From the NCBI GenBank assembly GCA_017999435.1, contig JAGNLV010000003.1:434001-498000 (forward strand): a stretch of DNA of 64,000 nucleotides, given 5' to 3'. The stretch comes from Candidatus Zixiibacteriota bacterium. Its GTDB lineage: Bacteria > Zixibacteria > MSB-5A5 > GN15 > FEB-12. Positions 1-64,000 of this stretch are shown piece by piece (positions within the stretch are counted from its first letter, which is position 1; every line of letters begins with the position of its first letter). The notes under the pieces are model-generated. The model saw only the letters and a list, made by a program, of their open reading frames with translations. It was not told the origin of the DNA and ran no database searches. The position numbers and the translations under genes were made by a program.

Positions 1-60
1 ATTCTCATGGAAGGCTGCCGCCTCCTCGACGAACGCCTCCACGCCGGCAAGTTGTTTTGA
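1..60 (+). CDS. 3' end of an unidentified gene (partial)
   Basis: Frame 1 stays open from the left edge and ends in TGA at 58-60, giving a 19-residue tail (ends GKLF). It has a plausible amphipathic helical composition, but it is too short to identify. The gene would start outside the window. It is followed by the hairpin repeat at 119-191, which could serve as its 3' end. This could also be a chance open stretch. Confidence 0.35.
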   Translation: MLMEGCRLLDERLHAGKLF

Positions 61-118
61 CCTTTCCTCCGATGGCGCCGGGCACACAGGTAACAGCCGT
101 CCCCCGGATCTCTTGTGG

Positions 119-191
119 GTCAGGACCCTTGTGGTCCTGACATTCTGACCATCGATGTGAGCAGCCCCGTCAGGATCATAAAGGTCCTGAC
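119..191. repeat. Dispersed two-hairpin repeat, copy 1
   Basis: Two palindromes lie 27 nt apart. The one at 119-141 has half-sites GTCAGGACC and GGTCCTGAC as a perfect 9-bp stem. The one at 169-191 has the same outer half-sites with a less perfect stem. The whole unit recurs in inverted orientation at 17430-17503, including the spacer element AGAATGTCAGG. It lies in an intergenic region between the ends of two convergent genes. Possible roles are a REP-like mobile palindrome or a bidirectional terminator. Confidence 0.75.
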
Positions 192-251
192 TTACAAGAC
201 CTATTTCGCGGAGGTTATCCGGCCCGTGTCGCGATCGCCTTCACCGGCGGC

Positions 252-1298
252 TTACTCCCCGGCCACCCCCAGATACTCCAGCCGCTCCCGCTGCCGCTCC
301 TGCGTCTCTTCCGACACCTCTCCCATGTATCCCGACACATCGGCGGCCGTGCCCGCCCATTCGCCCGGCAGGCCCATCATCTCAAAGCACCGGGCGATCC
401 GATAGTCGCACTCGATCAGGTTGTAATAGTTGCCGGGCTCTTCGCGCAGCATTTCCCGCAACCGGCCGTACGCCGCCGCCGCATCGGCATAGCGTCCCAG
501 GCGATACTGCGCCTCGGCCACCGGCCACAGGAAGCTCCGGCTGTGCGGGTAGCGGCGCATCAGGCTGTCGCCGAGCGCAACCGCTTCCCGGTACTCCTTA
601 CGATCCAGCCGCACCCAGACCAGCGATGATCTCGCGGCCTCCCTCGAAATGAGCGACCCCTCCGCCGCCGTCTCCAGCTCCCGCAGGCCCCGTTCCTTGT
701 CATCGGATACAATTCCCAGCCATCGCAGTACTCCCGCCTTCGCCGACTTCCAGTAATGGTACAGCCCCAACCCAAAGTACAGGTCGTACACCGTGCTGTC
801 GGCCCGCAGTCCCCGTTCGTAGAGTCCGGCCGCGGTTCTCCCGGCGCGCGCGGCGGTGAGCTTTGATCCGAACTTGGCTTCCCAGACCGCGCGGTAGGAG
901 GCGGCGTGTCCGAGCACGAGGAATCCCCAGGCCCGCGTGTGCCGATCTCCCGACGCGATCTGTAATCCCGCCAAGCGCTCCGCCGCGGCGAGGCTTGTGC
1001 GGAACTCGCGTTCGCGCAGCGCCTCCTCGGCGTCGTAGGCCGCCGTGACCAGCGTGATGCCCGTGAACAGGTGTCCCAGCGGGTCATCCGGGTACGAGGA
1101 CACCATAAGTCGCGCGACCTTCTCGGCTGCGTCGTACCGGTCGTTGTAGAGGTCTTCCTGAAGCGCGGCCAGCAGCCGCACCTGCTGGGAATCCGGGTAC
1201 GCGGCTGCCCGTGCGCTCGTGTGCGCGGGGAGGAGCGCCGCCAGGACTACGGCGACGACCGCGGCCGTCGCACGCCGGGAGTATGTGAGCCGGACCGT
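252..1298 (-). CDS. Secreted TPR-like repeat protein
   Basis: A protein of about 348 aa with an N-terminal hydrophobic signal sequence (AVVAVVLAALLP) followed by helical TPR-like repeats: a DLYNDRYDAAEKVARL unit near the N-terminus, then alternating Ala/Leu/Tyr-rich helices to the end. It is probably exported and acts as a protein-interaction scaffold; no enzymatic domain is seen. The start is uncertain. GTG at 1298 gives a clean signal peptide, and an in-frame TTG at 1319 adds seven residues; neither has a clear Shine-Dalgarno site. A GATACT box lies 6 nt before the GTG. The gene is downstream of the anti-sigma gene on the same strand, about 85 nt away. Function unknown. Confidence 0.7.
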   Translation of the reverse strand, partial: TVRLTYSRRATAAVVAVVLAALLPAHTSARAAAYPDSQQVRLLAALQEDLYNDRYDAAEKVARLMVSSYPDDPLGHLFTGITLVTAAYDAEEALREREFRTSLAAAERLAGLQIASGDRHTRAWGFLVLGHAASYRAVWEAKFGSKLTAARAGRTAAGLYERGLRADSTVYDLYFGLGLYHYWKSAKAGVLRWLGIVSDDKERGLRELETAAEGSLISREAARSSLVWVRLDRKEYREAVALGDSLMRRYPHSRSFLWPVAEAQYRLGRYADAAAAYGRLREMLREEPGNYYNLIECDYRIARCFEMMGLPGEWAGTAADVSGYMGEVSEETQERQRERLEYLGVAGE

Positions 1299-1382
1299 CA
1301 CATGCCTAGTATCGGCCAATAGGGTCGGCGATTGAGCGGGGGAAAAGTTGGCAGCTCGGCCGGGAGGCGGCCGGGGCGGTTG

Positions 1383-2198
1383 TCAGATCGCGGGCCGTCC
1401 CGGCACGAACGCGAGCAGGTCGATGCGGTGGTCGTTCGAGGCCGCCACGACCATGGTGTCCCCGGCGCGGTGGAAGACGATTCGGCAGCCCCGGCAGTTG
1501 TGGTCAAAGAAGCGGACATTGTCGCGGACCACTTCGCTGAGACGCCCGTCGTTAACCTGTGCGAACCAGGCCGCCGGCGCGAGGAAGACCGACACGGTTT
1601 GCCGGTCGCGGGCGTAGACAAAGTGCAGCATCTGCTCGCCCATGATGGTCTCGCTGCGCCCCGCGATCAGGTGGAATTCGCCCACGGCCGGGCGGATTTG
1701 GTACCCGAACTTCTCCCGCGCCCCGGCCGCCGCGCGCGCCGCGTCGTAAGAACCGCCCTCGCGGACAGCGGCGGCGAGGTTCACGTGAGCTTGCTGGAGC
1801 GGGGCGAATTTTGTCTGGTGGGAGTAGAGCCGGACGCCGAGCATGCCGGCGCCGATGAGAATGAGTGCCGCAGCCGCCGCCATCAGGGAGATGGCGGCGC
1901 GCCTAAAAGGGCGGGGGTTCCCCCGCGCCTTGGTATGTCCGCGATCGGCCGCCTCCCCTGCCCCGTCCAGAGCGTCGAGACGGTCAAGGATGCGGGATTT
2001 GAGCCGCTCGTGGGCGACCTCGACTTGCCCGTGCCGGATTTTCTCGTTCAGGAAATTCTGGATTTCCGTTTGAAGGCGATACTTCTCGAAGCAGTCGCTG
2101 CATCTTTCGAGGTGTTCTCTGACCTGTCTGGTGTCGATTTCCGAGGCTTCTTTATCGATTATGTCGTACAACAGGTTCAGCGCTTCCTGACAATTCAT
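1383..2198 (-). CDS. Membrane-anchored zinc-finger anti-sigma factor (RsrA-type ZAS domain)
   Basis: A 271-aa protein that should bind and silence the ECF sigma factor encoded just upstream. Its ATGA start/stop overlap with that gene points to translational coupling. Residues 1-45 form a ZAS zinc domain with C3, H29, C33 and C36. The Cys-x25-His-x3-Cys-x2-Cys spacing equals that of the Streptomyces redox anti-sigma RsrA (C11/H37/C41/C44), so release by disulfide stress is a fair inference. Unlike soluble RsrA, it has a transmembrane helix at about 101-124 and about 145 residues outside the membrane, with a second CxxC pair at C235/C238 near the C-terminus. The signal could therefore be periplasmic rather than cytoplasmic. 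Confidence is high for the class and moderate for redox sensing. Confidence 0.88.
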   Translation of the reverse strand: MNCQEALNLLYDIIDKEASEIDTRQVREHLERCSDCFEKYRLQTEIQNFLNEKIRHGQVEVAHERLKSRILDRLDALDGAGEAADRGHTKARGNPRPFRRAAISLMAAAAALILIGAGMLGVRLYSHQTKFAPLQQAHVNLAAAVREGGSYDAARAAAGAREKFGYQIRPAVGEFHLIAGRSETIMGEQMLHFVYARDRQTVSVFLAPAAWFAQVNDGRLSEVVRDNVRFFDHNCRGCRIVFHRAGDTMVVAASNDHRIDLLAFVPGRPAI

Positions 2199-2812
2199 CT
2201 GGCCGTATCCTTGATGTAGCCGTTCTTGATTGCGTAGTCATACAAGGCTTTTTGAAGCAGTTTCCTCCCTCGGTGCAGGCGCGATTTCACCGTCCCTAGC
2301 TGGAGATCGGCAATATCGGCGATCTCCTGATACGAAAACCCTTCGAGGAACGACAGCACGACGACGAGGCGAAAATCCTCGGGCAACCCTTCGATGGCGC
2401 GTTTCACGTCATCGTCGAAAATCTTCGCGAACAACTCTTTCTCGGGATTGTCGCTCGGGGCGGTGGCCGCGAGCTGACCGTAGAGAAAGCTGTCGTCGAT
2501 TTCGTCGACATTGACCGACATCGGGGAGCGGGACTTGGAGCGGTAGTCGTTGATGAAAATGTTGGTCATGATTTTGAACAACCATGCCCGACAATTCGAC
2601 CCCGGCTCAAACCGATCCCAGAAGCGATACGCCTTGACATACGCCTCCTGCACCAGATCTTCGGCGTCGTTGTTGTTCTTGGTCATCCGAAGAGCGGTGC
2701 GGTAGAGGGCGTCCATGTGGGGCAGCGCCTCTTTCTCGAATGCCCGTCGCTTCTCGAGTTCCTTCCTCTTATCGTCACCGGTTTTCGCTTTACCGTCCGT
2801 CATGGAAACCAT
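2195..2812 (-). CDS. ECF (sigma-70 family) RNA polymerase sigma factor, SigR/RpoE-like
   Basis: A 205-aa group IV sigma factor. Region 2 spans about residues 28-100 (NNNDAEDLVQEAYVKAYRFW; then WLFKIMTNIFINDYR) for core and -10 recognition. Region 4 spans about 140-190 (GFSYQEIADI, GTVKSRLHRGRK) as the -35 reading helix-turn-helix. It has no sigma regions 1, 3 or a C-terminal sensory extension. The start at 2812 is preceded by GGGGAAG at a 6-nt spacing; a second Met lies three codons later. The gene overlaps the downstream anti-sigma gene by ATGA. A SigR-like promoter at 2861-2888 suggests autoregulation. The probable regulon is thiol or envelope stress, by analogy with SigR-RsrA. Confidence 0.92.
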   Translation of the reverse strand: MVSMTDGKAKTGDDKRKELEKRRAFEKEALPHMDALYRTALRMTKNNNDAEDLVQEAYVKAYRFWDRFEPGSNCRAWLFKIMTNIFINDYRSKSRSPMSVNVDEIDDSFLYGQLAATAPSDNPEKELFAKIFDDDVKRAIEGLPEDFRLVVVLSFLEGFSYQEIADIADLQLGTVKSRLHRGRKLLQKALYDYAIKNGYIKDTAR

Positions 2813-2860
2813 ATCTCACTTCCCCGCGACCGGTAAAGCAAGCCATTGCCTATACTTAGA

Positions 2861-2888
2861 AACAACGGCTGCGGTCGCGAAAGTTCCC
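2861..2888 (-). promoter_or_regulatory. Probable autoregulatory ECF promoter of the sigma gene
   Basis: On the minus strand GGGAAC (2888-2883) is separated by 16 nt from GTTGTT (2866-2861). This matches the SigR-type pattern GGGAAY-N16-18-GTT. The predicted start near 2857 gives a leader of about 45 nt before the ATG at 2812 with its Shine-Dalgarno site. Confidence 0.6.
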
Positions 2889-3173
2889 GTGGTTGCACCC
2901 TCTGTTCCCGGCCGCCGGCTGATCTCCATCCTTATTGTTGAGAGACTCCCTGGGCGTGGGCCGGCCGCCAAAGGCTAATCCCATCCACCAATTCAATATA
3001 AGCCGCCCGCATGCCCCCTACAAGAGAATTCGGACCGACCTTGGTCGGTTCGACGGTTCCGGCATCCTGAAAGTTGTACCACCCAGAAGGCCGACCGCCG
3101 AGAATATCGGGATAGTTTCCATGGAGATTGCCCTCAACCTCCCCCAGGGGCCTGCCTCCCGCGCCTTCCGGCC
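2889..3173. other. Non-coding gap between sigma and uvrD genes
   Basis: Together with the promoter region this is a 361-nt gap between genes on the same strand. It holds a perfect 7-bp hairpin ACCGACC-TT-GGTCGGT near 3039-3054 without a T-tract, and no convincing ORF or RNA gene. It may be the 3' end of the uvrD transcript. Confidence 0.5.
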
Positions 3174-5381
3174 TCAGCCGATGACGGTCAGCCTGGCGTA
3201 CTTGGCCATCACTCTCTTCACCCCGAGTCCCTGGAAATGGATCTCGAGCATCAGCGACTCGCCGCGCCCTTCGACTTTGAGCACTTTGCCCCGTCCGAAA
3301 GTAGGGTGGCGCACGAGCCGTCCGACGCGCAGCGCCTCCTCCTCTTCGTACTCATAGTGGACCCCTTCCTCTGCCGGAAGCCGTCCCAACGGGAGGTCGC
3401 GGGCCGTGGCGGGGCGGTCGCCGGCGGACACGAGTTCGTAGTGGCGGTTGGTCCGGAAGTCGGTGCGCTCAATCAGATGGTCGGGAACCTCCTTGATGAA
3501 TCGCGAGGGGATCGAGACCGACTGGCCGAAGCGGAAGCGCGCAGTAGCGCTGGCCAGGTACAGCTTGTGGCGGGCGCGGGTGGAGCCGACATAGAACAGC
3601 CGCCGCTCCTCTTCCAGCTCCATTTCCTCCCCGACGGTACGGGCGAGGGGAAACAGTCCTTCTTCCAGCCCCACGATGAACACGGTGTCAAACTCCAGCC
3701 CCTTGGCCGAGTGGACCGACATGAGGGCCAGTTTGTCCTCGGACTCATTGTACTCGTCGATGTCGGTGAAGAGCGAGATCTCGGCCAGGTATTCGGCGAG
3801 GGTGGCGTGGGGGCGGTGCCGGGTGTAATCAGCCACGCCGCCGATGAACGCCTCGAGGTTCTCGATGCGGGTGGCGGCGACAATCTCCTCTTCCTCCGCC
3901 CGGATCGCCTCGAGCAGGCCGAGGTCGCGGATCAGATCGCCCACCAGCAGATCGGTCGAGACGGCGTCCTGCTGTTCCCGGTAGCGTTCAATGAGGGCGG
4001 TGAAGGAGCGGAGTTGGCGGACGGCCCGGGCGCCCAGCCCGGAGAGATCCGGGTCAGGCAGGGTCGCCGTCTCATAGAGCGACTTCCCCTCGCGGGCGGT
4101 GAGTTCGCCCAGGTCGGCGAGGCTTTTGTCGCCGAGGCCGCGTTTCGGGTAGTTCACGATGCGCCCGAAACTGATGTCGTCTTTCGGATTGACGATCAGC
4201 TTGAGGTAGGCCAGGAGGTCTTTGATCTCCTTGCGCTGGTAGAACGAGATGCCGCCGACGATCTGGTAGGGGATGGCGCGCCGCCGGAGCTGTTCCTCGA
4301 AGGCGCGGGACTGCGCGTTGGTGCGGTACAGGATCACCATCTCCGACAGCGGCGTGCGGCTCCGGTCCCGGACGACCAGATCGATCACCCGCTCGGCCTC
4401 TTCCTCCGCCGAATCGACCAAGAGGAGGCTGATCTTCTCCCCCCCGCGGCGCGTGGTGCGCAGCACCTTGTCCTTGCGGGCGACGTTGTGGGCGATCACG
4501 GCCGAGGCGGCCGCCAGGATGACGTCGGTGGAGCGGTAGTTCATTTCCAGTTTGATCACTTTGGCGCCAGGGAAGTCGTGCTCGAAATCGAGGATGTTGC
4601 GGATATCGGCGCCGCGCCAGCCGTAGATCGACTGGTCCTCATCGCCGACCACGCAGATGTTCCGGTGCGGCCCGACGAGGCTTTTCAGCAGGAGGTACTG
4701 CACGTGGTTGGTGTCCTGGTACTCGTCCACCAGGAGATAGCGGAAGCGGGACCGGTAGCGCTCGCCGATTTCGCTGTGCTGCTGGAGGAGGGCGACGGTG
4801 TTGAGGAGGAGGTCGTCGAAATCCATGGCGTTGCACTCGCGCAGCCGCGCCTGGTAGAGGGAGTACAGTTGGGCGGTGCGCTGTTCGAAGTAGCCGCCGG
4901 CGCTGCGGGCGAAACCCTCGGCCGACTGGAACCGGTTCTTGGCGTTCGAGACCTTGCGCAACTGGGCTTTCGGCGCGAACTGCGAGACCGGCAGGTTGAG
5001 CGCTTTGATGCAGCTCTTCATGAGCGTCTCGGAATCGGCGGCGTCGAAAATCGTGAAATCCCCTCCGTAGCCGATCGCCCCGCCCTCACGCCGGAGGAAA
5101 CGGGCGCAGAACGAGTGGAAGGTCGAGACGTTCATGTCCATCATGGCCCCCCCGAGCAGGGCGGCCACCCGTTCTTTCATCTCTCCGGCCGCCTTGTTGG
5201 TAAAAGTAACAGCAAGGATTTCGTGCGGCTGCGCCAGTCGCCGGGTCAGGATATAGGCAAGCCGGCGGGTCAGGACCCGGGTCTTGCCGGAACCGGCCCC
5301 GGCGATGATGAGCAGCGGGCCCTCGGTCGTCTGCACCGCCTCCCGCTGCGCGTCGTTGAGGTCATCGAGAAGGCGACTCAT
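3174..5381 (-). CDS. pcrA: UvrD/PcrA-type superfamily 1 DNA helicase
   Basis: A 735-aa ATP-dependent 3'-5' DNA helicase for nucleotide-excision and mismatch repair and for removing recombinase or stalled RNA polymerase. Seen in order: Walker A AGAGSGKT (27-34), motif Ia TFTNKAAGEMKER, Walker B DEYQDTN, motif III GDEDQSIYGWRGAD, motif IV LEMNYRST, motif V VHSAKGLEFD and motif VI LFYVGSTRAR. The final ~60 residues (VGRLVRHPTFGRGKVLKVEG) form the Tudor-like domain by which PcrA/UvrD contacts RNA polymerase. Family length matches. The ATG at 5381 was chosen because the family starts with the SRLLDDLNDAQ segment. An upstream TTG at 5417 is in frame but is part of the -35 box. The message is probably leaderless. 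Monocistronic. Confidence 0.95.
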   Translation of the reverse strand: MSRLLDDLNDAQREAVQTTEGPLLIIAGAGSGKTRVLTRRLAYILTRRLAQPHEILAVTFTNKAAGEMKERVAALLGGAMMDMNVSTFHSFCARFLRREGGAIGYGGDFTIFDAADSETLMKSCIKALNLPVSQFAPKAQLRKVSNAKNRFQSAEGFARSAGGYFEQRTAQLYSLYQARLRECNAMDFDDLLLNTVALLQQHSEIGERYRSRFRYLLVDEYQDTNHVQYLLLKSLVGPHRNICVVGDEDQSIYGWRGADIRNILDFEHDFPGAKVIKLEMNYRSTDVILAAASAVIAHNVARKDKVLRTTRRGGEKISLLLVDSAEEEAERVIDLVVRDRSRTPLSEMVILYRTNAQSRAFEEQLRRRAIPYQIVGGISFYQRKEIKDLLAYLKLIVNPKDDISFGRIVNYPKRGLGDKSLADLGELTAREGKSLYETATLPDPDLSGLGARAVRQLRSFTALIERYREQQDAVSTDLLVGDLIRDLGLLEAIRAEEEEIVAATRIENLEAFIGGVADYTRHRPHATLAEYLAEISLFTDIDEYNESEDKLALMSVHSAKGLEFDTVFIVGLEEGLFPLARTVGEEMELEEERRLFYVGSTRARHKLYLASATARFRFGQSVSIPSRFIKEVPDHLIERTDFRTNRHYELVSAGDRPATARDLPLGRLPAEEGVHYEYEEEEALRVGRLVRHPTFGRGKVLKVEGRGESLMLEIHFQGLGVKRVMAKYARLTVIG

Positions 5382-5389
5382 ACCGAGCG

Positions 5390-5417
5390 AATATAGGTTC
5401 GCCCGGGGTCGGCGCAA
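5390..5417 (-). promoter_or_regulatory. Promoter for uvrD/pcrA, 8 nt from the start codon
   Basis: Minus-strand TTGCGC (5417-5412), 16-nt spacer, TATATT (5395-5390). The ATG at 5381 lies 8 nt beyond the -10 box and has no Shine-Dalgarno site, so the transcript should start at or within a base or two of the start codon. Confidence 0.65.
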
Positions 5418-5509
5418 TCGGATTTCACGATTTTTCTGTGGCCGGGCGCAACGGCGAAAGACATATTTATGACAGGACAGTCACACTTCCTGGATCAGGA
5501 GACGAAAGC

Positions 5510-6091
5510 ATGAACCTAATTCGCTTGGCCGTGATTGGCCTCATGGCGGCGCCGGCGGTGCTGCCCCTGGCCGCGCAGCAGTCGGCGGACAAGACCTCGA
5601 AACCCTCCGGCGCCCTGGCCTGGGAAACGCTCGCCGAATTTCTCCCCGAGAGCATCCCTGGGTACACCGCGGGCGAACCGACGGGCGGATCGCGGGCCGT
5701 GGAGGACCCGGCCTCGCCCGAACGCTCGATCACCCACAGCAGCGTCCGGCGCAGCTACATTCGTGAGACGGCCGAGGGGGAGCAGAGCTTCATCAACGTG
5801 ACGATTGTCGACGCCGGACGCAGTCGGCTCGTGCTCGACCCGTTTCTGCCGGAGTTGAGCTTTGTACCGTCGGATGACCGGCAGACGGTGGAGATCAAGG
5901 GGCGCCGGGCGACACAGATCATTGAGTATGGCGAGAGCGATATCGCGCTCGGCCTGGTGTATGTCCTGGTGGAGGAAAGATTGGCGGTGATTGTACAGGG
6001 CGAAGGGGTGCGGGATATGGATGAAGTGCGCGGGGTGGCCGGCGCGATTGATTTCGAGGGGCTTGAGAAAGCGATGAAGGCCAAGAAGTAA
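5510..6091 (+). CDS. Secreted protein of unknown function, paralogue 1 of a tandem pair
   Basis: A 193-aa protein with an N-terminal signal peptide (MNLIRLAVIGLMAAPAVLP, cleavage near AAQQ). The mature part begins with a Leu-Pro-rich segment, LAEFLPESIPGYTAGE, that is mirrored in the next gene (LEAFLPAELAGYTASE). The rest is predicted alternating beta/alpha with no Cys and no recognised catalytic motif. The Shine-Dalgarno site AGGAGA precedes ATG 5510. The gene is divergent from uvrD, and a strong terminator at 6123-6157 ends the transcript. It is probably periplasmic or outer-surface. I do not recognise the family. Confidence 0.75.
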   Translation: MNLIRLAVIGLMAAPAVLPLAAQQSADKTSKPSGALAWETLAEFLPESIPGYTAGEPTGGSRAVEDPASPERSITHSSVRRSYIRETAEGEQSFINVTIVDAGRSRLVLDPFLPELSFVPSDDRQTVEIKGRRATQIIEYGESDIALGLVYVLVEERLAVIVQGEGVRDMDEVRGVAGAIDFEGLEKAMKAKK

Positions 6092-6122
6092 CCGGTTATC
6101 GGGGCATGCGGAAAGCCCGGGG

Positions 6123-6157
6123 CGCGGCCGAGCACAAGATCGGCCGCGTTCTTTTTT
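6123..6157 (+). terminator. Rho-independent terminator
   Basis: A perfect 9-bp stem (CGCGGCCGA at 6123-6131, TCGGCCGCG at 6140-6148) with an 8-nt loop, followed by TTCTTTTTT. It lies 32 nt after the stop of the first paralogue. Confidence 0.9.
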
Positions 6158-6274
6158 GGGCCCTCGGGGGGGCGGGTGAAGCGCCGTCATTTCGCTTGAC
6201 AGCGCTCCGCTCCGCGGCCATTGTTATCGTGGATGAGCAGAATCGGTTTCAAGCGTGCAAGGAGGAGTGATGTC

Positions 6275-6853
6275 ATGAAGACGCTGAGTCGTGTTTTTTG
6301 GGTTGCCCTCCTGTGGGCTGTCCCGACAATCGGTCTGGCCGACATCCAGGGGGACACGCCCGCGGAAGCGAATGACAAGACTTTCGACCTGAGCGCTCTG
6401 GAGGCGTTTCTCCCGGCCGAACTGGCGGGGTACACGGCCTCGGAGGTGCACCACAGCGGATGGGATTCGACCGGTCTCGGCGCGACGACGCCGGCGGAGA
6501 TGGTCACCCGCACTTTCACCAGGCAGACCGCCGACAGCCAGCTGGTCACGCTGACTGTCTCATTCGTCAGCTCGCAGGTGCTCCGTCCGGCGTTCGATCT
6601 GCTGTTTGTCCCTATCGACAGCGCCGTGGTCAAGCCGAACAAGGAGATCCGGGACGTGACCGTGAGAGACCAGCCGGCCCGACTGGTGGTCAAGACGAAC
6701 GAGGACGGTTCGGTCGAGAAGATCGTGCTGCTCGCCGAGCTGAAAGGCGGTGTGCTGGCGGCGGTCAAAGCGACCGGACCGGCGACGGCGGACGAAGTGC
6801 TGGCGCTGGCGGAAAAGATCGATTTTGCAGGGGCGGTCGAGGCAATGCGCTAA
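6275..6853 (+). CDS. Secreted protein of unknown function, paralogue 2
   Basis: A 192-aa protein, the tandem paralogue of the preceding gene, with nearly equal length and the shared LEAFLPAELAGYTASE segment after a signal peptide (FWVALLWAVPTIGLA). Later shared features are a beta strand around LVTLTVSFV and a C-terminal alpha segment with VLALAEKIDFAGAVEAM, comparable to VRGVAGAIDFEGLEKAM in paralogue 1. The start at 6275 follows AGGAGG. An upstream ATG in frame has no equally good site. The gene is separately terminated at 6878-6907, so the two paralogues are not one operon. Function unknown; export is inferred from the signal peptide. Confidence 0.78.
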   Translation: MKTLSRVFWVALLWAVPTIGLADIQGDTPAEANDKTFDLSALEAFLPAELAGYTASEVHHSGWDSTGLGATTPAEMVTRTFTRQTADSQLVTLTVSFVSSQVLRPAFDLLFVPIDSAVVKPNKEIRDVTVRDQPARLVVKTNEDGSVEKIVLLAELKGGVLAAVKATGPATADEVLALAEKIDFAGAVEAMR

Positions 6854-6877
6854 GCTGGCGGGACCACCAAGAAAAGA

Positions 6878-6907
6878 AAACGCCGTCCGGTCGACCGGGC
6901 GGCGTTT
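6878..6907. terminator. Bidirectional terminator
   Basis: A near-perfect palindrome AAACGCCG...CGGCGTTT with a self-complementary core CCGGTCGACCGG. A-rich on the left and T-rich on the right, it serves both the plus-strand paralogue and the minus-strand rpmA gene. Confidence 0.85.
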
Positions 6908-6938
6908 CGCATTTATAGCGTCTGGCGCGGTGCGCCGA

Positions 6939-7208
6939 TCAGGCGGTTTCCGGGGCGGCGGCGAAAACCGACACCTGCTTGTGTTCGCGCCCGACCCGCT
7001 GGAATTTGACGATGCCGTCGATCTTCGCAAAGAGCGTGTTGTCCTTGCCGATGCCGACGTTCGCGCCGGGGCGGATGCGGGTACCGCACTGACGGACGAT
7101 GATCGAGCCGGCCGAAATCAACTGGCCGTCGTACAGCTTGGTCCCCCGCCGCTGGCCGCGGGAGTCACGGCCGTTCTTGGAGGAGCCGACGCCTTTCTTG
7201 TGGGCCAT
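6939..7208 (-). CDS. rpmA: 50S ribosomal protein L27
   Basis: 89 aa. It begins [18 protein letters not shown], the N-terminal tail that reaches towards the peptidyl-transferase centre, followed by the conserved GNTIVRQRGT-like strand (here [20 protein letters not shown]) and the KDNTLFA segment. There is no Firmicutes-type cleavable N-terminal extension. L27 is usually co-transcribed after L21 (rplU), often with obg. Neither is present here: the gene stands alone between terminators, with its own promoter and a roughly 100-nt leader. Confidence 0.97.
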
Positions 7209-7342
7209 GGTAAACCTCTATCAGTCTCTCGTTTTCTTCTCGCCTCTCCGGACCAGGGAACATCGGGGGCGCGGTCAGGTTCCCGACCGCGGTGACCCCC
7301 GGCGACAGCCAACCAATATATAAAACCCGCGCCCAAAGGCAA
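7209..7342 (-). promoter_or_regulatory. rpmA promoter and structured leader
   Basis: Minus-strand TTGCCT (7342-7337), 16-nt spacer, TATATT (7320-7315). The leader of about 100 nt contains a perfect 7-bp hairpin with arms CGCGGTC and GACCGCG. An autogenous control structure is possible but not shown. The rest of the 320-nt gap up to 7528, in front of the divergent TonB-like gene, contains GC-rich hairpins and no gene I can support. Confidence 0.6.
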
Positions 7343-7528
7343 GTGGAAAGTGTAACGCACTCTCTGCGTGACGCTTACATCGGCGTCCGGGCGGTGAGCC
7401 GCCCCCGTGCGGAGACGCGCCGTGGTCGTCTGCCTGCAAATCCTCTGCACGATCCCCAAGAGGAGCGCGTCTTCCAGGCAGGCAGGCAACGGACGAAAAT
7501 CACCGGGAACTACGCCACAGGTGAGGCG

Positions 7529-8380
7529 ATGAGACGCTGGTATATCGGGCACGAGCAGAAACGGCGGTACCAGGGGAGTTTCCTGCTGGCGTGTCTGGCC
7601 ACTTACGCGATAGTCATTGGGGGGAGTCTGTTTCTTCTGTCGGGATCCGGGGTGGAGCGCCCGGCGCCGGCAGCGGGAGCAGCGGCCGCGGGGGCGCCGA
7701 CAGCCTCGGCCGAACGCCCCGCCGCCGCCGGCACTCGTCTGCCCCGGCCGATGAGCGGGGGAGGCGCGCCGGGCGGGAAATTCCGGCTGGGCTTTGTGGG
7801 CGCGGTGAGGATTGTGCGCGATGTCGAGTGGCCGAGAATCTCGGTCCCGAAACGGGGCCGCGAGGATCCACCGGCCGCACCGATGCTGGCGCAACTTGAC
7901 TTCCCCGCCACGACCGGCGGCGGCCGGGGGGACAGCTACGGCTTAGGGGATGATCCGTTCGGCCTGGCGCCGTCGGAGCCGTACCTGCCGGCCACTCGGC
8001 GTGCGCCGCAATGGGGGATGGAGCAGCTTCCGCGAGGCGAGACGCGGGACGCCGCAGTGGAATTCTGGGCGCCGAGCTGGCCGCCGGGGGCCCGCCTCGG
8101 CCGCGAGCGGCGCGATACGGCGATCGTGTATGTCTGGCTGCTCATTCGTCCGGACGGGACAGTCCGGTACCGGATTCTCAGCGAGACGCCGGCCGGGCAG
8201 GGATTCGGCCGGGAGGTGGAGTCGGCGCTCCTGCGGAGCCGCTACACACCCCCGGTCCGCGAGGGAGTCAAGGACTCGGTGGCTTTCGTGCTGCGCGTGC
8301 TCCTGTGCGAAGGATGCGATTCGTACATGACCGAGGAGCCGCCGAATATCCGCGCGAGCATGCGGCAGCCGCGGCGGTGA
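7529..8380 (+). CDS. TonB-like energy-transducing protein (TonB C-terminal domain)
   Basis: A 283-aa protein. After a short cytoplasmic N-terminus (MRRWYIGHEQKRRYQ) it has one membrane helix (about 17-40), then an Ala/Pro/Gly-rich periplasmic linker. The C-terminal domain (about 195-283) carries the TonB-C pattern: VYVWLLIRPDGTVRYR, then a helix GFGREVESALLRSRYTPPVR, then a strand VAFVLRVLL. TonB passes proton-motive energy to outer-membrane receptors, while stand-alone TonB-C proteins may instead act in envelope assembly. No exbB/exbD is adjacent. The ATG at 7529 gives a normal membrane anchor; the frame is open further upstream (to 7292) but that part is not protein-like. Confidence 0.72.
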   Translation: MRRWYIGHEQKRRYQGSFLLACLATYAIVIGGSLFLLSGSGVERPAPAAGAAAAGAPTASAERPAAAGTRLPRPMSGGGAPGGKFRLGFVGAVRIVRDVEWPRISVPKRGREDPPAAPMLAQLDFPATTGGGRGDSYGLGDDPFGLAPSEPYLPATRRAPQWGMEQLPRGETRDAAVEFWAPSWPPGARLGRERRDTAIVYVWLLIRPDGTVRYRILSETPAGQGFGREVESALLRSRYTPPVREGVKDSVAFVLRVLLCEGCDSYMTEEPPNIRASMRQPRR

Positions 8381-8411
8381 TGACCGGCGGTGCGGCCGGA
8401 GAAAACGTGAA

Positions 8412-8440
8412 ACGGCCGGGAGCAAGAGGCTCCCGGCCGT
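8412..8440. terminator. Bidirectional terminator between convergent genes
   Basis: A perfect 12-bp stem ACGGCCGGGAGC / GCTCCCGGCCGT with a 5-nt loop, between the ends of the TonB-like gene and clpC. The T-tract is short on both sides. Confidence 0.75.
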
Positions 8441-8474
8441 GGTGTTGACGGGGGCTATTCCGGCGCCGGCGCGG

Positions 8475-10943
8475 CTAGCGCTCGAGAGCGTGCTGGCCGC
8501 CCGAACCGGCCGCCTCAGGCTCTTTCGTGTTGAAGCTGAAGATCAGCTCCGTGCGGCCGGCGGTGACCACCAGTTCGCAGTCGCCGGCGTACTGCCCGCG
8601 CAGCAACTCCTCGGAGAGCGGGTCCTCGAGGTACTTGCGCAGCGAGCGGCGGAGCGGCCGGGCGCCGTACTCGGGTTCCCAGCCCTTCTCGCAGATGAAC
8701 TCCTTGGCCGAGTCGGTCAGTTTGAAGGCGATGCCTTTCTCCGCGAGCTGCTTGGCGGTGTCCTGCACCTGGATATCGATGATCTGCTTGATATCCTCCT
8801 TGGTCAGCGAGCGGAACACGACCGTCTCGTCGATCCGGTTGAGCAGTTCCGGATTGAAGGCCTTCTTGAGCTCCTCGCGAATCTTCCGGGACATTGAGTC
8901 GTACCCCAGATCCACCGCCTCGGCGTCGAACCCGACCGTCTTCTGGTCGCGCAACTGGCGGGTGCCGAGGTTGGAGGTCATGATGACCACGGTATTCTTG
9001 AAGTCGACCTTGCGGCCGAAGCTGTCGGTGAGCGCGCCGTCGTCGAACAACTGGAGGAGGATGTTGAAGACGTCGGGATGGGCCTTCTCGATTTCGTCGA
9101 GGAGGACGACCGAGTAGGGTTTGCGGCGGACCTTTTCGGTCAGCTGGCCGCCCTCTTCGTAGCCGACGTATCCCGGGGGCGCTCCGATGAGGCGGGAGAC
9201 GGCGAACTTCTCCATATACTCGGACATGTCGATGCGGATGAGGGAGTTGGCGTCCTCGAAGAGGAACATGGCCAGGGCGCGGGCGAGTTCGGTCTTGCCG
9301 ACCCCGGTCGGGCCGAGGAACATGAAGGTGCCGATCGGCCGGCGCGGGTCGCCGAGGCCGGCGCGGGCCCGGCGGATGGCTTTGGAGATGGCCGAGATGG
9401 CCTCGTCCTGGCCGACGATCGCCTTGCGCAACTCTTCCTCCATGCGCAGGAGGCGCTTGGACTCGCTCTCCTCGAGGCGGAAGAGAGGGATGCCGGTGAT
9501 TTTCGACAGCACGGTCGCGACATCATCGGCCGTCAGGGTGACCGTCTCGCTCTCGCGGGTCTTTTCCCAGGTTTCGGTCAAACGGGCGAGTTCATCCTTT
9601 TTCGCTTTCAGTTCATCGCGCAGCTGGGCGGCGGTTTCGAAAGCCTGGTTCTTGACCGATTTCTCCTTGCGCTGCTGGAGTTCCTGGATCTGGCCTTCGA
9701 TTTCCGCGAACCTGGCCGGGCGGGTGAAGGTGGCGAGGTGGGCGCGGGAGCCGGCCTCGTCGATGAGGTCGATCGCCTTGTCCGGCTGGAATTTGCCCGT
9801 AATATACCGGTTGGACATCTTCACCGCCGCTTCAATCGCCTCGTCGGAGATCACCAGGCGGTGGTGTTTCTCGTACTGCGAGCGAAGCCCCTTGAGGATG
9901 CGGATCGTGTCTTCCTCGGAGGGGGGGTCGACCATGACCGTCTGGAAGCGGCGGTCGAGAGCGCCGTCCTTCTCGATGTACTTCCGGTACTCGTTCATGG
10001 TGGTGGCGCCGATGCAGCGGAGTTCGCCGCGGGCGAGCGAGGGCTTGAAGATGTTGGAGGCATCGAGTGAACCCTCGGCGCCGCCGGCGCCGACGATGGT
10101 GTGGATTTCATCGATGAAGATGATGACGTCCTCGGCGTTGATAATCTCGTTGAGGACGGCTTTGAGGCGTTCCTCGAACTGGCCGCGGTACTTGGTGCCG
10201 GCGACGAGGGAGGCCATGTCGAGGGTGACGACCCGTTTGTTTTCGAGGGTCTGGGGGACGCGGTTTTCGACGATGCGCTGGGCGAGGCCCTCGACGATGG
10301 CGGTCTTGCCAACGCCCGGTTCGCCGATGAGGACGGGGTTGTTCTTCTTGCGGCGCGAGAGGACCTGGGCGACGCGCTCGATTTCGTTGGCGCGGCCGAC
10401 GATGGGATCGAGCTTGCCGCGGCGGGCCAGCTCGGTCAGGTCGCGGCCGAAGTGGTCCAGCGCCGGAGTCTTCGACTTTTTGCGCTTCTTCTTGTAAGAG
10501 GAAGGACGCCCGTTCTGAATGTTCTTGAGCTCCTCGTAGGCCTCTTTGTAGTCGATCTCGTAGGTGGAGAGGACCTGGGCGGCGACGCCCTCTTCGTCCT
10601 TGAGCAGCGCCAGGAGGATGTGTTCGGTGTCGATATCCTTCGATTTGAGCGCCCGCGCTTCCTGGCCGGACACCTCGAGGGTCTTCTTGGCCCGGGCAGT
10701 GAGGGGCAGCTGGCCCATGGTCATGGTGCCGCCGGAGGGCTGGACCACCTCTTCCACGGACTGCTTCAGGTCGTTGAGGTCGAGTCCGAGGTTGACGATA
10801 ATCTCGACCGCTCGGCCCTCACCCAGCCGGATCAGTCCCAGCAGCAGGTGTTCGGTTCCGATGTAGTCGTGCCGGAGCCGGGAGGCCTCGTCGCGGGCGT
10901 ACTCGATGGCTTTGCGGGCACCTTCGGTGAACATCTCATTCAT
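8475..10943 (-). CDS. clpC: AAA+ protease ATPase ClpC
   Basis: An 822-aa Hsp100 unfoldase that feeds substrates, including arginine-phosphorylated proteins in McsB systems, to ClpP. Domains: double Clp-N (1-145), AAA-1 with Walker [10 protein letters not shown] (~207-215) and [11 protein letters not shown], a middle UVR/coiled-coil motif (~420-455, [19 protein letters not shown]) typical of ClpC rather than ClpA/ClpB, AAA-2 with GPTGVGKTE and [13 protein letters not shown], and a C-terminal D2-small domain. Shine-Dalgarno AAGGAAGG precedes ATG 10943. It is the last gene of the lolC-lolD-mcsA-mcsB-clpC operon, 75 nt after mcsB. No ctsR repressor gene is seen. Confidence 0.97.
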
Positions 10944-11018
10944 CGCGAACCTTCCTTGCGTCTATGTCCAAGACTTCTTGTCACGCCAATATGCACCTGT
11001 AAATACATCATATCGGGC

Positions 11019-12068
11019 CTATGTGTTCCGGAGTTTCTCGCGCACCATCTGGGCGCGGACGAAATCGCGCCGGTTGTTGTCCATCTCGGAGCCGTAGAAC
11101 CGCTGGAGGTGGGCGGGCTGCGACAGCAGGAGCATGTCGTTGATCTGGGCCACGCTGAGGAAGTCGATGATGCCCATGGCCTGGCCCAGCCGCACGGCAG
11201 AGAGCAGGTTCATCACCTCTTCGGACGTGAGCACGCGGGCGTGTTTGAGGATGCCGTAAGCCCGCCAGATCTTGTCCTCGATCATATCGGAGGCCTCGTC
11301 GACCAGCCGCCGGCGGGCGGCGGCCTCCTTCTCGATGATGTCGCGCGTCACGCGCATGATCTGCGCCAGGATGTCGTCCTCCGTGATGCCGAGCGTGTTC
11401 TGGTTGGAGATCTGGAAGAGGTTCCCCAGCACGTCGGAACCCTCCCCGTAAAACCCGCGCACGATGAGGCCGGTCGCGGTGATGTGGCGGATGACATGGT
11501 CGATCTCGCGGGTGAGGACGAGCCCGGGGAGGTGGATGAGGACCGAGGCGCGCATGCCCGTGCCGGCGTTGGTCGGGCAGGCCGTGAGAAAACCAAAGTC
11601 CGGGTCGTAGTCGTACTCGAGGTGGCGGCCGATCTCCTGGTCGTACTGCTTGGCCGCCGCGTACGCACCCCGCGGGTCGAGTCCGGAGGCCAGCGCCTGT
11701 ATCCGCAGGTGGTCTTCCTCGTTGACCATGATCGACACCTGTTCCTGCGACCCGATGTAGAGGGCTTTGGGGAGGTCGCCGGAGAGGAAGGCGGGGGAGA
11801 TGAGGTGGCGCTCGACGAGGAAGTCGCGGTCGAGGGGGCTGATGTCGCCGGCGCGGACGTAGCGGCCGCGGCCGAGAAGGTCGGAGCGGGAGACGGTGGA
11901 GTCGACATAGTTCACGATGCGGGTGCCGGTTTCGCTGTCGGCCGAGGGGGGATATTTGCAGCCGGCGATGTTGCGGGCCAGGCGAACCCGGCTGGACAGC
12001 ACGGCGGCCGATTCCTCGCCCTTGCCCGACAGCCAGACGGCCGGTGACTTGACCATATCTTCAAACAT
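11019..12068 (-). CDS. mcsB: Protein arginine kinase McsB
   Basis: A 349-aa phosphagen-kinase-fold enzyme that phosphorylates arginine residues of damaged proteins as a ClpC-ClpP degradation tag. Visible are the nucleotide-binding SSRVRLARNIAG segment, NEEDHLRIQ, the catalytic-loop Cys region CPTNAGTGMRASVLIHLP, and the C-terminal McsB-specific region. The ATG at 12068 (MFEDMVKSP) was chosen because the in-frame upstream extension is low-complexity Ser/Arg and overlaps mcsA. GGGGAAGATGG lies before it as a Shine-Dalgarno site. The gene follows mcsA by about 28 nt. Its activator McsA and effector ClpC flank it, as in Firmicutes. Confidence 0.95.
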   Translation of the reverse strand: MFEDMVKSPAVWLSGKGEESAAVLSSRVRLARNIAGCKYPPSADSETGTRIVNYVDSTVSRSDLLGRGRYVRAGDISPLDRDFLVERHLISPAFLSGDLPKALYIGSQEQVSIMVNEEDHLRIQALASGLDPRGAYAAAKQYDQEIGRHLEYDYDPDFGFLTACPTNAGTGMRASVLIHLPGLVLTREIDHVIRHITATGLIVRGFYGEGSDVLGNLFQISNQNTLGITEDDILAQIMRVTRDIIEKEAAARRRLVDEASDMIEDKIWRAYGILKHARVLTSEEVMNLLSAVRLGQAMGIIDFLSVAQINDMLLLSQPAHLQRFYGSEMDNNRRDFVRAQMVREKLRNT

Positions 12069-12096
12069 CGTCCATCTTCCCCATCTCCCCCCGCGG

Positions 12097-12633
12097 CTAC
12101 CGGTGAAGGGATGATTCCTCGCGGATCGTTTTGAGTTTGTCGCGGATTTCAGCGGCCCGCTCGAAATCTTCGCTCTCGATAGCTTTGGCCAGCTCCGCCT
12201 CGAGGCGCTCCTCCTCTTTGACGGGGATGGCATCATCGTCCGCCGCGCCGTCGATGACGGTGACGGGGCGCTGGCCGCGGTGGAGGGAGGCGCCGTGGAT
12301 TTTGCGCATGATCGGTTCGAGGCGGGAGCGGAAAGCTTTGTAGCATTCGCCGCAGCCGAAGCGGCCCTGGCGGGTGAAAGCCTGGAAGGTGAGGCCGCAG
12401 CCGGGGCAGGTGAGCGGGTCGCCGGTGTCGACCGGCGGCGCGCCCTGGGGGGAGGAGGCGAAGCCGGAGAGGATTTCGGCCAGGGGGAAGGGAACGTTTT
12501 CCAGGGGGGAGTGGAAGCCGCGGGCGGCCGCGCACTGCTTGCACAGGTTCAGCATCGTCTTCTGGTTGTTGACAATCTGCGTGAGGTGAACCGTCGCCTC
12601 GTTCTTGTTGCAGTCCTGACACAACATAGTCAC
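12097..12633 (-). CDS. mcsA: McsA, zinc-binding activator of McsB (UVR motif protein)
   Basis: A 178-aa protein with two zinc clusters: CQDCNKNEA with NLCKQCAAARG near the N-terminus, and TCPGCGLTF with GRFGCGECYKAF in the middle. A C-terminal UVR helix hairpin follows (EDFERAAEIRDKLKTIREE, ~150-172). In Firmicutes McsA binds and stimulates McsB and senses thiol or metal stress through these cysteines. The gene lies between lolD (12-nt gap) and mcsB. The start follows the first Met of MTMLCQDC; a second Met lies two codons later. Confidence 0.93.
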   Translation of the reverse strand: MTMLCQDCNKNEATVHLTQIVNNQKTMLNLCKQCAAARGFHSPLENVPFPLAEILSGFASSPQGAPPVDTGDPLTCPGCGLTFQAFTRQGRFGCGECYKAFRSRLEPIMRKIHGASLHRGQRPVTVIDGAADDDAIPVKEEERLEAELAKAIESEDFERAAEIRDKLKTIREESSLHR

Positions 12634-12645
12634 ATTCCCATGCGG

Positions 12646-13338
12646 TTACGAGCGCTCGCAGAACTTGCCTTCGACGATCTCCAAAGTGCGGTTGCAGCGG
12701 TCGGCCAGTTCGCGATTGTGGGTCGCGATGAGGAGGGCGATGCTCTGTTCGCGATTGAGGCGGAAGAGCAGTTCGTGAAGCATCCGTCCCGTTGCACTGT
12801 CGAGGTCGCCGGAGGGTTCGTCGGCCAGAACGATCCGGGGATCGTTGGCCAGGGCCCGGGCGACCGCCACCCGTTGCTGTTCACCGCCGGAGAGCTGCGC
12901 CGGGCGGTGGTTCTTTCTCTCACTTAAACCGACCATGTCGAGCAACAGTTCCGCCCGCCGGCGGGCCTGGGTGCGGCTCTGGCCGGCGACGAGGACGGGC
13001 ATCATGACGTTTTCGGCCGCCGAGAAATCCTCCAGCAAGTAGTGAAACTGGAACACGAAACCGACATTGCGGTTGCGGAACGCCGCCAAGTCCGCCTCCG
13101 ACTGGTTGTCCACCCGGGTCCCGTCGATCTCGACTGCCCCGGCCGTCGGCCGATCCAGGCCGCCGAGGAGGTGCAGGAGGGTCGATTTGCCGACCCCGGA
13201 GGCGCCGGTGACAGCCACGGTGTCGCCGCGAGGCATGGTCAGGTTGATGCCGCGCAGGACGTGCAGGGTCGCGTCCGGGGTCCGGAACTCGCGGTGGAGG
13301 TCAACGGCTCGCAAGATGGTGTCGTCGTGGGTGTCCAT
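12646..13338 (-). CDS. lolD: Lipoprotein-releasing ABC transporter, ATP-binding subunit
   Basis: A 230-aa ABC ATPase of the LolD/MacB-type group that drives extraction of outer-membrane lipoproteins from the inner membrane. Walker [10 protein letters not shown] (45-53), Q-loop FVFQFHYLL, signature [15 protein letters not shown], Walker [10 protein letters not shown] and H-loop IATHNRE are all intact. It lies 100 nt downstream of the LolC/E-like permease and 12 nt upstream of mcsA, so lipoprotein export and protein quality control share a transcript. Its presence implies an outer membrane. Specificity for lipoproteins is inferred from the partner permease. Confidence 0.92.
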
Positions 13339-13437
13339 CGTTCGGTTTACTCGTCCTCTTGGGCCCCGTTACGGGCATACAGTAGTATTTTCGCCAGAAT
13401 TCCGTAAACGTTTACCATTGCGCGTGTTTTCCGCCAT

Positions 13438-14664
13438 TTAGCGCCGCAAAACCTCCACGACCGACACCCGCGAGGCCTGGTGGGCCGGATACAGGGCGGC
13501 CAAAAAGCAGATCGCCACCGTCACCAGGCCGGCCAGCAGGAAATCGACCGGGTGGATATCGATCGGGAGGTAGCTGATGAAATAGATGTCGGGGGGCAGG
13601 CTGACCAGATGGTACCGGTTTTGCAGCCAGGCAGCCGCCAGCGCCAGCCCCCAGCCGCCCGCGACGCCCCCCGCGCCGATCCCTAAGCCCTTGTACACGA
13701 ATATCTTGCGGATCGATCCGGGAGTCGAACCGATCGTTTTCAGAATGCCGATTTCAGCCCGCTTCTCCATCGTCAACATAACCAGTGTCGAGATGATGGA
13801 AAAAGCGGCAACCAGCACGATCAGAATGAACCCCAGGAAGAGCACCTTCTTCTCGATGGCGATCCAGGCGAACAGATTCCGGTGGAGGACGTTCCATGGG
13901 ACCACTTCGAAACGGTGCTCGAGGAGTGAATCGACGACCGGGCGGATCGCCTCGGCCCGGTAGACGTCGTCGAGGCGCAGGTGGATGGTGGTGACGGCGT
14001 CGCCGGTACGGAAGAGTCTCTGGGCCGCGGGCAGCGAGATGTAGGCGAGCTCGGAGTCAAACTCGAACATGCCGCTTTCGAAGATGCCGGCGACATAGAA
14101 CTTGGCGACCCGCGGGCGGGTGTTGCTGCGGATTTCATCGCCCTTGAGGGAGTAGAGGACAACCTCGGAGCCGAGGACGGCGCCCAGACGGTCGGCGAGA
14201 TTCTTGCCGAGGATGATGCCCGGCACGGTGTCGTCGGCGATGACGATCTCGTTGAAATTGTAGGTTCCCCCGACGATGTTCTTTTCGATCTGGGAGGCGC
14301 GGCGCTCGAGTTCGGGGACGATGCCGCGCACGATGATGCCGTCACCGGCGCTTTCGGAAGCGATGGCGGCCTTGTAGTAGATGAAGGGCGAGGCGGCGGC
14401 GACGCCGGGAACGCGGGCGAGGGAATCGACCAGGGCGCGGTAATTCGCGATGAACTCCTCCCGAACCGGGAAGATCGAGATGTGGGAGGTGGTGCCGAGC
14501 AGACGGGTGCGGATCTCGGCCTCGAACCCGTTGTGCATGGACATGACGAAACAGACGACGCCTACGCCGAGGGCCACCCCGAGGATCGTGATCCAGGTCG
14601 AGACGGAGATGAAGAACCGCCCCGACCGAAGATATCGTCGCGCCACAAAACGTTCATAGCCCAT
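13438..14664 (-). CDS. lolC: Lipoprotein-releasing ABC transporter permease (LolC/LolE family)
   Basis: A 408-aa FtsX-like permease. The N-terminus (ARRYLRSGRFFISVSTWI, then ILGVALGVGVVCFVMSMHNG) is the LolC/E signature with the first membrane helix. A large periplasmic domain follows (about 50-270), then three C-terminal helices, the last before the final LYPAHQASRVSVVEVLRR. The ATG at 14664 has an AGGG(A)-type Shine-Dalgarno site. A frame extension to 14730 is not protein-like. A single permease with one lolD suggests a homodimeric LolF-like or LolC-type transporter, so C versus E cannot be settled. First gene of the operon ending in clpC. Confidence 0.9.
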   Translation of the reverse strand: MGYERFVARRYLRSGRFFISVSTWITILGVALGVGVVCFVMSMHNGFEAEIRTRLLGTTSHISIFPVREEFIANYRALVDSLARVPGVAAASPFIYYKAAIASESAGDGIIVRGIVPELERRASQIEKNIVGGTYNFNEIVIADDTVPGIILGKNLADRLGAVLGSEVVLYSLKGDEIRSNTRPRVAKFYVAGIFESGMFEFDSELAYISLPAAQRLFRTGDAVTTIHLRLDDVYRAEAIRPVVDSLLEHRFEVVPWNVLHRNLFAWIAIEKKVLFLGFILIVLVAAFSIISTLVMLTMEKRAEIGILKTIGSTPGSIRKIFVYKGLGIGAGGVAGGWGLALAAAWLQNRYHLVSLPPDIYFISYLPIDIHPVDFLLAGLVTVAICFLAALYPAHQASRVSVVEVLRR

Positions 14665-14916
14665 GCATCCATCCATCCCTGGTGCAAAACCGGCACGGCA
14701 CTCATTGTGAAGGCCGGTGCGCAGCGGCACTCAGGGTATTATACGCCCCGCCGGAGGCAACGCAATCTTTTTCGGACCGGCGGACCATGCGGCCCCCTTG
14801 ACAGCAGACGGAGCACATGCGAAGTTGAGGCCGGCAAGAACCTGAAGTATCCGGTCAGCAGTCAACCGAGCCGCGGGTGGGGGCGTCCGACCCGGCCGCG
14901 GCTGAAGGAGGAGCAA

Positions 14917-15270
14917 ATGGGACAGCCGGTCGTGCATTTTGAAATCGCCGGGCGGGACTACCGGAAATCAATCGCGTTCTATCGAAACCTTTTTGACTGG
15001 ACGATCGAAGAGGTCGGCGCCTTTCCCTACGGCATGGTGCAGGCGGCCGGAGAGCGGGCCATCGGCGGCGGGATCAGCCCGGTCGCGCCGGGCGGTCGGC
15101 CCGGGGTGACGGTGTACGTGATGGTCGACGATCTCCAGACCTACCTCGAGCGGGCGCAGCAGCTCGGCGGGAAAACCGTGACGCCGCCCTCGCCCATTCC
15201 CGGCATCGGGGAATTCGCCATGTTCGCCGATCCCGACGGGAACGTGATCGGGCTGTTCAAGGCGAAGTAG
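14917..15270 (+). CDS. VOC (glyoxalase/bleomycin-resistance) family protein
   Basis: A 117-aa single-domain vicinal-oxygen-chelate protein, beginning GQPVVHFEIAGRDYRKSIAFY with the usual HFEI strand, and ending FADPDGNVIGLFK, the typical VOC C-terminal strand that supplies a metal-side residue. The central YVMVDDLQTYLERAQQLGGK strand-helix unit completes the fold. AAGGAGGA precedes ATG 14917. A TTGACA near 14799 could be its -35 box, but the -10 is poor. Substrate unknown; this subgroup is commonly found as uncharacterised small proteins. Confidence 0.88.
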   Translation: MGQPVVHFEIAGRDYRKSIAFYRNLFDWTIEEVGAFPYGMVQAAGERAIGGGISPVAPGGRPGVTVYVMVDDLQTYLERAQQLGGKTVTPPSPIPGIGEFAMFADPDGNVIGLFKAK

Positions 15271-15383
15271 GCGCCGGACCGCACCCGCCGCCGGAACCCC
15301 GGCGGCAGTCGGCGTGTTGGGGGGCAGGGGGATGACAGATTGACTTTTAAACGTGCTTGCGACAACCAGGAGGAACGATCGCC

Positions 15384-15764
15384 ATGACCCAAGCTCCCGC
15401 CGCCGCCCGCGTGGCCGTGCTCGGCGCATCGCCCAAACCGGACCGCACCTCTTTCCAGGCGGTCCGTCTGCTGAAGGAACACGGCTTTCACCCCATCCCG
15501 GTCCACCCGGCCGGGCATGCGGTCGACAGCGTCCCGGGGGTGAGCTCGCTGGACGAGGTAGCGCCGCCCCCCGACACGCTCACCGTCTATGTCAACGCCG
15601 GCATTTCCTCGGATCTCCGTGACGCGATGCTTCGCCTTCGCCCGCGGCGCGTGATATTCAACCCCGGGGCGGAGAACGATGATCTGGCCGCGGAACTGCG
15701 GGCGCAGGGGATCGAGGTGGTGGAGGCGTGCACGCTGGTGATGTTGCGGACAGGTGTGTTCTGA
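15384..15764 (+). CDS. CoA-binding domain protein (YccU-like)
   Basis: A 126-aa Rossmann-type protein of the CoA_binding_2 group. RVAVLGASPKPDRTSFQAV (the GASPKPDR loop binds the CoA diphosphate), PIPVHPAGHAVDSVPGVSSL, then VYVNAGISSDL and PRRVIFNPGAENDDL, and a final EACTLVMLRTG strand. This order is that of the stand-alone YccU/YneT family, whose cellular role is unclear. The start at 15384 follows CAGGAGGA; an upstream in-frame ATG has no site. It lies 113 nt after the VOC gene, possibly with its own weak TTGACT promoter. Confidence 0.9.
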   Translation: MTQAPAAARVAVLGASPKPDRTSFQAVRLLKEHGFHPIPVHPAGHAVDSVPGVSSLDEVAPPPDTLTVYVNAGISSDLRDAMLRLRPRRVIFNPGAENDDLAAELRAQGIEVVEACTLVMLRTGVF

Positions 15765-15829
15765 CCGCGGAGTGTGCCCGGGCAAACGGGGGCGCGCGCA
15801 GGGGCCGCGAGGGACGCGCATAAAACCGG

Positions 15830-15858
15830 TTGACGATCGGGGCTGTTTGCGGTATCTT
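15830..15858 (+). promoter_or_regulatory. Sigma-70-type promoter
   Basis: TTGACG (15830-15835), 17-nt spacer, TATCTT (15853-15858), upstream of the secreted protein gene at 15909. Confidence 0.7.
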
Positions 15859-15908
15859 GTGGCAAGGATACCGTCATGTCCACGATCCGTGAAATCCGGG
15901 GGAGTGCC

Positions 15909-17429
15909 ATGCAGATTGTCAGATTAGCCGCCGCGGTTGCGGCGCTCGCAATGGTCGGCCTGCCGGTGGCCGGTCTGAGCGCCGATCTGAAAATTGAGAA
16001 AGCGTATCTCGCCTATCAGGGTTGCCCGGGGGACGTCTCCGTTTCCGTTGAGAATCTCGATTTCGCGCTGGGTCGGTTCCGCCTGCTGATTGCGGTCAAT
16101 GAGGCGGCGACGGCGCCGGTGCGGGTGGATCCGGGAGCCACGCTCGCAGCGTGCGGGTACGAGCAGTTCGGCTACCGCCTGATAACCGATACCGCGGGGA
16201 ACTACGATCTGGGACCGTTCACGCGGCTGATCGAGATCACGGGGACGCTGGCCGCGCCGGGCGGCGACTACCCCTGCGCGGGTGCCGGCGCGACGGTCGA
16301 ACTGGCCCGCCTCCACCTCTTGGCCACCAACGATCGGGATTGGGAGTGCCTCGCCGTGCCGGTGGTGTTTTTCTGGCGGGATTGTCTCGACAACGCTCTT
16401 GTCAGCCGACAGGGAGACACCATGGAGGCGGTCGGGGCGCTGTTCTCCCTTCAAGGGGAGGACATCAGCACGTTTTACGCATTCCCCGGTTTCGGTCCTC
16501 CGGATCCATCGTGTGAGGGGCCCGCGGGGGTGACGCTGGTGCGCGGACTGAACGGCCACTGGGGGGGAGTCGATTTTGTCTGCTCCGACCGCGCGTGGGA
16601 CTGCAACGACTTCAGCGGCGACCTCAATCTCAACGGCTTCCGGCTGGAGGCCTCCGACCTTGTCCTCTATGCAGACTACTTCCAGTTCGGGCTGGGTGTG
16701 TTCCGGGTGAGTGTCGAGGGGCAGATTGCGGCGAGCGATATCGACTGCGACGGGAGCACCCTCTCGGTTCACGACCTCTACGCGATGATGCGGCGGATCG
16801 CGGGCGACTGGTACCCGGCGACGTGGAAAGCGGCTCGCTCGAAAACTGCGGAGGCGACGCTGACAGCGGTGCGGGATGCCGCCGGGGTGACGTTCACGCT
16901 GACGGCGCCGTCCGGGATCGGAGCCGGCTGGCTGCGGTTCGACGCGGACGAGGCGGCGGCGATTGCGGTGACCGGCGCGCCGGCGGCGTTGGGCCGGTTT
17001 GACGGACGGGCGAGTGTACTGCTGGCGGATTTGGACGGTCTCCGGCTGGCCGTGCCGCCAGGCGAGACGGTCACCATCCGCGTAGAGGATCCCGCGGCCG
17101 AGGCGGCGTTGGCGGAACTCGTCGGCCCCTCCGGCGAAACGGTGGCGGTCAAGGAAGCATCCCCCCTGCCGCAGACTTTCGCGCTCGCGCAGAACTACCC
17201 GAACCCGTTTAACCCGACAACGTGCATCGAGTTTGTGCTGCCGCAGGCGGTGGACTGGCAATTGGACGTTCTCAATGTGCTGGGGCAGCGGGTGGCGATG
17301 TTCGCGGGGCACGCTGACGGCCGGGTGGCGGTGACATGGGACGCTGGCCAATGCGCCTCGGGCGTGTACCTGTATCGACTCCGGGCAGGGGATTTTGCGG
17401 CGACCCGGCGCATGGTGTTGCTCAGGTAG
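15909..17429 (+). CDS. Secreted multidomain protein with dockerin-like repeats and FlgD/T9SS-like C-terminal domain
   Basis: A 506-aa exported protein. Signal peptide LAAAVAALAMVGLPVAGLSA. The first ~200 residues form a beta-rich domain. Around 240-300 are two Asp/Asn-rich EF-like loops resembling a type I dockerin pair (NDFSGDLNLNGFRLEASDLV and ASDIDCDGSTLSVHDLYAMM). The last ~90 residues are the FlgD-Ig-like sorting domain with QNYPNPFNPTT and the terminal YLYRLRAGDFAATRRMVLLR. In FCB bacteria such domains mark surface or secreted proteins, often for type IX-like export. The start at 15909 has a GGGGGAG site. The dispersed repeat follows immediately. Confidence 0.85.
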   Translation: MQIVRLAAAVAALAMVGLPVAGLSADLKIEKAYLAYQGCPGDVSVSVENLDFALGRFRLLIAVNEAATAPVRVDPGATLAACGYEQFGYRLITDTAGNYDLGPFTRLIEITGTLAAPGGDYPCAGAGATVELARLHLLATNDRDWECLAVPVVFFWRDCLDNALVSRQGDTMEAVGALFSLQGEDISTFYAFPGFGPPDPSCEGPAGVTLVRGLNGHWGGVDFVCSDRAWDCNDFSGDLNLNGFRLEASDLVLYADYFQFGLGVFRVSVEGQIAASDIDCDGSTLSVHDLYAMMRRIAGDWYPATWKAARSKTAEATLTAVRDAAGVTFTLTAPSGIGAGWLRFDADEAAAIAVTGAPAALGRFDGRASVLLADLDGLRLAVPPGETVTIRVEDPAAEAALAELVGPSGETVAVKEASPLPQTFALAQNYPNPFNPTTCIEFVLPQAVDWQLDVLNVLGQRVAMFAGHADGRVAVTWDAGQCASGVYLYRLRAGDFAATRRMVLLR

Positions 17430-17503
17430 ACCGGGACCGTTATGGTCCTGACGGGACCATTTGCGTTGATCGCGAAGAATGTCAGGACCACAAGGGTCCT
17501 GAC
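17430..17503. repeat. Dispersed two-hairpin repeat, copy 2 (inverted relative to copy 1)
   Basis: The 23-nt palindrome at 17481-17503 (half-sites GTCAGGACC and GGTCCTGAC) is the exact reverse complement of 119-141. A second, diverged palindrome lies at about 17431-17452, at the same distance as in copy 1. It starts directly after the stop codon of the secreted protein gene. The sharp 9-bp stem could also end that transcript. Confidence 0.75.
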
Positions 17504-17585
17504 CTACAGGAGATCAGGGCGGGGCGGGGTTCTGTCGCAGTGTGTCACGTTGACGGTCCTGGGGCGGACGCGGCGGGCGGGGACG

Positions 17586-18791
17586 TCACCCCGTGCGGCG
17601 GGCGACAGCATCGTGGATGATGGCGGCGTAGCGGGCGGCGAGCGGCCGGGCGGCGAACTGCTCGCGGGCAAAAGCGCACCCCGCCTCGGCGAGGCGGGCG
17701 CGCAGAGGATGGTCGGCGAGTAGGCGGAGGATCGCCTCGGCGAGGGCGGCGGTGTTGTCGGGTTCGACGAGCAGGCCGCGCCGTTCGTGGGCGATGATGT
17801 CGGTGATGCCGCCGGAAGCGGCGCCGATCACGGGGGCGCCGCAGAGCATCGCCTCCGAGAGCGCCAGCCCGAATCCCTCCTCGTGCGAGTTGAGGACCAC
17901 CATGCCGGCCCGGTTGTAGACGGTGCGGAGGCGGTCCTGGGGAATGGGCGGCGAGATGCGTACGCGCTCGCCCAGGCCGAAACGGTCGATCAGGGCGCGG
18001 ATCCCGTGTTCACCCGGACCGGCGCCGTATATCTCCAGGCGGGTGTCGGGGCGGTGCGCGGCGACGAGAGCGAAAGCTTTCACGAGGGCGTCGACGCGTT
18101 TCTGGGGGGTGAAGCGGGTGACGGCGACGATCGTGTGCGGTTCGCGCGGGACGGCCGGGTCGCGGTGGAATACGGTCTCGTCATGCGGCAGCGGGAGGAC
18201 CTCGAGAATCGGCGCCAGCCCGGGATCGAGCCCGGCGATAGCGTCGCGGAGGAAAGTCGAGACGAAAGTCCAGCGGTCGAGCCGCCGGCCGAGCGGCCGG
18301 AAATAGCGGTAGGCGGCGCCGGCGAACTTGCGGATCAGTCGCACATCGGTGCCGTGCGACGAGAGCACGAGCGGCAGGGTGGTGCGGTCGGCGATTGTTT
18401 TCAGGACAAACCCGGAGGGGACGAGCCAGTGGCCGGCAACCGCGTCGATGCGCTCGCGCACGAGCAGATCGAACGCGGCGGCGCGCCAGCAGTGGAGGAA
18501 GCGCCGGAACCGGAAGACGCCCGATACCGAGCCGAGGACGATGTGCTGCATGTGGCCGCGGTAGGCGACGTCCTCGTCCTGATCCCGGGCAGCGTAGCGG
18601 AAGCGGTGCACGCGCACGCCCTCGAGGTCCTCGCGCTCGGCGGCGCCGGGATCGTGGGGGGCAAGCACGATGGGACGCAGACCGTGGGGCTCCAGGTGTT
18701 TCGCCAGGAGGGCGATGAACACGCCGGCGTGATCCCCGGCCCGGCGGGGGTAGTTGTGGGTCAGGACGAGCAGGTTTATCGCGTTCGCCAT
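17586..18791 (-). CDS. Glycosyltransferase family 4
   Basis: A 401-aa GT-B fold glycosyltransferase. The N-terminal acceptor domain starts LLVLTHNYPRRAGDHAGVF, with VLSSHGTDVRLIRKFAGA. The C-terminal donor domain has VAVTRFTPQKRVDALVKAF, the ISPPIPQDRL segment and the EGFGLALSEAMLCGAPVIG motif, whose first Glu binds the nucleotide-sugar. It probably acts on envelope polysaccharide or glycolipid at the inner face of the cytoplasmic membrane; the sugar and acceptor cannot be read. The ATG at 18791 was chosen from the family N-terminus; the frame is open well beyond it but overlaps the divergent gene. It is divergent from the squalene/phytoene synthase gene. Confidence 0.92.
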   Translation of the reverse strand: MANAINLLVLTHNYPRRAGDHAGVFIALLAKHLEPHGLRPIVLAPHDPGAAEREDLEGVRVHRFRYAARDQDEDVAYRGHMQHIVLGSVSGVFRFRRFLHCWRAAAFDLLVRERIDAVAGHWLVPSGFVLKTIADRTTLPLVLSSHGTDVRLIRKFAGAAYRYFRPLGRRLDRWTFVSTFLRDAIAGLDPGLAPILEVLPLPHDETVFHRDPAVPREPHTIVAVTRFTPQKRVDALVKAFALVAAHRPDTRLEIYGAGPGEHGIRALIDRFGLGERVRISPPIPQDRLRTVYNRAGMVVLNSHEEGFGLALSEAMLCGAPVIGAASGGITDIIAHERRGLLVEPDNTAALAEAILRLLADHPLRARLAEAGCAFAREQFAARPLAARYAAIIHDAVARRTG

Positions 18792-18884
18792 CACCGCAGA
18801 GTAGGAAAAGGGCCGCGGCCGCGCCAAATATAATTTTCGGGCGGCGCGCTTATGTGTTATACTCCGGCTTACTCGGCGGTGACT

Positions 18885-19814
18885 ATGAAGACCCGGACTC
18901 CGATAGATTTCGCGCTCGATCTCGATTTTCGCGAGATTCTGACCAACCCGATTCTGGATATCGCGGCCCGGGTGTGGGAGGACGACCGGTACGAGGCCTT
19001 CCGCGTATGCTACCGGTCGATGCGGATCATCGACGACCTGGTGGACAATCAGAAGGCGGGGGGGCGGACGCTGGCGGTGGAGGAGCAGTGTTTGTTCGCC
19101 TCGATGATCGACGACTGGATCAATTCGCTGCGCCGCGGCCGGCCGGCCGACGCGTTCCAGGAGCAGTTTCTGGAGACGCTGCACCGCTACCGGCTGCCCC
19201 TGTGGCCCTGGGAGAAGCTGGCCGAGGCGATGGTGTACGATCTGTACCACAACGGATTCGCAACCTTCCGGGAGTTTCTTCGCTACACGGAAGGGGCGGC
19301 GGTAGCGCCGGCCTCGGTGTTTATGCACCTGTGCGCGGTGCGGCCGCACGCGACCGGGATTCTCGAGCCGGCTTTTGACATTCGCCGGGCGGCGCGGCCG
19401 CTGGCGGTGTTCTCCTACCTCGTGCATATCATGCGCGATTTCCGGAAAGATCAGACGGCGCACCTGCAGTATTTCGCCGACGACCTCATGGCGGAGGAGG
19501 GAGCCGCCCCTGAGGATCTCCAGCAGGCGGCGCGCGGCGGAGAGATTGTGCGCCCGGTCCGGGACCTGATGGGGCGGTACCGGGAGCTGGCCGAGCGTTA
19601 CCGGCGGATCTCGCGGCGGATGCTCGACCGGGTCCAGCCGGACCTGGCGCCCCGCTACGGGCTCAGTCTGGAGATTATCTACCAGCTCTATCTTCAGATA
19701 TTCGAACGAGTTGACCCGCGCTACGGGGACTGGTCGGCCGCCGAGCTGCAACCCCCGCCGGCGGCCGTGCAGGCGCGCATCGAGGCGACCATCCGGACTT
19801 TCCGGGCCGCCTGA
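18885..19814 (+). CDS. Squalene/phytoene synthase family protein
   Basis: A 309-aa all-alpha prenyl-diphosphate condensing enzyme. The first metal-binding motif is RIIDDLVDN. The second is present as HIMRDFRKD in the helix that normally carries DxxxD, and YLVHIMRDF matches the YCYxVAG-like position. Such enzymes join two C15 or C20 diphosphates to make squalene, hydroxysqualene (HpnC/D) or phytoene. No desaturase or hopanoid cyclase is nearby, so the product is unknown. ATG 18885 is preferred; an in-frame ATG at 18852 adds 11 residues. A TATACT at 18857-18862 could be its -10 box. It diverges from the glycosyltransferase gene. Confidence 0.82.
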   Translation: MKTRTPIDFALDLDFREILTNPILDIAARVWEDDRYEAFRVCYRSMRIIDDLVDNQKAGGRTLAVEEQCLFASMIDDWINSLRRGRPADAFQEQFLETLHRYRLPLWPWEKLAEAMVYDLYHNGFATFREFLRYTEGAAVAPASVFMHLCAVRPHATGILEPAFDIRRAARPLAVFSYLVHIMRDFRKDQTAHLQYFADDLMAEEGAAPEDLQQAARGGEIVRPVRDLMGRYRELAERYRRISRRMLDRVQPDLAPRYGLSLEIIYQLYLQIFERVDPRYGDWSAAELQPPPAAVQARIEATIRTFRAA

Positions 19815-19936
19815 GTTTGCACTTTCTGGGGAAGAAACCCCGCCCTACATTGGTAGTGATGCTGACGGCGGCGGAAGGATCCGGCGAAAGGCCGGCGTGA
19901 ACGCCGCCGGGAAGGTGTATAACAGTGGAGGAACGA

Positions 19937-21280
19937 ATGGCTCGTCTAGTCGGCATAATTTGTGTGGGCGTACTGACGGCGGCCGCAGCCGGCGCGGAAG
20001 AGGTCGCGGTCACGGTGTACAACAGCAACCTCGGCGTGGTGAGCGAAGTGCGCGACCTGTCGTTCGTCACGGGGACGGGGGAAGTGGCGTTTCGCGACGT
20101 CCCGGATCAGATCGATCCAGCTTCGGTGCGTTTCGAACTGGTGGGGTCGCGGCAGGGCATTTCCATTCTGGAACAAAACTACGCCTACGACCTGGTGAGT
20201 GTCGACAAGATCTACTCGCGCTACGTGGATTACGACATCGAAGTGCTCGACAAGCAGGGGAACCTGATCGGCGGGACGCTCCTGGCGGCGGGCCAGGGAG
20301 CGATCACGCTGCGGGACGCCTCCGGGCGGGTGAAAGTGGTTCTCCTGGAAAATGTCACGCAGGTGAATTTCCCGACACTCCCGGAGGGGCTGATCACGCG
20401 GCCGACGCTGTTCTGGCGGTATGCGGCGGAAACGGGGGGATCGTTTCCGGCGCGCGTGAGTTACCAGACCTACGGGCTGTCGTGGGAGGCGGAATATGTC
20501 GGGGTGCTGAGCGCCGACGAGAAGACGCTGGACCTCTCGGGCTGGGCCTCGATCACCAACAACACGAGCAAGACGTTCGCGGACGCGACGCTGACGCTGG
20601 TCGCGGGGGATATCAGCCGGGCGCCGCAGGCGAAAGCGGCCGGCATGGCGCGGATGGACATGCTGGCGACCGCGGAAGCGGGGTTCGAAGAAAAGGCCTT
20701 CTTTGAATATCACCTCTACACGCTGCCGCGCCCGTCGACGGTGGCCGGCAAGGAGGTCAAGCAGATTTCTCTGTTTGAGCCGGCGCGGACGGCGGCGGAG
20801 AAGCGGTTCGTGTACCGTCCCGAACAGAATGCGCAGCAGGTCGAGGTGGCGCTCCAGGTGGTCAATGCCGAGCAGGCGGGGCTGGGGATGCCGCTGCCGG
20901 AGGGACGGGTGCGGGTTTTCCAGGCGGATGCCGACGGTTCCCTGATTTTGCTCGGGGAGGACCGGATCAACCACACGCCGCGCGACGAGAAGATCGACAT
21001 CCGCGTCGGGTACGCCTTCGACATCGTGCCCGAGGAGAAGCTCATGAACCAGACGCGCGTGTCGCAGCAGGTGGAAGAGCGCGCCTACGAGCTCCAGCTG
21101 CGCAACCGGAAAGATGAGCCGGTGACCGTGCACGTGGAGAAGGCGCTTCCCGGCGACTGGCAGGTGATCGCCGCCGATTTCCGGTACGAGAGGAAGGATG
21201 CGCGGACGTTGACGTTTGACGTCCCGGTTCCGGCCCGCGACACGACGACGCTGAATTACACAGTGCGGGTGAAGTGGTGA
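19937..21280 (+). CDS. Secreted DUF4139 domain protein
   Basis: A 447-aa protein with a signal peptide (VGIICVGVLTAAAAGA) and a DUF4139-type architecture. The N-terminal strand VAVTVYNSNLGVVSEVRDLS carries the family's phi-YN-x-NLG-like opening. The central segment VSYQTYGLSWEAEYVGVLS is followed by TLDLSGWASITNNTSKTFADA, the family hallmark. The C-terminal beta part ends with TTLNYTVRV. The biochemical role of the family is unknown. GGAGGAA precedes ATG 19937. The gene lies 122 nt after the prenyl synthase. Confidence 0.85.
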   Translation: MARLVGIICVGVLTAAAAGAEEVAVTVYNSNLGVVSEVRDLSFVTGTGEVAFRDVPDQIDPASVRFELVGSRQGISILEQNYAYDLVSVDKIYSRYVDYDIEVLDKQGNLIGGTLLAAGQGAITLRDASGRVKVVLLENVTQVNFPTLPEGLITRPTLFWRYAAETGGSFPARVSYQTYGLSWEAEYVGVLSADEKTLDLSGWASITNNTSKTFADATLTLVAGDISRAPQAKAAGMARMDMLATAEAGFEEKAFFEYHLYTLPRPSTVAGKEVKQISLFEPARTAAEKRFVYRPEQNAQQVEVALQVVNAEQAGLGMPLPEGRVRVFQADADGSLILLGEDRINHTPRDEKIDIRVGYAFDIVPEEKLMNQTRVSQQVEERAYELQLRNRKDEPVTVHVEKALPGDWQVIAADFRYERKDARTLTFDVPVPARDTTTLNYTVRVKW

Positions 21281-21292
21281 CGCACAGAGCGG

Positions 21293-21321
21293 TTGACAAG
21301 CCCGGTGCGAGTCTGTAGATT
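21293..21321 (+). promoter_or_regulatory. Sigma-70-type promoter
   Basis: TTGACA (21293-21298), 17-nt spacer, TAGATT (21316-21321). One of the best consensus promoters in the window, serving the TPR gene at 21370. Confidence 0.8.
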
Positions 21322-21369
21322 CGCCCAGCGAATGAGGAAGGTCTCTGAATGAACCCAGGAGGTACCGTT

Positions 21370-22773
21370 TTGAAAAGAACAGCTGTGATAGTCATAGTGA
21401 TGCTCGCGGCCGCGGCCCTGCTGGCGGGCAGCTCTTTGGGCGGGGGCAAACCGCTGAAAGCGATGATCAGCGGCGCCAAGATCGCGATCATCGAGGGCCG
21501 GCCGGATGAAGCGCTGCTCCTGCTCGACACGGTGGCAATCAGTTTCGGGGCGGTGCCGGAGGCCTACCAGTGGACGTTCCGGGTGTACGCCGACAAGATG
21601 GAGGGCGCGGCGGGACTGGACGCCAAGCGGCCCCACCTGGTGAAGATGCTGGCGTACATCGACTCACTGCACCTGACCTGCGAGGGGAAGATTCCGGTGC
21701 AGGACAAGAAGTATCTGAAAGACTGCGCGAAGTACATCCAGCTGGCCGACTCCACCAAGGTCAAGTACTTCCGGTTCTTCTATAATCTTGGTCACGGTCA
21801 GGTGAAGACGCTCGAACAGCTGGCCGGCAGCCTCGAGGGGGAAACCGACTCGACGCGTCTGGCCTACATCCGCGACCAGATCAACACCAACATCGACTCC
21901 GTGATCGCCAACATGAGCATGGCGATCCTGATCGACTCGAGCGACTACAGCCCGTATGTGGCGATCGGCGACTCCTACGACCGGGCGGGCAACTACGAGA
22001 AAGCGATCGAGTGGATGACGCGCGGTTACGAGCGGGCGAAGAACCCGCTGCTGCTCTCGCAACAGCTGGCGTACTACCATGTGCGTCAGGATGACTACTG
22101 CGGGGCGATCCCGTATTTCCAGGAGTACCTGAAGGCGTATCCCGATTCGCTGAACACGATGAACTACCTCGCCGCCTGCTACAACAACTGCGGCCTGGCG
22201 CCGGAGAAGCGGATCTATGTCGACTCGGCCATGACGATCTACCGGGTGATCCTCGAGCGGGCGCCGGAGAACCCGAACGTGTGGGCGGCCGGCGGCCGGT
22301 ACTTCCTCATCAAGGCGCAGGACATGTCCGACTCGGCCTCGGCGGCGCGCACCCGGCAGGATGCGGCCGCGGCCGCGCAGTTCGATCTCCTGCGGCGCGC
22401 CATGTTCGATTCCTCGCGGACCTATTTCCGGACAGCCTGGGAGCAGGCGCCCGCGGACGTGGCGATCGCCGAGCAGTTTGCCTTCACCTCGGCCCTGCTG
22501 GAGGACTGCCCCGCGGCGGTGAAGGGATTCGAGGTGGTCGCGGAGGCCAAACCGGACAACGCGGAGAACTGGATCTCGCTGGGCGACTGCTATCTGCGGA
22601 TGGCGGACTTCCCGAACGCCGTGCGGGCGTACGAGAAAGTCGCCGCGCTCCAGCCCGGCAAACTCAAGATATGGGAGAACCTGGGCGCCCTCTACAAGGA
22701 GACCGGCCAGGCGGACAAAGCGGCCGAGGCGGCCAAGAAAGTCCAGGAGTTGTCGGCGGCCGGGCAGGGATGA
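21370..22773 (+). CDS. Secreted TPR protein
   Basis: A protein of about 467 aa with a signal sequence (AVIVIVMLAAAALLAGSSLG) and tandem TPR units, clearest at YVAIGDSYDRAGNYEKAIEW, SQQLAYYHVRQDDYCGAIPY, ENWISLGDCYLRMADFPNAV and KIWENLGALYKETGQADKAA. It is probably a periplasmic scaffold. Start choice: the TTG at 21370 has a perfect AGGAGGT 6 nt upstream, while an in-frame ATG at 21349 has GAGGAAGG 8 nt upstream, so both are usable and differ by seven residues. The gene has its own promoter at 21293 and its own terminator at 22823. Confidence 0.85.
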   Translation: MKRTAVIVIVMLAAAALLAGSSLGGGKPLKAMISGAKIAIIEGRPDEALLLLDTVAISFGAVPEAYQWTFRVYADKMEGAAGLDAKRPHLVKMLAYIDSLHLTCEGKIPVQDKKYLKDCAKYIQLADSTKVKYFRFFYNLGHGQVKTLEQLAGSLEGETDSTRLAYIRDQINTNIDSVIANMSMAILIDSSDYSPYVAIGDSYDRAGNYEKAIEWMTRGYERAKNPLLLSQQLAYYHVRQDDYCGAIPYFQEYLKAYPDSLNTMNYLAACYNNCGLAPEKRIYVDSAMTIYRVILERAPENPNVWAAGGRYFLIKAQDMSDSASAARTRQDAAAAAQFDLLRRAMFDSSRTYFRTAWEQAPADVAIAEQFAFTSALLEDCPAAVKGFEVVAEAKPDNAENWISLGDCYLRMADFPNAVRAYEKVAALQPGKLKIWENLGALYKETGQADKAAEAAKKVQELSAAGQG

Positions 22774-22822
22774 GCCGGACTCCCCGGCGAACCATCGGCA
22801 ACGATGTTGTGAGATTCACCCA

Positions 22823-22850
22823 CGGCAGGCTTCGGCCTGCCGTTTTTCTT
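22823..22850 (+). terminator. Rho-independent terminator abutting the priA start
   Basis: A perfect 8-bp stem CGGCAGGC-TTCG-GCCTGCCG with a UUCG loop followed by TTTTTCTT. It ends the TPR transcript only 6 nt before the priA ATG. Confidence 0.92.
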
Positions 22851-22855
22851 CCACC

Positions 22856-25261
22856 ATGGCGGCACGACACGCTTCAGGCGGACCGTACGTAAACGTGGCG
22901 GTCGCGGGACCGATGCAGCGAACGTTCACTTATGCGCTGCCGCCGGGGTCGGCACCCCTCTCCCCCGGCCAGCGCGTTCTGGTGCCGTTCGGGCGCTCCC
23001 GCACCGTGGGCTTCTACCTCGGGCCGGCCGGCCGCCCTCCAGAGGGGATCGCGGCCAAGCCGCTCGGGCGGGCGATCGATCCCTACAGCTATTTCTCCGA
23101 CGAGTTGTTTGCCCTGTGCGTGTGGATGGCGGAGTACTACCTGGCGAACCCGGCCGACTGCCTGAGCGCAGCCCTGCCGCCGACGATCAAGAACCGGGCC
23201 GAGGCGCACCTGGTGTGGACGGAGGCGGCGGCGGAGGCCGCTCCGGAGCTGCGCGACCTGATCCGGCCGGGGCGGCAACTGCGGCCGTCCGACCTGACCG
23301 CGCTTCGGCGGCGGCGCCTCCCGGTGGCGCGCCTGGTGGCCGCCGGCGCCGTGGTGGAGCGCTGGCCCGAGGCCAACGCCCACACCGGGCAGCCGGTGGT
23401 CGGCTACCGCGCCGCCCGCCTCCCGGCCTGGGAGGAGTGGTTTGCGCGCGCCAAGGTCAAGCCGTACCCGTTCGACGGCATGAAGAGCCGGGCCGAACTC
23501 TTGGCCGCCGGCTGGACGGCGCACTATGTGGCCAAGGCGATCCGCGAGGGGCTGTTGGAGCCCTGTTACCGCGAGGAGACCGCCGACCTCTACGACATGA
23601 TCGCACCGCGCGAAAACCTCGAGCAGATCCGGCTGACGCACCAACAGGAGGCGATCTTCCGGCAACTCCGCCCGGCGGCGGCCAACCCGGCCTTCGGCGT
23701 CCACCTCCTCCACGGGGTGACCGGCTCGGGCAAGACGATTGTGTACTGCCACCTGGCGCGCGAGGTGGTCGCGGCCGGGCGGACGGTGCTCGTGCTCACG
23801 CCGGAGATTGCACTCACGGGCACGACCCTGGCGTACTTTCGTGGATTTTTCGGCGACCGGGTGACCGTCATTCACTCGGCGATGAGCGACCGCGAGCGGC
23901 TGGCCAGCTTCAACGGGATCCGTGCCGGCACATACCCGATCGTGATCGGGCCGCGCTCGGCCATCTTTGCGCCGCTTGCGCATCTCGGCCTGGTGATTGT
24001 CGACGAGGAACACGATCCGAGCTACAAGCAGGACGATCCGGCGCCCCGCTTCCACGGGCGGGACTGCGCGATCATGCGCGGGCGGATCAAGGATGTCCCG
24101 GTGCTGCTCGGCTCCGCCTCCCCCTCGATCGAATCGTACTACCAGGCGCAGACCGGGAAGTACCGGCTGCTGGAATTGACCGAGCGGCCGGCCGGAGCGA
24201 CGCTGCCGGCGGTGCGGGTGATCGACATGAAAACCGACCGCCTGGGCGGCGACCTCCCCTTCCTCTCCTACTCGCTCAAGAAGGAGGTTGACGAGCGGCT
24301 GGCCCGCGACGAGCAGGTGATCCTGTTTCTCAACCGGCGCGGCTACTCGCCGCAGCTGAAGTGCAGCCGCTGCGGGCGGGTGCCGGGCTGCCCGAACTGC
24401 CAGGTGAAACTGACCTATCATAAGGAGGGGCGGAAACTGTCCTGCCACTACTGCGGGTGGGTGGAGCAGCGCTACGACGCCTGCCCCTCGTGCGGCGACC
24501 CGCACTTCTTTCCGGTCGGCGCGGGAACCCAGCGGGTGGAAGAAACGATCCCGCGGCTATTCGAGAGAGCGGCGGCGCTCCGGCTGGATTCCGATTCCGC
24601 AACCGGCAGGCGGCGACTGCACGAGATTTTGACGGACTTTTCAGCAGGCAAAGCGAATCTGCTGCTGGGGACGCAGATGGTGACGAAAGGGCTCGACCTG
24701 CCGGGCGTGACGCTGGTCGGGGTGCTGGCGGCCGACGCCCTGCTGGACCTCCCCGACTTCCGGGCCTCGGAGCGGGCGTTTGCGCAACTGCTGCAGGTGG
24801 CCGGACGCTCGGGGCGGGCGGCCAAGCCGGGTGAGGTGCTCATTCAGACCTACGACCCGGAGCACCCGGTGATCGACCGCGCCGCGGCCCAGGATTACCG
24901 GGGGTTTTATGAGTCCGAAATCCGCAAGCGGGAGGAACTCGGCTATCCCCCCTACTCCCGGCTGGTCAATTTCGTGCTGTCGGGCGACGACGCCAAGCGG
25001 CTCGAGGAGGCGGCGCTCGCATTCCGGGAGGAACTCGATGCACGCATGCGCGAGGCCGGGGTGAACGGGCGGGTGCTCGGTCCGGCCCCCTGCCCCCTGT
25101 ACTACCTGCGGTCGACCTACCGCCGGCACCTCTTTGTCAAGACGCGGCAGATCCGGGCGCTGGTGGTGATGCTGTCGGCCTGGGAGCAGCAGACCGCGCG
25201 GTTCGGGCTGCCGGCGAAGATCAAGGTTGTCGTGGATGTCGATCCGAACGATATGATGTAG
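22856..25261 (+). CDS. priA: Primosomal protein N' (replication restart helicase PriA)
   Basis: An 801-aa SF2 3'-5' helicase that reloads the replisome at abandoned forks. An N-terminal 3'-DNA-binding domain (RTFTYALPPG...RVLVPFGRSRTVGFYLG) and a winged-helix region precede Walker A VTGSGKTIVY, the DEEH box (VDEEHDPSYKQDDP) and GPRSAIFAPL. The zinc-binding insert has eight Cys: CSRCGRVPGCPNC and CHYCGWVEQRYDACPSCG. VTKGLDLPGVTLVGVL and QVAGRSGR follow, with the C-terminal domain to the end. No Shine-Dalgarno is seen at ATG 22856, and a terminator sits directly upstream. A GTG at 22892 after AGGCGG is an alternative that would match the family N-terminus. Confidence 0.96.
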   Translation: MAARHASGGPYVNVAVAGPMQRTFTYALPPGSAPLSPGQRVLVPFGRSRTVGFYLGPAGRPPEGIAAKPLGRAIDPYSYFSDELFALCVWMAEYYLANPADCLSAALPPTIKNRAEAHLVWTEAAAEAAPELRDLIRPGRQLRPSDLTALRRRRLPVARLVAAGAVVERWPEANAHTGQPVVGYRAARLPAWEEWFARAKVKPYPFDGMKSRAELLAAGWTAHYVAKAIREGLLEPCYREETADLYDMIAPRENLEQIRLTHQQEAIFRQLRPAAANPAFGVHLLHGVTGSGKTIVYCHLAREVVAAGRTVLVLTPEIALTGTTLAYFRGFFGDRVTVIHSAMSDRERLASFNGIRAGTYPIVIGPRSAIFAPLAHLGLVIVDEEHDPSYKQDDPAPRFHGRDCAIMRGRIKDVPVLLGSASPSIESYYQAQTGKYRLLELTERPAGATLPAVRVIDMKTDRLGGDLPFLSYSLKKEVDERLARDEQVILFLNRRGYSPQLKCSRCGRVPGCPNCQVKLTYHKEGRKLSCHYCGWVEQRYDACPSCGDPHFFPVGAGTQRVEETIPRLFERAAALRLDSDSATGRRRLHEILTDFSAGKANLLLGTQMVTKGLDLPGVTLVGVLAADALLDLPDFRASERAFAQLLQVAGRSGRAAKPGEVLIQTYDPEHPVIDRAAAQDYRGFYESEIRKREELGYPPYSRLVNFVLSGDDAKRLEEAALAFREELDARMREAGVNGRVLGPAPCPLYYLRSTYRRHLFVKTRQIRALVVMLSAWEQQTARFGLPAKIKVVVDVDPNDMM

Positions 25262-25287
25262 CCAGGCCGGGGCGGCCAAGACAGAAA

Positions 25288-25481
25288 AACCGCCGGTCCG
25301 GCCATGCCTTTCGTTCCCCTCAAAGCACTCGTAGAGCCGACTCCGGCGGTTCTTCCGACTGTGACACTGTGGCTCTCTCGGAAGAAGGACGCACAAAGAG
25401 GTCTCCTCTTTGCAGAGCAGCCGGAATTCCCTTCCGACTGGTCCGCGTGAGGAAGCGCGGGCGGGCTTCCATATCCGCCCG
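25288..25481. ncRNA. Candidate structured RNA in a 517-nt intergenic region
   Basis: Five successive stems are visible: A, AACCGCCGG (25288) with CCGGCGGTT (25343); B, TTCTTCCGA (25350) with TCGGAAGAA (25378), 9 bp perfect; C, CAAAGAGG-TCT-CCTCTTTG (25394-25412); D, CCGCG/CGCGG (25443/25456); E, CGGGCGG/CCGCCCG (25458/25475). CTTCCGACTG occurs twice (about 25352 and 25431), so the TCGGAAG arm at 25378 could pair with either copy, as in a switch. On the minus strand the far end reads CCGGCGG then TTTTT, like a terminator. No known RNA family recognised; strand uncertain. Confidence 0.35.
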
Positions 25482-25693
25482 TCGCATGCGTATGTAACAA
25501 GTTTTGTGCCGGATCGTTTCCGCAATTCCCAACATTCGGCGATCGCACAGTACGGCAAGAACTTAACCAATTGATGGCTTCGGCGGGCATTCGCGCGGAC
25601 GCACGAATCACCCCTAAAATCGGCCGGTTTGGTCGTGAGAAAAAACGAATTGCCGTTCCGGGGAGTGGTCGCGGGCGCCATCGCCGGACAGCA
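25482..25693. other. Non-coding remainder of the priA-rplY gap
   Basis: Between the structured segment and the terminator at 25694 I see no credible gene on either strand. A 71-codon minus-strand ORF (25320-25535) runs through the hairpins but lacks a Shine-Dalgarno site and protein-like composition. The pth gene that often follows rplY is not here. Confidence 0.5.
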
Positions 25694-25723
25694 GAAAGCC
25701 GCCGGGGTGAACCGGCGGCTTTC
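25694..25723. terminator. Terminator hairpin after rplY
   Basis: A perfect 12-bp stem GAAAGCCGCCGG / CCGGCGGCTTTC with a 6-nt loop, 56 nt beyond the rplY stop on the minus strand. The T-tract is interrupted (CTTTCTGCTGT). Confidence 0.75.
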
Positions 25724-25778
25724 GAGAACGAACTGCCACTTGATGGCTGATGGTGATCGTGTGGAACGAAGGAGGGGC

Positions 25779-26501
25779 TCAGTCTTTTCCCTTGTCCTTC
25801 TCCTTGCCCTTCTCCTTCTCCTTGCCCTTTTCCTTCTCTTTGTCCTTGTCCTTGGCCCCCTCGGCGCCCTCTTCTCCCTCGGCTGCCGGGGCGGCCTCGC
25901 CCTCAGCCGCCACCGCCGCTTCCGCCGCCTCGGCCGCCACCGCCTTGATGACAGTCGGCGCGCTGATCACGACGACGGTGCGATCGGATTCGGCGAGGAT
26001 TTCGACGTTGGGGATAGTGAGGTCGGAGACGTGAATGGCGTCGCCGATGCCCAGGTTTGAGACGTCGACGTTGACCACCTCGGGGATATTCTTGGGCAGG
26101 CAGGAGACCTCGATGTCGCGCATCGTGATCTGCATGATGCCGCCTTCATCTTTCACGCCCTTGGGGGTGCCGACGAAGGTCAGGGGAATATCGATGTTGA
26201 GGGGTTTGGACTCGCTGATGGCGTAGAAGTCGACATGGGTAATCCGGCTGCTGACCGGATCGCGCTGGACCTCGCGCAGGATGACCCGGTTGGTAACGCC
26301 CTCGACGGCGAGGTTGAAGATGGTGGTTCCGGAGCCGGCCCTGAGGGTGGCGTGGAATTCCCGCTCGCCGAGAGCAATAGTCCGGGACTCGACCTCGGGG
26401 CCGTAGACGACGGCCGGGATTTCGCCGGCCATGCGGGTCCGCCGGGCGGGACCTTTCCCGAACCGGTCGCGGGGGCGGGCGGCGATAGGTACTTCTTTCA
26501 T
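25779..26501 (-). CDS. rplY: 50S ribosomal protein L25/general stress protein Ctc
   Basis: A 240-aa two-domain L25 (CTC/TL5 type). The N-terminal 5S rRNA-binding domain has GKGPARRTRMAGEIPAVVYG and VQRDPVSSRITHVDFYAI. The C-terminal beta domain has IPLTFVGTPKGVKDEGGI and EVVNVDVSNLGIGDAIHVSD. It ends with about 25 residues of nearly pure Lys/Asp/Glu/Gly after an Ala/Glu-rich linker, an unusually long charged tail. It lies 48 nt after prs and is the last gene of the ispE-spoVG-tRNA-prs-rplY cluster, followed by a terminator. Confidence 0.96.
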   Translation of the reverse strand: MKEVPIAARPRDRFGKGPARRTRMAGEIPAVVYGPEVESRTIALGEREFHATLRAGSGTTIFNLAVEGVTNRVILREVQRDPVSSRITHVDFYAISESKPLNIDIPLTFVGTPKGVKDEGGIMQITMRDIEVSCLPKNIPEVVNVDVSNLGIGDAIHVSDLTIPNVEILAESDRTVVVISAPTVIKAVAAEAAEAAVAAEGEAAPAAEGEEGAEGAKDKDKEKEKGKEKEKGKEKDKGKD

Positions 26502-26549
26502 GGCGCAAACACGTCCTTCGTTGAGACTATAAACAACATTTCATTTCGG

Positions 26550-27509
26550 TCACACGACGAGCGGCTGGTCCTCAAAGAGAGAGGAGACGGATTCCTCGTC
26601 GAAGATGCGCTTGGTGGCCTCCCCGATCAGCTCGGAGCAGGTGAGGATTTCGAATTTATCGGTGAGCGGCTTGCCGCTGTGGTCGATGGAATCGGTGATG
26701 ATCATGGTCTTGATGGGGGACTCGATGATGCGGGTGATGGCGTTGCCCGAGAGCACACCGTGGGTGGCGGCGGCGTAGATGTCGCGGGCGCCGCGTTCTT
26801 TCAGGAAATGGGCCGCCTGGCAGATGGTGCCGGCGGTGTCCACCATGTCGTCGCGGATCAGGATGTTTTTCCCCTCGACGTTGCCGATAAGGTTCATGAT
26901 CTGCGCCTGGTTGGGGCGGGGGCGGCGCTTGTCGACGATGGCGAGTTCGGCATTGAGGGCTTTGGCGGTGGCGCGGGCCAGCTTGATCGAACCGACATCG
27001 GGGGACACCACCACCAGCGGGTCGAGGTTGAGGGTGCGGAAGTACTTGTTGAAGATGCCGGAGGAGTACATGTGGTCGTGGGGGAGGTCGAAGAAGCCCT
27101 GGATCTGGCTGGCGTGGAGGTCCATGGTGATGACGCGGTCGGCGCCCACGGTGGTGATGAGGTTGGCGATAAGCTTGGCGGTGATGGCGACGCGGGGGCG
27201 GTCCTTGCGGTCGGCGCGGGCGTAGCCGTAGTAGGGGATGACGGCGGTGATGCGCATGGCCGAGGCCCGGCGGGCGGCCTCGATGAGCATGAGGAGCTCC
27301 ATGATGTTCTCCGCCGGGGGGTTGGTGGACTGAATGACGAACACGTCGGCGCCCCGGATGTTGTCGTTGATCTGGACAAACACCTCGCCGTCGGAAAACC
27401 GGGTGACGGTGCAGTCGGTGAGCTTCTCGCCCAGGTAGGCGGCAATGCGTTCGGCGAGCGGGCGGTTGGCATTGCCCGTCACCAGTCGAATTTCCTCGCG
27501 AACTATCAT
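26550..27509 (-). CDS. prs: Ribose-phosphate pyrophosphokinase
   Basis: A 319-aa enzyme making PRPP from ribose 5-phosphate and ATP for purine, pyrimidine, His, Trp and NAD synthesis. Conserved parts seen: FSDGEVFVQINDNIRGADVF, the flexible-loop region YYGYARADRKDRPRV, TMDLHASQIQGFFDLP, the VDKRRP segment, and the PRPP-binding loop IRDDMVDTAGT. Length and order match class I PRPP synthetase. The gene follows the tRNA-Gln gene on the same strand and precedes rplY. Confidence 0.98.
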   Translation of the reverse strand: MIVREEIRLVTGNANRPLAERIAAYLGEKLTDCTVTRFSDGEVFVQINDNIRGADVFVIQSTNPPAENIMELLMLIEAARRASAMRITAVIPYYGYARADRKDRPRVAITAKLIANLITTVGADRVITMDLHASQIQGFFDLPHDHMYSSGIFNKYFRTLNLDPLVVVSPDVGSIKLARATAKALNAELAIVDKRRPRPNQAQIMNLIGNVEGKNILIRDDMVDTAGTICQAAHFLKERGARDIYAAATHGVLSGNAITRIIESPIKTMIITDSIDHSGKPLTDKFEILTCSELIGEATKRIFDEESVSSLFEDQPLVV

Positions 27510-27622
27510 GGGTATGGACCTTGTCGTTACACCGGAAAGTTAAACCTGTTTCGGCGTGGCTGCCCGGCCGCGTCGAAGCAGGCTCTCACCACCATTATCT
27601 CGTTGTCTGGCACGGTATATAA

Positions 27623-27694
27623 CTGGGGCGCCAGGATTCGAACCTGGGAATGCCAGCTCCAAAGGCTGGTGTCTTACCGCTTGACGACGCCCCA
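27623..27694 (-). tRNA. tRNA-Gln (anticodon TTG)
   Basis: A 72-nt cloverleaf on the minus strand. The acceptor stem TGGGGCG pairs with CGCCCCA, and the discriminator base is G. The anticodon stem CCAGC/GCTGG has loop CTTTGGA, giving TTG at positions 34-36. The T arm contains GGTTCGAATCC. CCA is not encoded. It lies between spoVG and prs, a position known for tRNA-Gln in ispE-prs clusters of several phyla, and is probably cut from the operon transcript. Confidence 0.97.
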
Positions 27695-27746
27695 AAAGCG
27701 TCTTGATGCCGTTAATCGCGGCGGTTGGGGCCGGCGCCGGGGCGTT

Positions 27747-28016
27747 TCAGACCCTGGCGTGGGCTTTCAGCTCCTCTTCATAGGCCGCCAACACCCGTTC
27801 TTCAATCGCCAGCCGCATTTCGGCGTTGACCGGGTGGGCGATGTCCTGATGCGTTCCGTTGGGGCGCCGGCGGGAGGGCATGGCCACGAAGAAGCCGGTG
27901 TTGCCCTGAATGATCTTCATCCCGCGCACCACGAACGCGTTGTCGAACGTCACGTTGGCGAAACCCCGGAGGCGTTCCTCTTCTCGCAACGTCACTCGTA
28001 CTTCGGTGATTTCCAC
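27747..28016 (-). CDS. spoVG: SpoVG family RNA/DNA-binding regulator
   Basis: An 89-aa SpoVG. It begins EITEVRVTLREEERLRGF, then the conserved VTFDNAFVVRGMKIIQG and FVAMPSRRRPNGTHQDIAHP, and a C-terminal helix ending ERVLAAYEEELKAHA. In Firmicutes and spirochaetes it binds nucleic acids and tunes gene expression; outside spore formers its role is general. It lies 15 nt downstream of ispE on the same strand, as in Bacillus and many delta-proteobacteria. Confidence 0.96.
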   Translation of the reverse strand: MEITEVRVTLREEERLRGFANVTFDNAFVVRGMKIIQGNTGFFVAMPSRRRPNGTHQDIAHPVNAEMRLAIEERVLAAYEEELKAHARV

Positions 28017-28031
28017 GGTGCCTCCAATTTC

Positions 28032-28925
28032 TCAGCTCTCCTGCGACAACAGGGTGATTGGCGCAACCGCGTAACACCGCCAATTTCCCCGTCTCTGTAC
28101 AACCAGATCCTGGTGTTCCGGCTCTGATGCAAACAGTCCGAACACGGTCGGACCCGATCCGCTCATCCGGGCCAGGACAGCTCCGCGTTTCAGCAGTTCA
28201 CCGGCGATCTCGTCCAACTCCGGGTGCGACCGGCGGTGAATCGATTCGAAATCGTTGTCTGCTTGACCCAAGTGGTGGACATACTCATCCACCGCCCGGC
28301 AACAGGGCAAGTTAAACGGGACCCCGGAATCTGTCAAGTTCCTTTTGAGGGCCGCATAGGCCGTCGCGGTGGACAGCGGGAACCCCGGGTTGACCAGGAG
28401 CAACCCGTAGTCGGTCGGAAATTCCGTCTCCTCCATTAACTCTCCCCGACCGCGGACAAGCGCCTGACCGCGCGTGAAGAAGAAAGGAACATCGGAGCCC
28501 AAGAGCAGCCCCAGACGCATCCGGTCAGGTGGCGCAAGCCGCAGTCCAAATAGATGGTTGATCGCCTCGATGGTTGCAGCCGCATCGCTCGATCCGCCGC
28601 CGAGCCCGGCCGCGACCGGAATCCGTTTCTCCAGAACTATGTGAAGCCCCTGATTCAGACCGAACTCCCGGGCCATCAGGCGGGCGGCCCGAACGACCAG
28701 GTTGTCCTCGCCGGCGGGAAGGCCGTCCTCCCCGATCACGTCCAGCCGCACGCCCGGAGCATCGGCGAGCGCGACCGTGAGAGTGTCGCGCAGCGAGACC
28801 GCCTGAAACAGCGAGTTGATGTTGTGGTAGCCGTCGGGCCGGCGGTTGAGCACTTGCAGGAAGAGGTTGATCTTCGCCGGTGCCTCAACGCGCACTTTGC
28901 CAGGCGCTATCTGTATAGTATTCAT
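28032..28925 (-). CDS. ispE: 4-(cytidine 5'-diphospho)-2-C-methyl-D-erythritol kinase
   Basis: A 297-aa GHMP kinase of the MEP isoprenoid pathway. The substrate-binding PAKINLFLQVLNRRPDGYH is followed by the ATP-binding glycine loop PVAAGLGGGSSDAAATI, DVPFFFTRGQALVRGRGE, and the third GHMP motif ARMSGSGPTVFGLF near the C-terminus. The MEP pathway feeds the prenyl synthase seen at 18885. First gene of the ispE-spoVG-tRNAGln-prs-rplY cluster, with a consensus promoter at 28983-29010. Confidence 0.97.
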   Translation of the reverse strand: MNTIQIAPGKVRVEAPAKINLFLQVLNRRPDGYHNINSLFQAVSLRDTLTVALADAPGVRLDVIGEDGLPAGEDNLVVRAARLMAREFGLNQGLHIVLEKRIPVAAGLGGGSSDAAATIEAINHLFGLRLAPPDRMRLGLLLGSDVPFFFTRGQALVRGRGELMEETEFPTDYGLLLVNPGFPLSTATAYAALKRNLTDSGVPFNLPCCRAVDEYVHHLGQADNDFESIHRRSHPELDEIAGELLKRGAVLARMSGSGPTVFGLFASEPEHQDLVVQRRGNWRCYAVAPITLLSQES

Positions 28926-28982
28926 ATTGGCACAGAAAAAGACTTCGTCCTTGGCCCACCCGTAACCATATCGCCCTAATTT

Positions 28983-29010
28983 AAGATAGGCAATTGCGGG
29001 CGCGTGTCAA
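28983..29010 (-). promoter_or_regulatory. Promoter of the ispE-spoVG-tRNA-prs-rplY operon
   Basis: Minus-strand TTGACA (29010-29005), 16-nt spacer, TATCTT (28988-28983). The leader is about 50 nt to ATG 28925. Confidence 0.8.
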
Positions 29011-29292
29011 GGGGGTGAGGCCAAATAGGACGCAAGAGACCGCGAGGCGAGCGCATCCGGCTGCGGCGCAAGGAGATAGGGTGGGGCGGCAAACGGGATC
29101 GACAAGCGCCGTCAATGAAACCGACGGGAGGTCGCGGAGAAACGCCTGCGGGAGGCCGGAGGATGAATGCTTGCTGCCGTATAGAAACGGAGAACTCCGG
29201 AGTTCATACCGCGTCGCAGCGTGAATCCCGGTCTCAAGCACTTCCGACGCACGGAGCGCGCCGGGGCGCTGTCTTACGATAGCGCCGGTGCG
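29011..29292. other. Non-coding gap upstream of ispE
   Basis: With the promoter this makes a 367-nt gap between two minus-strand genes. It contains one small hairpin (CGGAG-AA-CTCCG near 29188-29199). No ORF with Shine-Dalgarno site or protein-like composition is seen, and no RNA gene is recognised. Confidence 0.5.
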
Positions 29293-29976
29293 TCATCTCC
29301 CCGTGGTCTGCTCCTCCCCTTGTCCTTTCTCGAGAGAGGGGGAATTTCGCTGCGCATTTCCGGCTTCGAGCCATCGGAGAGCCGCCGGCGAGTTGCACTG
29401 CTGCCACTCGGCGATGAAGACATCGAGGAATTCCGACAACCTCTCCTTGGCGATGTCCTTGAAATCGTCCTCGCCGGCGAGGCCGAAGGTGCTGCGCTCC
29501 CAGAAGGAACAATAGACCGGCGGAAGGCCCCGGAGCTTGACCCCGGTCCGGGATTTCTCGAACCGGGCGTAGTCCAGATAGTCGCGCGCGCTCAGGGTGA
29601 GGACGTACGTGACGAGGCCGGTCGGAGAACCGTCGTCGAGGCGGTTGCGGATGAAGTCGATGGAGTAGACCAGGTCGGGGATGTTCATGTGCATGCTGTC
29701 CCGGTCGAGGCGGCCGGGAGCGTCGTACACCGCCAGGCGGTGGTGCGCCAAGGTGAGCCGCATCTGGGCGCGAAAGAGCTCTTCCGTACCGAACGCATAA
29801 AGCGCGCCCGGCGACATGCACACTGCGACCGTGACGCCGTCAAGTCCGAGCAGCGCGGTGCGAGGCTCCTCGGCGGCGGGCGGCACGTGAACCGGAAAGG
29901 AATCGCGGCCGACACCTTTCGCATCCAGGACGAGCAGACAGAGCAGGCTGTAAATCGCGCAATGAACGTGGATCAT
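29293..29976 (-). CDS. Hypothetical exported protein
   Basis: A 227-aa protein with a probable signal peptide (CAIYSLLCLLVLDAKG). The body is mixed alpha/beta with VYSIDFIRNRLDDG, LVTYVLTLSARDYLDYARFE, and a Trp/Phe-rich segment VYCSFWERSTFGLAGEDDF followed by a helix DIAKERLSEFLDVFIAEW. The last 30 residues are polar and probably disordered. A GGGAGGAAG site supports ATG 29976 over the longer frame to 30081. I do not recognise the family. Its neighbours give no functional hint: it lies between the ispE promoter region and the divergent aconitase gene. Confidence 0.65.
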   Translation of the reverse strand: MIHVHCAIYSLLCLLVLDAKGVGRDSFPVHVPPAAEEPRTALLGLDGVTVAVCMSPGALYAFGTEELFRAQMRLTLAHHRLAVYDAPGRLDRDSMHMNIPDLVYSIDFIRNRLDDGSPTGLVTYVLTLSARDYLDYARFEKSRTGVKLRGLPPVYCSFWERSTFGLAGEDDFKDIAKERLSEFLDVFIAEWQQCNSPAALRWLEAGNAQRNSPSLEKGQGEEQTTGR

Positions 29977-30250
29977 CGCTCTTCCTCCCTCGGTGCAGCA
30001 AGGCTGCTGTTTTTGGACGATTAACGTGGCGCTCTGGGCCCACAATACGCTATCGAATATAGCCGCCGGCCGCGCCGACACAATCTTTTTCTTCTCTGCT
30101 TCGCCTTTCGCGTTTCCTCTCTCCCCCTTGCGTTCCCCCGCATTCGTTCATATCTTCATCCCCTGACCCGGACGCCGGGCGGCGGCAAGGCGTAGCCCGA
30201 CGTTCGATAAGTGCGTGAAACGAGTGAAGTTACCCATACAGGAGGATCGC

Positions 30251-32947
30251 ATGGACCCGTTTGGCGTCAAAGGCAAGCTCAAAGCCGGGGGGAACAGCTA
30301 CACCGTGTATCGCCTGGACAAGCTGGCCGGGCAGCGGGGAATCGACCGGGCGGCGATCGAGCGGATGCCCTACTCGATCAAGGTGCTCCTCGAAGCGGTG
30401 CTGCGCAACGCCGACGGCCGGGTGATTCGGGACGAGGATGTGGCGGCGATGGCGCGCTACGACGCCAGGAAAGCGGCCGAGCAGAGCCACGAGTTCCCCT
30501 TCAAACCGGCCCGCGTACTCCTTCAGGATTTCACCGGGGTGCCGGCGGTGGTCGACCTGGCGGCGCTGCGGTCGGCGATGAAACGGATGGGGGGGGACCC
30601 GAAGAAGATCAATCCGCTCGTGCCGGTTGATCTCGTGATCGACCATTCGGTCATGGTCGACCGGTACGGTTCGGACGACGCGCTGGCGGCCAACATGGAG
30701 ATGGAATTTCAGCGCAACGCCGAGCGGTACGAGTTCCTCCACTGGGGGCAGAAGGCCTTTGCGAATTTCCGGGTGGTGCCGCCGGCGACCGGGATCTGCC
30801 ACCAGGTGAATCTCGAGTACCTCGCCAAGTGCGTGCTGGTGCGCGACGGCGAGGCCTTCCCGGACAGCCTGGTCGGGACGGACAGCCACACGGTGATGAT
30901 CAACGGGCTGGGGGTGGTCGGTTGGGGCGTCGGGGGGATCGAGGCGGAGGCGGTCATGCTCGGGCAGCCGCTCTATATGCTGACGCCGGAGGTGATCGGG
31001 TTCAAGCTCACGGGGAAGCTCGCGGAGGGGACGACCGGGACGGACCTCGTGCTCACGGTGACGCAGATGCTCCGGCAGAAAGGGGTGGTGGGGAAGTTTG
31101 TCGAATTCTACGGCGAGGCGCTCGACACGCTACCGCTGCCGGCAAAGGCGATGGTGGCGAACATGGCCCCCGAATACGGCGCGACGATGGGGTTTTTCCC
31201 GGTCGACGAGCTCACGCTGGACTACCTGCGCATGACCGGGCGGACCGACGGCGAGGTCGACCTGGTGGAGTGCTACTGCAAGGAGCAGGGGCTGTTCCGC
31301 GCGAAGGGAGCGGCGGCCCCCGCGTTCACGGACACGCTCGAGCTCGATATCTCGCAGGTGGAACCCTCGCTGGCCGGTCCCAAGCGGCCGCAGGACCGGG
31401 TGGCGCTGTCGAAGATGAAAGACGAATTCCAGAGAGCGCTCGCGCGGCCGATCAAAGAGCGCGGGTTCGAGCTCAAACCGAGCGAAACCGAGAGGCAGGT
31501 CAAGATCAGCGACGGGTACCGGGCCGCGATCGGGCACGGCGCGGTGGTGATCGCCGCCATCACCAGCTGCACCAACACCTCCGATCCCTCGGTGCTCCTC
31601 GGGGCGGGGCTGCTGGCGAAGAAGGCGGCCGCCCGGGGGCTGACGAGCAAACCGTGGGTGAAAACCTCGCTCGCCCCGGGGTCGCGGGTGGTGATGGATT
31701 ACCTCGAGAAGGCGGGATTGATCGAGCCGCTGAAGAAGCTCGGGTTCCACAATGTCGGGTTCGGGTGCACGACCTGTATCGGCAACAGCGGGCCGCTGCC
31801 CGAAGCGGTGGTCAAAGCGATCGAGGAGGGGAACCTGGTGGTGTCGGCGGTGCTGTCGGGCAACCGGAATTTCGAGGGGCGGGTGAACCCGCACACGCGG
31901 GCCAACTACCTCGCCTCGCCCCCGCTGGTGGTGGCCTACGCGATCGCCGGAACGACCGCGATCGATCTGGCGACGGAGCCGATCGGGACCGATGAGGGCG
32001 GAAAGCCGGTGTACCTGCGGGACATCTGGCCCAGCCAGCGGGAGATCGCCGAGGCCATGGCGGGAGCGATCAGCCCGGCCATGTTCCGCGCCCGCTACGG
32101 GGCCGTGTTCACGGGCAACGAGCGGTGGAACCGGATCCAGTCGCCCGCGAGCGAGCTCTACCGGTGGGACGAGAAATCGACCTATATCCAGGAGCCGCCG
32201 TTCTTCGTCGACATGAAGCCGGAGCCGGGGGATGTCGAGCCGATCCGGGACGCGAGGGTGCTGGGGATATTCGGCGATTCGATCACCACCGACCACATCA
32301 GTCCGGCGGGGTCGATCAAGGCCGACAGCCCGGCGGGCCAATACCTCCTCTCACACGGCGTGACTTTTGCCGACTTCAATTCCTACGGCTCGCGGCGCGG
32401 CAATGACCGGGTCATGACGCGCGGCACCTTCGCCAACATCCGCATCCGCAACCTGCTCGCCCCCGGAACCGAGGGGGGCGTGACGATCTATCTCCCCGCC
32501 AACCAGCAGATGAGCATCTACGATGCGGCGATGAAGTACCAGGCGGACGGAACGCCGCTGCTGGTGATCGCCGGGAAGGACTACGGGATGGGGTCCTCGC
32601 GCGACTGGGCGGCCAAGGGGACGAGCCTGCTCGGGATCAGAGCGGTGCTCGCCGAGAGTTTCGAGCGGATCCACCGCTCCAACCTGGTCGGGATGGGCGT
32701 CCTCCCGCTCCAGTTCCTGCCGGGCGAAGCGCGCGAGAGGCTGGGGCTGACCGGCCACGAACTGTACACGATCGAGGGACTCTCGAACGACATGAAGCCG
32801 AAACAGCGGGTGACGGTGAAGGCGCTTTCGAAGAACGGCGAGAAACGGTTCGAGGCCGTCGCCCGGCTCGACACGCCGATCGATGTCGAGTACTACCGGC
32901 ACGGGGGGATTTTGCAGATGGTGCTGCGGCAGCTCGCCCGGGCGTAG
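30251..32947 (+). CDS. acnA: Aconitate hydratase A
   Basis: An 898-aa monomeric aconitase/IRP-type enzyme interconverting citrate and isocitrate in the TCA cycle. Domains 1-3 contain [37 protein letters not shown], the first cluster ligand in [15 protein letters not shown], and the Cys pair in [13 protein letters not shown]. The C-terminal swivel domain 4 has [16 protein letters not shown] and [15 protein letters not shown] (the catalytic SSR(D) loop). It is a fully intact enzyme, a useful contrast to the degenerate aconitase-superfamily pair at 51918 and 54068. AGGAGG precedes ATG 30251. Monocistronic. Confidence 0.98.
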
Positions 32948-32980
32948 GCGAAGGCCTCCCCGGGCCGGCCGGAGGAACCG

Positions 32981-33727
32981 TCAGCGGGGGGCGAGCAACT
33001 CGATCTGCGAGAGCACGGCGGTGACGGCGTGCTCGACGCGGAGGGTGAAGCGCCCCAAGCTGAAGGCGCGGAAACCGAGCGAGGTCAGCAGCTCGACCTC
33101 GAACGGCACCCATCCCCCTTCCGGCCCGACAGCCGCCAGGAGACGGGGCGAATCGCCGCGATAGACCGCGTCGAGCATCGCCGCTGCGCCGGGGTGGGGC
33201 GCGAGCCGCAGCGACGGGGCGGATTCGTTCTGCTCGAGCACCGGGAGGATATCCTCAAAGAAGCGCCGGAACCGGTCGTGCACGGCGACCTCGGGCAGGC
33301 GGGTCAGACGTCCCTGGCTGAGCCCCTCGATCAGGTGCGGCGTGTACTGCTCCGGGTTCAACAGCGGGGAGGAGAAGTAGCTCCTTTCGACGCGCCGGGC
33401 GCGGACCAGGTGAAGGCGGCGGACCCCCATCATGGCGGCGGCGAACAGGATTTTCTTGAGAGTCTGCGGGCGCGGGAGAGCGCAGATGAGATCGACGGTC
33501 GGCACGGGGGCCGGCGGAGGGGCGGTCCACCGGCAGTCCAGGAGGGCTTCATCGGCGGCGAGGCGCGCCACGCGGGCGGTCCCGCACGGGCCGTTAAGAA
33601 GGCCGACCTGCACGAGGTCCCCCTCGGTTGCGCGCAGGACGGTGCGGAGGTGGTCGGCCCGCTGCGCGGCCAGTCGGAAGGTCTCGCCGCCGACGCGGTC
33701 GTGTTCGGTGAGGATGATGAGGTTCAT
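32981..33727 (-). CDS. rsmE: 16S rRNA (uracil-1498-N3)-methyltransferase RsmE
   Basis: A 248-aa SPOUT methyltransferase modifying U1498 of 16S rRNA. The N-terminal PUA-like part carries HLRTVLRATEGDLVQVG. The catalytic domain has ALPRPQTLKKILFAAAMMGV, RARRVERSYF, and the trefoil-knot SAM site AAVGPEGGWVPFEVELL followed by SLGRFTLRVEHAVTAVLSQ. The last element replaces the common LG-x-RILRxETA, a mild variant. ATG 33727 (MNLIIL) was chosen as the family N-terminus. The gene converges with acnA. Confidence 0.94.
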   Translation of the reverse strand: MNLIILTEHDRVGGETFRLAAQRADHLRTVLRATEGDLVQVGLLNGPCGTARVARLAADEALLDCRWTAPPPAPVPTVDLICALPRPQTLKKILFAAAMMGVRRLHLVRARRVERSYFSSPLLNPEQYTPHLIEGLSQGRLTRLPEVAVHDRFRRFFEDILPVLEQNESAPSLRLAPHPGAAAMLDAVYRGDSPRLLAAVGPEGGWVPFEVELLTSLGFRAFSLGRFTLRVEHAVTAVLSQIELLAPR

Positions 33728-33868
33728 GGCATCGTGCGCGCCGGAGCGCGACCTTTCCGGACGATTACGGTTGCGGGCGGCGATCATACCGGGCAGGGGA
33801 AGGATAGGGTCACGAGGGCGCGAAGTCAACTCCGGCGCGGCGCCCGCCGGGCCGCCGCAAAGTAGATA

Positions 33869-33952
33869 TTGACATTTCCGGCGGTCATTCTACATTAGGC
33901 AGACATGATGTAATTACCTGCCTGCAAGCGGGTCTAAGGAAAGAAGTCTGCC
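33869..33952 (+). promoter_or_regulatory. gcvT promoter and structured leader
   Basis: TTGACA (33869-33874), 16-nt spacer, TACATT (33891-33896). The roughly 50-nt leader contains GGCAGAC (33898-33904), whose GGCAG part can pair either with CTGCC at 33918-33922 or, extended to GGCAGAC, with GTCTGCC at 33946-33952 directly before the ATG, enclosing the AAGGAAAG Shine-Dalgarno region. It is not a glycine riboswitch by sequence. Confidence 0.65.
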
Positions 33953-35050
33953 ATGTCGGAAGCTGTCAAGACCGCATTCTACGATTACCATATTCAGGCC
34001 GGGGCGAAGATGGTCGAATTCGCCGGGTTCTGCATGCCGATCCAGTACTCGGGGATCACCGACGAGCACCTCGCGGTGCGCACCAATGTCGGACTGTTCG
34101 ATCTGTCGCACATGGGGGAGTTCGAGGTCAGCGGGCCGGACGCCCTGGCTTTCCTCCAGAGAACCACGACCAACAACGTCGCCGACCTGCAGGTCGGCCA
34201 GATCCAGTACTCGTGCATGACGATGGAGCACGGGGGGATTGTCGACGACCTCCTGGTGTACCGAATGGGCCCGCAGGAGTACCTGCTGGTGGTTAACGCC
34301 TCGAACATCGCCAAGGATTTCGCGTGGCTCCAGTCGCACCTGGCGGGCAATGTCCGCCTGGTCGACCAATCCCCCGCCACGAGCCTGCTGGCGGTGCAGG
34401 GACCGAAGGCCGAAGAGATGATGCGGCAGGTGACGTCGTTCGACCTGGGCGCGATGCCCTACTACACCTGGGCGCGGGCCGAGATCGGCGGAGTGAAGGT
34501 GCTGTTCTCGCGCACCGGGTACACGGGGGAGGACGGTTTCGAGCTGTACATTCCGCCGCCGGACACCGACCGGCTGTGGCGGGTGCTGACGGAGGCGGGG
34601 AAGAAATTCGGGATGAAACTGATCGGTCTGGGGGCGCGCGATTCGCTCCGGCTGGAAATGAAAATGGCCCTGTACGGCAACGATATCGACGACACGACGA
34701 CGCCGGTGGAAGCCGGGCTGTCGTGGATCGTCCATTTCGACAAGGAGTTCATCGGCAAGCCGGTGCTCGAGAAGCAGCGGGATGAGAAGCCGGTCCGCCG
34801 GCTGGTGTGCCTGGAGCTCGAGGGCAAGGCGTTTCCGCGCCACGGCTACACGATCACCGACGGGGCGAAGCCGATCGGGCAGGTGACCTCGGGCACGTTC
34901 TCTCCCAGTCTGCAGAAAGCGATCGCGATGGGGTATGTCCCGCGCGACCTGAGCAAAGTGGGATCGACGGTGAGAGTCGCGATCCGCGGCAAGGAGTTCC
35001 CGGCGGTGGTGGTGAAGCCGCCGTTCTATAAGCATGGCTCGCACAAGTAG
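33953..35050 (+). CDS. gcvT: Aminomethyltransferase, glycine cleavage T protein
   Basis: A 365-aa folate-dependent enzyme that takes the aminomethyl group from lipoyl-H protein to tetrahydrofolate. Seen: GAKMVEFAGFCMPIQY, VGLFDLSHMGEFEVSGPDA, the SRTGYTGEDGFELY active-site region, IGLGARDSLRLEMKMALYGN, and the C-terminal beta-barrel VTSGTFSPSLQKAIAMGYV. All are canonical for GcvT rather than YgfZ or dimethylglycine dehydrogenase. Unusually, gcvH and gcvP do not follow; a ComB-like gene overlaps its end by 17 nt instead. Confidence 0.95.
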   Translation: MSEAVKTAFYDYHIQAGAKMVEFAGFCMPIQYSGITDEHLAVRTNVGLFDLSHMGEFEVSGPDALAFLQRTTTNNVADLQVGQIQYSCMTMEHGGIVDDLLVYRMGPQEYLLVVNASNIAKDFAWLQSHLAGNVRLVDQSPATSLLAVQGPKAEEMMRQVTSFDLGAMPYYTWARAEIGGVKVLFSRTGYTGEDGFELYIPPPDTDRLWRVLTEAGKKFGMKLIGLGARDSLRLEMKMALYGNDIDDTTTPVEAGLSWIVHFDKEFIGKPVLEKQRDEKPVRRLVCLELEGKAFPRHGYTITDGAKPIGQVTSGTFSPSLQKAIAMGYVPRDLSKVGSTVRVAIRGKEFPAVVVKPPFYKHGSHK

Positions 35051-35816
35051 ACTCCAGATGCAGGTGGACCTGTACCTGACGCCGATCCCGTTCGGGCGGG
35101 CGAAGCTGTCGGGTCGGACGGTGGTGGCGATCGACGTTCTGCGGTCGTCCACCTCGACCTGCGCGGCGCTCCTGGCCGGGGCGAAGGGAGTGATCCCGAC
35201 GCCCGGCCCCGGCGAGGCGGGCGAACTCTGGGCCAAGCTGGGGGGGGACATGGCCGTGCTGGCGGGGGAGCGGGACAACGTGCGGATCGAGAATTTCAAG
35301 CTCGGCAATTCGCCCGCGGAGTTCACGCCGGAGACGGTCGGCGGCAAATTCGTGATCATGACGACGACGAACGGGACGGGCGTGTACCGGGACGCGGTGG
35401 GAGCGGACCTGGTGCTCTGCTGCGCGCTGGTCAATGTCAGCGCCGTGGCCCGCAAGGCGGCCGCGGCCGGGCACGGCCTCGTGCTCGTCTGCTCGGGGCA
35501 GGAGGGCGGGTTTTCGATCGAGGATACGATCTGCGCCGGCATGCTCGTGCACCTGCTGGCCACCGAACACAAACTGAATCTCGCGCTGAACGACGCCGGG
35601 TCGCTGGCCCTCCTGTTGTACCGCTCGAACAAGAGCGCCCTGAAGAAGACCATTCAGCAGGGGGAGCACGGCCGCCGACTGACCGAACTGGGGTTCGGGG
35701 CGGACGTGGAGACGGCGGCCGCGGTCGACACCATGCCAGTGCTCCCGGTCATGGTCGACGGCCGCCTGGTGGCGGACGTGGATCCGCCCGCGGCTCCGCC
35801 GGCCGAGCCGGCGTGA
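35034..35816 (+). CDS. comB: 2-phosphosulfolactate phosphatase family protein (ComB-like)
   Basis: A 260-aa ComB-type Mg-dependent phosphatase. TVVAIDVLRSSTSTCAALL holds the conserved IDVLRAxTT-like nucleophile region; VLAGERDNVRIENFKLGNSP and IMTTTNGTGVYRDAVGAD are further signature segments; VCSGQEGGFSIEDTICAG closes the active site. In methanogens ComB makes sulfolactate for coenzyme M; in bacteria the true substrate is often unknown. The ATG at 35034 overlaps gcvT by 17 nt; an alternative ATG at 35058 begins QVDLYLTP, closer to the family N-terminus. Confidence 0.88.
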   Translation: MARTSRLQMQVDLYLTPIPFGRAKLSGRTVVAIDVLRSSTSTCAALLAGAKGVIPTPGPGEAGELWAKLGGDMAVLAGERDNVRIENFKLGNSPAEFTPETVGGKFVIMTTTNGTGVYRDAVGADLVLCCALVNVSAVARKAAAAGHGLVLVCSGQEGGFSIEDTICAGMLVHLLATEHKLNLALNDAGSLALLLYRSNKSALKKTIQQGEHGRRLTELGFGADVETAAAVDTMPVLPVMVDGRLVADVDPPAAPPAEPA

Positions 35817-35852
35817 GTTCATCGCCAACCCTTCCCGAGAGTATAAGAAAGC

Positions 35853-37754
35853 ATGAGACACCTGATCATTCTCGCGGCCCTGGTCAGCCTGGAGGCAGGC
35901 GCCCCGGCGGCCGCCGCGGATGCCGTGCGGTTCGCCCTCGACGTTCACCAGCAGGACTCGGCGGCCGGAGCCGTCCTGCTGTACTCCGACACGGCGACCG
36001 TGGTGCGCGGGGTCGCGGCGGCCGGGTTTGCGCTGGCGTTTTCGGCAGAAGTGGAAGTGACGGCGGCGGACACCGCCCACGCCCAGTTTCTCGTGCACGC
36101 GGTGACGCTCGGACCATCGGCCAGAACCTACGCCCGCAGTTATTCGGCCGAGTACGGTCTCCCCGCCCGCATCGAGGGGATCGAGGGGAAGGGAGGCGGG
36201 CGGCTGATGCTCACGGTGACACCGCTGGCGTTCACGGATTTCGACACCGCCCAGTGCCTCTTCGACCACCGGGTCACCGGGGCCTACAAGATTCAGCCGA
36301 GCGCCAGCCTCGACGTGCACTACGTCCCGAACTCGTTCGGCGATTACTATATCGAGGCTTTCAAGGGCGTCCTCGAACACCACTACCGGCAGTTTCAGGA
36401 AGTGTTCCAGTTCTCGCTGCCGGGCAAGTTCAGCATCTTCCTTCTCCCCTGCGCCTCGCCGGCGGTGCTGTGGGACACGCGGTACGGGCAGGTGACCGAT
36501 CCGACGCGGAGCACGGCGTTCGCGATCGCGGCCAACGGTCAGAACACGGTCGATCCGTTCATCGCCACGCACACGGCCCTCCTGCGGAGCTGGGGATACG
36601 CCCCGCCGTTCTTGTCGGAGGGGGCGGCGAACTACACCTCGTTCGCCCTGTTCGACATGAAGAAGCTTGCGGCCGAGGGCCGGGTGCCGCCGCTGGACAG
36701 CCTGCTGGACACTTACGCCTACCTGACCGCGGCGCCGCTGGTAGCGGACCGCGCCTCGGCGACCTTCGCCCAGTACCTTATCGACAGCTACGGGCTGGAG
36801 GCGTTTCGCGCGTTGTATGTGTCGGCGGACGATCTCAACCTCCGCCGCCGCCTGGCGCTGGCATACGGCAAGGGGATCGGGGCGCTCGAGGCCGAGTGGC
36901 GCGCTTATGTCGACACGTCGACAATTCGCTTTCCCGCACTCGCCCAGGAGGCGGACAAGGCGGAGGCCCTGTTCCAGTACGGGCGGATGCGGGACTACGC
37001 GCGGGCGATGCTGGAATTGGCGCCGGGGCGGATCGATTCGGCCTTTGCCTGGTCGCGGCTGAAACAGGCCGAGTTCATGCTCGGCAACTACTACGGGGCG
37101 GCCGATGCGGCCGAAGCGCAGGTGCAGCTTGACGGCGAGCGGGCGGTCAACTGGATGACGCTCGGGTCGTTCCAAATGATGAACGGGATGTACGCCGAGG
37201 CCCGCGCGAGTCTTCAGAACGGCCAGTCGAAGGACCCCTCGGATCAAACCATCGCGTTCAACCGGGCGCTCGCGGCGCTCTACACGTCCGACACCGCGAC
37301 CGCGGAATCGCTCCTGGTCGAGATCATCACCCGCCCGGAAAGCCGCGCGCCGCAGGGGGAGGCCCGGGTGGTGCTGGGCGAGATTCTCCTTTCGCGGGGC
37401 GACAAGCGCGGCCGGGACCGCGCCGCCACCTATTTCGTCGAGGCCATGCAGACGTTCCAGCAGCAGCTCTCGGTCAACCGGACGATGCCGACGGCCTACC
37501 TCTGGCTGGGGGCGGCGGCGCTCGGCATGGGGGACACCGAGCTGGCGCGGGACGCGCTGGAGACCGGGTTGTTCCTGGAATCGCGGCCGTTCTACCTGGG
37601 GCAGATGAACCTGTGGCTGGGCAAGACGGCCGACGTCCTGGGGGACCACGGCCTTGCGCAGGAGTACTACGGGCAGGTGCTCGCCGGCTCGTCGGCCGCG
37701 TACGCGCAGCAGGAGGCCCGCCGCTGCCTTGAGAAACCTTACCGCATAAAGTAG
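35853..37754 (+). CDS. Exported peptidase_MA-like protein with degenerate active site plus TPRs
   Basis: A 633-aa protein with a signal peptide (HLIILAALVSLEAGAPAAAA). Residues ~150-350 resemble gluzincin peptidase_MA domains, ending in the FLSEGAANY segment (E256) that normally supplies the third zinc ligand. However, the expected HExxH is reduced to THTALL around H240 (no Glu, no second His), so zinc proteolysis is unlikely. Residues ~360-630 are TPR units (RALAALYTSDTATAESLLVE, YLWLGAAALGMGDTELARDA). It is probably a periplasmic scaffold or ligand-binding protein. It lies 36 nt after comB and 6 nt before the BatA/VWA gene. Confidence 0.72.
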   Translation: MRHLIILAALVSLEAGAPAAAADAVRFALDVHQQDSAAGAVLLYSDTATVVRGVAAAGFALAFSAEVEVTAADTAHAQFLVHAVTLGPSARTYARSYSAEYGLPARIEGIEGKGGGRLMLTVTPLAFTDFDTAQCLFDHRVTGAYKIQPSASLDVHYVPNSFGDYYIEAFKGVLEHHYRQFQEVFQFSLPGKFSIFLLPCASPAVLWDTRYGQVTDPTRSTAFAIAANGQNTVDPFIATHTALLRSWGYAPPFLSEGAANYTSFALFDMKKLAAEGRVPPLDSLLDTYAYLTAAPLVADRASATFAQYLIDSYGLEAFRALYVSADDLNLRRRLALAYGKGIGALEAEWRAYVDTSTIRFPALAQEADKAEALFQYGRMRDYARAMLELAPGRIDSAFAWSRLKQAEFMLGNYYGAADAAEAQVQLDGERAVNWMTLGSFQMMNGMYAEARASLQNGQSKDPSDQTIAFNRALAALYTSDTATAESLLVEIITRPESRAPQGEARVVLGEILLSRGDKRGRDRAATYFVEAMQTFQQQLSVNRTMPTAYLWLGAAALGMGDTELARDALETGLFLESRPFYLGQMNLWLGKTADVLGDHGLAQEYYGQVLAGSSAAYAQQEARRCLEKPYRIK

Positions 37755-37760
37755 CAGAGC

Positions 37761-39833
37761 GTGTTCAACTTTCTCAATTCGGGCGTGCTGTTCGCCGCGC
37801 TCGCGGCGCTGATTCCGCTTCTGATTCACCTCTTTTCGAAGCGGCGGGTGAAGATCGTCGAGTTTTCGTCGCTGAAGCATCTCAAGGAGATGCAGCGGCG
37901 GCAGGTGCGGCGGCTAAAGATCCGCCAGATTCTCTTGCTGCTGTTGCGGATGGCGATCATCCTCGCCCTCGTGCTGGCCTTCGCCCGGCCGACCACCGAG
38001 GGGGGGGCGCTCGGCTCGCACGCCGCGGTCTCGGCGGTCGTGCTCTTCGACAACTCGGCCTCGATGGATCGCTCGGTCCGCGACGGCAACCTGTTCGCGC
38101 TGGCGAAGCAGCGGACGCAGAAGCTTCTGGAGACGTTCGGCGAGTCGGACGAGGTGGCGCTCGTGCCGCTGTGCCGGACGGCGGCGGCGGAGGGAGCGGG
38201 GCGGTTCGGATCGGCGGCCGCGGCGCAGCAGGAGCTCGCGCAGGTCCCGGCCAGCGCTCTTCGGGCCGACTTCGCGGGGGCGCTGGGACGGGCCTCCGAC
38301 CTTATCGCGCAGGCCTCCAACCTCACCCGGGAGATCTACATAGTGAGCGACCGCCAGCGGGCCTCGCTGCCCGACAGCGGCCTGAAGCTCGAGGGCAAGG
38401 TGCAGGTGTTCGTGGTCGCGCTGCCCGATGAGGACGCCGAGAATGTCGGGGTGGCGGGCGTGGATTTCGGCGGGCAGTTGCTCGTGCCGGAGCATGATTT
38501 CGAGGTGGTCGCGCAGGTGCACAACTACGGGGCGGCGGCCCGGACCGACCTGATCGCCTCGCTCTATCTCGACGGCCGGCGGGTGGCGCAGACGGACGCG
38601 GCGGCGCCGGCGGGGGGCGACGAGGCGGTGCGGTTCACCCAGTCGGTCGCCCGCGGCGGGTTCCACTCGGGCTGGGTGGAGCTGTCCGACGACCGGTTCC
38701 CCTCGGACAACCGCTACTACTTCACCTTCCGCATCCCGGAGCAGTTCACGGTGCTCATGGTCGCGGGGGATCCGGCGGCCCAGTTCATCAGTCTCGCGCT
38801 CACCCCCTCCGGCGACCTCGCCCAGTACTGGTCGGTGAAGCAGGCGCGGCCGGAGGATCTCGGCACGGTTGATCTGGCCGAGTACGACGTGATCATGCTG
38901 CCGGGGACGCCGGCGATCGCGGATGCCTATGTCGGGCGGATCAAGGCGGCGGTGCGGCGGGGGACCTCGCTCTTTCTCACCTACGGCGGCGGCGCCGATG
39001 CGGCCTCGTTCAACCGGACCTGGGCCGACATCGCGGGGGTGGTGATCGACGAGGCGGCGCGGACGGACTTCTCGCGCGCCGGGTACTACACGCTGGAGTC
39101 GGTGGTCAAGGAGCACCCGATTTTCTCCGTGTTTTCGTTCGCGGAGAAACTCCCCGACCTGAAATTCTACACGCTGCCCAGGCTGCACACGGTCGGGGAG
39201 GCGGCGGAGATCGCGACGTTCTCCGGCGGCCGCCCGGCGCTGGTGGAGGCCCGGTACGGCGAGGGACGGGTGGTGACGTTCGCCGGGCCGATGGCGCCGG
39301 CGTACTCCGACATGGTCGGCCACGCCTTCTTCGTCCCCTTCGTATCGCGGGTGGCCGAGTACCTCGCCGCCGACCTCTCGAGCTACGACCTGAAGCTGTA
39401 CGCCCGGGCGAGCACGCCGCGGGTGATCTCCCTCAGGGGGGCGATCTCCGGGTCGCTGGAGCTGATCGCCCCGGACAGCAGCCGCTACTACCTGTCGCCG
39501 GAGGAATCGGAGGGAAGGGTGCTGGTGCGGGCGCAGCCGGTCGAGCGGCCGGGGATCTACCAGGTGCGGTACGCCGGGCAGGAGGTCGACCGGTTCGCGG
39601 TCAACATCGACCCGGCCGAGGGCGACCTGGCGGCGGCGGATGTCGACCGGTTCGCGCAGGCGGTCGGCGCGCCGGAGCACCGCGAGCTGGCGGCCGAGGG
39701 GAATCTCGCCGGTCTCATCGCTGAGTCCCGCTACGGGCGGGAGCTGTGGCAGCTCTTCCTGTGGATCGCGGCCGGGCTCCTGCTGGCCGAGATGCTGCTG
39801 GCGCGGGGCGCGCCCCCCGAGGAGCCGGGATGA
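37761..39833 (+). CDS. BatA-like membrane protein with von Willebrand factor A domain
   Basis: 690 aa. The N-terminal BatA domain has two membrane segments (NSGVLFAALAALIPLLIHLF; ILLLLLRMAIILALVLAFAR) with basic RRxxRLKIRQ between them. The VWA domain holds an intact MIDAS DNSAS (97-101). Beta-rich CARDB/Ig-like and glutamine-amidotransferase-like regions follow (VIMLPGTPAIADAYVGRI), and a C-terminal membrane helix (LWQLFLWIAAGLLLAEMLL). The start is GTG at 37761. No MoxR ATPase is nearby, which is usual for Bat operons. It ends in an ATGA overlap with the ABC-F gene. Confidence 0.85.
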   Translation: MFNFLNSGVLFAALAALIPLLIHLFSKRRVKIVEFSSLKHLKEMQRRQVRRLKIRQILLLLLRMAIILALVLAFARPTTEGGALGSHAAVSAVVLFDNSASMDRSVRDGNLFALAKQRTQKLLETFGESDEVALVPLCRTAAAEGAGRFGSAAAAQQELAQVPASALRADFAGALGRASDLIAQASNLTREIYIVSDRQRASLPDSGLKLEGKVQVFVVALPDEDAENVGVAGVDFGGQLLVPEHDFEVVAQVHNYGAAARTDLIASLYLDGRRVAQTDAAAPAGGDEAVRFTQSVARGGFHSGWVELSDDRFPSDNRYYFTFRIPEQFTVLMVAGDPAAQFISLALTPSGDLAQYWSVKQARPEDLGTVDLAEYDVIMLPGTPAIADAYVGRIKAAVRRGTSLFLTYGGGADAASFNRTWADIAGVVIDEAARTDFSRAGYYTLESVVKEHPIFSVFSFAEKLPDLKFYTLPRLHTVGEAAEIATFSGGRPALVEARYGEGRVVTFAGPMAPAYSDMVGHAFFVPFVSRVAEYLAADLSSYDLKLYARASTPRVISLRGAISGSLELIAPDSSRYYLSPEESEGRVLVRAQPVERPGIYQVRYAGQEVDRFAVNIDPAEGDLAAADVDRFAQAVGAPEHRELAAEGNLAGLIAESRYGRELWQLFLWIAAGLLLAEMLLARGAPPEEPG

Positions 39834-41728
39834 CGCTGCTCGCCGCGGAGGGTGTTTCCAAGAAGTACCAGGACCAGGTGCTGTTCGACGCCGTCTCGTT
39901 CACCATCACGGCCGCCGACCGGATCGGCCTGGTCGGGCGCAACGGGATCGGCAAGACGACGCTCTTTGAGCTGCTCACCGGGCGGGTGGCGGCCGACGCC
40001 GGGACGGTGACGCTCGCGAAGCACTGCGTGATCGATTACGTGCCGCAGGACAAGACCTCGGTGCTCGACTGGGAGCTGTTCGCGTTGGTGGCCTCGGCCC
40101 GCCGGGATCTCGCCCAGATGCGGTGCGAGATCACCGAACTCGAGGAGCACCTGGCGGACGATCCCCACGACGCGCGCCGGCTCGAGCGGCTCGGGCAGGT
40201 GCAGCACGAGTTCGAGGCCGCGGGCGGATTCGGATTCGAGAGCGAGGTCCGCCTCATTCTCGAGGGCCTCGGGTTCGAGCGCGCCCGCCACCGCGACCGG
40301 CTGGCCACCTTCTCGGGCGGCGAGAAGAACCGCGCGGGGCTGGCCATGGCCCTGGCCGGATGCGGCAATCTCCTGTTGCTCGACGAGCCGACCAACCACC
40401 TCGACATCGAATCGACCGTCTGGCTGGAGGAGTACCTGCGCAAGCTGGAGAAGGCCTGCGTGATCGTCTCGCACGACCGGCGCTTCCTCAGCCGCACGGT
40501 CGACAAGGTGTGGGAAATCCAGTTCGGGAAAATTCACCAGTATGTCGGCGGATTCGAGAAGTACCTCGTCGAGCGGGCCGAGCGCAAGCGGCTCCACGAG
40601 CACCACTACCGCCACCAGCAGGAAGAGATCCGGCGCATCGAGGAATTCATCCGGCGGAACATGGCCGGGCAGAAGACGAGGCAGGCGCAGTCGAAGCTGA
40701 AGTACCTGTCGCGGATCAAGCGCATCCCTCCGCCGCGGGGCGAGGGCGCCGGGCCGAGTATCGCGGTGAGGTCCTCGGGACGGTCGTTTGCCCACGTGCT
40801 CGAGGTGCGGTCGGTGACGCTGGCCTACGGCGCGGAGCCGGTCCTGCGGAATGTCAGTTTCGATCTCTACCGGGGGGAGAAGATCGGGCTGGTCGGCCGG
40901 AACGGATCGGGCAAGTCGACGCTGCTCAAAGCGCTGATCGGCGAGCTCGCCCCGGTGAGCGGCGAGCTCCGCCTCGGGGCGAATGTCGACGTCGTCTATT
41001 TCGACCAGGACCTGGACAACCTCCGGCTCGAGGCCACGGTGCTCGACAACATCTGGGAGGAGGATCCGATGGCCGAGGTCGGGGCGATGCGGTCGTTTCT
41101 CGCCCGTTTCGGATTCACCGGGGAGGACTGCTTCAAGCGCGTGTCCGCGCTGTCGGGGGGGGAGCGGACGAAACTGTCGCTGGCGCGGATCATCTACCAC
41201 CCGGCCAATTTCCTGATTTTCGACGAGCCGACCAACCACCTCGACATCGACTCGCGCGAGGCGCTCGAGGAAGCGCTCGGGCGGTTCGACGGGAGCTGCC
41301 TCATTGTCAGCCACGACCGGCACTTCCTCGACCGGGTGGCCGACCGGATCATCCACCTGGCCGGCGGGACCGCTTTCGTCTACGGCGGCGGCTACAGCCA
41401 TTTCGAAGAGAAGCAGGCGGAAGCGGCCGCGGCCGCGCTCGAGGCCGCGCCGAGGCCGGACAAGGAAAAATCGCGGGAGGTCTACCAGGCGTTCAAGGAA
41501 GCCTCGCGGGTCAAGGCGCGCCTGAAGAAGGCGTTGAAGTCGACGCGCTCAAAGATCGCCGATCACGAGCGGGAGCTGGAGGAACTCGAGGACGGGATCG
41601 CCCGCCGCATTCCGCGCACCGATTGGGAAGCGCTCGAGGCCGCTTCGCGGCGCAAGCAGGAGGTGGAAGCGGCGCTCCTGGCGCTGTACGGCGAACTTGA
41701 GGAACTGGAGCGGCGCGACTGTGATTAG
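39830..41728 (+). CDS. ABC-F family ATPase (Uup/YheS/Ettl-like)
   Basis: A 632-aa soluble protein with two ABC domains and no membrane part. First Walker A GRNGIGKTT with signature FSGGEKNRAGLAMAL and LLLDEPTNHLDIES; a basic linker (MAGQKTRQAQSKLKYLSRIK); second Walker A GRNGSGKST with LSGGERTKLSLARII and LIFDEPTNHLDIDS. A C-terminal coiled coil (ASRRKQEVEAALLALYGEL) follows, as in Uup. ABC-F proteins act at the ribosomal E site or in DNA-structure processing. ATG 39830 overlaps the stop of the VWA gene (ATGA). The next gene begins within its last codons. Confidence 0.94.
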   Translation: MTLLAAEGVSKKYQDQVLFDAVSFTITAADRIGLVGRNGIGKTTLFELLTGRVAADAGTVTLAKHCVIDYVPQDKTSVLDWELFALVASARRDLAQMRCEITELEEHLADDPHDARRLERLGQVQHEFEAAGGFGFESEVRLILEGLGFERARHRDRLATFSGGEKNRAGLAMALAGCGNLLLLDEPTNHLDIESTVWLEEYLRKLEKACVIVSHDRRFLSRTVDKVWEIQFGKIHQYVGGFEKYLVERAERKRLHEHHYRHQQEEIRRIEEFIRRNMAGQKTRQAQSKLKYLSRIKRIPPPRGEGAGPSIAVRSSGRSFAHVLEVRSVTLAYGAEPVLRNVSFDLYRGEKIGLVGRNGSGKSTLLKALIGELAPVSGELRLGANVDVVYFDQDLDNLRLEATVLDNIWEEDPMAEVGAMRSFLARFGFTGEDCFKRVSALSGGERTKLSLARIIYHPANFLIFDEPTNHLDIDSREALEEALGRFDGSCLIVSHDRHFLDRVADRIIHLAGGTAFVYGGGYSHFEEKQAEAAAAALEAAPRPDKEKSREVYQAFKEASRVKARLKKALKSTRSKIADHERELEELEDGIARRIPRTDWEALEAASRRKQEVEAALLALYGELEELERRDCD

Positions 41729-42338
41729 TCTGCTGGTTATATCGGGCTCGCCCGTGCCGGGAGCCTCGACCGACATCCTTCTGCGGCAGGCGGCGGACGC
41801 AGTCCGCCGCGGTCTGCGCGGCGCGGCGCGGGTGCGCACGACCTTTGTCAAGCTCAACGATCTTCGCATCCTCCCTTGCCAGGCGTGCGGCGAGGCGCCG
41901 ACACCCCAGTTTTGTTTTTTTGATGACGACATGGCGCCGCTCTACCGCGAGCTGGCGCGCTGCGACTGCCTGCTGTTCGGGAGCCCGATTCATTTCGACA
42001 CGGTGTCGAGCCAGGCGAAGCTGTTCATCGACCGATGCAACTGTGTGCGGCCGGCGGATTTTCGCGGGGCCGATCCCGACCACGGTTTCCTCAAGCTCAT
42101 CGCGCGCAAGCGGCCGGGGGCGATGGTGCTGGTGAGCGGGGAGCGGCAGTGGACCGAGGGAGCCCGGCGCGTGATCGCGGGGTTCTTCAAATGGGCCGAG
42201 GTGACCAACGAGGGGCTGCTCACCTACCGCACCCGGGGGCTCGAGGCGGGCGAGGCGGCCGGTTCGGCGGCGGCCCTGGCCGAGGCCGACGCGCTCGGAC
42301 ACAGGCTGGCCGGATTGCTCCGGAGGCGCTGTGGGTGA
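41721..42338 (+). CDS. NAD(P)H-dependent FMN reductase / flavodoxin-fold protein
   Basis: A 205-aa flavodoxin-like protein. The N-terminal phosphate-binding loop ISGSPVPGASTDILL follows the first beta strand. LPCQACGEAP with a third Cys 9 residues on and DDDMAPLYRELARCD match the CxxC...DDM region of iron-sulfur flavoprotein-type oxidoreductases. LLFGSPIHFDTVSSQAKLFI binds the isoalloxazine ring. The GTG at 41721 (VISLLVISGSP) is preferred and overlaps the ABC-F end by 8 nt; an upstream in-frame start at 41697 adds eight residues. Substrate unknown. Confidence 0.85.
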   Translation: MISLLVISGSPVPGASTDILLRQAADAVRRGLRGAARVRTTFVKLNDLRILPCQACGEAPTPQFCFFDDDMAPLYRELARCDCLLFGSPIHFDTVSSQAKLFIDRCNCVRPADFRGADPDHGFLKLIARKRPGAMVLVSGERQWTEGARRVIAGFFKWAEVTNEGLLTYRTRGLEAGEAAGSAAALAEADALGHRLAGLLRRRCG

Positions 42339-42993
42339 CGAGCAGACGCGGCGGTACTACCGGCGACGCGCACCGGAGTACGAACAGATCTACTACCGCG
42401 ACAATCCCCCGCGCCGAAAAGAGATCGACGACGAGGCCGCTTTCCTGCGCGGACTGGCCGACGGCCGCGAGGTGCTCGACCTCGGCTGCGGCACGGGCTA
42501 CTGGACCCAGATCCTGGCCGAGCGGGCGGCCCTGGTGGCGGCCGCGGACATCGCCCCCGAGATGATCGCCCAGGCCGGCCGCAAGGAGTACCGCCGACCC
42601 CCGCACTTTCTCATCGCCGACCTTGAACACCCCCCGTTCGCAGAGGGGGCGTTCGATCTGGTGGTCCTGGCGTTCTGGCTGTCGCACCAGCCGAGAGAGA
42701 CGTTCCCGACATTTTTTCCGATGCTCGGACGGCTGGTGAGAAGGGGCGGGCGCCTCTGGATGATCGATAACAATCCGCCGGCCGAGGGACGGTCGCTGCC
42801 GGCGGCCGGGGTTGATGCCCACGGCAACAATTTCCGCCGGCGGTTTCTGGACAACGGTGAGCCGTTCGTGATCTTGAAGAACTACTTTCAGCGGGACGAG
42901 CTGGTTTCGCTGTGCGCGCCCTACGGGCGCGTGGACCGCTTGGTCTACGGCACCTACTACTGGTCAATCTTATTATCCGACATGAACTTATGA
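42331..42993 (+). CDS. Class I SAM-dependent methyltransferase
   Basis: A 220-aa Rossmann methyltransferase. Motif I is [16 protein letters not shown]; the acidic residue after the second strand is in [13 protein letters not shown]; motif IV-like [16 protein letters not shown]; post motif [19 protein letters not shown]-terminal segment ([20 protein letters not shown]) resembles small-molecule methyltransferases of the UbiE/Coq5-like group. The start is GTG at 42331, overlapping the flavoprotein gene by 8 nt. Substrate not predictable. Confidence 0.88.
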
Positions 42994-43081
42994 TTCGCCT
43001 GGCGGGCCGCGCGGGAACCGCGGGCGATCGCGCGAGGTTGTACGTGCGGGCGCGGCGAGCGCGCCGGCAGGAAGATTCATC

Positions 43082-43144
43082 TTGCCAGGCAGGGGGATGC
43101 GTATATATTAAGAGGCTCCGGGCGTCGGGCGATCGACCCCGGAG
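43082..43144 (+). promoter_or_regulatory. rpmE promoter and leader hairpin
   Basis: TTGCCA (43082-43087), 16-nt spacer, TATATT (43104-43109). Near the predicted start a hairpin CTCCGGG (43116-43122) / CCCGGAG (43138-43144) opens the leader. An L31 feedback or stability element is possible. Confidence 0.6.
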
Positions 43145-43178
43145 GGCCGAACCCAAAGCCAACGTTGAGGAACGAGTT

Positions 43179-43394
43179 GTGAAAGCTGAAGGACACCCGA
43201 AGACATTCGACGTGACGATCACCTGTTCGTGCGGGGCGACCTATCCGAACCGGTCGACCAAGAAAAATATCAGTGTCGAAATCTGCTCGAACTGCCATCC
43301 GTTTTTCACTGGGAAGCAGCGCCTGATTGACACGGCCGGCCGGGTCGAGCGCTTCATCCAGAAGTACAAGAAGTACCAGAAGGATTCGAAGTAA
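43179..43394 (+). CDS. rpmE: 50S ribosomal protein L31 (zinc-type)
   Basis: 71 aa from a GTG start after TTGAGGAACG. The four-Cys type is retained: CSC at the [12 protein letters not shown] strand and CSNC before [18 protein letters not shown], the canonical L31 signature. It should therefore be the zinc-containing (C+) paralogue rather than the zinc-free stress form. A Lys/Tyr-rich C-terminus follows ([13 protein letters not shown]). It stands first in the conserved rpmE-yqhQ-prfA-prmC cluster. The frame is open further upstream, but the GTG is the family start. Confidence 0.96.
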
Positions 43395-43500
43395 CGCAGG
43401 AGCGGGCCGCGCGGGGCCGCCCGAGACCGCCGGCGGGGCGGACAGGCGGGCGGCGGCAGTGCGCGCGAATCCCTGGCCACGACGGGAGCCAACCAGAGCC

Positions 43501-44472
43501 ATGCCGGACTTGAATGTAGGCGGGCAGGCCGTGATCGAGGGCGTAATGATGCGCTCGGCCGATCGCATCGCCACCGCCGTGCGAAAACCCAACGGCGAGA
43601 TTCTCGTCAAGTGCGAGCCCTACCTCTCTCTCACCAAGCGGCATAGGGTGCTCGGGGCGCCGATCATCCGCGGAACGGTCTCGTTTGCGGAGATGCTCGT
43701 GGTCGGCATCAGGACGCTGAATTTCTCGGCGGACGTGGCCATGCGGGAAATCGAGGCGGCCGAGGCGGAAAAGAACGGCGCCGCGGCGGCGCCCGGGAAG
43801 GATAAAAAGTCGAACGCGCTGGTGTTAGAGCTGTCGGTGGCGGCCGCCTTCGCGCTCGGCATCGGCCTGTTTTTCTTTCTCCCGCTCGCGCTGGCCTCGC
43901 TGGTCGGGATCAAGAAAGATGCGGTCGGGTTCAATCTCCTGGCCGGGGGAATCCGGCTGGCGCTGTTTGTCGGCTATGTCTGGATGATCTCGTTCCTGAA
44001 GGATTTCAAGCGCATTTTCCAGTACCACGGGGCGGAGCACAAATCGATTTACGCCTACGAGATGGGGGATGACCTCACGCCCGGGCGGGCGGCGCTCTAC
44101 ACGCGCTTCCACCCCCGCTGCGGCACCTCGTTTATCCTCATCGTGGCGCTCACGGCGATCCTGATCTATGCGGTGTCCGACTCTCTATTCGCGGTGATCG
44201 CCGGCCACCCGCCCTCGCTGGCGACCCGGTTTGCGGTGCACCTCGCGCTGCTGCCGCTGGTGGCCGGGGGATCCTACGAGCTGCTCAAGCTGTCGGGCCG
44301 GACGCGCGACCACAAGGTCACCCGGGTGCTGATCCAGCCGGGGCTCTGGCTGCAGGCGATCACCACCCGGGAGCCCTCGTTCGACCAGCTCGAGGTGGCG
44401 ATCGTGGCGCTCGAGACGGCGCTCGGGCGGACGGAATCGAAAGTAGCGGCGACGCGGATTCCGGTGTCGTAG
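43501..44472 (+). CDS. yqhQ: DUF1385 (YqhQ-like) membrane protein
   Basis: A 323-aa protein starting PDLNVGGQAVIEGVMMRSAD, the hallmark N-terminus of DUF1385. RGTVSFAEMLVVGIRTLNFSA follows, then 4-5 membrane helices (e.g. AAFALGIGLFFFLPLALASL, SFILIVALTAILIYAVSDSL). Between helices lies the conserved YHGAEHKSIYAYEMGD and FHPRCGTSF. Molecular function unknown; it is nearly always found between rpmE and prfA. ATG 43501, with the frame open upstream but not conserved. The C-terminal cytosolic helix contains EVAIVALETAL. Confidence 0.95.
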   Translation: MPDLNVGGQAVIEGVMMRSADRIATAVRKPNGEILVKCEPYLSLTKRHRVLGAPIIRGTVSFAEMLVVGIRTLNFSADVAMREIEAAEAEKNGAAAAPGKDKKSNALVLELSVAAAFALGIGLFFFLPLALASLVGIKKDAVGFNLLAGGIRLALFVGYVWMISFLKDFKRIFQYHGAEHKSIYAYEMGDDLTPGRAALYTRFHPRCGTSFILIVALTAILIYAVSDSLFAVIAGHPPSLATRFAVHLALLPLVAGGSYELLKLSGRTRDHKVTRVLIQPGLWLQAITTREPSFDQLEVAIVALETALGRTESKVAATRIPVS

Positions 44473-44490
44473 GCGCCCGCACATTCCGCC

Positions 44491-44519
44491 TTGCGCCGGC
44501 GGACAATTCCCCGTACCCT
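44491..44519 (+). promoter_or_regulatory. Probable prfA promoter
   Basis: TTGCGC (44491-44496), 17-nt spacer, TACCCT (44514-44519), with ATG-equivalent GTG 37 nt further on. Confidence 0.5.
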
Positions 44520-44555
44520 TGTTTCCGAGAATGTGGAGTAACGCGAGGATGAGCT

Positions 44556-45641
44556 GTGCTTGATCTTGTGGCCAAATTGGAGAACCGCCTGGCCGCCATC
44601 GATCGCGAGATGGCCGAGCCGGGAGCGGCATCGGATCAGCGCCGGATGATCGAACTGGGACGGGAGCGCCGCCGGGTCGAGGACGTCCTCGCGATCGGGC
44701 GGGACTACCGCCGCCTCCGCGCCGGGATCGAGGAGGCCCAGGCGGTGATCCGCGCCGATGAGGACGACGAGCTGATGGCGCTGGCGCGCGAGGAGCTCGC
44801 CGCCTACGAGAGCCAAATCCACGAGGTCGAGCGGGCGCTCAAACTCAAACTCCTGCCCAAGAACCCCAACGACGACAAGGCGGCCATCATCGAGATCCGC
44901 GCCGGCACCGGGGGCGACGAGGCCGGCCTGTTTGTCGGCGACATCTTCCGCATGTACCAGCGCTACGCCGACACCCGGGGATGGAAGCTGGAGATTCTCA
45001 GCTCGCACCCGGGCCTCTCGGGGGGATTCAAGGAAATCATCTTTTCCCTCGACGGCGAGGACGCCTACGGGCGGATGAAATACGAATCCGGCGTCCACCG
45101 CGTGCAGCGGGTGCCGCAAACGGAGACGCAGGGGCGGATCCACACCTCGGCCGTCTCGGTGGCCGTGCTCCCGGAGGCGGAGGAAGTCGATATCGAGATC
45201 AAAGAAAACGAGATCAAGGTCGATGTGTTCCGGTCGAGCGGTCCGGGAGGGCAGTCGGTCAACACGACCGATTCGGCGGTCCGCATCACCCACCTCCCCA
45301 CCGGCCTGGTGGTCACCTGCCAAGACGAGAAGTCGCAGTTGAAGAACAAGGTGAAGGCGCTGAAAGTGCTTCGGGCCCGGCTGCTGGACCTGCAGATCGC
45401 CGCGCAGGAGGCGAAGATCGCGGCCGAGCGGCGGTCGATGATTTCGACGGGCGACCGGTCGGCCAAGATCCGCACGTACAATTTTCCGCAGTCGCGCGTC
45501 ACCGACCACCGCATCAACCTCACGCTCTACCGCCTCGACCAGGTGCTCGCCGGGGACGTCGACCTGCTCATCGACGAACTTCGGCGGCACGAGCAGGAGC
45601 AGCAGCTCAAACTCCAGGAGACGGCGGGGGCGCAGCTATGA
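44556..45641 (+). CDS. prfA: Peptide chain release factor 1
   Basis: A 361-aa RF1 that ends translation at UAA/UAG. The GGQ catalytic motif is [18 protein letters not shown]. The codon-reading tripeptide region is [19 protein letters not shown], so the usual PxT is PQT here (commonly PAT, PVT or PET), still RF1-type rather than SPF of RF2. An N-terminal coiled-coil domain and [19 protein letters not shown] complete the family pattern. The start is GTG 44556 after a GAGGAT site. It ends in an ATGA overlap with the membrane protein gene. Confidence 0.97.
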
Positions 45642-46636
45642 AGATAACCCGCTTCGCTCTCGCGCTGGTCCTCACGGCGGCGCTGCTTTACATCGCCCGC
45701 ACCAACTCGCGCGGCCGTCCCGAACCGTACGTGCACACCGACCGCGGGTTCACGCTGGAGATGATGACGGTGCCGAAGGCGTACGAGGTCGACACGGCGC
45801 GCATCACGGCGACGATTCGGGGGCCGTTCGACGGCAGCGTGCAGCCGGTGCTCCGTCACGCGCGGTTCGGGCAGGATGAGACGACCCCGCTGTACCGCTA
45901 CCGAACGACGCCGCTGGAGGTGCTGGACTCGGCCGGAGGGCGGTACGGGTACCTGATGACGGCCGGGCTCAAGGGGGGCCGGTTCCTGTACTACATCGAG
46001 GTGCGCGACAAGATCGGCGGGCAGCGTGCGGTGTTTCTCGACGGCGGGCGGCCGTTTGTGATGAAATATGTCGGCCATGTGCCGACCTGGCTCTTGCTCA
46101 CCCACATTGCCCTGATGTTTGCGACGGTGTATTTCGTGGTGATCGGCGCTCTCCACGGGGCGCGGCTGACCGGCGGGGGCACGGACGTGTTTCCGATGGC
46201 GCGCGCCTACGGCATTGCCGCCCTGTGCGCGTTTCTGGGCGGCTACCCGTTCGGCATTCCCATGAACTGGTTCACTTTCGGGACGACCTGGGAGGGCGTG
46301 CCGTTCGGCACCGACGCCACCGACAACAAGACGCAGCTGCTGTTCGTGTACCTCCTGCTGGTCGTTTTTGCCGCGTTCGGCTCGCTCACCCGGCGCCGGG
46401 TGGGCCGCGACGCGTACCCGCCGCGGGTGCTCGGCTGGCTGGGCGTACTCGGGTTCGCAGTCATGCTGGGGATCTATCTGATCCCGCATTCCATCCAGTT
46501 CTCCCCTGCGCTGACGAGGATCGTCTGCTGGTCGTTCATCGGCCTGGCGGCGGCCGCGTATTTCGGCGGATTGGCGGCCGGAATCGTGCGGCGGCGGGCC
46601 CCGCGGGCGCACAAGGCGGAGCGGCGCGCCGGATGA
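45638..46636 (+). CDS. Membrane protein of unknown function between prfA and prmC
   Basis: 332 aa. It has an N-terminal signal anchor ([14 protein letters not shown]) and a beta-rich extracytoplasmic domain of ~120 residues ([35 protein letters not shown]). About five membrane helices follow ([76 protein letters not shown]). The C-terminus is basic. ATGA overlaps join it to prfA upstream and prmC downstream, so it is translated with release-factor genes, although nothing in it suggests a translation role. Family not recognised. Confidence 0.8.
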
Positions 46637-47493
46637 CCAACCGGCTCCGACCGCTGCTGGCCCGGTACGCCGCCCAACTGGCGGCGGCGGGAATCGAACA
46701 GGCGGAGGCGGAGCTCGAGTGGATTTTCGAACACGTGCTCGGTGTCGACCGGCTCCGGCTCTATCTCGAAGGGGACGACCTTCTCACCGACGCGGCGGCG
46801 GCGCAGGCCGACGCCATTGTCCAAAGGCGCCTGACCCGCCACCCGCTCCAGTTCATTCTCGGCGAAGCCTGGTTCTACGGACGGAAATTCTCGGTCAGCG
46901 AGGCGGTCATGGCGCCGACGCCGGAGACGGAATTGCTGGTCGAGACGGCGGTGCGGTCGGTGGGGAGCCGAGGTCTCGCCGCGCCGCGCGTGCTCGACGT
47001 CGGGGTCGGCTCGGGCGTGATCGCGGTGACCCTTGCGCTCGAACTACCCGCGTGCCGGGTGACGGCGGTGGACATATCGGCCGAGGCGCTCGCGGTGGCG
47101 CGGCAAAACGCGGCCGCCCACGGCGTCCGCGACCGCGTCGACCTGCGGGTGTCGGATTTTTTTTCGGCGGTGGCCGCCGACGAGCGGTTTGACCTGATCG
47201 TCTCCAACCCGCCGTATATCGCGGAGCCGGATTACGCCGGGCTGGCGCCGGAGGTGCGGGCGGATCCGAAGATCGCGATGACCGCCGGCCCCGAGGGGCT
47301 TGACGCGATCCGGGTCCTCGTGCAGGAGGCCCCGGCCCACCTCGTCCCGGGCGGACGGCTCATGTTCGAAATCGGCCACGACCAGGCGGACAAAGTCGCT
47401 GCGCTCACCGCCCGCGACCCGCGCTACCGCACGTTCGTTCTCCTCCGCGACCTCAACGACCGCGACCGCGTCATCATCCTGGGGGGCGACTGA
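46633..47493 (+). CDS. prmC: Release factor glutamine methyltransferase
   Basis: A 286-aa enzyme that N5-methylates the Gln of the GGQ motif in RF1/RF2. N-terminal helical domain (EAELEWIFEHVLGVDRLRLY), the linker YGRKFSVSEAVMAPTPETELL, the SAM site VLDVGVGSGVIAVTLALEL, and the catalytic NPPY in LIVSNPPYIAEPDYAGL. The C-terminal PGGRLMFEIGHDQADKVAAL strand matches. ATGA overlap upstream and TGATG overlap with nth downstream. It is in the same transcript as its substrate gene prfA. Confidence 0.96.
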   Translation: MTNRLRPLLARYAAQLAAAGIEQAEAELEWIFEHVLGVDRLRLYLEGDDLLTDAAAAQADAIVQRRLTRHPLQFILGEAWFYGRKFSVSEAVMAPTPETELLVETAVRSVGSRGLAAPRVLDVGVGSGVIAVTLALELPACRVTAVDISAEALAVARQNAAAHGVRDRVDLRVSDFFSAVAADERFDLIVSNPPYIAEPDYAGLAPEVRADPKIAMTAGPEGLDAIRVLVQEAPAHLVPGGRLMFEIGHDQADKVAALTARDPRYRTFVLLRDLNDRDRVIILGGD

Positions 47494-48173
47494 TGCCGCG
47501 CGAGGGCGCGGCCGCCCGCCGGGAGCGGGCGGCGGAGATCGTCCGCATCCTCAGGCGGCACTATCCCGGCGCGTGCACCACGCTGGCTTACGGCTCGGTC
47601 CACCAGTTGCTCGTGGCGACCATTCTGTCGCAGCAGAATACCGACAAGGGGGTGAACGCGGTGACCCCCCGGCTGTTTCGGAAGTACCCGACGATCGAGG
47701 CGTTCGCGAACGCCGATGTCGACGACCTGCGGGCGGACATCGCGTCAATCAACTACGGCCCGACCAAGGCGCGGGCGATCATTGAGTCGGCCCTGCAGAT
47801 TCTCGAGCAGTTCGGCGGGGAGGTTCCCCGCACGATCGGTGAGCTGGTGAGGCTGCGCGGCGTGGGGCGGAAGACCGCCTCGGTGGTGCTTGGGGCCGGG
47901 TACGGCATCGCCGAGGGGGTGGTGGTCGATACCCACGTGATCCGGGTGAGCGGGCGGCTGGGGCTCACGGCGCACTCGGATGCGGCCCGGATCGAGCGCG
48001 ACCTGATGAAAATCCTGCCGCAGCGCGACTGGATCGACTGGACGCACATGGTCATCCTGCACGGGCGGGCGGTCTGCACGGCGCGCCGCCCCGCCTGTCC
48101 CGCCTGCCCGCTGGCGGCCCGCTGCCCCGCGGCGTTCAAATTCCCCCACCTGGAGAGGGGCGGGGGACGTTGA
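47493..48173 (+). CDS. nth: Endonuclease III
   Basis: A 226-aa DNA glycosylase/AP lyase for oxidised pyrimidines. Helix-hairpin-helix with catalytic Lys: [18 protein letters not shown]. Catalytic Asp in [16 protein letters not shown]. The C-terminal [4Fe-4S] loop has Cys-x6-Cys-x2-Cys-x5-Cys ([20 protein letters not shown]). The first helix region reads [11 protein letters not shown], where LSAQTTD is more common. It starts within the prmC stop (TGATG). Its own stop codon lies inside the -35 box of the purL promoter. Confidence 0.96.
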
Positions 48174-48198
48174 CCGGGGGACGCCGGGAAGATATATT
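48170..48198 (+). promoter_or_regulatory. purL promoter overlapping the nth stop codon
   Basis: TTGACC (48170-48175), 17-nt spacer, TATATT (48193-48198). The TGA of nth (48171-48173) is part of the -35 hexamer. The leader is about 52 nt. Confidence 0.75.
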
Positions 48199-48256
48199 GG
48201 CCTGTCACACCGGCGGCGGCGCCGGAGAAACATCGGTCGAAAGGGACAGAACCCAG

Positions 48257-50512
48257 ATGGCGTATCAGCAGCCGGAGGTGACTCCGGAGATGGTTGCGGC
48301 CCACGGGCTGACTAAAGAGGAACACGAGCGGATCCGGGAGATCCTCGGTCGGGAGATGACCTGGACGGAGCTGGGGATATTCTCGGTCATGTGGTCGGAG
48401 CACTGCTCGTACAAGAACTCGATCGCGCTCTTGAAGACACTCCCGCGGGAGGGCGAGGCGCTCTTGGCCAAGGCGGGCGAAGAGAACGCCGGCGCGGTGG
48501 ATATCGGCGACGGTTTGGCGGTCGTGTTCAAGATCGAGTCGCACAACCACCCCTCGGCGGTGGAGCCCTACCAGGGGGCGGCGACGGGCGTGGGGGGAAT
48601 TCTGCGCGACATTTTCACCATGGGTGCGCGGCCGATCGCCGCGCTTGACTCCCTCCGCTTCGGGCTCCCGGACAACCCGCGGGTGCGGTATCTCGTCGAC
48701 GGCGTCGTGCGCGGGATCGGCGACTACGGCAATTCGTTCGGCGTCCCGACAGTCGCCGGCGAGGTCTGTTTCGACGAGGCCTACACGGGCAACCCGCTGG
48801 TCAACGCCATGGCCGTCGGCCTGGTCCGAGCCGACCGGATGGCTTCGGCGGTCGCCCGCGGGGCCGGGAACGCGCTCATGATTGTCGGGTCGAAGACCGG
48901 CCGCGACGGAATCCACGGCGCGACGTTCGCCTCCGAGGAACTCTCCGAGAAATCGCAGGAGAAGCGCCCCTCGGTGCAGATCGGCGACCCGTTCACGGAA
49001 AAGCTGCTGGTCGAGGCGACCCTCGAGATTATCGAGCAGGACCTGATCGTGGGCATCCAGGACATGGGGGCGGCCGGGATCACCTGCAGCTCCTCGGAGA
49101 TGTCGGCCAAAGGAAAGGCGGGGGTGGAACTGCACATCGAGCGCGTCCCGGTGCGCGAACCGCACATGACGCCGTACGAGATTCTCCTGTCCGAATCGCA
49201 GGAGCGCATGCTCGTGTGCGTGAAGAAGGGGAAAGAGGACGCGGTGCGCGCGGTCTTCGACAAGTGGGGGCTGGATTCGACGATCATCGGGCACGTCACC
49301 GACGACGGGCTGATGACGGTCCGGCTGGACGGGCAGGTGGTCGCCCAGGTACCGTCCCGGGAACTGGTGCTCGGCGGCGGCGCGCCGGTGTACCATCGGG
49401 AAACGCGGCGCCCGGCCTACATGGACGAGATCGTGCGGCTCGATCCGCGCCGGTACCCTTTGGAGCGCGACTGGAACGGGACGCTGGCGGCGATGCTGGC
49501 GGCGCCGAATATCTGCCACAAGGGGTGGGTGTTCGAGCAGTACGATTCGATGGTGCGCACGAACACGGCGGTCGGGCCGGGCTCGGATGCCGCCGTGCTG
49601 CGGATCCGCAAGACGCACAAGGCGCTCGCCATGACGACCGACTGCAACGGACGCTACTGCTATATCAACCCGCGCCTCGGCGCGCAGAGCGCGGTGGCCG
49701 AAGCGGCCCGCAACATCGTCTGCTCCGGCGGCCAGCCGCTGGCGATCACCAACTGCCTCAATTTCGGCAACCCCTACAAGCCGGAAATCTACTACGGGTT
49801 CGCCGAGGCGGTGGCCGGGATGGGCGAGGCCTGCCGGGCGCTCGGCACGCCCGTGACCGGAGGGAACGTCTCGTTCTACAACGAGGATCCCCGGCGGGCG
49901 GTGTTCCCGACGCCGACGATCGGGATGATCGGCCTGATCGAGCACACGGACCACATCACGACCCAGTGGTTCAAAGACGAGGGAGACGTCGTCTGCCTGA
50001 TCGGCCGCAACAGCGACCACCTCGGGGCGAGCGAGTATCTCCACACGATCTTCGGCGAAACCCGGGGGGCGGTCGCGCCGCTCGATCTGCAGTTTGAGCG
50101 GCGGATGCAGGAGGTCCTCCTGGCGGCCATTCGCGCGGGGGAGATCAAGTCGGCGCACGACGCAGCGGACGGCGGGCTGGCGGTGGCCCTGGCCGAGTGC
50201 TGCATCGCCCGCCGCGAGCGCCCGATCGGCGCGGCGATCACCACCGGCGAGGACATCCGCCCCGACGCACTCCTGTTCGGCGAGGCGCAGTCGCGGGTGA
50301 TCGTGTCGTGCGAACCCGGCCGCCTCGCCAATCTCGGGCGGCGTTTCGAGCGCGCACAGATCCCGTTGCGGAAAATCGGCACGGTGGGCGGCGACCGGCT
50401 CACCATCGACACGCTCGTGACGATGCCGCTCGCGGACATGAACGACGCCTGGTACAACGCGATGAAGCGGTTTATGGGAGAAGGGCAGGTCACGGCGCCG
50501 GTGCGGGGGTGA
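48257..50512 (+). CDS. purL: Phosphoribosylformylglycinamidine synthase, small-type PurL
   Basis: A 751-aa synthetase subunit converting FGAR to FGAM in purine synthesis, using ammonia passed from PurQ. The size and the N-terminus ([20 protein letters not shown]) are those of the Bacillus-type PurL that works with separate PurS and PurQ; neither gene is adjacent. Seen: [54 protein letters not shown], the mid-protein [20 protein letters not shown], and [20 protein letters not shown] 48257 was chosen at the family N-terminus. Confidence 0.96.
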
Positions 50513-50559
50513 GCGGGCCGGCGGCCCCGGCGGCGGCAAGGACACACGGTGAAGGTGCA

Positions 50560-51054
50560 ATGACGGCATACCCGGCGAAACTGACAAGCGCGATCGTGCT
50601 GGCGGCGGCGCTGACAACCCTCCGCGCCGCCGACTGCGACACGACGGGCTTTGAGACGGCGGTGCAGACCCAGCAGTCGGGCATTACGGAAGCGCGGGAC
50701 TTTGTAATCGCCACCGATTCCGCCTGGGCCGCCTTCTGGAACCAGGTCCACAGTCTGCAGATCCCCGTCCCGGAGCGCCCGGCGGTGGATTTCTCGAAGC
50801 GGGTGGTGCTGGTCACGGCTATGGGCCGGCGGCCGAACGGCTGCTACAATACGGAGATTACGCAGATCGAGGATAAAAGCGACGGCCGCCGAGTCATCTG
50901 CGTGACCGACTTTTCGCCCGCGCCGGAGGTGATGTGCCTGGAGGCGATCGTCACGCCGGCGCACGCCGTGATCGCGCCGCCGGGGGCGGGGGAGGCGCTT
51001 TTTGTGCACAAGGCGCCGCCCCGGCCGGGGGCGGATTCGGCCGCGGGCAGGTAG
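50560..51054 (+). CDS. Exported protein with PrcB-like C-terminal domain
   Basis: A 164-aa protein. Signal peptide LTSAIVLAAALTTLRA, followed by a short segment with GFETAVQTQQSGITEARDFV. The domain VIATDSAWAAFWNQVHSLQ, PAVDFSKRVVLVTAMGRRPN, GCYNTEITQIEDKSDGRRVI and a final proline-rich strand pair resembles the C-terminal domain of PrcB of the Treponema dentilisin complex. That match is by pattern only. A GGTGAAGG site precedes ATG 50560. It is 48 nt after purL but functionally unrelated. Confidence 0.65.
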   Translation: MTAYPAKLTSAIVLAAALTTLRAADCDTTGFETAVQTQQSGITEARDFVIATDSAWAAFWNQVHSLQIPVPERPAVDFSKRVVLVTAMGRRPNGCYNTEITQIEDKSDGRRVICVTDFSPAPEVMCLEAIVTPAHAVIAPPGAGEALFVHKAPPRPGADSAAGR

Positions 51055-51094
51055 GCGGCCGCGGCTCTCGGGGCGCACACCCCGCCCGACAAAA

Positions 51095-51125
51095 TTGTTT
51101 CCCCCCCTCGTCTCTTCCCTATATT
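51095..51125 (+). promoter_or_regulatory. Promoter of the LpxH-like gene, 8 nt from the ATG
   Basis: TATATT (51120-51125) ends 8 nt before ATG 51134. The upstream TTGTTT (51095-51100) has a long 19-nt spacer. No Shine-Dalgarno site is present, so a leaderless transcript is likely. Confidence 0.5.
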
Positions 51126-51133
51126 ACAGACCT

Positions 51134-51853
51134 ATGGCGCTCTATGTTTTCTCGGACGCCCACCTCGGCTCCGGCGCGGCCGAGCATGAGAACCGCAAGG
51201 TGGCGCAGATCGCCCGGCTCTTCGAGCTGGTCCGGGCCGACGGCGACCGGCTGGTGATTCTCGGCGACCTGTTCGATTTCTGGTTTGAATACCGCCACGC
51301 GATTCCAAAGGACCACCACCAGGTGTTGTTCCTGCTGACCGACCTGGTCCGCCGGGGAATCGCGGTCGACTATGTGAGCGGGAACCATGACTTCTGGATG
51401 GACGATTTCTTCGCAACTCACATCGGGGTGACCGTTCACCGGGACCACCTCGACATGGCTTACGGCGGCCGGCGGCTGCACCTGATTCACGGCGATGGCC
51501 TCGCGCCGGCGGACCGCGGGTACCGGCTCCTCAAGCGCATTCTGCGCCACCGGTTCAACATCTGGCTGTACCGCAAGCTCCCCCCCGACTGGGCCATCCC
51601 GCTGGCCAAGAAAGTCTCGGGATCCTCGCGCGAGTACACCTCGCGGCGGGACCACACGTTCGCGAAGGATTACCAGGCGTACGCGGCCCAGCGGATCAAA
51701 GCCGGGTTCGACGTGGTCGTGATCGGCCACCTGCATATCCCGGTGTGCACGGCGCTCGGAGGGGGAATCTATGTCAACACGGGGGATTTCATCCACCATT
51801 TCACGTATGCGAAGATCGCGGACGGGGCGGTCACGCTCGAGCGGCTGGCGTAG
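51134..51853 (+). CDS. lpxH: UDP-2,3-diacylglucosamine diphosphatase family phosphoesterase (LpxH-like)
   Basis: A 239-aa calcineurin-fold metallophosphoesterase. All metal-site motifs are present in order: YVFSDAHLG, LVILGDLFDFWFEYR, YVSGNHDFWMDDFF, HLIHGDGLAPADRGYR, and VVIGHLHIPVC. The GDLFDFW and HGDG patterns and length match LpxH-type enzymes that make lipid X for lipid A, consistent with an outer membrane. Related families such as YbbF-like phosphatases share the motifs, so the substrate is inferred. The -10 box sits 8 nt before the start; monocistronic. Confidence 0.8.
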   Translation: MALYVFSDAHLGSGAAEHENRKVAQIARLFELVRADGDRLVILGDLFDFWFEYRHAIPKDHHQVLFLLTDLVRRGIAVDYVSGNHDFWMDDFFATHIGVTVHRDHLDMAYGGRRLHLIHGDGLAPADRGYRLLKRILRHRFNIWLYRKLPPDWAIPLAKKVSGSSREYTSRRDHTFAKDYQAYAAQRIKAGFDVVVIGHLHIPVCTALGGGIYVNTGDFIHHFTYAKIADGAVTLERLA

Positions 51854-51917
51854 GGCGCGCCGCGCAACCGCCGCGCCCAACGGCCCCCGCTTCGGCGGCG
51901 AGGCGGCCTTGACGCGG

Positions 51918-52406
51918 CTACTCTTTGCCGAGTTCTTTGCGGACGGCGCTGACGAGGCCGCCCTGCTCGACGATCCGGGCGACGCGTTCGGCATACTTGC
52001 CGAACGGAAATTCCTGTTCGCCGCGGAGGACGGTTCCTTTGCGCAGGTTCACGGAGATGCGGTCGCCCTCGCTCAGCTGCCCGCGGAGGTCGGCGGTGAC
52101 GAGGGCGAGACCGGCGTTGACGGCGGGGCGGAAGAACTCGCGGGGGAAGCTGCGGGCGATGACGCAGCGGACGCCGGCGGCGAGCAGGGCGCTCGCGGCG
52201 AGCGCCGGTTCGGGTCCGCCGCCGAAGCTGTCGCCGGCAATGAGAATCGCTTCCGCCGGGAGCTTCTTGTCCGCCAGCGCGGGGCATTCCCGGAAGATGC
52301 TCTTGACGATGTCGGCCCGTTTGCCCCCCCGGCACGGGGCCGGACAGATGTGGTCGGTGGTGATGTTGTCGCCCGCGACGACGACGGTCCCGGTGATTTC
52401 TCTCAT
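51918..52406 (-). CDS. LeuD-like swivel-domain protein with degenerate substrate loop
   Basis: A 162-aa homologue of the small subunit of isopropylmalate/homoaconitate isomerases. The N-terminal VAGDNITTDHICPAP and later RCVIARSFPREFFRPAVNAG follow LeuD closely. But where enzymes have FGCGSSREH, whose Ser-Ser-Arg loop binds substrate carboxylates, residues 61-69 read FGGGPEPAL. The Arg, both Ser and the Cys are all gone, so normal catalysis is unlikely. It lies 11 nt downstream of a DNA methyltransferase gene on the same strand; the only LeuC-like gene nearby, also degenerate, is divergent at 54068. It may form a non-enzymatic heterodimer with that protein. GAGG precedes ATG 52406. Confidence 0.82.
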   Translation of the reverse strand: MREITGTVVVAGDNITTDHICPAPCRGGKRADIVKSIFRECPALADKKLPAEAILIAGDSFGGGPEPALAASALLAAGVRCVIARSFPREFFRPAVNAGLALVTADLRGQLSEGDRISVNLRKGTVLRGEQEFPFGKYAERVARIVEQGGLVSAVRKELGKE

Positions 52407-52417
52407 GGCAGCCTCGC

Positions 52418-53377
52418 TTACCGCGCGCACGCGCTCGCCGCGTGTCTTTTCAGTTGCAGTTCCCGCTCGAACGGGTGCCCGGCCTGCCACCCGGTGCGGC
52501 CCTCGGCCCGGTAGCGTTCGAGGCGGCGGATCGTGATCTCGGCGAAAATCGGATCGATGTCGAAAGTCACACAGGAGCGCCCGAGGCGCTCGCAGGCCAC
52601 CAGGGTGGTGCCGGCGTGGGAAAAGAAATCGGCGACCAGCTCGCCGGGGCGCGACGAGGCGAGAACGATGCGCTCGATCGCCGCCAGCGGCTTCTGGGCG
52701 TAGCAGCCGTTCACGTTCTCCTCCCGGCGGTAGAACACCTGCTGGATGTCGACCCAGACGTTGCCGGGCCGGATCGTCTCCCCTCTCCCCCGCTCGGTGT
52801 TCTCAGTGCGTTTTCCGCCGACGGTTTTGTAGTACCCCCGGAGCGTCTTGGGAATCCCGGTGTACTGGACGGAAAAGGGCGGCTCTCCCTTGACGTAGTA
52901 GAGCAGTTCCTGCCGCACCGCCATCCAGTTGCGCTGGGTGCCGTAGCCGCGCTGGTTGCGCATGGTGATGAGCGAGCGCGAGGCGAATCCGGTCGCCGCC
53001 ATCATGGCCATCACCTGCGGGAGCGGCTGGAAGTGCCGGTCCTGGTCGGCGCCCAGCCAGATGTAGAGGGCGGCGGCGTCGGCCAGGATCGCATCGGTGT
53101 TGTCGACCCAGGCACGGCACCAGTTCGCGTAGGCCTCGGGCGGCAGTTTCTGTCCCATGACGAGGTTGTACGGCGGGTCCTGCACCGCCAGCGTCGCGCG
53201 GCGCGCGCCGAAGAGGCGGCGCACAAAGGCGCGGTCGGCCGCATCGCCGCAGGCCACCGTATGCCGTCCCTCCGGGTCGCACCAGACCTCTCCCAGGCGC
53301 AAACGGCAGTACGGCAGCAGCGCCGGGCGCACCGGGCTGACTGCCGAATCGAGGCGGGCCAGCAGACGGTAATGCAT
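52418..53377 (-). CDS. Site-specific DNA methyltransferase (N6-adenine or N4-cytosine, beta-type order)
   Basis: 319 aa. The catalytic motif IV is DPPYN (67-71) in ATLAVQDPPYNLVMG. The SAM-binding motif I is near the C-terminus as ADFFSHAGTTLVACERLG (F252-SHAG). This IV-before-I order marks the beta class. The middle ~170 residues would hold target recognition (LITMRNQRGYGTQRNWMAVR, GNVWVDIQQVFYRREENVNG). No restriction endonuclease is adjacent, so it is an orphan or regulatory methyltransferase. It shares a transcript with the LeuD-like gene and diverges from the HIT gene over a 190-nt spacer. ATG 53377 was chosen as the first family-like Met. Confidence 0.88.
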   Translation of the reverse strand: MHYRLLARLDSAVSPVRPALLPYCRLRLGEVWCDPEGRHTVACGDAADRAFVRRLFGARRATLAVQDPPYNLVMGQKLPPEAYANWCRAWVDNTDAILADAAALYIWLGADQDRHFQPLPQVMAMMAATGFASRSLITMRNQRGYGTQRNWMAVRQELLYYVKGEPPFSVQYTGIPKTLRGYYKTVGGKRTENTERGRGETIRPGNVWVDIQQVFYRREENVNGCYAQKPLAAIERIVLASSRPGELVADFFSHAGTTLVACERLGRSCVTFDIDPIFAEITIRRLERYRAEGRTGWQAGHPFERELQLKRHAASACAR

Positions 53378-53530
53378 GCGGGGATGATGGGAGGGTCGGG
53401 TGGGAGCGGCAACTAAAACATCGCCCGCCGGCGCGGTCGATAACAGCGGGGGCGGAGCGCGGAGAAAGACGCCGCTAACCATCTAAACGACAGCAGCTTG
53501 TGAAAATGTTGATATTCCCCGGGGCGGGGC

Positions 53531-53559
53531 TTGGCAGTGTGGGTAATTTTGTTTATTCT
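53531..53559 (+). promoter_or_regulatory. Promoter of the HIT/HTH-LeuC-like pair, 8 nt from the ATG
   Basis: TTGGCA (53531-53536), 17-nt spacer, TATTCT (53554-53559). ATG 53568 follows after 8 nt with no Shine-Dalgarno site: a probable leaderless message. It lies in the 190-nt spacer between the two divergent gene pairs. Confidence 0.65.
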
Positions 53560-53567
53560 ACACCATC

Positions 53568-54068
53568 ATGGAAGACAATGCGATATGGGCCCCCTGGCGC
53601 GCCGGGTTCGTGCTCGGCAAGAAAGAGGACGGTTGCGTCTTCTGTAACCGCATCGCGCACGACCGCGACTCGGTCGAGAACCTCATCGTCTTCCGCGCCC
53701 GACTCAATGTCGTCATCCTCAACAAGTATCCCTACAATCCCGGCCATGCGCTGATCGTCCCGATCCGCCACCTGGGCGGGCTCGACGAGCTGACGGTCGA
53801 CGAGGCCAACGAGTTTTTCCAGTTGACGCGCGACGCGGTGCGCCTGATGGAGCGGGCGTACCAACCGCAGTCGTTCAATTTGGGAATGAATCTCGGGCGG
53901 GAATCGGGGGCGGGAATCCCAGGGCACGTTCACATGCACATTGTCCCGCGGTGGGTGGGGGACACGAATTTCATGCCGGTGATCGGCCGGACCAAAGTGC
54001 AGTCGGTGCCGCTCGACGCCGTGTACGAGCGGCTTCGGAACGAATTTGTCGAGGAGTTCGGAAGCTGA
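53568..54068 (+). CDS. HIT family nucleotide hydrolase/phosphorylase
   Basis: A 166-aa HIT-superfamily protein. The His triad is HVHMHIVPRW (H120, H122, H124); an N-terminal CVFC pair (23-26) is the zinc half-site common in the FHIT/Ap4A group, and NPGHALIVPIRHLGGLDEL follows. Such proteins cleave dinucleoside polyphosphates or nucleotide adducts. The C-terminal extension (GDTNFMPVIGRTKVQ) is typical of the bacterial Ap4A-phosphorylase-like subgroup. Its stop overlaps the start of the HTH-LeuC-like gene (TGATG), so the two are translationally coupled. Confidence 0.94.
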   Translation: MEDNAIWAPWRAGFVLGKKEDGCVFCNRIAHDRDSVENLIVFRARLNVVILNKYPYNPGHALIVPIRHLGGLDELTVDEANEFFQLTRDAVRLMERAYQPQSFNLGMNLGRESGAGIPGHVHMHIVPRWVGDTNFMPVIGRTKVQSVPLDAVYERLRNEFVEEFGS

Positions 54069-55693
54069 TGGCGCGGCGGCGCAAGATCCCGACCAAGGGG
54101 GAGCTTCTGCAGCTGCAGAAGCTGTACAAGACCGACGAGAAGATCGGCGAGCGTCTCGGCGGCGTGCCCGCCTACCTCGTGGCCTACTGGCGGCGGAAGA
54201 AGAATGTCGCCAAGCATTCGGTGCCGAAATTTTCAGAGGCGGAGGTCCGGAACCTGTGGGAGCGGTTCGGGGATGACGACCGGTGCGGGCTGGAGCTGGG
54301 GATATCGAAGGCGGCGTTCTACAACTGGCGGCGGCGGTACGGGATTCGGGAGAAGCCGCCGTTTCTGAAGCTCGAGCAGCTCGAACTCAACCTTCCCGGC
54401 CTCAAGCAACGCGGCCACGCGGTCAGTTTGCTCGGCAAGCAGTCGGCGGCGCAGAAGATCATCGCCATGGCGGCGGAGCGGGAGAAAGTGGAGGTCGGCG
54501 AACTGGTCGTGGTGCAGCCGGATGTGACGATCGCGCACCAGGACGCCGCGGCGGTGGTGCGCGCTTTCAAGGAGATCGGGACCGAATACGTGTGGAACCC
54601 GGCCCGGATTTCAGTCGCCCTGGCCCGGTGCAACGACAGCGACGGCTGCGTGTCGGCCGCCGACCACCGGCTCGTCCGCGAATTCGTCCGGCGCCAGGGG
54701 ATCCCGAAATTCTACGATGTTTACGAGGGCGGCTGCCACCAGCTGGTGGTCGAGGACGGTCTGGTGGCGCCGGGCCAGTTGGTACTCGGCAGCGACGTCT
54801 ACGCCACGAGTTACGGGGCGCTGTCGGCGTTCGCGGCGGCGATTTCGCCGGCCGAAATGGCGACCGTCTGGGCCACCGGGCGGATCTGGCTGCGCGTCCC
54901 CCCCACCATCCGTATCGACGTCACCGGCCGCCGCGCGCGCGGCGTCTACACCCGCGACGTCATCCTCTACCTGCTCAAGCGGCTCGGTCCGCAGCGGGCC
55001 GACTACGCGGCGATCGAGTACCAGGGACCGGCCGTCTCGCACATGAGCATCAGCGAGCGGGTCACGCTCTGCAACGCCTCCGCCGACCTGGGCGCAAAGG
55101 CGGCGATCTGCCCGTTCGAGGCCGTGACGCGACGATATCTCAACGCGCGCGGCGGCGGGCGCTACCAGGCGATGCTCTCCGACAAGGACGCCGAATATGT
55201 CGAAATGTTTCAGATCAACATCGACCAGCTCACGCCCCAGATCGCCGGGCCGAACAGCGCCGCCGAAATCCACGCCGCGCGGGAGCTCGACGGACTCTCG
55301 GTGCAGATGGTGGTGATCGGGGGCGGTACGAACGGCCGCTTCGACGATCTCCGCGTGGCCGCGGATATCCTCAAGGGCAAACAGGTGCACCAGGACTGCC
55401 GGGTGCTGGTGGTCCCGGCCTCCCGCTCGGTGTACCTGGAGGCGCTCAAGAAAGGATTGATCCGCGTGTTTGCCGAGGCGGGGGCGGCGGTCACGGATCC
55501 TTCGGCGGGGCTGAACGCCGCGCGGCTGCCGGAACAGGTTGCGCCGGGGGAACGATGCCTGGCCAGCACCAACACCTCGTTGTTCCCCCGGGCGGCCGAG
55601 CTCGGCGCGGAGCTGTACTTGTGCTCGCCGGCGACCGCGGCCGCGTCGGCCTTGAACGCCCGGATCACCGACCCAACGCCGTACGTGCGGTAG
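54068..55693 (+). CDS. LeuC/aconitase-family pseudoenzyme fused to two N-terminal helix-turn-helix units
   Basis: 541 aa. Residues 11-46 (KTDEKIGERLGGVPAYLVAY) and 57-93 (DDDRCGLELGISKAAFYNWR) are two helix-turn-helix units of transposase/homeodomain style, absent from known LeuC enzymes. From about 115 onward the sequence follows the isopropylmalate isomerase large subunit (KFYDVYEGGCHQLVVEDGLV, VLGSDVYATSYGALSAF, TNGRFDDLRVAADILKGKQV, GERCLASTNTSLFPR). All three [4Fe-4S] ligands are replaced: the SCTN Cys is G420, and the GCxxC pair is A480/N483. GADSHT has become GSDVYA. It cannot be a normal hydro-lyase; a DNA-binding, metabolite-responsive role is the best inference. Confidence 0.85.
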   Translation: MARRRKIPTKGELLQLQKLYKTDEKIGERLGGVPAYLVAYWRRKKNVAKHSVPKFSEAEVRNLWERFGDDDRCGLELGISKAAFYNWRRRYGIREKPPFLKLEQLELNLPGLKQRGHAVSLLGKQSAAQKIIAMAAEREKVEVGELVVVQPDVTIAHQDAAAVVRAFKEIGTEYVWNPARISVALARCNDSDGCVSAADHRLVREFVRRQGIPKFYDVYEGGCHQLVVEDGLVAPGQLVLGSDVYATSYGALSAFAAAISPAEMATVWATGRIWLRVPPTIRIDVTGRRARGVYTRDVILYLLKRLGPQRADYAAIEYQGPAVSHMSISERVTLCNASADLGAKAAICPFEAVTRRYLNARGGGRYQAMLSDKDAEYVEMFQINIDQLTPQIAGPNSAAEIHAARELDGLSVQMVVIGGGTNGRFDDLRVAADILKGKQVHQDCRVLVVPASRSVYLEALKKGLIRVFAEAGAAVTDPSAGLNAARLPEQVAPGERCLASTNTSLFPRAAELGAELYLCSPATAAASALNARITDPTPYVR

Positions 55694-55715
55694 GGGGGGC
55701 AGGAAGAACCCGGCT

Positions 55716-56837
55716 TCAGGCGACGAGGATCTTTCTCAGCGCCGCCAGCAGGCGCTCGATCTTGAGGGGGTCCGAGGAACAGCCCATCAGTCCGATGCGC
55801 CAGATTTTTCCGGCCAATTCGCCCATGCCGGCGCCGATCTCGATGTTGAACTCCTCAAGGAGCCGCCGCCGCACCGCGGCTTCATCGACACCGGTCGGCA
55901 CGCGCACCGCGTTGAGCTGCGGCAGCCGGGCGCTCTCGTCGACCAGAAACTCCAACCCCAGCGACTCCAGGCCGGTTTTCAGGAGCCGGTGGTTGTCGCG
56001 GTGGCGATGCCAACTGTTCTCGAGACCTTCGCTGCGGAGCCGCTCCAGCGCGGCGTAGAGGGCGTAGATCGAGTTGACCGGGGCGGTGTGATGGTAGGTG
56101 CGTTTCGCCCCGCCCGACCAGTACTGCGCCAGGAGAGTGAGGTCGGAGAACCAGCCGGCCACCGGGGTCCGGCGCCGCCGCACCCGGTCGAGGGCGCGTT
56201 CGCTGAGACTGAGCGGCGCGAGGCCCGGCACGCAGGAGAGACACTTCTGCGAGCCGGAATAGACGGCGTCGATCTGCCAGTCATCGACATAGAGCGGCGT
56301 CCCGGCAAGCGACGTGACGGCATCGACGAGGGCCAGGTACCCGTGCCGGCGGGCCAGCTCGGCGAGCGTTTTCGCATCCGACTGCGCGCCGGTCGACGTC
56401 TCGGCATGGACGAAGGCGAGAATTCCGGCTCCGGGGTTCTTCTTCAGAGCGTCTTCGACTTTCGCCGGATCGACCGGCCGGCCCCATTCGTCGTTCACCG
56501 CGACCGGGCGCCCGCCGATCCGGTCGACAATGTCGCGCATGCGGCTGCCGAAGTAGCCGTTGACGCACACGACCGCGGTGTCGCCCGGCTCGATGAGATT
56601 CGCCAGGCAGGTCTCCATACCGGCCGAGCCGGGACCGGACAGCGCAATGGTCAGTTCGTTGTCGGTCCGAAAAGCGTAGCGGAGCAGTTCCCTCGTCCGG
56701 TCCATCAGGTCGATAAACCAGGGGTCGAGGTGGCCGACCGTCGGGCGGGCGAGGGCCGCGAGCACTTCCGGATACGGGTCCGAGGGGCCGGGGCCCAGGA
56801 GCGTGCGGACCGGCGGTTCGAGGGGCAGGGGATTCAT
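55716..56837 (-). CDS. Class V aminotransferase (alanine-glyoxylate / serine-pyruvate type)
   Basis: A 373-aa PLP enzyme. The N-terminus (TLLGPGPSDPYPEVLAAL and VGHLDPWFIDLMDRTRELL) is diagnostic of the AGXT group. The cofactor region reads LALVDAVTSLAGTPLYVDDW with the Asp that holds the pyridine nitrogen, and the Schiff-base Lys is in DAVYSGSQKCLSCVPG. TYHHTAPVNSIYALYAALE closes the substrate site. Typical reactions are alanine-glyoxylate or serine-pyruvate transamination; glyoxylate or glycine metabolism would fit the nearby gcvT in a general way. Convergent with the HTH-LeuC-like gene. Confidence 0.93.
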   Translation of the reverse strand: MNPLPLEPPVRTLLGPGPSDPYPEVLAALARPTVGHLDPWFIDLMDRTRELLRYAFRTDNELTIALSGPGSAGMETCLANLIEPGDTAVVCVNGYFGSRMRDIVDRIGGRPVAVNDEWGRPVDPAKVEDALKKNPGAGILAFVHAETSTGAQSDAKTLAELARRHGYLALVDAVTSLAGTPLYVDDWQIDAVYSGSQKCLSCVPGLAPLSLSERALDRVRRRRTPVAGWFSDLTLLAQYWSGGAKRTYHHTAPVNSIYALYAALERLRSEGLENSWHRHRDNHRLLKTGLESLGLEFLVDESARLPQLNAVRVPTGVDEAAVRRRLLEEFNIEIGAGMGELAGKIWRIGLMGCSSDPLKIERLLAALRKILVA

Positions 56838-57011
56838 GAGGTCGGGTCTCCGGGACTAAGTCTTCGTTCGTCCTCGACGCTCGCACGGGGGCGGCGATCG
56901 CCGATGCGCGATGGTGAAATGCCGCCGGGTCCGCCGCACCTCCGGAAAAGAGCCGGGTTTATATCCAAACCCGGCTCGGAGTACGCGGCGGGACGGCTCT
57001 GGATTGCAGCC

Positions 57012-57614
57012 TCAGCCGCTCCGCTTCCATTCTTTCCAGACGTTGCCGACGAGACTCGGGCCGACTTTGAGCACGGCGCGTCCCGGCTCCCACTCGGCCG
57101 GCGTCACCTCCGCGCCTTTGGTCTTGCGAACGTGCTGGAACGCCCGGACCTGGCGGAGCGTCTCCTTGATGTTGCGGCCGACCGGGGGGGTCATGATCTC
57201 AAACGCCTGCACGACACCGTCGGGGTCAATGAGGAACCGTCCGCGGACATTGACGCCCAGGTTCTCATCGTAGACGCCGTACAGACGGCCGACCTGGCCC
57301 GCCTGGTCCGAGATCATCGGGAACGGAATCCCGCCGTCGACCATTTTCGAGAGCTCCTGCTCGTCCCAGACTTTGTGAACGAATTGGGAGTCGACCGAAA
57401 CCGAAAAGACGTGGACATCGAGACCCTGCAACTCAGGGTACGTGGCGGCGACCGTCGCCAGTTCGGTCGGTCAGACGAAGGTGAAGTCGCCTGGGTAGAA
57501 ACAGAGCATCACCCAGTGTCCGAGGGAATCGGACAGCTTCACGGTCGTGAATTTTCCTTTGTGATAGGCCGGCGCTTCGAAATCAGGCGCCTTCCGTCCA
57601 ACCTGGACTGCCAT
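57012..57614 (-). CDS. Selenocysteine-containing AhpC-type peroxiredoxin (UGA at position 48)
   Basis: A 200-aa AhpC/Prx protein if the UGA at 57473-57471 is read as selenocysteine. The reading frame runs [11 protein letters not shown]48[17 protein letters not shown], where every homologue has the peroxidatic Cys (FTFVCPTEL). The rest continues without error ([39 protein letters not shown]). The resolving Cys (usual EVCPA) is Thr171 ([10 protein letters not shown]); the only Cys left is C38. ATG 57614 has AGGAGGT upstream. A second in-frame ATG at 57719, also with AAGGAGG, would add 35 residues. Selenophosphate and SelB genes are not in the window. Reading the UGA as a nonsense mutation is the alternative. 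Confidence 0.85.
57446..57473 (-). promoter_or_regulatory. UGA (Sec) codon and candidate bacterial SECIS hairpin
   Basis: After UGA (57473-57471) the RNA can form GGCGA (57459-57455)-CGG-UCGCC (57451-57447). The apical loop starts 16 nt after the UGA and has G as its second base, within the published bacterial SECIS pattern (loop 16-37 nt away, G in the first two loop positions). A competing 6-bp stem CGACCG/CGGUCG closer to the UGA is also possible. Confidence 0.55.
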
Positions 57615-57764
57615 CGTGGATACCTCCTGTCGGGGCTGTTGTTCGGGGGCGGCCGGCGCGACAGCATCCTGTCCGACCGCACGTCCGGTGGGTCGCGCAC
57701 AACCCAAAGGTTCCGCCATGTCAACCTCCTTTTCGCGGGGCCCGTTGCCCGCGCATTCGAGGCC

Positions 57765-57793
57765 AAGATACGGAAGAGCGCGCGGCCGGTCAA
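57765..57793 (-). promoter_or_regulatory. Promoter of the Sec-peroxiredoxin gene
   Basis: Minus-strand TTGACC (57793-57788), 17-nt spacer, TATCTT (57770-57765). The predicted start near 57758 puts both candidate start codons (57719 and 57614) on the transcript. Confidence 0.75.
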
Positions 57794-57829
57794 GCCGGCG
57801 GGCGCAGGTGTGCCCGCCTCAAGCGGCGC

Positions 57830-58882
57830 TCAGGGCCGAAGCTGCACCGAAAGCGCCGCCACCGCCGCCTCCTCGCCCAGCGGGAGCCAGTCGAGAAAGC
57901 GATCGGACTGGAGATCGTAGACGAGCAACTGGCGTCCCTCGGGGGCATCAAGGGCCACCATTTTGCGGCCATCCGGGGTGACGACCGCCTGGCCGACGGG
58001 GAAAGCGGCCGGGGTGGAGTCGTTGACGAAGCGCCGCGTCCGAACTTCCCGCACCGGCCGGTTGGCCGCGAGGTCGAAGATTTTGAAGGACGACGACCCC
58101 TCCGGGCCGCCCTCGCGGCCGGAGTTGGTGTAGACAAGCCAGGGCCAGCCGGGCGCCCCGGCCACAATGCCGTCGCCGGGAAAAATGAACTCGGAGTACA
58201 ACTCCGCGCCGGAGAGGAGGTCGACGACGGCCACGCGGTCGAGGAGGTCCTGCATCCTGATTCGCACAAACAGCCGCTCGCCATCGGGGTCGGACCAGAC
58301 CTGGGTCGGAAAACCGTCGGAAAACTTAATCCGCTCCGCCATCGCGCCCTCCGGGCTGAAACGGATGATGCGGATCGACCGGCTCTCCGGGGAATCGACG
58401 CAGTACAGCGCCCGGGAATCATGGGTGAACCCGGCCACCCGGACAGCGCCGGTATCGACATGGATCGGCCGGTGGTCGGCGGCAGCCAGAACCACTACGG
58501 AGTCCCCCACCACGGCCACCAGGCGGCCATCGGGCGAGACCGCCACCGGCCCGCCGGGTCGGTACGGCAGCTCCGCAATGGTCTGGAGAGTGCGCGCCGA
58601 GAGGACGGCGACGAGGGAATCGGCCGCCAGATACAACCGCCCGCCATCGGCCGACACAGTCACCCCCCACCGCGGGGCCTGCGCCAGCGACATTGTGTCG
58701 ATGGTGCCGCTGCCCGTGTGGTACACATAGAGTGTTCGGGGGACATGACGGTCCCAGAAGTAGGCCGGGTAGTCGGCCGGCGGCGCCGATGTCAGCGCAT
58801 CGGCCGTTAATTCGAATAGCCCTAAACTAACGCCGCCGGCGAGGGCGACCGCGACAAGCAGCGCTCGGAACCCAACTTTCAT
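57830..58882 (-). CDS. Exported beta-propeller (YVTN/WD40-like) protein
   Basis: A 350-aa protein. N-terminal signal or anchor (FRALLVAVALAGGVSLGLFE), then repeated ~40-residue blades with the S-x-DG-R-L pattern: GVTVSADGGRLYLAADS, PVAVSPDGRLVAVVGDS, DSRALYCVDSPESRSIRI, SDPDGERLFVRIRMQDL, VVTPDGRKMVALDAPEG. It is probably a periplasmic ligand- or protein-binding propeller with no catalytic motif seen. The site GGAGG lies 5 nt before ATG 58882. It lies upstream of the peroxiredoxin gene on the same strand, but that gene has its own promoter. Function unknown. Confidence 0.8.
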   Translation of the reverse strand: MKVGFRALLVAVALAGGVSLGLFELTADALTSAPPADYPAYFWDRHVPRTLYVYHTGSGTIDTMSLAQAPRWGVTVSADGGRLYLAADSLVAVLSARTLQTIAELPYRPGGPVAVSPDGRLVAVVGDSVVVLAAADHRPIHVDTGAVRVAGFTHDSRALYCVDSPESRSIRIIRFSPEGAMAERIKFSDGFPTQVWSDPDGERLFVRIRMQDLLDRVAVVDLLSGAELYSEFIFPGDGIVAGAPGWPWLVYTNSGREGGPEGSSSFKIFDLAANRPVREVRTRRFVNDSTPAAFPVGQAVVTPDGRKMVALDAPEGRQLLVYDLQSDRFLDWLPLGEEAAVAALSVQLRP

Positions 58883-59109
58883 CTCCACCTCCATCAAATT
58901 CCGCCGTGATGTTAGCCAGGGTATGCGTCAGATAATGACACAATGGTCTGCGATACCGATTCCATAGGGGACTCAAGCAGGGAAATGACTGAAAAAAGTG
59001 GTGTCATGGGCGATTGCATATGAACTTCTCGGCCTTCCCGGCTGTTGAGATACGGCAAAGCGGACAGAAACGGTTTTCCCACGAATAGTGAAAGAATGGA
59101 GATTAGTTC

Positions 59110-59640
59110 ATGACTACCCACACCGCTCAGCGCACGGTGCAGACCGGCGGCGGGCCGCTGCCCTTGGCCGGCCGTGAGCTCAAGCCGGGCGACCCGGCTC
59201 CGATGAACGCGACGCTCATCCGCACCGACATGACCCCGGCCCCGCTGACCGAACACCGGGGCGTGCCGCGCTTGTACTCCGTCACGCCGTCGCTCGACAC
59301 CTCCGTGTGCAACAAGCAGACGGTGATGTTCAACCGGAAGCTGGCTGAGATCGGCGGCGAATTCCAGGCGTTTGCGATCTCGGTCGATCTGCCGGCGGCC
59401 CAGAAGCGGTTCGTGGAGGAATACAAGGTTGACCGCCTCACCCCCCTGTCGGACTACCGCCACGTAGCCTTCGGCGAGCAGTTCGGCGTGCTGATCCCGG
59501 ATATCCGGCTGCTGGCCCGCTCGGTGTTTGTGGTGGACCGGCATGACCGGGTAACGTACGTCCAGGTCACCGAGGCTGTCGGGACGGAGCCGGACTACGA
59601 CCGCGCGATTGCCGCGCTGAAAGAGGCGATGAAGCGCTAG
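59110..59640 (+). CDS. tpx: Thiol peroxidase Tpx, lacking the resolving cysteine
   Basis: A 176-aa atypical 2-Cys peroxiredoxin by family. The peroxidatic Cys is C67 in SVTPSLDTSVCNKQTVMFN. The usual resolving Cys (RFC in E. coli, helix alpha-3) is V102 in DLPAAQKRFVEEYKVDRL, and no other Cys exists in the protein, so it must work as a 1-Cys enzyme with an external thiol. HVAFGEQFGVLIPDIRLLAR and a final LKEAMKR helix complete the family. It is divergent from the propeller gene. The 227-nt upstream region is AT-richer than its surroundings, with an inverted repeat ATGACAC/GTGTCAT. Confidence 0.93.
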   Translation: MTTHTAQRTVQTGGGPLPLAGRELKPGDPAPMNATLIRTDMTPAPLTEHRGVPRLYSVTPSLDTSVCNKQTVMFNRKLAEIGGEFQAFAISVDLPAAQKRFVEEYKVDRLTPLSDYRHVAFGEQFGVLIPDIRLLARSVFVVDRHDRVTYVQVTEAVGTEPDYDRAIAALKEAMKR

Positions 59641-59666
59641 CGGAACGGATGTCGATTCTCCCTTGG

Positions 59667-59706
59667 CGGCGCTGATCGGTTTCCCGGTCGGCGCCGTTTC
59701 CTTTTT
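59667..59706 (+). terminator. Rho-independent terminator after tpx
   Basis: A stem of about 13 bp (CGGCGC.GATCGG with CCGGTC.GCGCCG, two G-U pairs) with a TTTC loop, followed by TTTCCTTTTT. Confidence 0.85.
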
Positions 59707-59769
59707 AGTTGCCGGGGCCGGCGGGCGGGGGCCATACTGCGGCCTAGCCACAAACCGGAGTCAGCGCGT

Positions 59770-60324
59770 ATGGCCGAAAAGAAAATCATTCCGGCGGATC
59801 CGAACTTTATCGGACGCCATACCTACCTTCGTCCCGAAACCTCCGTGGACATCGAGAACATCTGGCACTGGCGGCAGCTCAGCGGTCTGTCCTCGCTCAG
59901 CTCGCGCCCCATGCTCTTCCTCACCCCCGCCGAGGCGGCGGAGCGGATGAAGGCCAAGCCGAGAGATCCCTGGGACCAGCGGTTCGCGATCGTGCGCAAG
60001 GAGGACGGCCAACTGGTCGGGGCGATCAACATGTTCGACTACAACCCGCTCAACCGGTCGATCGAGCTGGGCATCATCATCGACCCGGACGAACGGGAGA
60101 AGGGGTACGCCTCGGATGCGATGGGCGTGCTCTGCCGCTACCTGTTCAAATTCCGCGGGCTGAACAAGGTGCATGCCCAGACGGCGGAATTCAACAAGGG
60201 GGCGATCCGGCTGCTCGGGAAGCTCGGGTTCAAGCGGGACGGGGTGCTGCGCGACCACTACTATCACGCCGGCGAGTTTCACGCGGGGTACATCTACTCC
60301 CTGCTGGCGTTTGAACTGGACTAG
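59770..60324 (+). CDS. GNAT family N-acetyltransferase (RimJ/RimL-like)
   Basis: A 184-aa GNAT-fold protein. Early RHTYLRPETSVDIENIWHWR strand-helix; VRKEDGQLVGAINMFDYNP beta pair; acetyl-CoA pyrophosphate loop IIDPDEREKGYASDAMGV (R/Q-x-x-G-x-G/A variant ERxKGYAS); then NKVHAQTAEFNKGAIRLLGK and LGFKRDGVLRDHYYHAGEFH. This layout is that of RimJ/RimL or SpeG-type enzymes, which acetylate N-termini, polyamines or small amines. Substrate unknown. ATG 59770 lies after the tpx terminator. Confidence 0.92.
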   Translation: MAEKKIIPADPNFIGRHTYLRPETSVDIENIWHWRQLSGLSSLSSRPMLFLTPAEAAERMKAKPRDPWDQRFAIVRKEDGQLVGAINMFDYNPLNRSIELGIIIDPDEREKGYASDAMGVLCRYLFKFRGLNKVHAQTAEFNKGAIRLLGKLGFKRDGVLRDHYYHAGEFHAGYIYSLLAFELD

Positions 60325-60353
60325 TCCGCAGGCGGCGGGCGCCTGCTCCGCCG

Positions 60354-61274
60354 CTACGGTTGAGTCGGTTCGGGGGATGCGGGGGGCGCAGCGGGCGGTT
60401 CGGGCGGAGGCGGGGCGGAGTCGCGCGGCGGGAGCGGCGGGGGCTGGAGCGGCTCGGATTTCTTGCCTGTCCGCAGGGCGTTCACAGCCTGGTTGAGTTT
60501 CAGCACTTCCTCGCGCGCTTTCTGCGCGAAATCGCTGCCGCTGGAGGCATAGAGGACGGAGCGGGAGACGTTGATGACCGCGGGTTTCTGGAAGTTGTCG
60601 GTGCCGTTGACGGCTGCCAGTTCCACCGAGCCCCCCTGCGCGCCGACGCCGGGGATGAGGATCGGCATGTCGCCGGCGGCGCGGCGGATTTCCGCGAGCT
60701 GTTCGGGGAGAGTGGCCCCGACGACGAGGCCACAGTTGCGGCTCTTGTTCCAGTACTCGACCTTCTCGGCGACAATCCGGTAGAGGGGCTTGCCGTCGAT
60801 CTCCAGCATCTGGAAGTCGCGGGCGCCGGTGTTGGAGGTCAGGCAGAGGATGAAGGCGCCTTTGTCTTTGCGCTCGATGAAGGGTCGGAGGGAATCGTAC
60901 CCCATGTAGGGATTGAGGGTGACCCAGTCGGCGTTATAGCGGTCGTAGAGGGCCTGGGCGTAGTGGGTGGCGGTGTTGCCGATATCGCCGCGCTTGGCGT
61001 CGAGAATCACCGGGATTCCCTCGGGGATGCGGTGCATGATCTGCATGAGTAGCGAGACGCCCTCGCCGCCGAGCGATTCGTAGAAGGCGATGTTGGGTTT
61101 GTAGGCGCACACGCAGTCGGCGGTCACTTCGAAGATGCGCATGGTGAAATCGAACATAGTCTTGGCCGACTTGCTGTACTCCGGCGGCATCTTCTTCGGG
61201 TCCAAGTCGAGCCCGAGGCACACCAGCGAGCGGTTCTTGCTCTGGGCTTTGAGCAGCTTGTCAAGGGCCGTCAT
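60354..61274 (-). CDS. pyrF: Orotidine 5'-phosphate decarboxylase (type 2) with proline-rich tail
   Basis: A 306-aa enzyme for the last step of UMP synthesis. The long-type OMPDC features are seen: LVCLGLDLDPKKMPPEY, CAYKPNIAFYESLGGEG, and the catalytic Lys-Asp array PVILDAKRGDIGNTATHYAQ. TLNPYMGYDSLRPF and ILIPGVGAQGG (phosphate loop) follow. The last ~35 residues are almost all Pro, Ala, Glu and Ser, an unusual disordered tail after the enzyme ends. TGATG overlap with pyrD upstream. Last gene of pyrK-pyrD-pyrF. Confidence 0.96.
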   Translation of the reverse strand: MTALDKLLKAQSKNRSLVCLGLDLDPKKMPPEYSKSAKTMFDFTMRIFEVTADCVCAYKPNIAFYESLGGEGVSLLMQIMHRIPEGIPVILDAKRGDIGNTATHYAQALYDRYNADWVTLNPYMGYDSLRPFIERKDKGAFILCLTSNTGARDFQMLEIDGKPLYRIVAEKVEYWNKSRNCGLVVGATLPEQLAEIRRAAGDMPILIPGVGAQGGSVELAAVNGTDNFQKPAVINVSRSVLYASSGSDFAQKAREEVLKLNQAVNALRTGKKSEPLQPPPLPPRDSAPPPPEPPAAPPASPEPTQP

Positions 61275-62191
61275 CAGTATTTCCTCACCTTTCCCCTCAG
61301 TTCATCGATGGAAGAGAGACTCTTGCGCTCCAGGTAGGACGACAGGTCGTCGACGATCCGGAGCGGTGTGTCCGGCTGCACGAAGAGCGCCGTGCCCACC
61401 TGGACGGCGACGGCGCCGCAGAGGATGAATTCGACGGCGTCAGCCGCGGTGGCGATGCCGCCGATGGCGATGATCGGCAGCGGGCAGGCGTTGTACACCG
61501 CGTCGACCATGGCCAGCGCGACCGGCTTGATGGCCGGTCCGGTCAGCCCCCCCCGGTTGTTGGTCAGGCGGGGACGCCAGGTCTCGATATCGACGGCGGT
61601 GCCGATCAGCGAATTGATCAGCGAGAGTGCGTCGGCTCCCCCCTGGGCGGCCGCTTGGGCCAGGGGCACGATGCTCGTCACGTTCGGCGAGAGCTTCACA
61701 ACGAGCGGGCGCGGAAAGACCCTCTTCACGGCGGTGACGGTCTGTTCGGTCAGGCGCGGGTTGCTGCCGATTTCGATGCCCCCTTCGCTCACGTTGGGGC
61801 AGCTGATATTCAGTTCGATCATGTCGACCCGGGGGACATCGGCCAACCGGGCGCAGACCTCGACATACTCCTCGAGCGTGGACCCGGCGACATTGACGAT
61901 GATCCGGGTGTCCTGCTGCTGGAGAAACGGGATTTTTTCGGCGATGAAGCGGTCGATGCCGACGTTGGCCAGGCCGATGGCGTTGAGCATGCCGGAGGCC
62001 GTTTCGGCGGTGCGGGGCGGTTTGTGACCGAGCCGGGGGGCGCGCGTGATCGACTTGGTGACGAGGGCGCCGAGGCGACAGAGGGGGTAGAGCCGCGCGA
62101 GTTCCTCGCCGTAGCCGCAGCACCCGGAGGCGGTCATGACGGGGTTGGCGAATTCGACGCCGGCGATTGTGACGCGCAGGTCGGGTTTCAC
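61274..62191 (-). CDS. pyrD: Dihydroorotate dehydrogenase, class 1B catalytic subunit
   Basis: A 305-aa FMN enzyme oxidising dihydroorotate to orotate, passing electrons to PyrK. FANPVMTASGCCGYGEEL, VTKSITRAPRLGHKPPRTAE, GMLNAIGLANVGIDRFI, and the catalytic-Cys region ELNISCPNVSEGGIEIG (Cys base identifies class 1) are visible, with LINSLIGTAVDIETWRPRL and IIAIGGIATAADAVEFILCG. The start is GTG at 62191 in a GTGA overlap with pyrK; the longer frame to 62233 lies inside pyrK. It precedes pyrF with a TGATG overlap. Confidence 0.97.
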   Translation of the reverse strand: MKPDLRVTIAGVEFANPVMTASGCCGYGEELARLYPLCRLGALVTKSITRAPRLGHKPPRTAETASGMLNAIGLANVGIDRFIAEKIPFLQQQDTRIIVNVAGSTLEEYVEVCARLADVPRVDMIELNISCPNVSEGGIEIGSNPRLTEQTVTAVKRVFPRPLVVKLSPNVTSIVPLAQAAAQGGADALSLINSLIGTAVDIETWRPRLTNNRGGLTGPAIKPVALAMVDAVYNACPLPIIAIGGIATAADAVEFILCGAVAVQVGTALFVQPDTPLRIVDDLSSYLERKSLSSIDELRGKVRKY

Positions 62192-62982
62192 AGGGCGATC
62201 TCCCCGATGTCGAAGACCGGCCCCTCGAGGCACACGCGGGCGTGCTCGCCGTTGGTGCGCGGGACGACGCAGCCGAGGCAGACGCCGATTCCGCAGGGCA
62301 TGGGGGCCTCGAGCGACAGCTCGCCGCGGAGGCGGCGGGCGATCCCGAGGTCGTTGACCGCCTTGAGCATCGGCTCCGGTCCGCAGCCGTACACGAACAG
62401 CCCGGCGGCGCCTCGCTCGCGGATCAGATCCTCCAGCGGCTCCGTCACCAGACCCCGGCGGCCGAGGGAACCGTCCTCGGTGGTCGGGTGGAAACGGACG
62501 CCAAGGGCGCGGATCCGGTCGCGGCAGAGGATGTCACCGGTCGAGCGGCCGCCGTAGAGAAATTCGATTCGCGCCGGGTCCCACCCGCCCTGCACCAGCC
62601 ACTCGGCGAGGAACAGCAGGGGGGGAAAGCCGACTCCGCCGGCCACCATCACAACGGTGCTGCCGTCATCGGGCGGGCGGAACGGTTTGCCGAGCGGACC
62701 GAGGAGGTTGACCGGGTCGCCGTCGTGCAGCGCGCTCATCAGGCGCGTGCCGCGGCCGAGGACTTTGAAGATGATGTCGATCTCGCCCCGGTCGCCGTTG
62801 ACGCCCGCGACCGACATGGGGCGGCGAAAGAAGACTTCGCTGCCGGGGAGCCGAACATGGAGGAACTGGCCGGGGCGGCACTCGCCGGCGCGGGGATAGC
62901 CCGCCAGAGTCAGCGCGAAGTAGCCGTGGGAGAGGTCGTGTTTGTAGAGAACGTGCGTGTCGACACACGTGGCTTGCATCAT
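62188..62982 (-). CDS. pyrK: Dihydroorotate dehydrogenase electron-transfer subunit
   Basis: A 264-aa FAD/[2Fe-2S] protein that links PyrD (class 1B) to NAD. The FAD-binding barrel has FFRRPMSVAGVNG and GRGTRLMSAL; the NAD domain VVMVAGGVGFPPLLFLAEWL, then FVYGCGPEPMLKAVNDL. The C-terminal cluster site is MPCGIGVCLGCVVPR with a fourth Cys in ARVCLEGPVF. The start ATG 62982 overlaps the stop of the upstream TPR gene (ATGA); a second ATG follows directly. First pyr gene of the operon. Confidence 0.96.
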   Translation of the reverse strand: MMQATCVDTHVLYKHDLSHGYFALTLAGYPRAGECRPGQFLHVRLPGSEVFFRRPMSVAGVNGDRGEIDIIFKVLGRGTRLMSALHDGDPVNLLGPLGKPFRPPDDGSTVVMVAGGVGFPPLLFLAEWLVQGGWDPARIEFLYGGRSTGDILCRDRIRALGVRFHPTTEDGSLGRRGLVTEPLEDLIRERGAAGLFVYGCGPEPMLKAVNDLGIARRLRGELSLEAPMPCGIGVCLGCVVPRTNGEHARVCLEGPVFDIGEIAL

Positions 62983-64000
62983 CTCAGGTGACTCGGCAAA
63001 TTGACCGTAAACACATACAGAAACCAGCGGTCGAGCAGCTCCGGCCGGATGAGGCGCATGTCGAACACGGTCGACTCAACGGTTTCCTTGGCGCGAATGT
63101 TGATCTCCTGAACATCCGCGAATGTCTTCGGGATAGCTTGCTGAACTTCTCCGGAAAAATCAAGTCGGATTTGAAAGTGGAGCTGTCCTTCCCACCGCGA
63201 CACATAGGCCTCGCTGGGGTAGACGAACTCCTTGCGGGTCTCGATGATGCCGACGTTGGGGGGGATGTCGACGCAGCGGGAGCCGTCAGGGGCCGTGATA
63301 ATGGCCAGGTACTTGTCGTCCATGCTGACCGTATCCGACGATTCCCCCTCGGCCATCGTGTCGATGGCGGAGCTGTCGGTGATGTTGAAGCGGCTGCCGG
63401 TGATCGTGTCGGCCGGCTGGGCTTTCGGGAGGGTTCGGATAGGCTGGCCGGTGAGTTTGCTTCGGGCGGCCTGGCCCCATTCGGTGCTCGGAAACGAGTC
63501 GGCGATGGCCTGGTAGGCCCAGAGGATCGACGAGTCCCCCGGACTCCGGTACGTCTCGGTGAGCCAGATCCCCGCGAACTTGGCCTGGAGGTAGAATTTG
63601 GACTCGGGGAAGCGTTCGGTCACGACCTGATAGTTGGCTAGGGCGGAGTCGATGTTTTCGTCGTCGACGGCGAAATTCTCGGCTCGCCGAATGTACCACT
63701 CGGCATAACCGGTGTCGGCCTCGGTGCCGGCCAGTCCGAGCAGGCCAAGCGCCTCCGGTACGAAATCCGAATGGGGGTAGCGCCCGAGCATCTCGCGGAT
63801 GATCGAATCCCCCCGGGCCGAGTCCGGCCCGCTCTGCCAGGCCATTTGGGCCAGGGCGATCATCGCTTTCGGCGCATCGTAGGCGGTCGGGAATGAGTCC
63901 ACCAGGTACTGCATTTCGGCCATGGCCGAATCCGGCTTGGACAACTGGTACCAGTACAACTCGGCGAGCTGGTACTGGGTGTAGGCGGCGTCGTCGATCT
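62979..64000 (-). CDS. TPR protein with TonB-like C-terminal domain (5' end outside window)
   Basis: The frame is open to the right edge, so only the C-terminal ~340 residues are seen. They start with BamD-like TPR helices (AMAEMQYLVDSFPTAYDAPK, LGRYPHSDFVPEALGLLG, NYQVVTERFPESKFYLQAKF), followed by an Asp/Ser/Thr-rich linker. A C-terminal domain ETRKEFVYPSEAYVSRWEGQ, FQIRLDFSGEVQQAIP ending LYVFTVNLPSHLR follows, of TonB-C type (peptide binding by strand addition). It is probably a periplasmic envelope-assembly or energy-coupling protein. An ATGA overlap joins it to pyrK, so the pyrimidine genes are downstream in its operon. Confidence 0.78.
   Translation of the reverse strand, partial: IDDAAYTQYQLAELYWYQLSKPDSAMAEMQYLVDSFPTAYDAPKAMIALAQMAWQSGPDSARGDSIIREMLGRYPHSDFVPEALGLLGLAGTEADTGYAEWYIRRAENFAVDDENIDSALANYQVVTERFPESKFYLQAKFAGIWLTETYRSPGDSSILWAYQAIADSFPSTEWGQAARSKLTGQPIRTLPKAQPADTITGSRFNITDSSAIDTMAEGESSDTVSMDDKYLAIITAPDGSRCVDIPPNVGIIETRKEFVYPSEAYVSRWEGQLHFQIRLDFSGEVQQAIPKTFADVQEINIRAKETVESTVFDMRLIRPELLDRWFLYVFTVNLPSHLR

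Follow-up and report, generated by a model that had tools for sequence, protein, structure and literature searches.

In the lineages of Zixibacteria where its active site has degraded, a two-subunit hydro-lyase of the LeuCD/HacAB type has the look of an enzyme on its way to becoming a regulator of genes. The pair considered here is encoded in the window, that is, the 64,000-nucleotide stretch of contig JAGNLV010000003.1 from a Candidatus Zixiibacteriota bacterium that was analysed as a whole, and consists of a small gene, pseudo-LeuD, and a large partner at 54068-55693 on the plus strand, a protein of 541 residues that we denote HTH-LeuC because of its helix-turn-helix (HTH) head. We consider it likely that HTH-LeuC/LeuD, derived from such a hydro-lyase, was a bifunctional enzyme and regulator and has become a pseudo-enzyme transcription factor. 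The conserved function of the pair would then reside in the putative DNA-binding domain, a feature that the preliminary description of this DNA did not mention, just as it gave no strand for the small gene. The parts of the pair are as follows.

51918..52406, minus strand: pseudo-LeuD, small subunit with the swivel fold and a lost substrate loop (open reading frame of 162 residues; TIGR02087, P. horikoshii LeuD, AlphaFold/Foldseek)
52200..52226, minus strand: former substrate loop of pseudo-LeuD, FGGGPEPAL in place of FGCGSSREH/Q (alignment)
54068..54382, plus strand: N-terminal domain of HTH-LeuC, two three-helix HTH-like units, near-invariant in the phylum (Pfam, AlphaFold, entropy)
54440..55693, plus strand: LeuC/HacA-type domain of HTH-LeuC, with none of three Fe-S cysteines kept, 9 of 14 catalytic residues lost and the LeuC fold retained (profiles, alignment, model)

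Judged by profile, sequence and model matches, the membership of pseudo-LeuD in its family is beyond chance. Specifically, the protein matches the TIGR02087 (LeuD/DmdB) profile with E=2.6e-28, at a score of 98.7 bits that lies below the curated cut-off of 108.95, and is matched by P. horikoshii LeuD with E=1.4e-18. Its AlphaFold model has a mean pLDDT of 91.8 and retrieves LeuD proteins as the top Foldseek matches, the best being 3vba (TM 0.86), so that the retention of the swivel fold, previously claimed from the letters alone, is borne out by the predicted structure. Both features that define the family, the swivel fold and the overall sequence similarity to LeuD, are therefore present; the Ser-Ser-Arg substrate loop FGxGSSR that marks the enzyme is absent. 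The alignment shows FGCGSSREH/Q or FGIGSSRES in the LeuD/HacB enzymes; pseudo-LeuD has FGGGPEPAL at this place, residues 61-69 (52226-52200), which is precisely the replacement that had been reported.

The large partner tells the same story. Its LeuC/HacA domain (approximately residues 125-541) scores 394 bits against NF001614, the cut-off being 385, is matched by MJ0499 with E=8e-90, and keeps the LeuC fold in the model (4kp1, TM 0.91 by target length). The three cluster cysteines are gone, IGSCTNGR having become IGGGTNGR, and NPSCSACMG having become DPSAGLNAA, and only 5 of the 14 catalytic residues are left, as expected from the active-site decay that had been proposed for the product of the gene at 54068. 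Taken together, the loop, the cysteines and the models support the earlier view that both subunits have decayed at the active site and kept their folds.

In front of this domain, HTH-LeuC carries a head of about 105 residues, in which the AlphaFold model places two HTH-like units with helices at 10-20/23-29/35-44 and 57-67/70-77/81-90. The Pfam HTH matches of the window protein are weak; among 12 members taken from across the phylum, HTH_Tnp_1 was matched in 11 and HTH_23 in 10, with a best E-value of about 1e-5, each of these matches being individually below the gathering cut-off. A search for a sequence relative of the head in the PDB found none. The fusion of an HTH to a second domain, by which one-component regulators are recognised, thus fits HTH-LeuC by way of sub-threshold Pfam matches and two trihelical units in the model.

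The locus around the pair comprises two further genes.

52418..53482, minus strand: N6/N4 DNA methyltransferase (PF01555), upstream of pseudo-LeuD on its strand; the true start may be nearer 53377 (Pfam)
53568..54068, plus strand: HIT-family protein (PF01230), with which the HIT > HTH-LeuC operon opens (Pfam, synteny)

The stop codon of the HIT gene, the product of which we take to resemble the HIT proteins of the Ap4A phosphorylase type, overlaps the ATG of HTH-LeuC by one base in the window, and a HIT-family gene lies directly upstream of HTH-LeuC in nearly all loci. In family f1, to which the window belongs, the small gene is found outside the LeuC operon; the window and genome G011 have it behind the DNA methyltransferase, in divergent orientation to HIT > HTH-LeuC. 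In 26 of an initial set of 61 loci, this position is occupied by a methyltransferase that belongs to the same cluster, and in many f1 genomes an N6/N4 DNA methyltransferase is divergent to the HIT operon even where a LeuD-like gene is missing.

HTH-LeuC is present in at least 111 of the 132 Zixibacteria genomes, a count composed of 83 loci that were read and 28 further genomes recognised by the HTH profile. Its apparent absence from f5, f7, f9, f10 and f17-f19 had to be rejected, since the HTH profile search found the fusion there; it had been overlooked because the canonical LeuC copies of these families scored higher. When 84,980 species were scanned for the HTH domain, 82 relatives emerged, and the 80 of these that were listed all belong, judged by titles and contig matches, to Zixibacteria or to oddly titled bins; some known members escape the two peptide patterns used in the scan, so that its sensitivity is limited and absence of HTH-LeuC outside the phylum is indicated rather than established.

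The degree of decay, expressed as the number of the 14 catalytic LeuC residues left in each HTH-LeuC, varies widely. All 14 are present in f6, f12, f13 and f14 (one copy being unreadable at two positions), where LeuC and LeuD share one operon and the LeuD loop is intact. Between 2 and 11 are left in f4, 3-8 in f16, 5-6 in f15, 0-7 in f1, 3 in RBG-1, 0-3 in f2, none in f3, and 0-2 in the examined members of f9, f10, f18 and f19; in members of f9, f10 and f19 whole loops have been deleted. The HTH-less LeuC copies of Zixibacteria all retain 14 of 14. In a LeuC tree built without the catalytic columns, the HTH-LeuC proteins included form a single clade (SH-aLRT 100), so that the fusion arose once; three changes are required to explain the degraded state, of which strongly supported branches force only one. 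Since this tree lacks the members from f5, f7, f9, f10 and f17-f19, the losses are probably more numerous. Two of its rows (L229 and L231) are HTH-less proteins mislabelled as HTH, which leaves the degraded-state counts unaffected.

Where, then, does selection act? The entropy of the HTH columns is about 0.5-1.0 bits per column in the intact and degraded sets alike. The active-site segments, the most conserved part of the intact proteins (0.09-0.3 bits), are the most variable part of the degraded ones (2.1-2.9 bits). Pairwise comparisons point in the same direction: between degraded proteins, dN is lower in the HTH than in the LeuC domain (e.g. 0.008 v 0.05). For the intact pairs G101/G102, G105/G107 and G108/G109, the HTH changes at least as much as LeuC (e.g. 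dN 0.054 v 0.015). Hence, by these alignments, constraint has shifted away from the active site and onto the putative DNA-binding head. Even so, the degraded LeuC domain does not drift freely: its frames are open, and its pairwise dN/dS is 0.07-0.17, or 0.07-0.12 for the pairs with dS below 1 (G032/G033/G034, G076/G077, G114/G115), which excludes neutral gene death of the large subunit.

Retention of the LeuC and LeuD folds, together with purifying selection on the LeuC domain, might also be expected if the degraded proteins kept a new activity in an altered pocket, for instance as a cluster-free lyase, with the HTH being accessory. There is precedent for such a change, as the aconitase superfamily includes members with altered cluster and substrate, such as aconitase X, a branch with changed cluster chemistry (PMC8184944). 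However, a new activity would be expected to leave new conserved residues, and the former active-site segments are instead the most variable ones and differ between genera; moreover, whole loops are lost in the f9, f10 and f19 members. We consider this possibility highly improbable. For the same reason, namely that no part of the protein varies more than the old site, a conserved ligand bound there appears unlikely. A regulator built on the decayed scaffold is the reading that we prefer.

The small gene has fared differently. In the families where the two genes are linked (f1, f4, f6 and f12-f16), GSSR is kept in all 10 LeuD copies beside an intact large gene and lost in all 12 copies beside a degraded one, the latter coming from f1, f4, f15 and f16. 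This perfect concordance is broken by f10: in two genomes (G094, loci L024/L339, and G095, loci L025/L340), an intact LeuD lies directly behind a degraded HTH-LeuC of the 0/14 type, so that the state of the gene cannot in every case be told from linkage. Given that a sister f10 genome (G096, locus L211) has an intact HTH-less LeuC elsewhere with no adjoining LeuD, the f10 LeuD probably works in trans. In addition, a small gene is found at just 12 of the 72 degraded loci, or at 8 of the 50 with good flanks. Because it is missing from most degraded loci, and in view of the f10 exception, the best reading of the window LeuD appears to be that of a decayed, dispensable former partner kept by some genomes and not that of one half of a co-opted obligate pair. 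Shared repurposing of the two subunits, as the preliminary description had it, is thus unsupported in so far as an obligate pair is meant. The observation that it had named as contrary evidence, a small subunit of this kind paired with an intact LeuC, is indeed made in f6 and f12-f14; the LeuC of these families, however, is orthologous to the HTH fusion discussed here, in intact form, and so represents the ancestral state, which leaves repurposing unrefuted.

It could be argued that the small gene is a dying relic devoid of any present role, with HTH-LeuC alone functioning, a view compatible with the main explanation. The loop would then have disappeared as a consequence of the loss of the enzyme, and the copies that survive would have decayed to different extents. 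Apart from its scarcity at degraded loci, this would account for the poor matches of the copies in L079 and L095 and for a divergence faster than that of the large gene (mean distance 1.68 v 0.95). A relic would not be expected, however, to maintain open frames in 12 genomes of several genera, conserved FG, FxR, N and GGL positions and a fold predicted with high confidence, nor to keep its frame in f1 despite the new, divergent gene order. Furthermore, once the HTH is controlled for, the distances between small genes still track those of the LeuC domain (partial r 0.51, reached in 1 of 2000 permutations, across the 12 degraded genomes); dS is saturated in all pairs of degraded copies. The relic view is a possible but somewhat unlikely one, and the earlier conclusion of repurposing without gene death stands for the large subunit by its dN/dS, with neutral death of the small one being, on the strength of its open frames and of the partial correlation, no more than unlikely. 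We therefore continue to treat pseudo-LeuD as a former partner that some genomes retain.

As to why catalysis could be dispensed with, the genomic context offers a clue. LeuA (TIGR00973) has no match in the genome that carries the window and is absent from nearly all genomes tested; a link to the leucine pathway was accordingly rejected, and the intact HTH-LeuCD probably acts as an aconitase or homoaconitase and not in leucine synthesis. The window pair provides the only LeuC and LeuD of its genome, which encodes, as other members of the superfamily, a one-chain aconitase (657 residues, motifs intact) and an AcnA-type protein. A one-chain or AcnA aconitase is found in none of the 11 genomes with an intact HTH-LeuC and in nearly all degraded genomes of f1-f4 and f15-f16, the exceptions being incomplete genomes such as G018, as well as G112 and G115. 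Since intact and degraded genomes cluster by family, this association represents few independent events; the loss of catalysis is most simply explained by another enzyme having taken its place.

The course of events can be envisaged as follows. A heterodimeric hydro-lyase of the LeuCD/HacAB type would be ancestral, and its large subunit would have gained the tandem-HTH head in the ancestor of Zixibacteria, resulting in an enzyme that was also able to bind DNA. By their sequences, the f6 and f12-f14 proteins would still be bifunctional, with the catalytic site and LeuD intact and encoded in one operon. In the majority of lineages, catalysis would have been taken over by a one-chain or AcnA aconitase (f1-f4, f15-f16) or by an HTH-less LeuC copy (f9, f10, f17), upon which the Fe-S and substrate sites could be lost, with selection maintaining the DNA-binding head on an aconitase-fold scaffold. 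The end point would be a pseudo-enzyme one-component transcription factor expressed behind the HIT-family gene. The small gene, as the former catalytic partner, would have lost its loop in parallel and would be disappearing from most genomes; where kept, pseudo-LeuD most likely docks on pseudo-LeuC and tunes its shape or oligomerisation. The orthology, decay, selection, synteny and predicted fold of the pair are observed; DNA binding, transcriptional regulation, docking of the subunits and enzyme take-over we infer from sequence.

The relation of the pair to the isopropylmalate isomerases and homoaconitases of the LeuCD/HacAB type (MJ0499, MJ1003, MJ1277, MJ1271; structures 4kp1, 4kp2, 3vba, 2pkp) is close, in that fold and sequence of both subunits are alike and the f6 and f12-f14 orthologs lack no catalytic residue and share the order of LeuC and LeuD. 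Unlike those enzymes, HTH-LeuC has an added tandem-HTH N-terminal domain, and the window pair lacks the Fe-S cysteines and the Ser-Ser-Arg loop, has only the 5 of 14 residues, and belongs to a genome without LeuA. Enzyme-derived bacterial regulators with a DNA-binding head, including both active and inactive members, are exemplified by the ROK repressors, MocR/PdxR, BirA and PutA. These combine an enzyme domain with a DNA-binding domain and provide a functional analogy, but they are built on other enzyme folds, and the hypervariable old active site of HTH-LeuC does not suggest a conserved effector pocket. To our knowledge, no enzyme-derived regulator with a DNA-binding head is based on the LeuC/aconitase fold. 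A search of open papers for aconitase or LeuC with an HTH, or for Zixibacteria with aconitase, returned nothing relevant; going by these open papers, HTH-LeuC would be the first aconitase-superfamily protein with a dedicated DNA-binding domain, although it may have been described elsewhere. The aconitase X proteins differ in being enzymes, and PMC8184944 makes no mention of a helix-turn-helix or DNA-binding fusion. Regulation by aconitase-superfamily proteins as such has precedents, namely IRP1/cytosolic aconitase (PMC6884552) and mycobacterial AcnA (PMC7527780), which are RNA-binding regulators when not catalytic. In those cases, a working enzyme loses its cluster and binds RNA; in HTH-LeuC, by contrast, a dedicated HTH head is fused and catalysis has been lost permanently, in the sequence itself.

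Routes from enzymes to transcription factors are usually inferred from their end points. In Zixibacteria, a single orthologous gene with a conserved location provides a living series, from the intact enzyme with an HTH, through partial loss and full loss with loop deletions, to the loss of the partner. If our interpretation is true, the regulator is carried by nearly the whole phylum, and the intact f12-f14 proteins make joint catalysis and regulation by one protein directly testable.

A candidate target for a DNA-binding protein lies in front of the operon.

53476..53500, no strand: palindrome TAACCATCTAAACGACAGCAGCTTG, 15.6 bits, 92 nt ahead of the start codon of the HIT gene and within the divergent promoter region (motif search)

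The f1 operons share an upstream palindrome, TAACC-N2-TTG-N5-CAA-N2-GGTTA, with a log-likelihood of 208 v 46-47 in shuffles; genome-wide, ten f1 genomes contain 120 such sites v 18 for controls. A half-like AAACC-N2-TTG occurs in the f4 operons, at a shorter distance from the start. In most Zixibacteria genomes, the palindrome YAAYNNNYTRNNNNNYARNNNRTTR is several-fold more frequent than its reversed self-complementary control (loci L247-L326), and the enrichment is seen in nearly all families whatever the fusion state, barely so in some intact genomes. As HTH-LeuC itself is nearly universal, this spread speaks neither for nor against it as the protein that reads the site. For autoregulation of HTH-LeuC through the palindrome, the f1 figures looked strong, but the same enrichment is found in other families, which carry the fusion too, in a more degraded form. 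A more far-reaching proposal would be that HTH-LeuC is a phylum-specific core global transcription factor that reads TAACC-N2-TTG-N5-CAA-N2-GGTTA at tens of promoters per genome, that the lineages with an active enzyme are bifunctional and ancestral to the others, which arose by loss of catalysis, and that pseudo-LeuD, where surviving, serves as a regulatory lid; this we regard as rather unlikely.

The indifference of the palindrome to the fusion state, owing to which no specific target is established, also bears on the nature of the head, the best HTH matches of which are to transposase- and terminase-type models. Both points would be compatible with an N-terminal domain that tethers the protein to DNA or RNA, HTH-LeuC being a structural nucleic-acid-binding protein uninvolved in gene regulation. 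Yet the head occurs as a single, near-invariant copy per genome at a fixed place behind the HIT gene, which, as far as sequence can tell, would better fit a sequence-specific regulator, so that a purely structural role seems distinctly improbable next to the transcription factor that we favour.

Among the genes downstream of the palindrome, a secreted protein (L247/L271/L296) and a TetR-like regulator (L292/L306) recur across genera; the palindrome also precedes genes of IscA-like and Rrf2-like type (L307) and a DnaA-like gene (L308). Finally, many HIT operon promoters (L069, L070, L075, and 53540-53570 in the window) have a -10-like TATTAT/TATATT box some 6-12 nt before the start codon, and such proximity to the start codon suggests leaderless transcripts in Zixibacteria.

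Follow-up and report, generated by a model that had tools for sequence, protein, structure and literature searches.

Fusion of a tandem helix-turn-helix to a LeuC-type aconitase body suggests an enzyme turned gene or chromosome regulator in Zixibacteria

Introduction

Large subunits of the LeuC/HacA type (PRK00402, TIGR01343, TIGR02086; structures 4kp1 and 4kp2) belong to the aconitase superfamily, in which the cluster is ligated by three cysteines and most active-site residues are common to members outside aconitase X (AcnX) (PMC8184944). AcnX (PDB 7cnq) is an example of this fold working with other clusters (PMC8184944). It has dehydratase activity and a non-canonical metal site, and the residues of that site are conserved.

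A role as RNA-binding regulators is well known for aconitases. IRP1, IRP2 and the bacterial trigger-enzyme aconitases combine the aconitase fold with a regulatory life, as we propose here for a protein of Zixibacteria, and IRP2 likewise regulates without being an aconitase. In the IRPs it is the aconitase body that binds RNA, and the IRP-type switch needs a reversible [4Fe-4S] cluster in a competent site. Among nucleic-acid-binding proteins, mariner/Mos1 transposases carry two tri-helical helix-turn-helix (HTH) units in a row and IS3 OrfA transposases carry an HTH of the HTH_Tnp_1 type, while Hda and YabA are clamp-bound regulators.

Here we analyzed a 64,000-nucleotide stretch of a Candidatus Zixiibacteriota genome (contig JAGNLV010000003.1, positions 434,001 to 498,000), hereafter the window, and compared one of its genes across 132 genomes of the phylum, which vary in completeness. 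The gene lies at 54068..55693 on the forward strand and encodes a protein of 541 aa (P0001); its reading frame, strand and coordinates had been given correctly in the original prediction. P0001 has the fold of the LeuC/HacA large subunits, with 38% identity over ~420 residues in a structure alignment, but it adds an N-terminal tandem HTH of ~110 aa and has lost the three cluster cysteines and the catalytic residues. Whereas the IRPs use the body for binding, the candidate nucleic-acid binder of P0001 is a separate fused domain and the enzyme residues are gone; an IRP-type switch would not be expected of a protein lacking the cysteines, although its intact relatives could have one. Unlike AcnX, the decayed HTH-LeuC proteins appear to have no conserved replacement site, judged by a search for body positions conserved in decayed members and not already in the intact enzyme, and no AcnX family match was listed for P0001 in profile searches. 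The second HTH of P0001 is similar in sequence to HTH_Tnp_1; however, P0001 lacks a transposase domain, its structure matches to transposases are non-significant, and it is encoded by a single-copy core gene rather than a mobile element. A flexible segment of P0001 contains a short Hda-like QLxLxL motif, known here from sequence, but the protein has neither the AAA+ nor the coiled-coil domain of Hda and YabA. A literature search, which covered few subscription journals, found no description of an HTH-LeuC fusion.

Results

Residues 122-541 of P0001 (54431..55690, forward strand) form LeuC/HacA-type aconitase domains 1-3, according to both profile and structure matches. The PRK00402/hacA/IPMI_arch models match residues 126-537 (E down to 4.9e-118), Pfam Aconitase matches the body at 3.7e-63, and 4kp1, the M. 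jannaschii IPM isomerase large subunit, matches at 8e-90. The AlphaFold2 model (mean pLDDT 88.7) aligns with 4kp1 at a target-normalised TM-score of 0.91, so that the sequence and the fold of a LeuC/HacA-type [4Fe-4S] hydro-lyase large subunit are both present. Since the scores of the body exceed every threshold by a wide margin and residues 1-111 are near-invariant over the phylum, the architecture is not a product of chance. In the alignment to 4kp1, however, all three cluster-ligating cysteines are absent, the first replaced by Gly420 (SCTN to GGTN; 55325..55327, forward strand) and the second and third (CxxC) by Ala480 and Asn483 (55505..55516, forward strand), and two catalytic motifs are lost, with GSDVYA standing for GADSHT and STNTSLFPRAA for TSNRNFRGRQG. 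The cysteine replacements and the GSDVYA change had been noted from the letters of the gene, and the alignment agrees. Because the cysteines ligate the cluster and the active-site residues are so widely shared (PMC8184944), P0001 is not expected to work as a standard enzyme of the superfamily; the body is predicted to be catalytically dead, which supports the earlier view of P0001 as a probable pseudoenzyme. The family model, whose 385-bit cut-off P0001 passes with 394 bits, nevertheless gives it the name 'aconitase/3-isopropylmalate dehydratase large subunit family protein', and annotation by that model would wrongly credit these organisms with the enzyme.

AlphaFold2 predicts two tri-helical units in the N-terminus with high confidence: HTH unit 1 at residues 9-46 (helices 10-20, 23-29 and 35-44; 54092..54205, forward strand) and HTH unit 2 at residues 56-93 (helices 57-67, 70-77 and 81-90; 54233..54346, forward strand). 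These predictions favor the original prediction of two HTH units and of a DNA-binding-type N-terminus. L37, Y40, W41, R42 and K44 are invariant in the first unit, on and beside its third helix, as are W64, G68, D70, G74, W87 and R88 in the second; each third, recognition-type helix thus bears a cluster of invariant residues (Y40 W41 R42 K44; W87 R88), and both are nearly invariant throughout and rich in basic residues. The second unit was matched by HTH_Tnp_1 in 40 and by HTH_23 in 39 of 52 family members, its score in P0001 itself falling below the gathering score. The first unit had no sequence-level family match, and its support comes from structure prediction and conservation. A profile of the N-terminus searched against the sequences of solved structures returned nothing significant, and the best solved-structure match, to the bipartite HTH DNA-binding region of Mos1 transposase, was likewise non-significant (E 0.07). 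From the predicted fold, the basic conserved third helices and a weak resemblance to HTH domains of the transposase, Fis and GcrA types, whose structure matches are non-significant, we infer that P0001 binds DNA, although HTH-like folds can instead bind RNA or protein. We also considered a mobile-element origin and rejected it, as the N-terminus had no match in phages or plasmids; one match to a viral contig was an ordinary IS3 OrfA HTH.

Profile searches matched residues 1-111 in 120 of the 132 phylum genomes and in 76 of the 78 near-complete ones, almost always once per genome, which points to a core DNA-binding protein of this uncultured phylum. Occurrence outside the phylum was probed weakly, by one peptide-pattern scan, and the records of the relatives are mostly Candidatus Zixiibacteriota. 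The gene is preceded by one for a HIT-family hydrolase (53568..54068, forward strand; catalytic motif HVHMHIV present), which shares one base with the start of HTH-LeuC. This order, on the same strand and with a median gap of 3 bases, was found in 115 of 116 assessable genomes, the sole exception being a masked (N-filled) contig, and most of the HIT proteins keep the HxHxH motif.

The relatives are not uniformly decayed. The fusions of families f6, f12, f13 and f14 are intact, with the three cysteines (CCC), DSHT, NRNF and all 15 active-site positions checked; three of them score 542-587 bits, widely above the PRK00402, hacA_fam and IPMI_arch cut-offs, and an intact HTH-LeuC gene is followed by LeuD with GSSRE in 8 of 8 assessable cases. 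In a further 12 genomes ("CCC-only") the cysteines are kept and the rest of the active site is lost, and in 91 genomes the cysteines are lost. The original prediction had linked loss of the cluster to gain of the HTH units, but the homologue alignment contradicts this: the intact families have the same N-terminus together with the cysteines and the active site, CCC-only members also occur, and fusion and cysteine loss are therefore separable. A tree of 90 sequences requires at least 5-7 changes to account for the missing cysteines, and because the active site is scrambled differently in each lineage the enzyme appears to have been lost repeatedly. Intact sequences group on short branches and decayed ones lie on longer branches. 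We take the intact state as probably ancestral, given these short branches and its closeness to ordinary LeuC; the tree is a quick one with a midpoint root, which is not rigorous, so the direction from intact to decayed is tentative. Among pairs with 60-70% identity in the N-terminus, body identity was 74% for intact and 27% for decayed members, and body divergence is great outside the intact families. Selection thus seems to have switched ends in the decayed members, with the N-terminus kept while the body diverged. A single phylum holds a series from the intact bifunctional enzyme through cysteines-only and cysteines-lost forms to a body that is barely recognisable, and because these stages coexist, the route from enzyme to DNA-binding protein can be tested with living intermediates.

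We then looked at the small subunit. The window encodes a degenerate LeuD-like protein at 51918..52406 on the reverse strand (LEUD_arch 98 bits against a cut-off of 108.95, Aconitase_C 24.4 bits, and support from relatives), in which GDSFGGGPEPALAAS replaces GxNFGCGSSREQAAxS, so that the catalytic Ser and Arg are lost. This nearby gene lacks GSSRE, and no other two-subunit LeuD, nor an ordinary LeuC/LeuD pair, was found in the window's genome; a functional LeuD partner is thus missing there. The decayed LeuD-like gene of the window, like those of two f1 relatives, is encoded on the opposite strand and adjoins a DNA methyltransferase gene, which in the window is of the N6_N4 type and sits just upstream of it (52418..53482, reverse strand; its true start may be near 53377). 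A decayed LeuD follows a decayed HTH-LeuC in f15, f16 and part of f4. In family f10 (G094 and G095), an intact LeuD with GSSRE comes directly after a dead HTH-LeuC (L155:4412-4936 and L156:3109-3642), and the relative G096 has an intact LeuC at another locus, fitting a split enzyme whose catalysis may have been transferred to a second LeuC. The window's genome has two one-chain aconitases, one a complete AcnA-type enzyme in the window itself (926-codon frame, about 30476-32719, forward strand) and the other on contig C2. A link to the leucine pathway was considered and set aside. LeuB-type matches of ~280 bits mark some genomes but not the host, whose match of 214 bits is probably isocitrate dehydrogenase. 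With the LeuA model, none of the 132 genomes matched at the strict threshold applied, which makes that result uninformative.

Discussion

We consider it most probable (roughly 0.68) that P0001 descends from a bifunctional enzyme and is today retained for DNA binding, with an inert aconitase body as its scaffold. A tandem HTH would have been fused before the large subunit of a two-subunit aconitase-superfamily isomerase, in an ancestral operon of HIT, HTH-LeuC and LeuD, and the enzyme form would survive in f6, f12, f13 and f14. Catalysis may have become dispensable in the window's and several other lineages, which had another LeuC or aconitase or lacked the pathway; residues of the Fe-S and substrate sites would then have drifted to unrelated letters and LeuD would have decayed, been lost or moved, with strong selection retaining the two HTH units and a short disordered-linker motif. 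The tandem HTH would bind a conserved DNA sequence, the aconitase fold would now serve only as a scaffold giving shape, solubility or multimer contacts, and the linker motif would dock a partner protein. HTH-LeuC as a whole suggests an enzyme turned gene or chromosome regulator, most lineages, including the window's, having lost the catalytic residues with the N-terminus almost unchanged, and transcriptional control by P0001 is a plausible candidate role. A pure DNA-regulator model leaves the invariant HIT partner without an explanation.

The linker allows a more specific possibility. Its conserved motif KPPFLKLEQLELNLPG (residues 96-111; 54353..54400, forward strand) includes the hexapeptide QLELNL (residues 104-109; 54377..54394, forward strand), which by the criterion of sequence only meets the QLxLxL/QLxLF clamp motif in an accessible segment; QLxLxL is the hexameric beta-clamp-binding consensus (PMC4564189). 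The motif may therefore bind the beta sliding clamp, with P0001 tethered to the replisome or its trail and acting through its HTH units, a possibility that we hold tentatively and think unlikely on balance. Across all 112 genomes compared, the hexapeptide follows the pattern Q[LMI]x[LFI]x[FLI]: Q104 is invariant, residues 105, 107 and 109 are hydrophobic, and 106 and 108 vary freely; family variants such as QIQLPL, QLQLPI and QLDLGI share the layout, residues 105-118 are predicted to be a disordered linker (pLDDT below 50), and the gene is single-copy and near-universal. However, the likeness is confined to six residues, Phe at motif position 4 is unusual, the window has no DnaA boxes and the few upstream boxes elsewhere come mostly from one genus. 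Conservation also extends upstream (KPxxLKLE; P97 and L100 are invariant, as is Q104) beyond what a clamp motif needs, and the linker partner could thus be another protein, for example the HIT protein. The fuller version, in which a phylum-wide core tandem-HTH protein would tie the replication clamp to a conserved chromosomal site through its linker, as a fusion with an IPM-isomerase-like enzyme, active to this day in some families and repeatedly gutted in others, co-transcribed with an Ap4A-phosphorylase-type HIT hydrolase, seems to us a little more doubtful still.

The original prediction had proposed a pocket for an isopropylmalate-like or tricarboxylate ligand. On this view P0001 would be a metabolite-sensing transcription factor whose HTH units are switched by binding of isopropylmalate, citrate or a related acid to the dead LeuC body; in the window's order the fold and residues G418, R424 and S452 have mostly been retained, and the intact relatives presumably bind such substrates. 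We nonetheless regard this as improbable. Substrate and cluster residues are replaced by unrelated letters in each decayed lineage (position 480 alone holds S, Y, L, C, F, A, M, P, N, G, V or I), no body position was found that is conserved in the decayed set and not already in the intact enzyme, and in 71 of the 91 genomes that have lost the cysteines no LeuD, the subunit completing the pocket, was seen close to the gene. The absence of a conserved substitute pocket argues against an isopropylmalate-type sensor, and the pattern of decay appears to be that of a fold preserved as a scaffold rather than of a ligand pocket put to new use.

The same N-terminus could act on RNA, making P0001 a regulator of the IRP/AcnB type. 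There is precedent among the aconitases, and basic residues abound in both third helices, but the region is predicted as a tandem tri-helical HTH whose nearest domains are of DNA-binding transposase and Fis/GcrA type, and we rate this reading as rather improbable. Even harder to reconcile with the data is continued enzyme activity, by other chemistry or at another metal site, on the model of AcnX: the fold is intact in a high-confidence prediction, yet an enzyme would conserve its own pocket, and the decayed members share no pocket residue and have strongly diverged bodies. A decaying pseudogene or assembly artefact can be practically dismissed, as the stop codon (TAA) inside the gene in one genome is set against an open frame and a near-invariant N-terminus in over 110 genomes.

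Returning to the reading of P0001 as a DNA-binding protein on an inert scaffold, we ran k-mer and ZOOPS-EM motif searches on the DNA preceding the HIT gene and found no shared operator, only a T-rich/promoter-like A/T-rich signal; autoregulation is therefore unsupported. An AT-rich stretch resembling a -10 element (for example TTGGCA ... TATTCT) reaches to within a few bases of the HIT start codon in the window (53520-53570) and in several relatives, and its closeness to that start suggests leaderless transcription of the HIT and HTH-LeuC operon. Exact DnaA boxes were present upstream of the operon in 7 genomes against 0.4 expected, but their enrichment was rejected as a general feature, since most come from one genus and none is in the window. 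Perfect boxes (TTATCCACA) occur upstream of HIT in G003, G031 and their relatives (genus g4).

In G031 (L012/L046) a single TAA breaks the HTH-LeuC frame after about 275 codons. An N6_N4-type DNA methyltransferase gene lies near HIT and HTH-LeuC in many f1 loci (L002-L008, L011-L014, L018, L021 and others), either divergently upstream or downstream, and is not a universal neighbor. The HTH-LeuC proteins of family f3 (L019, L020, L072, L073) are longer, at 564-598 aa, with an insertion that falls near P0001 residues 394-399.
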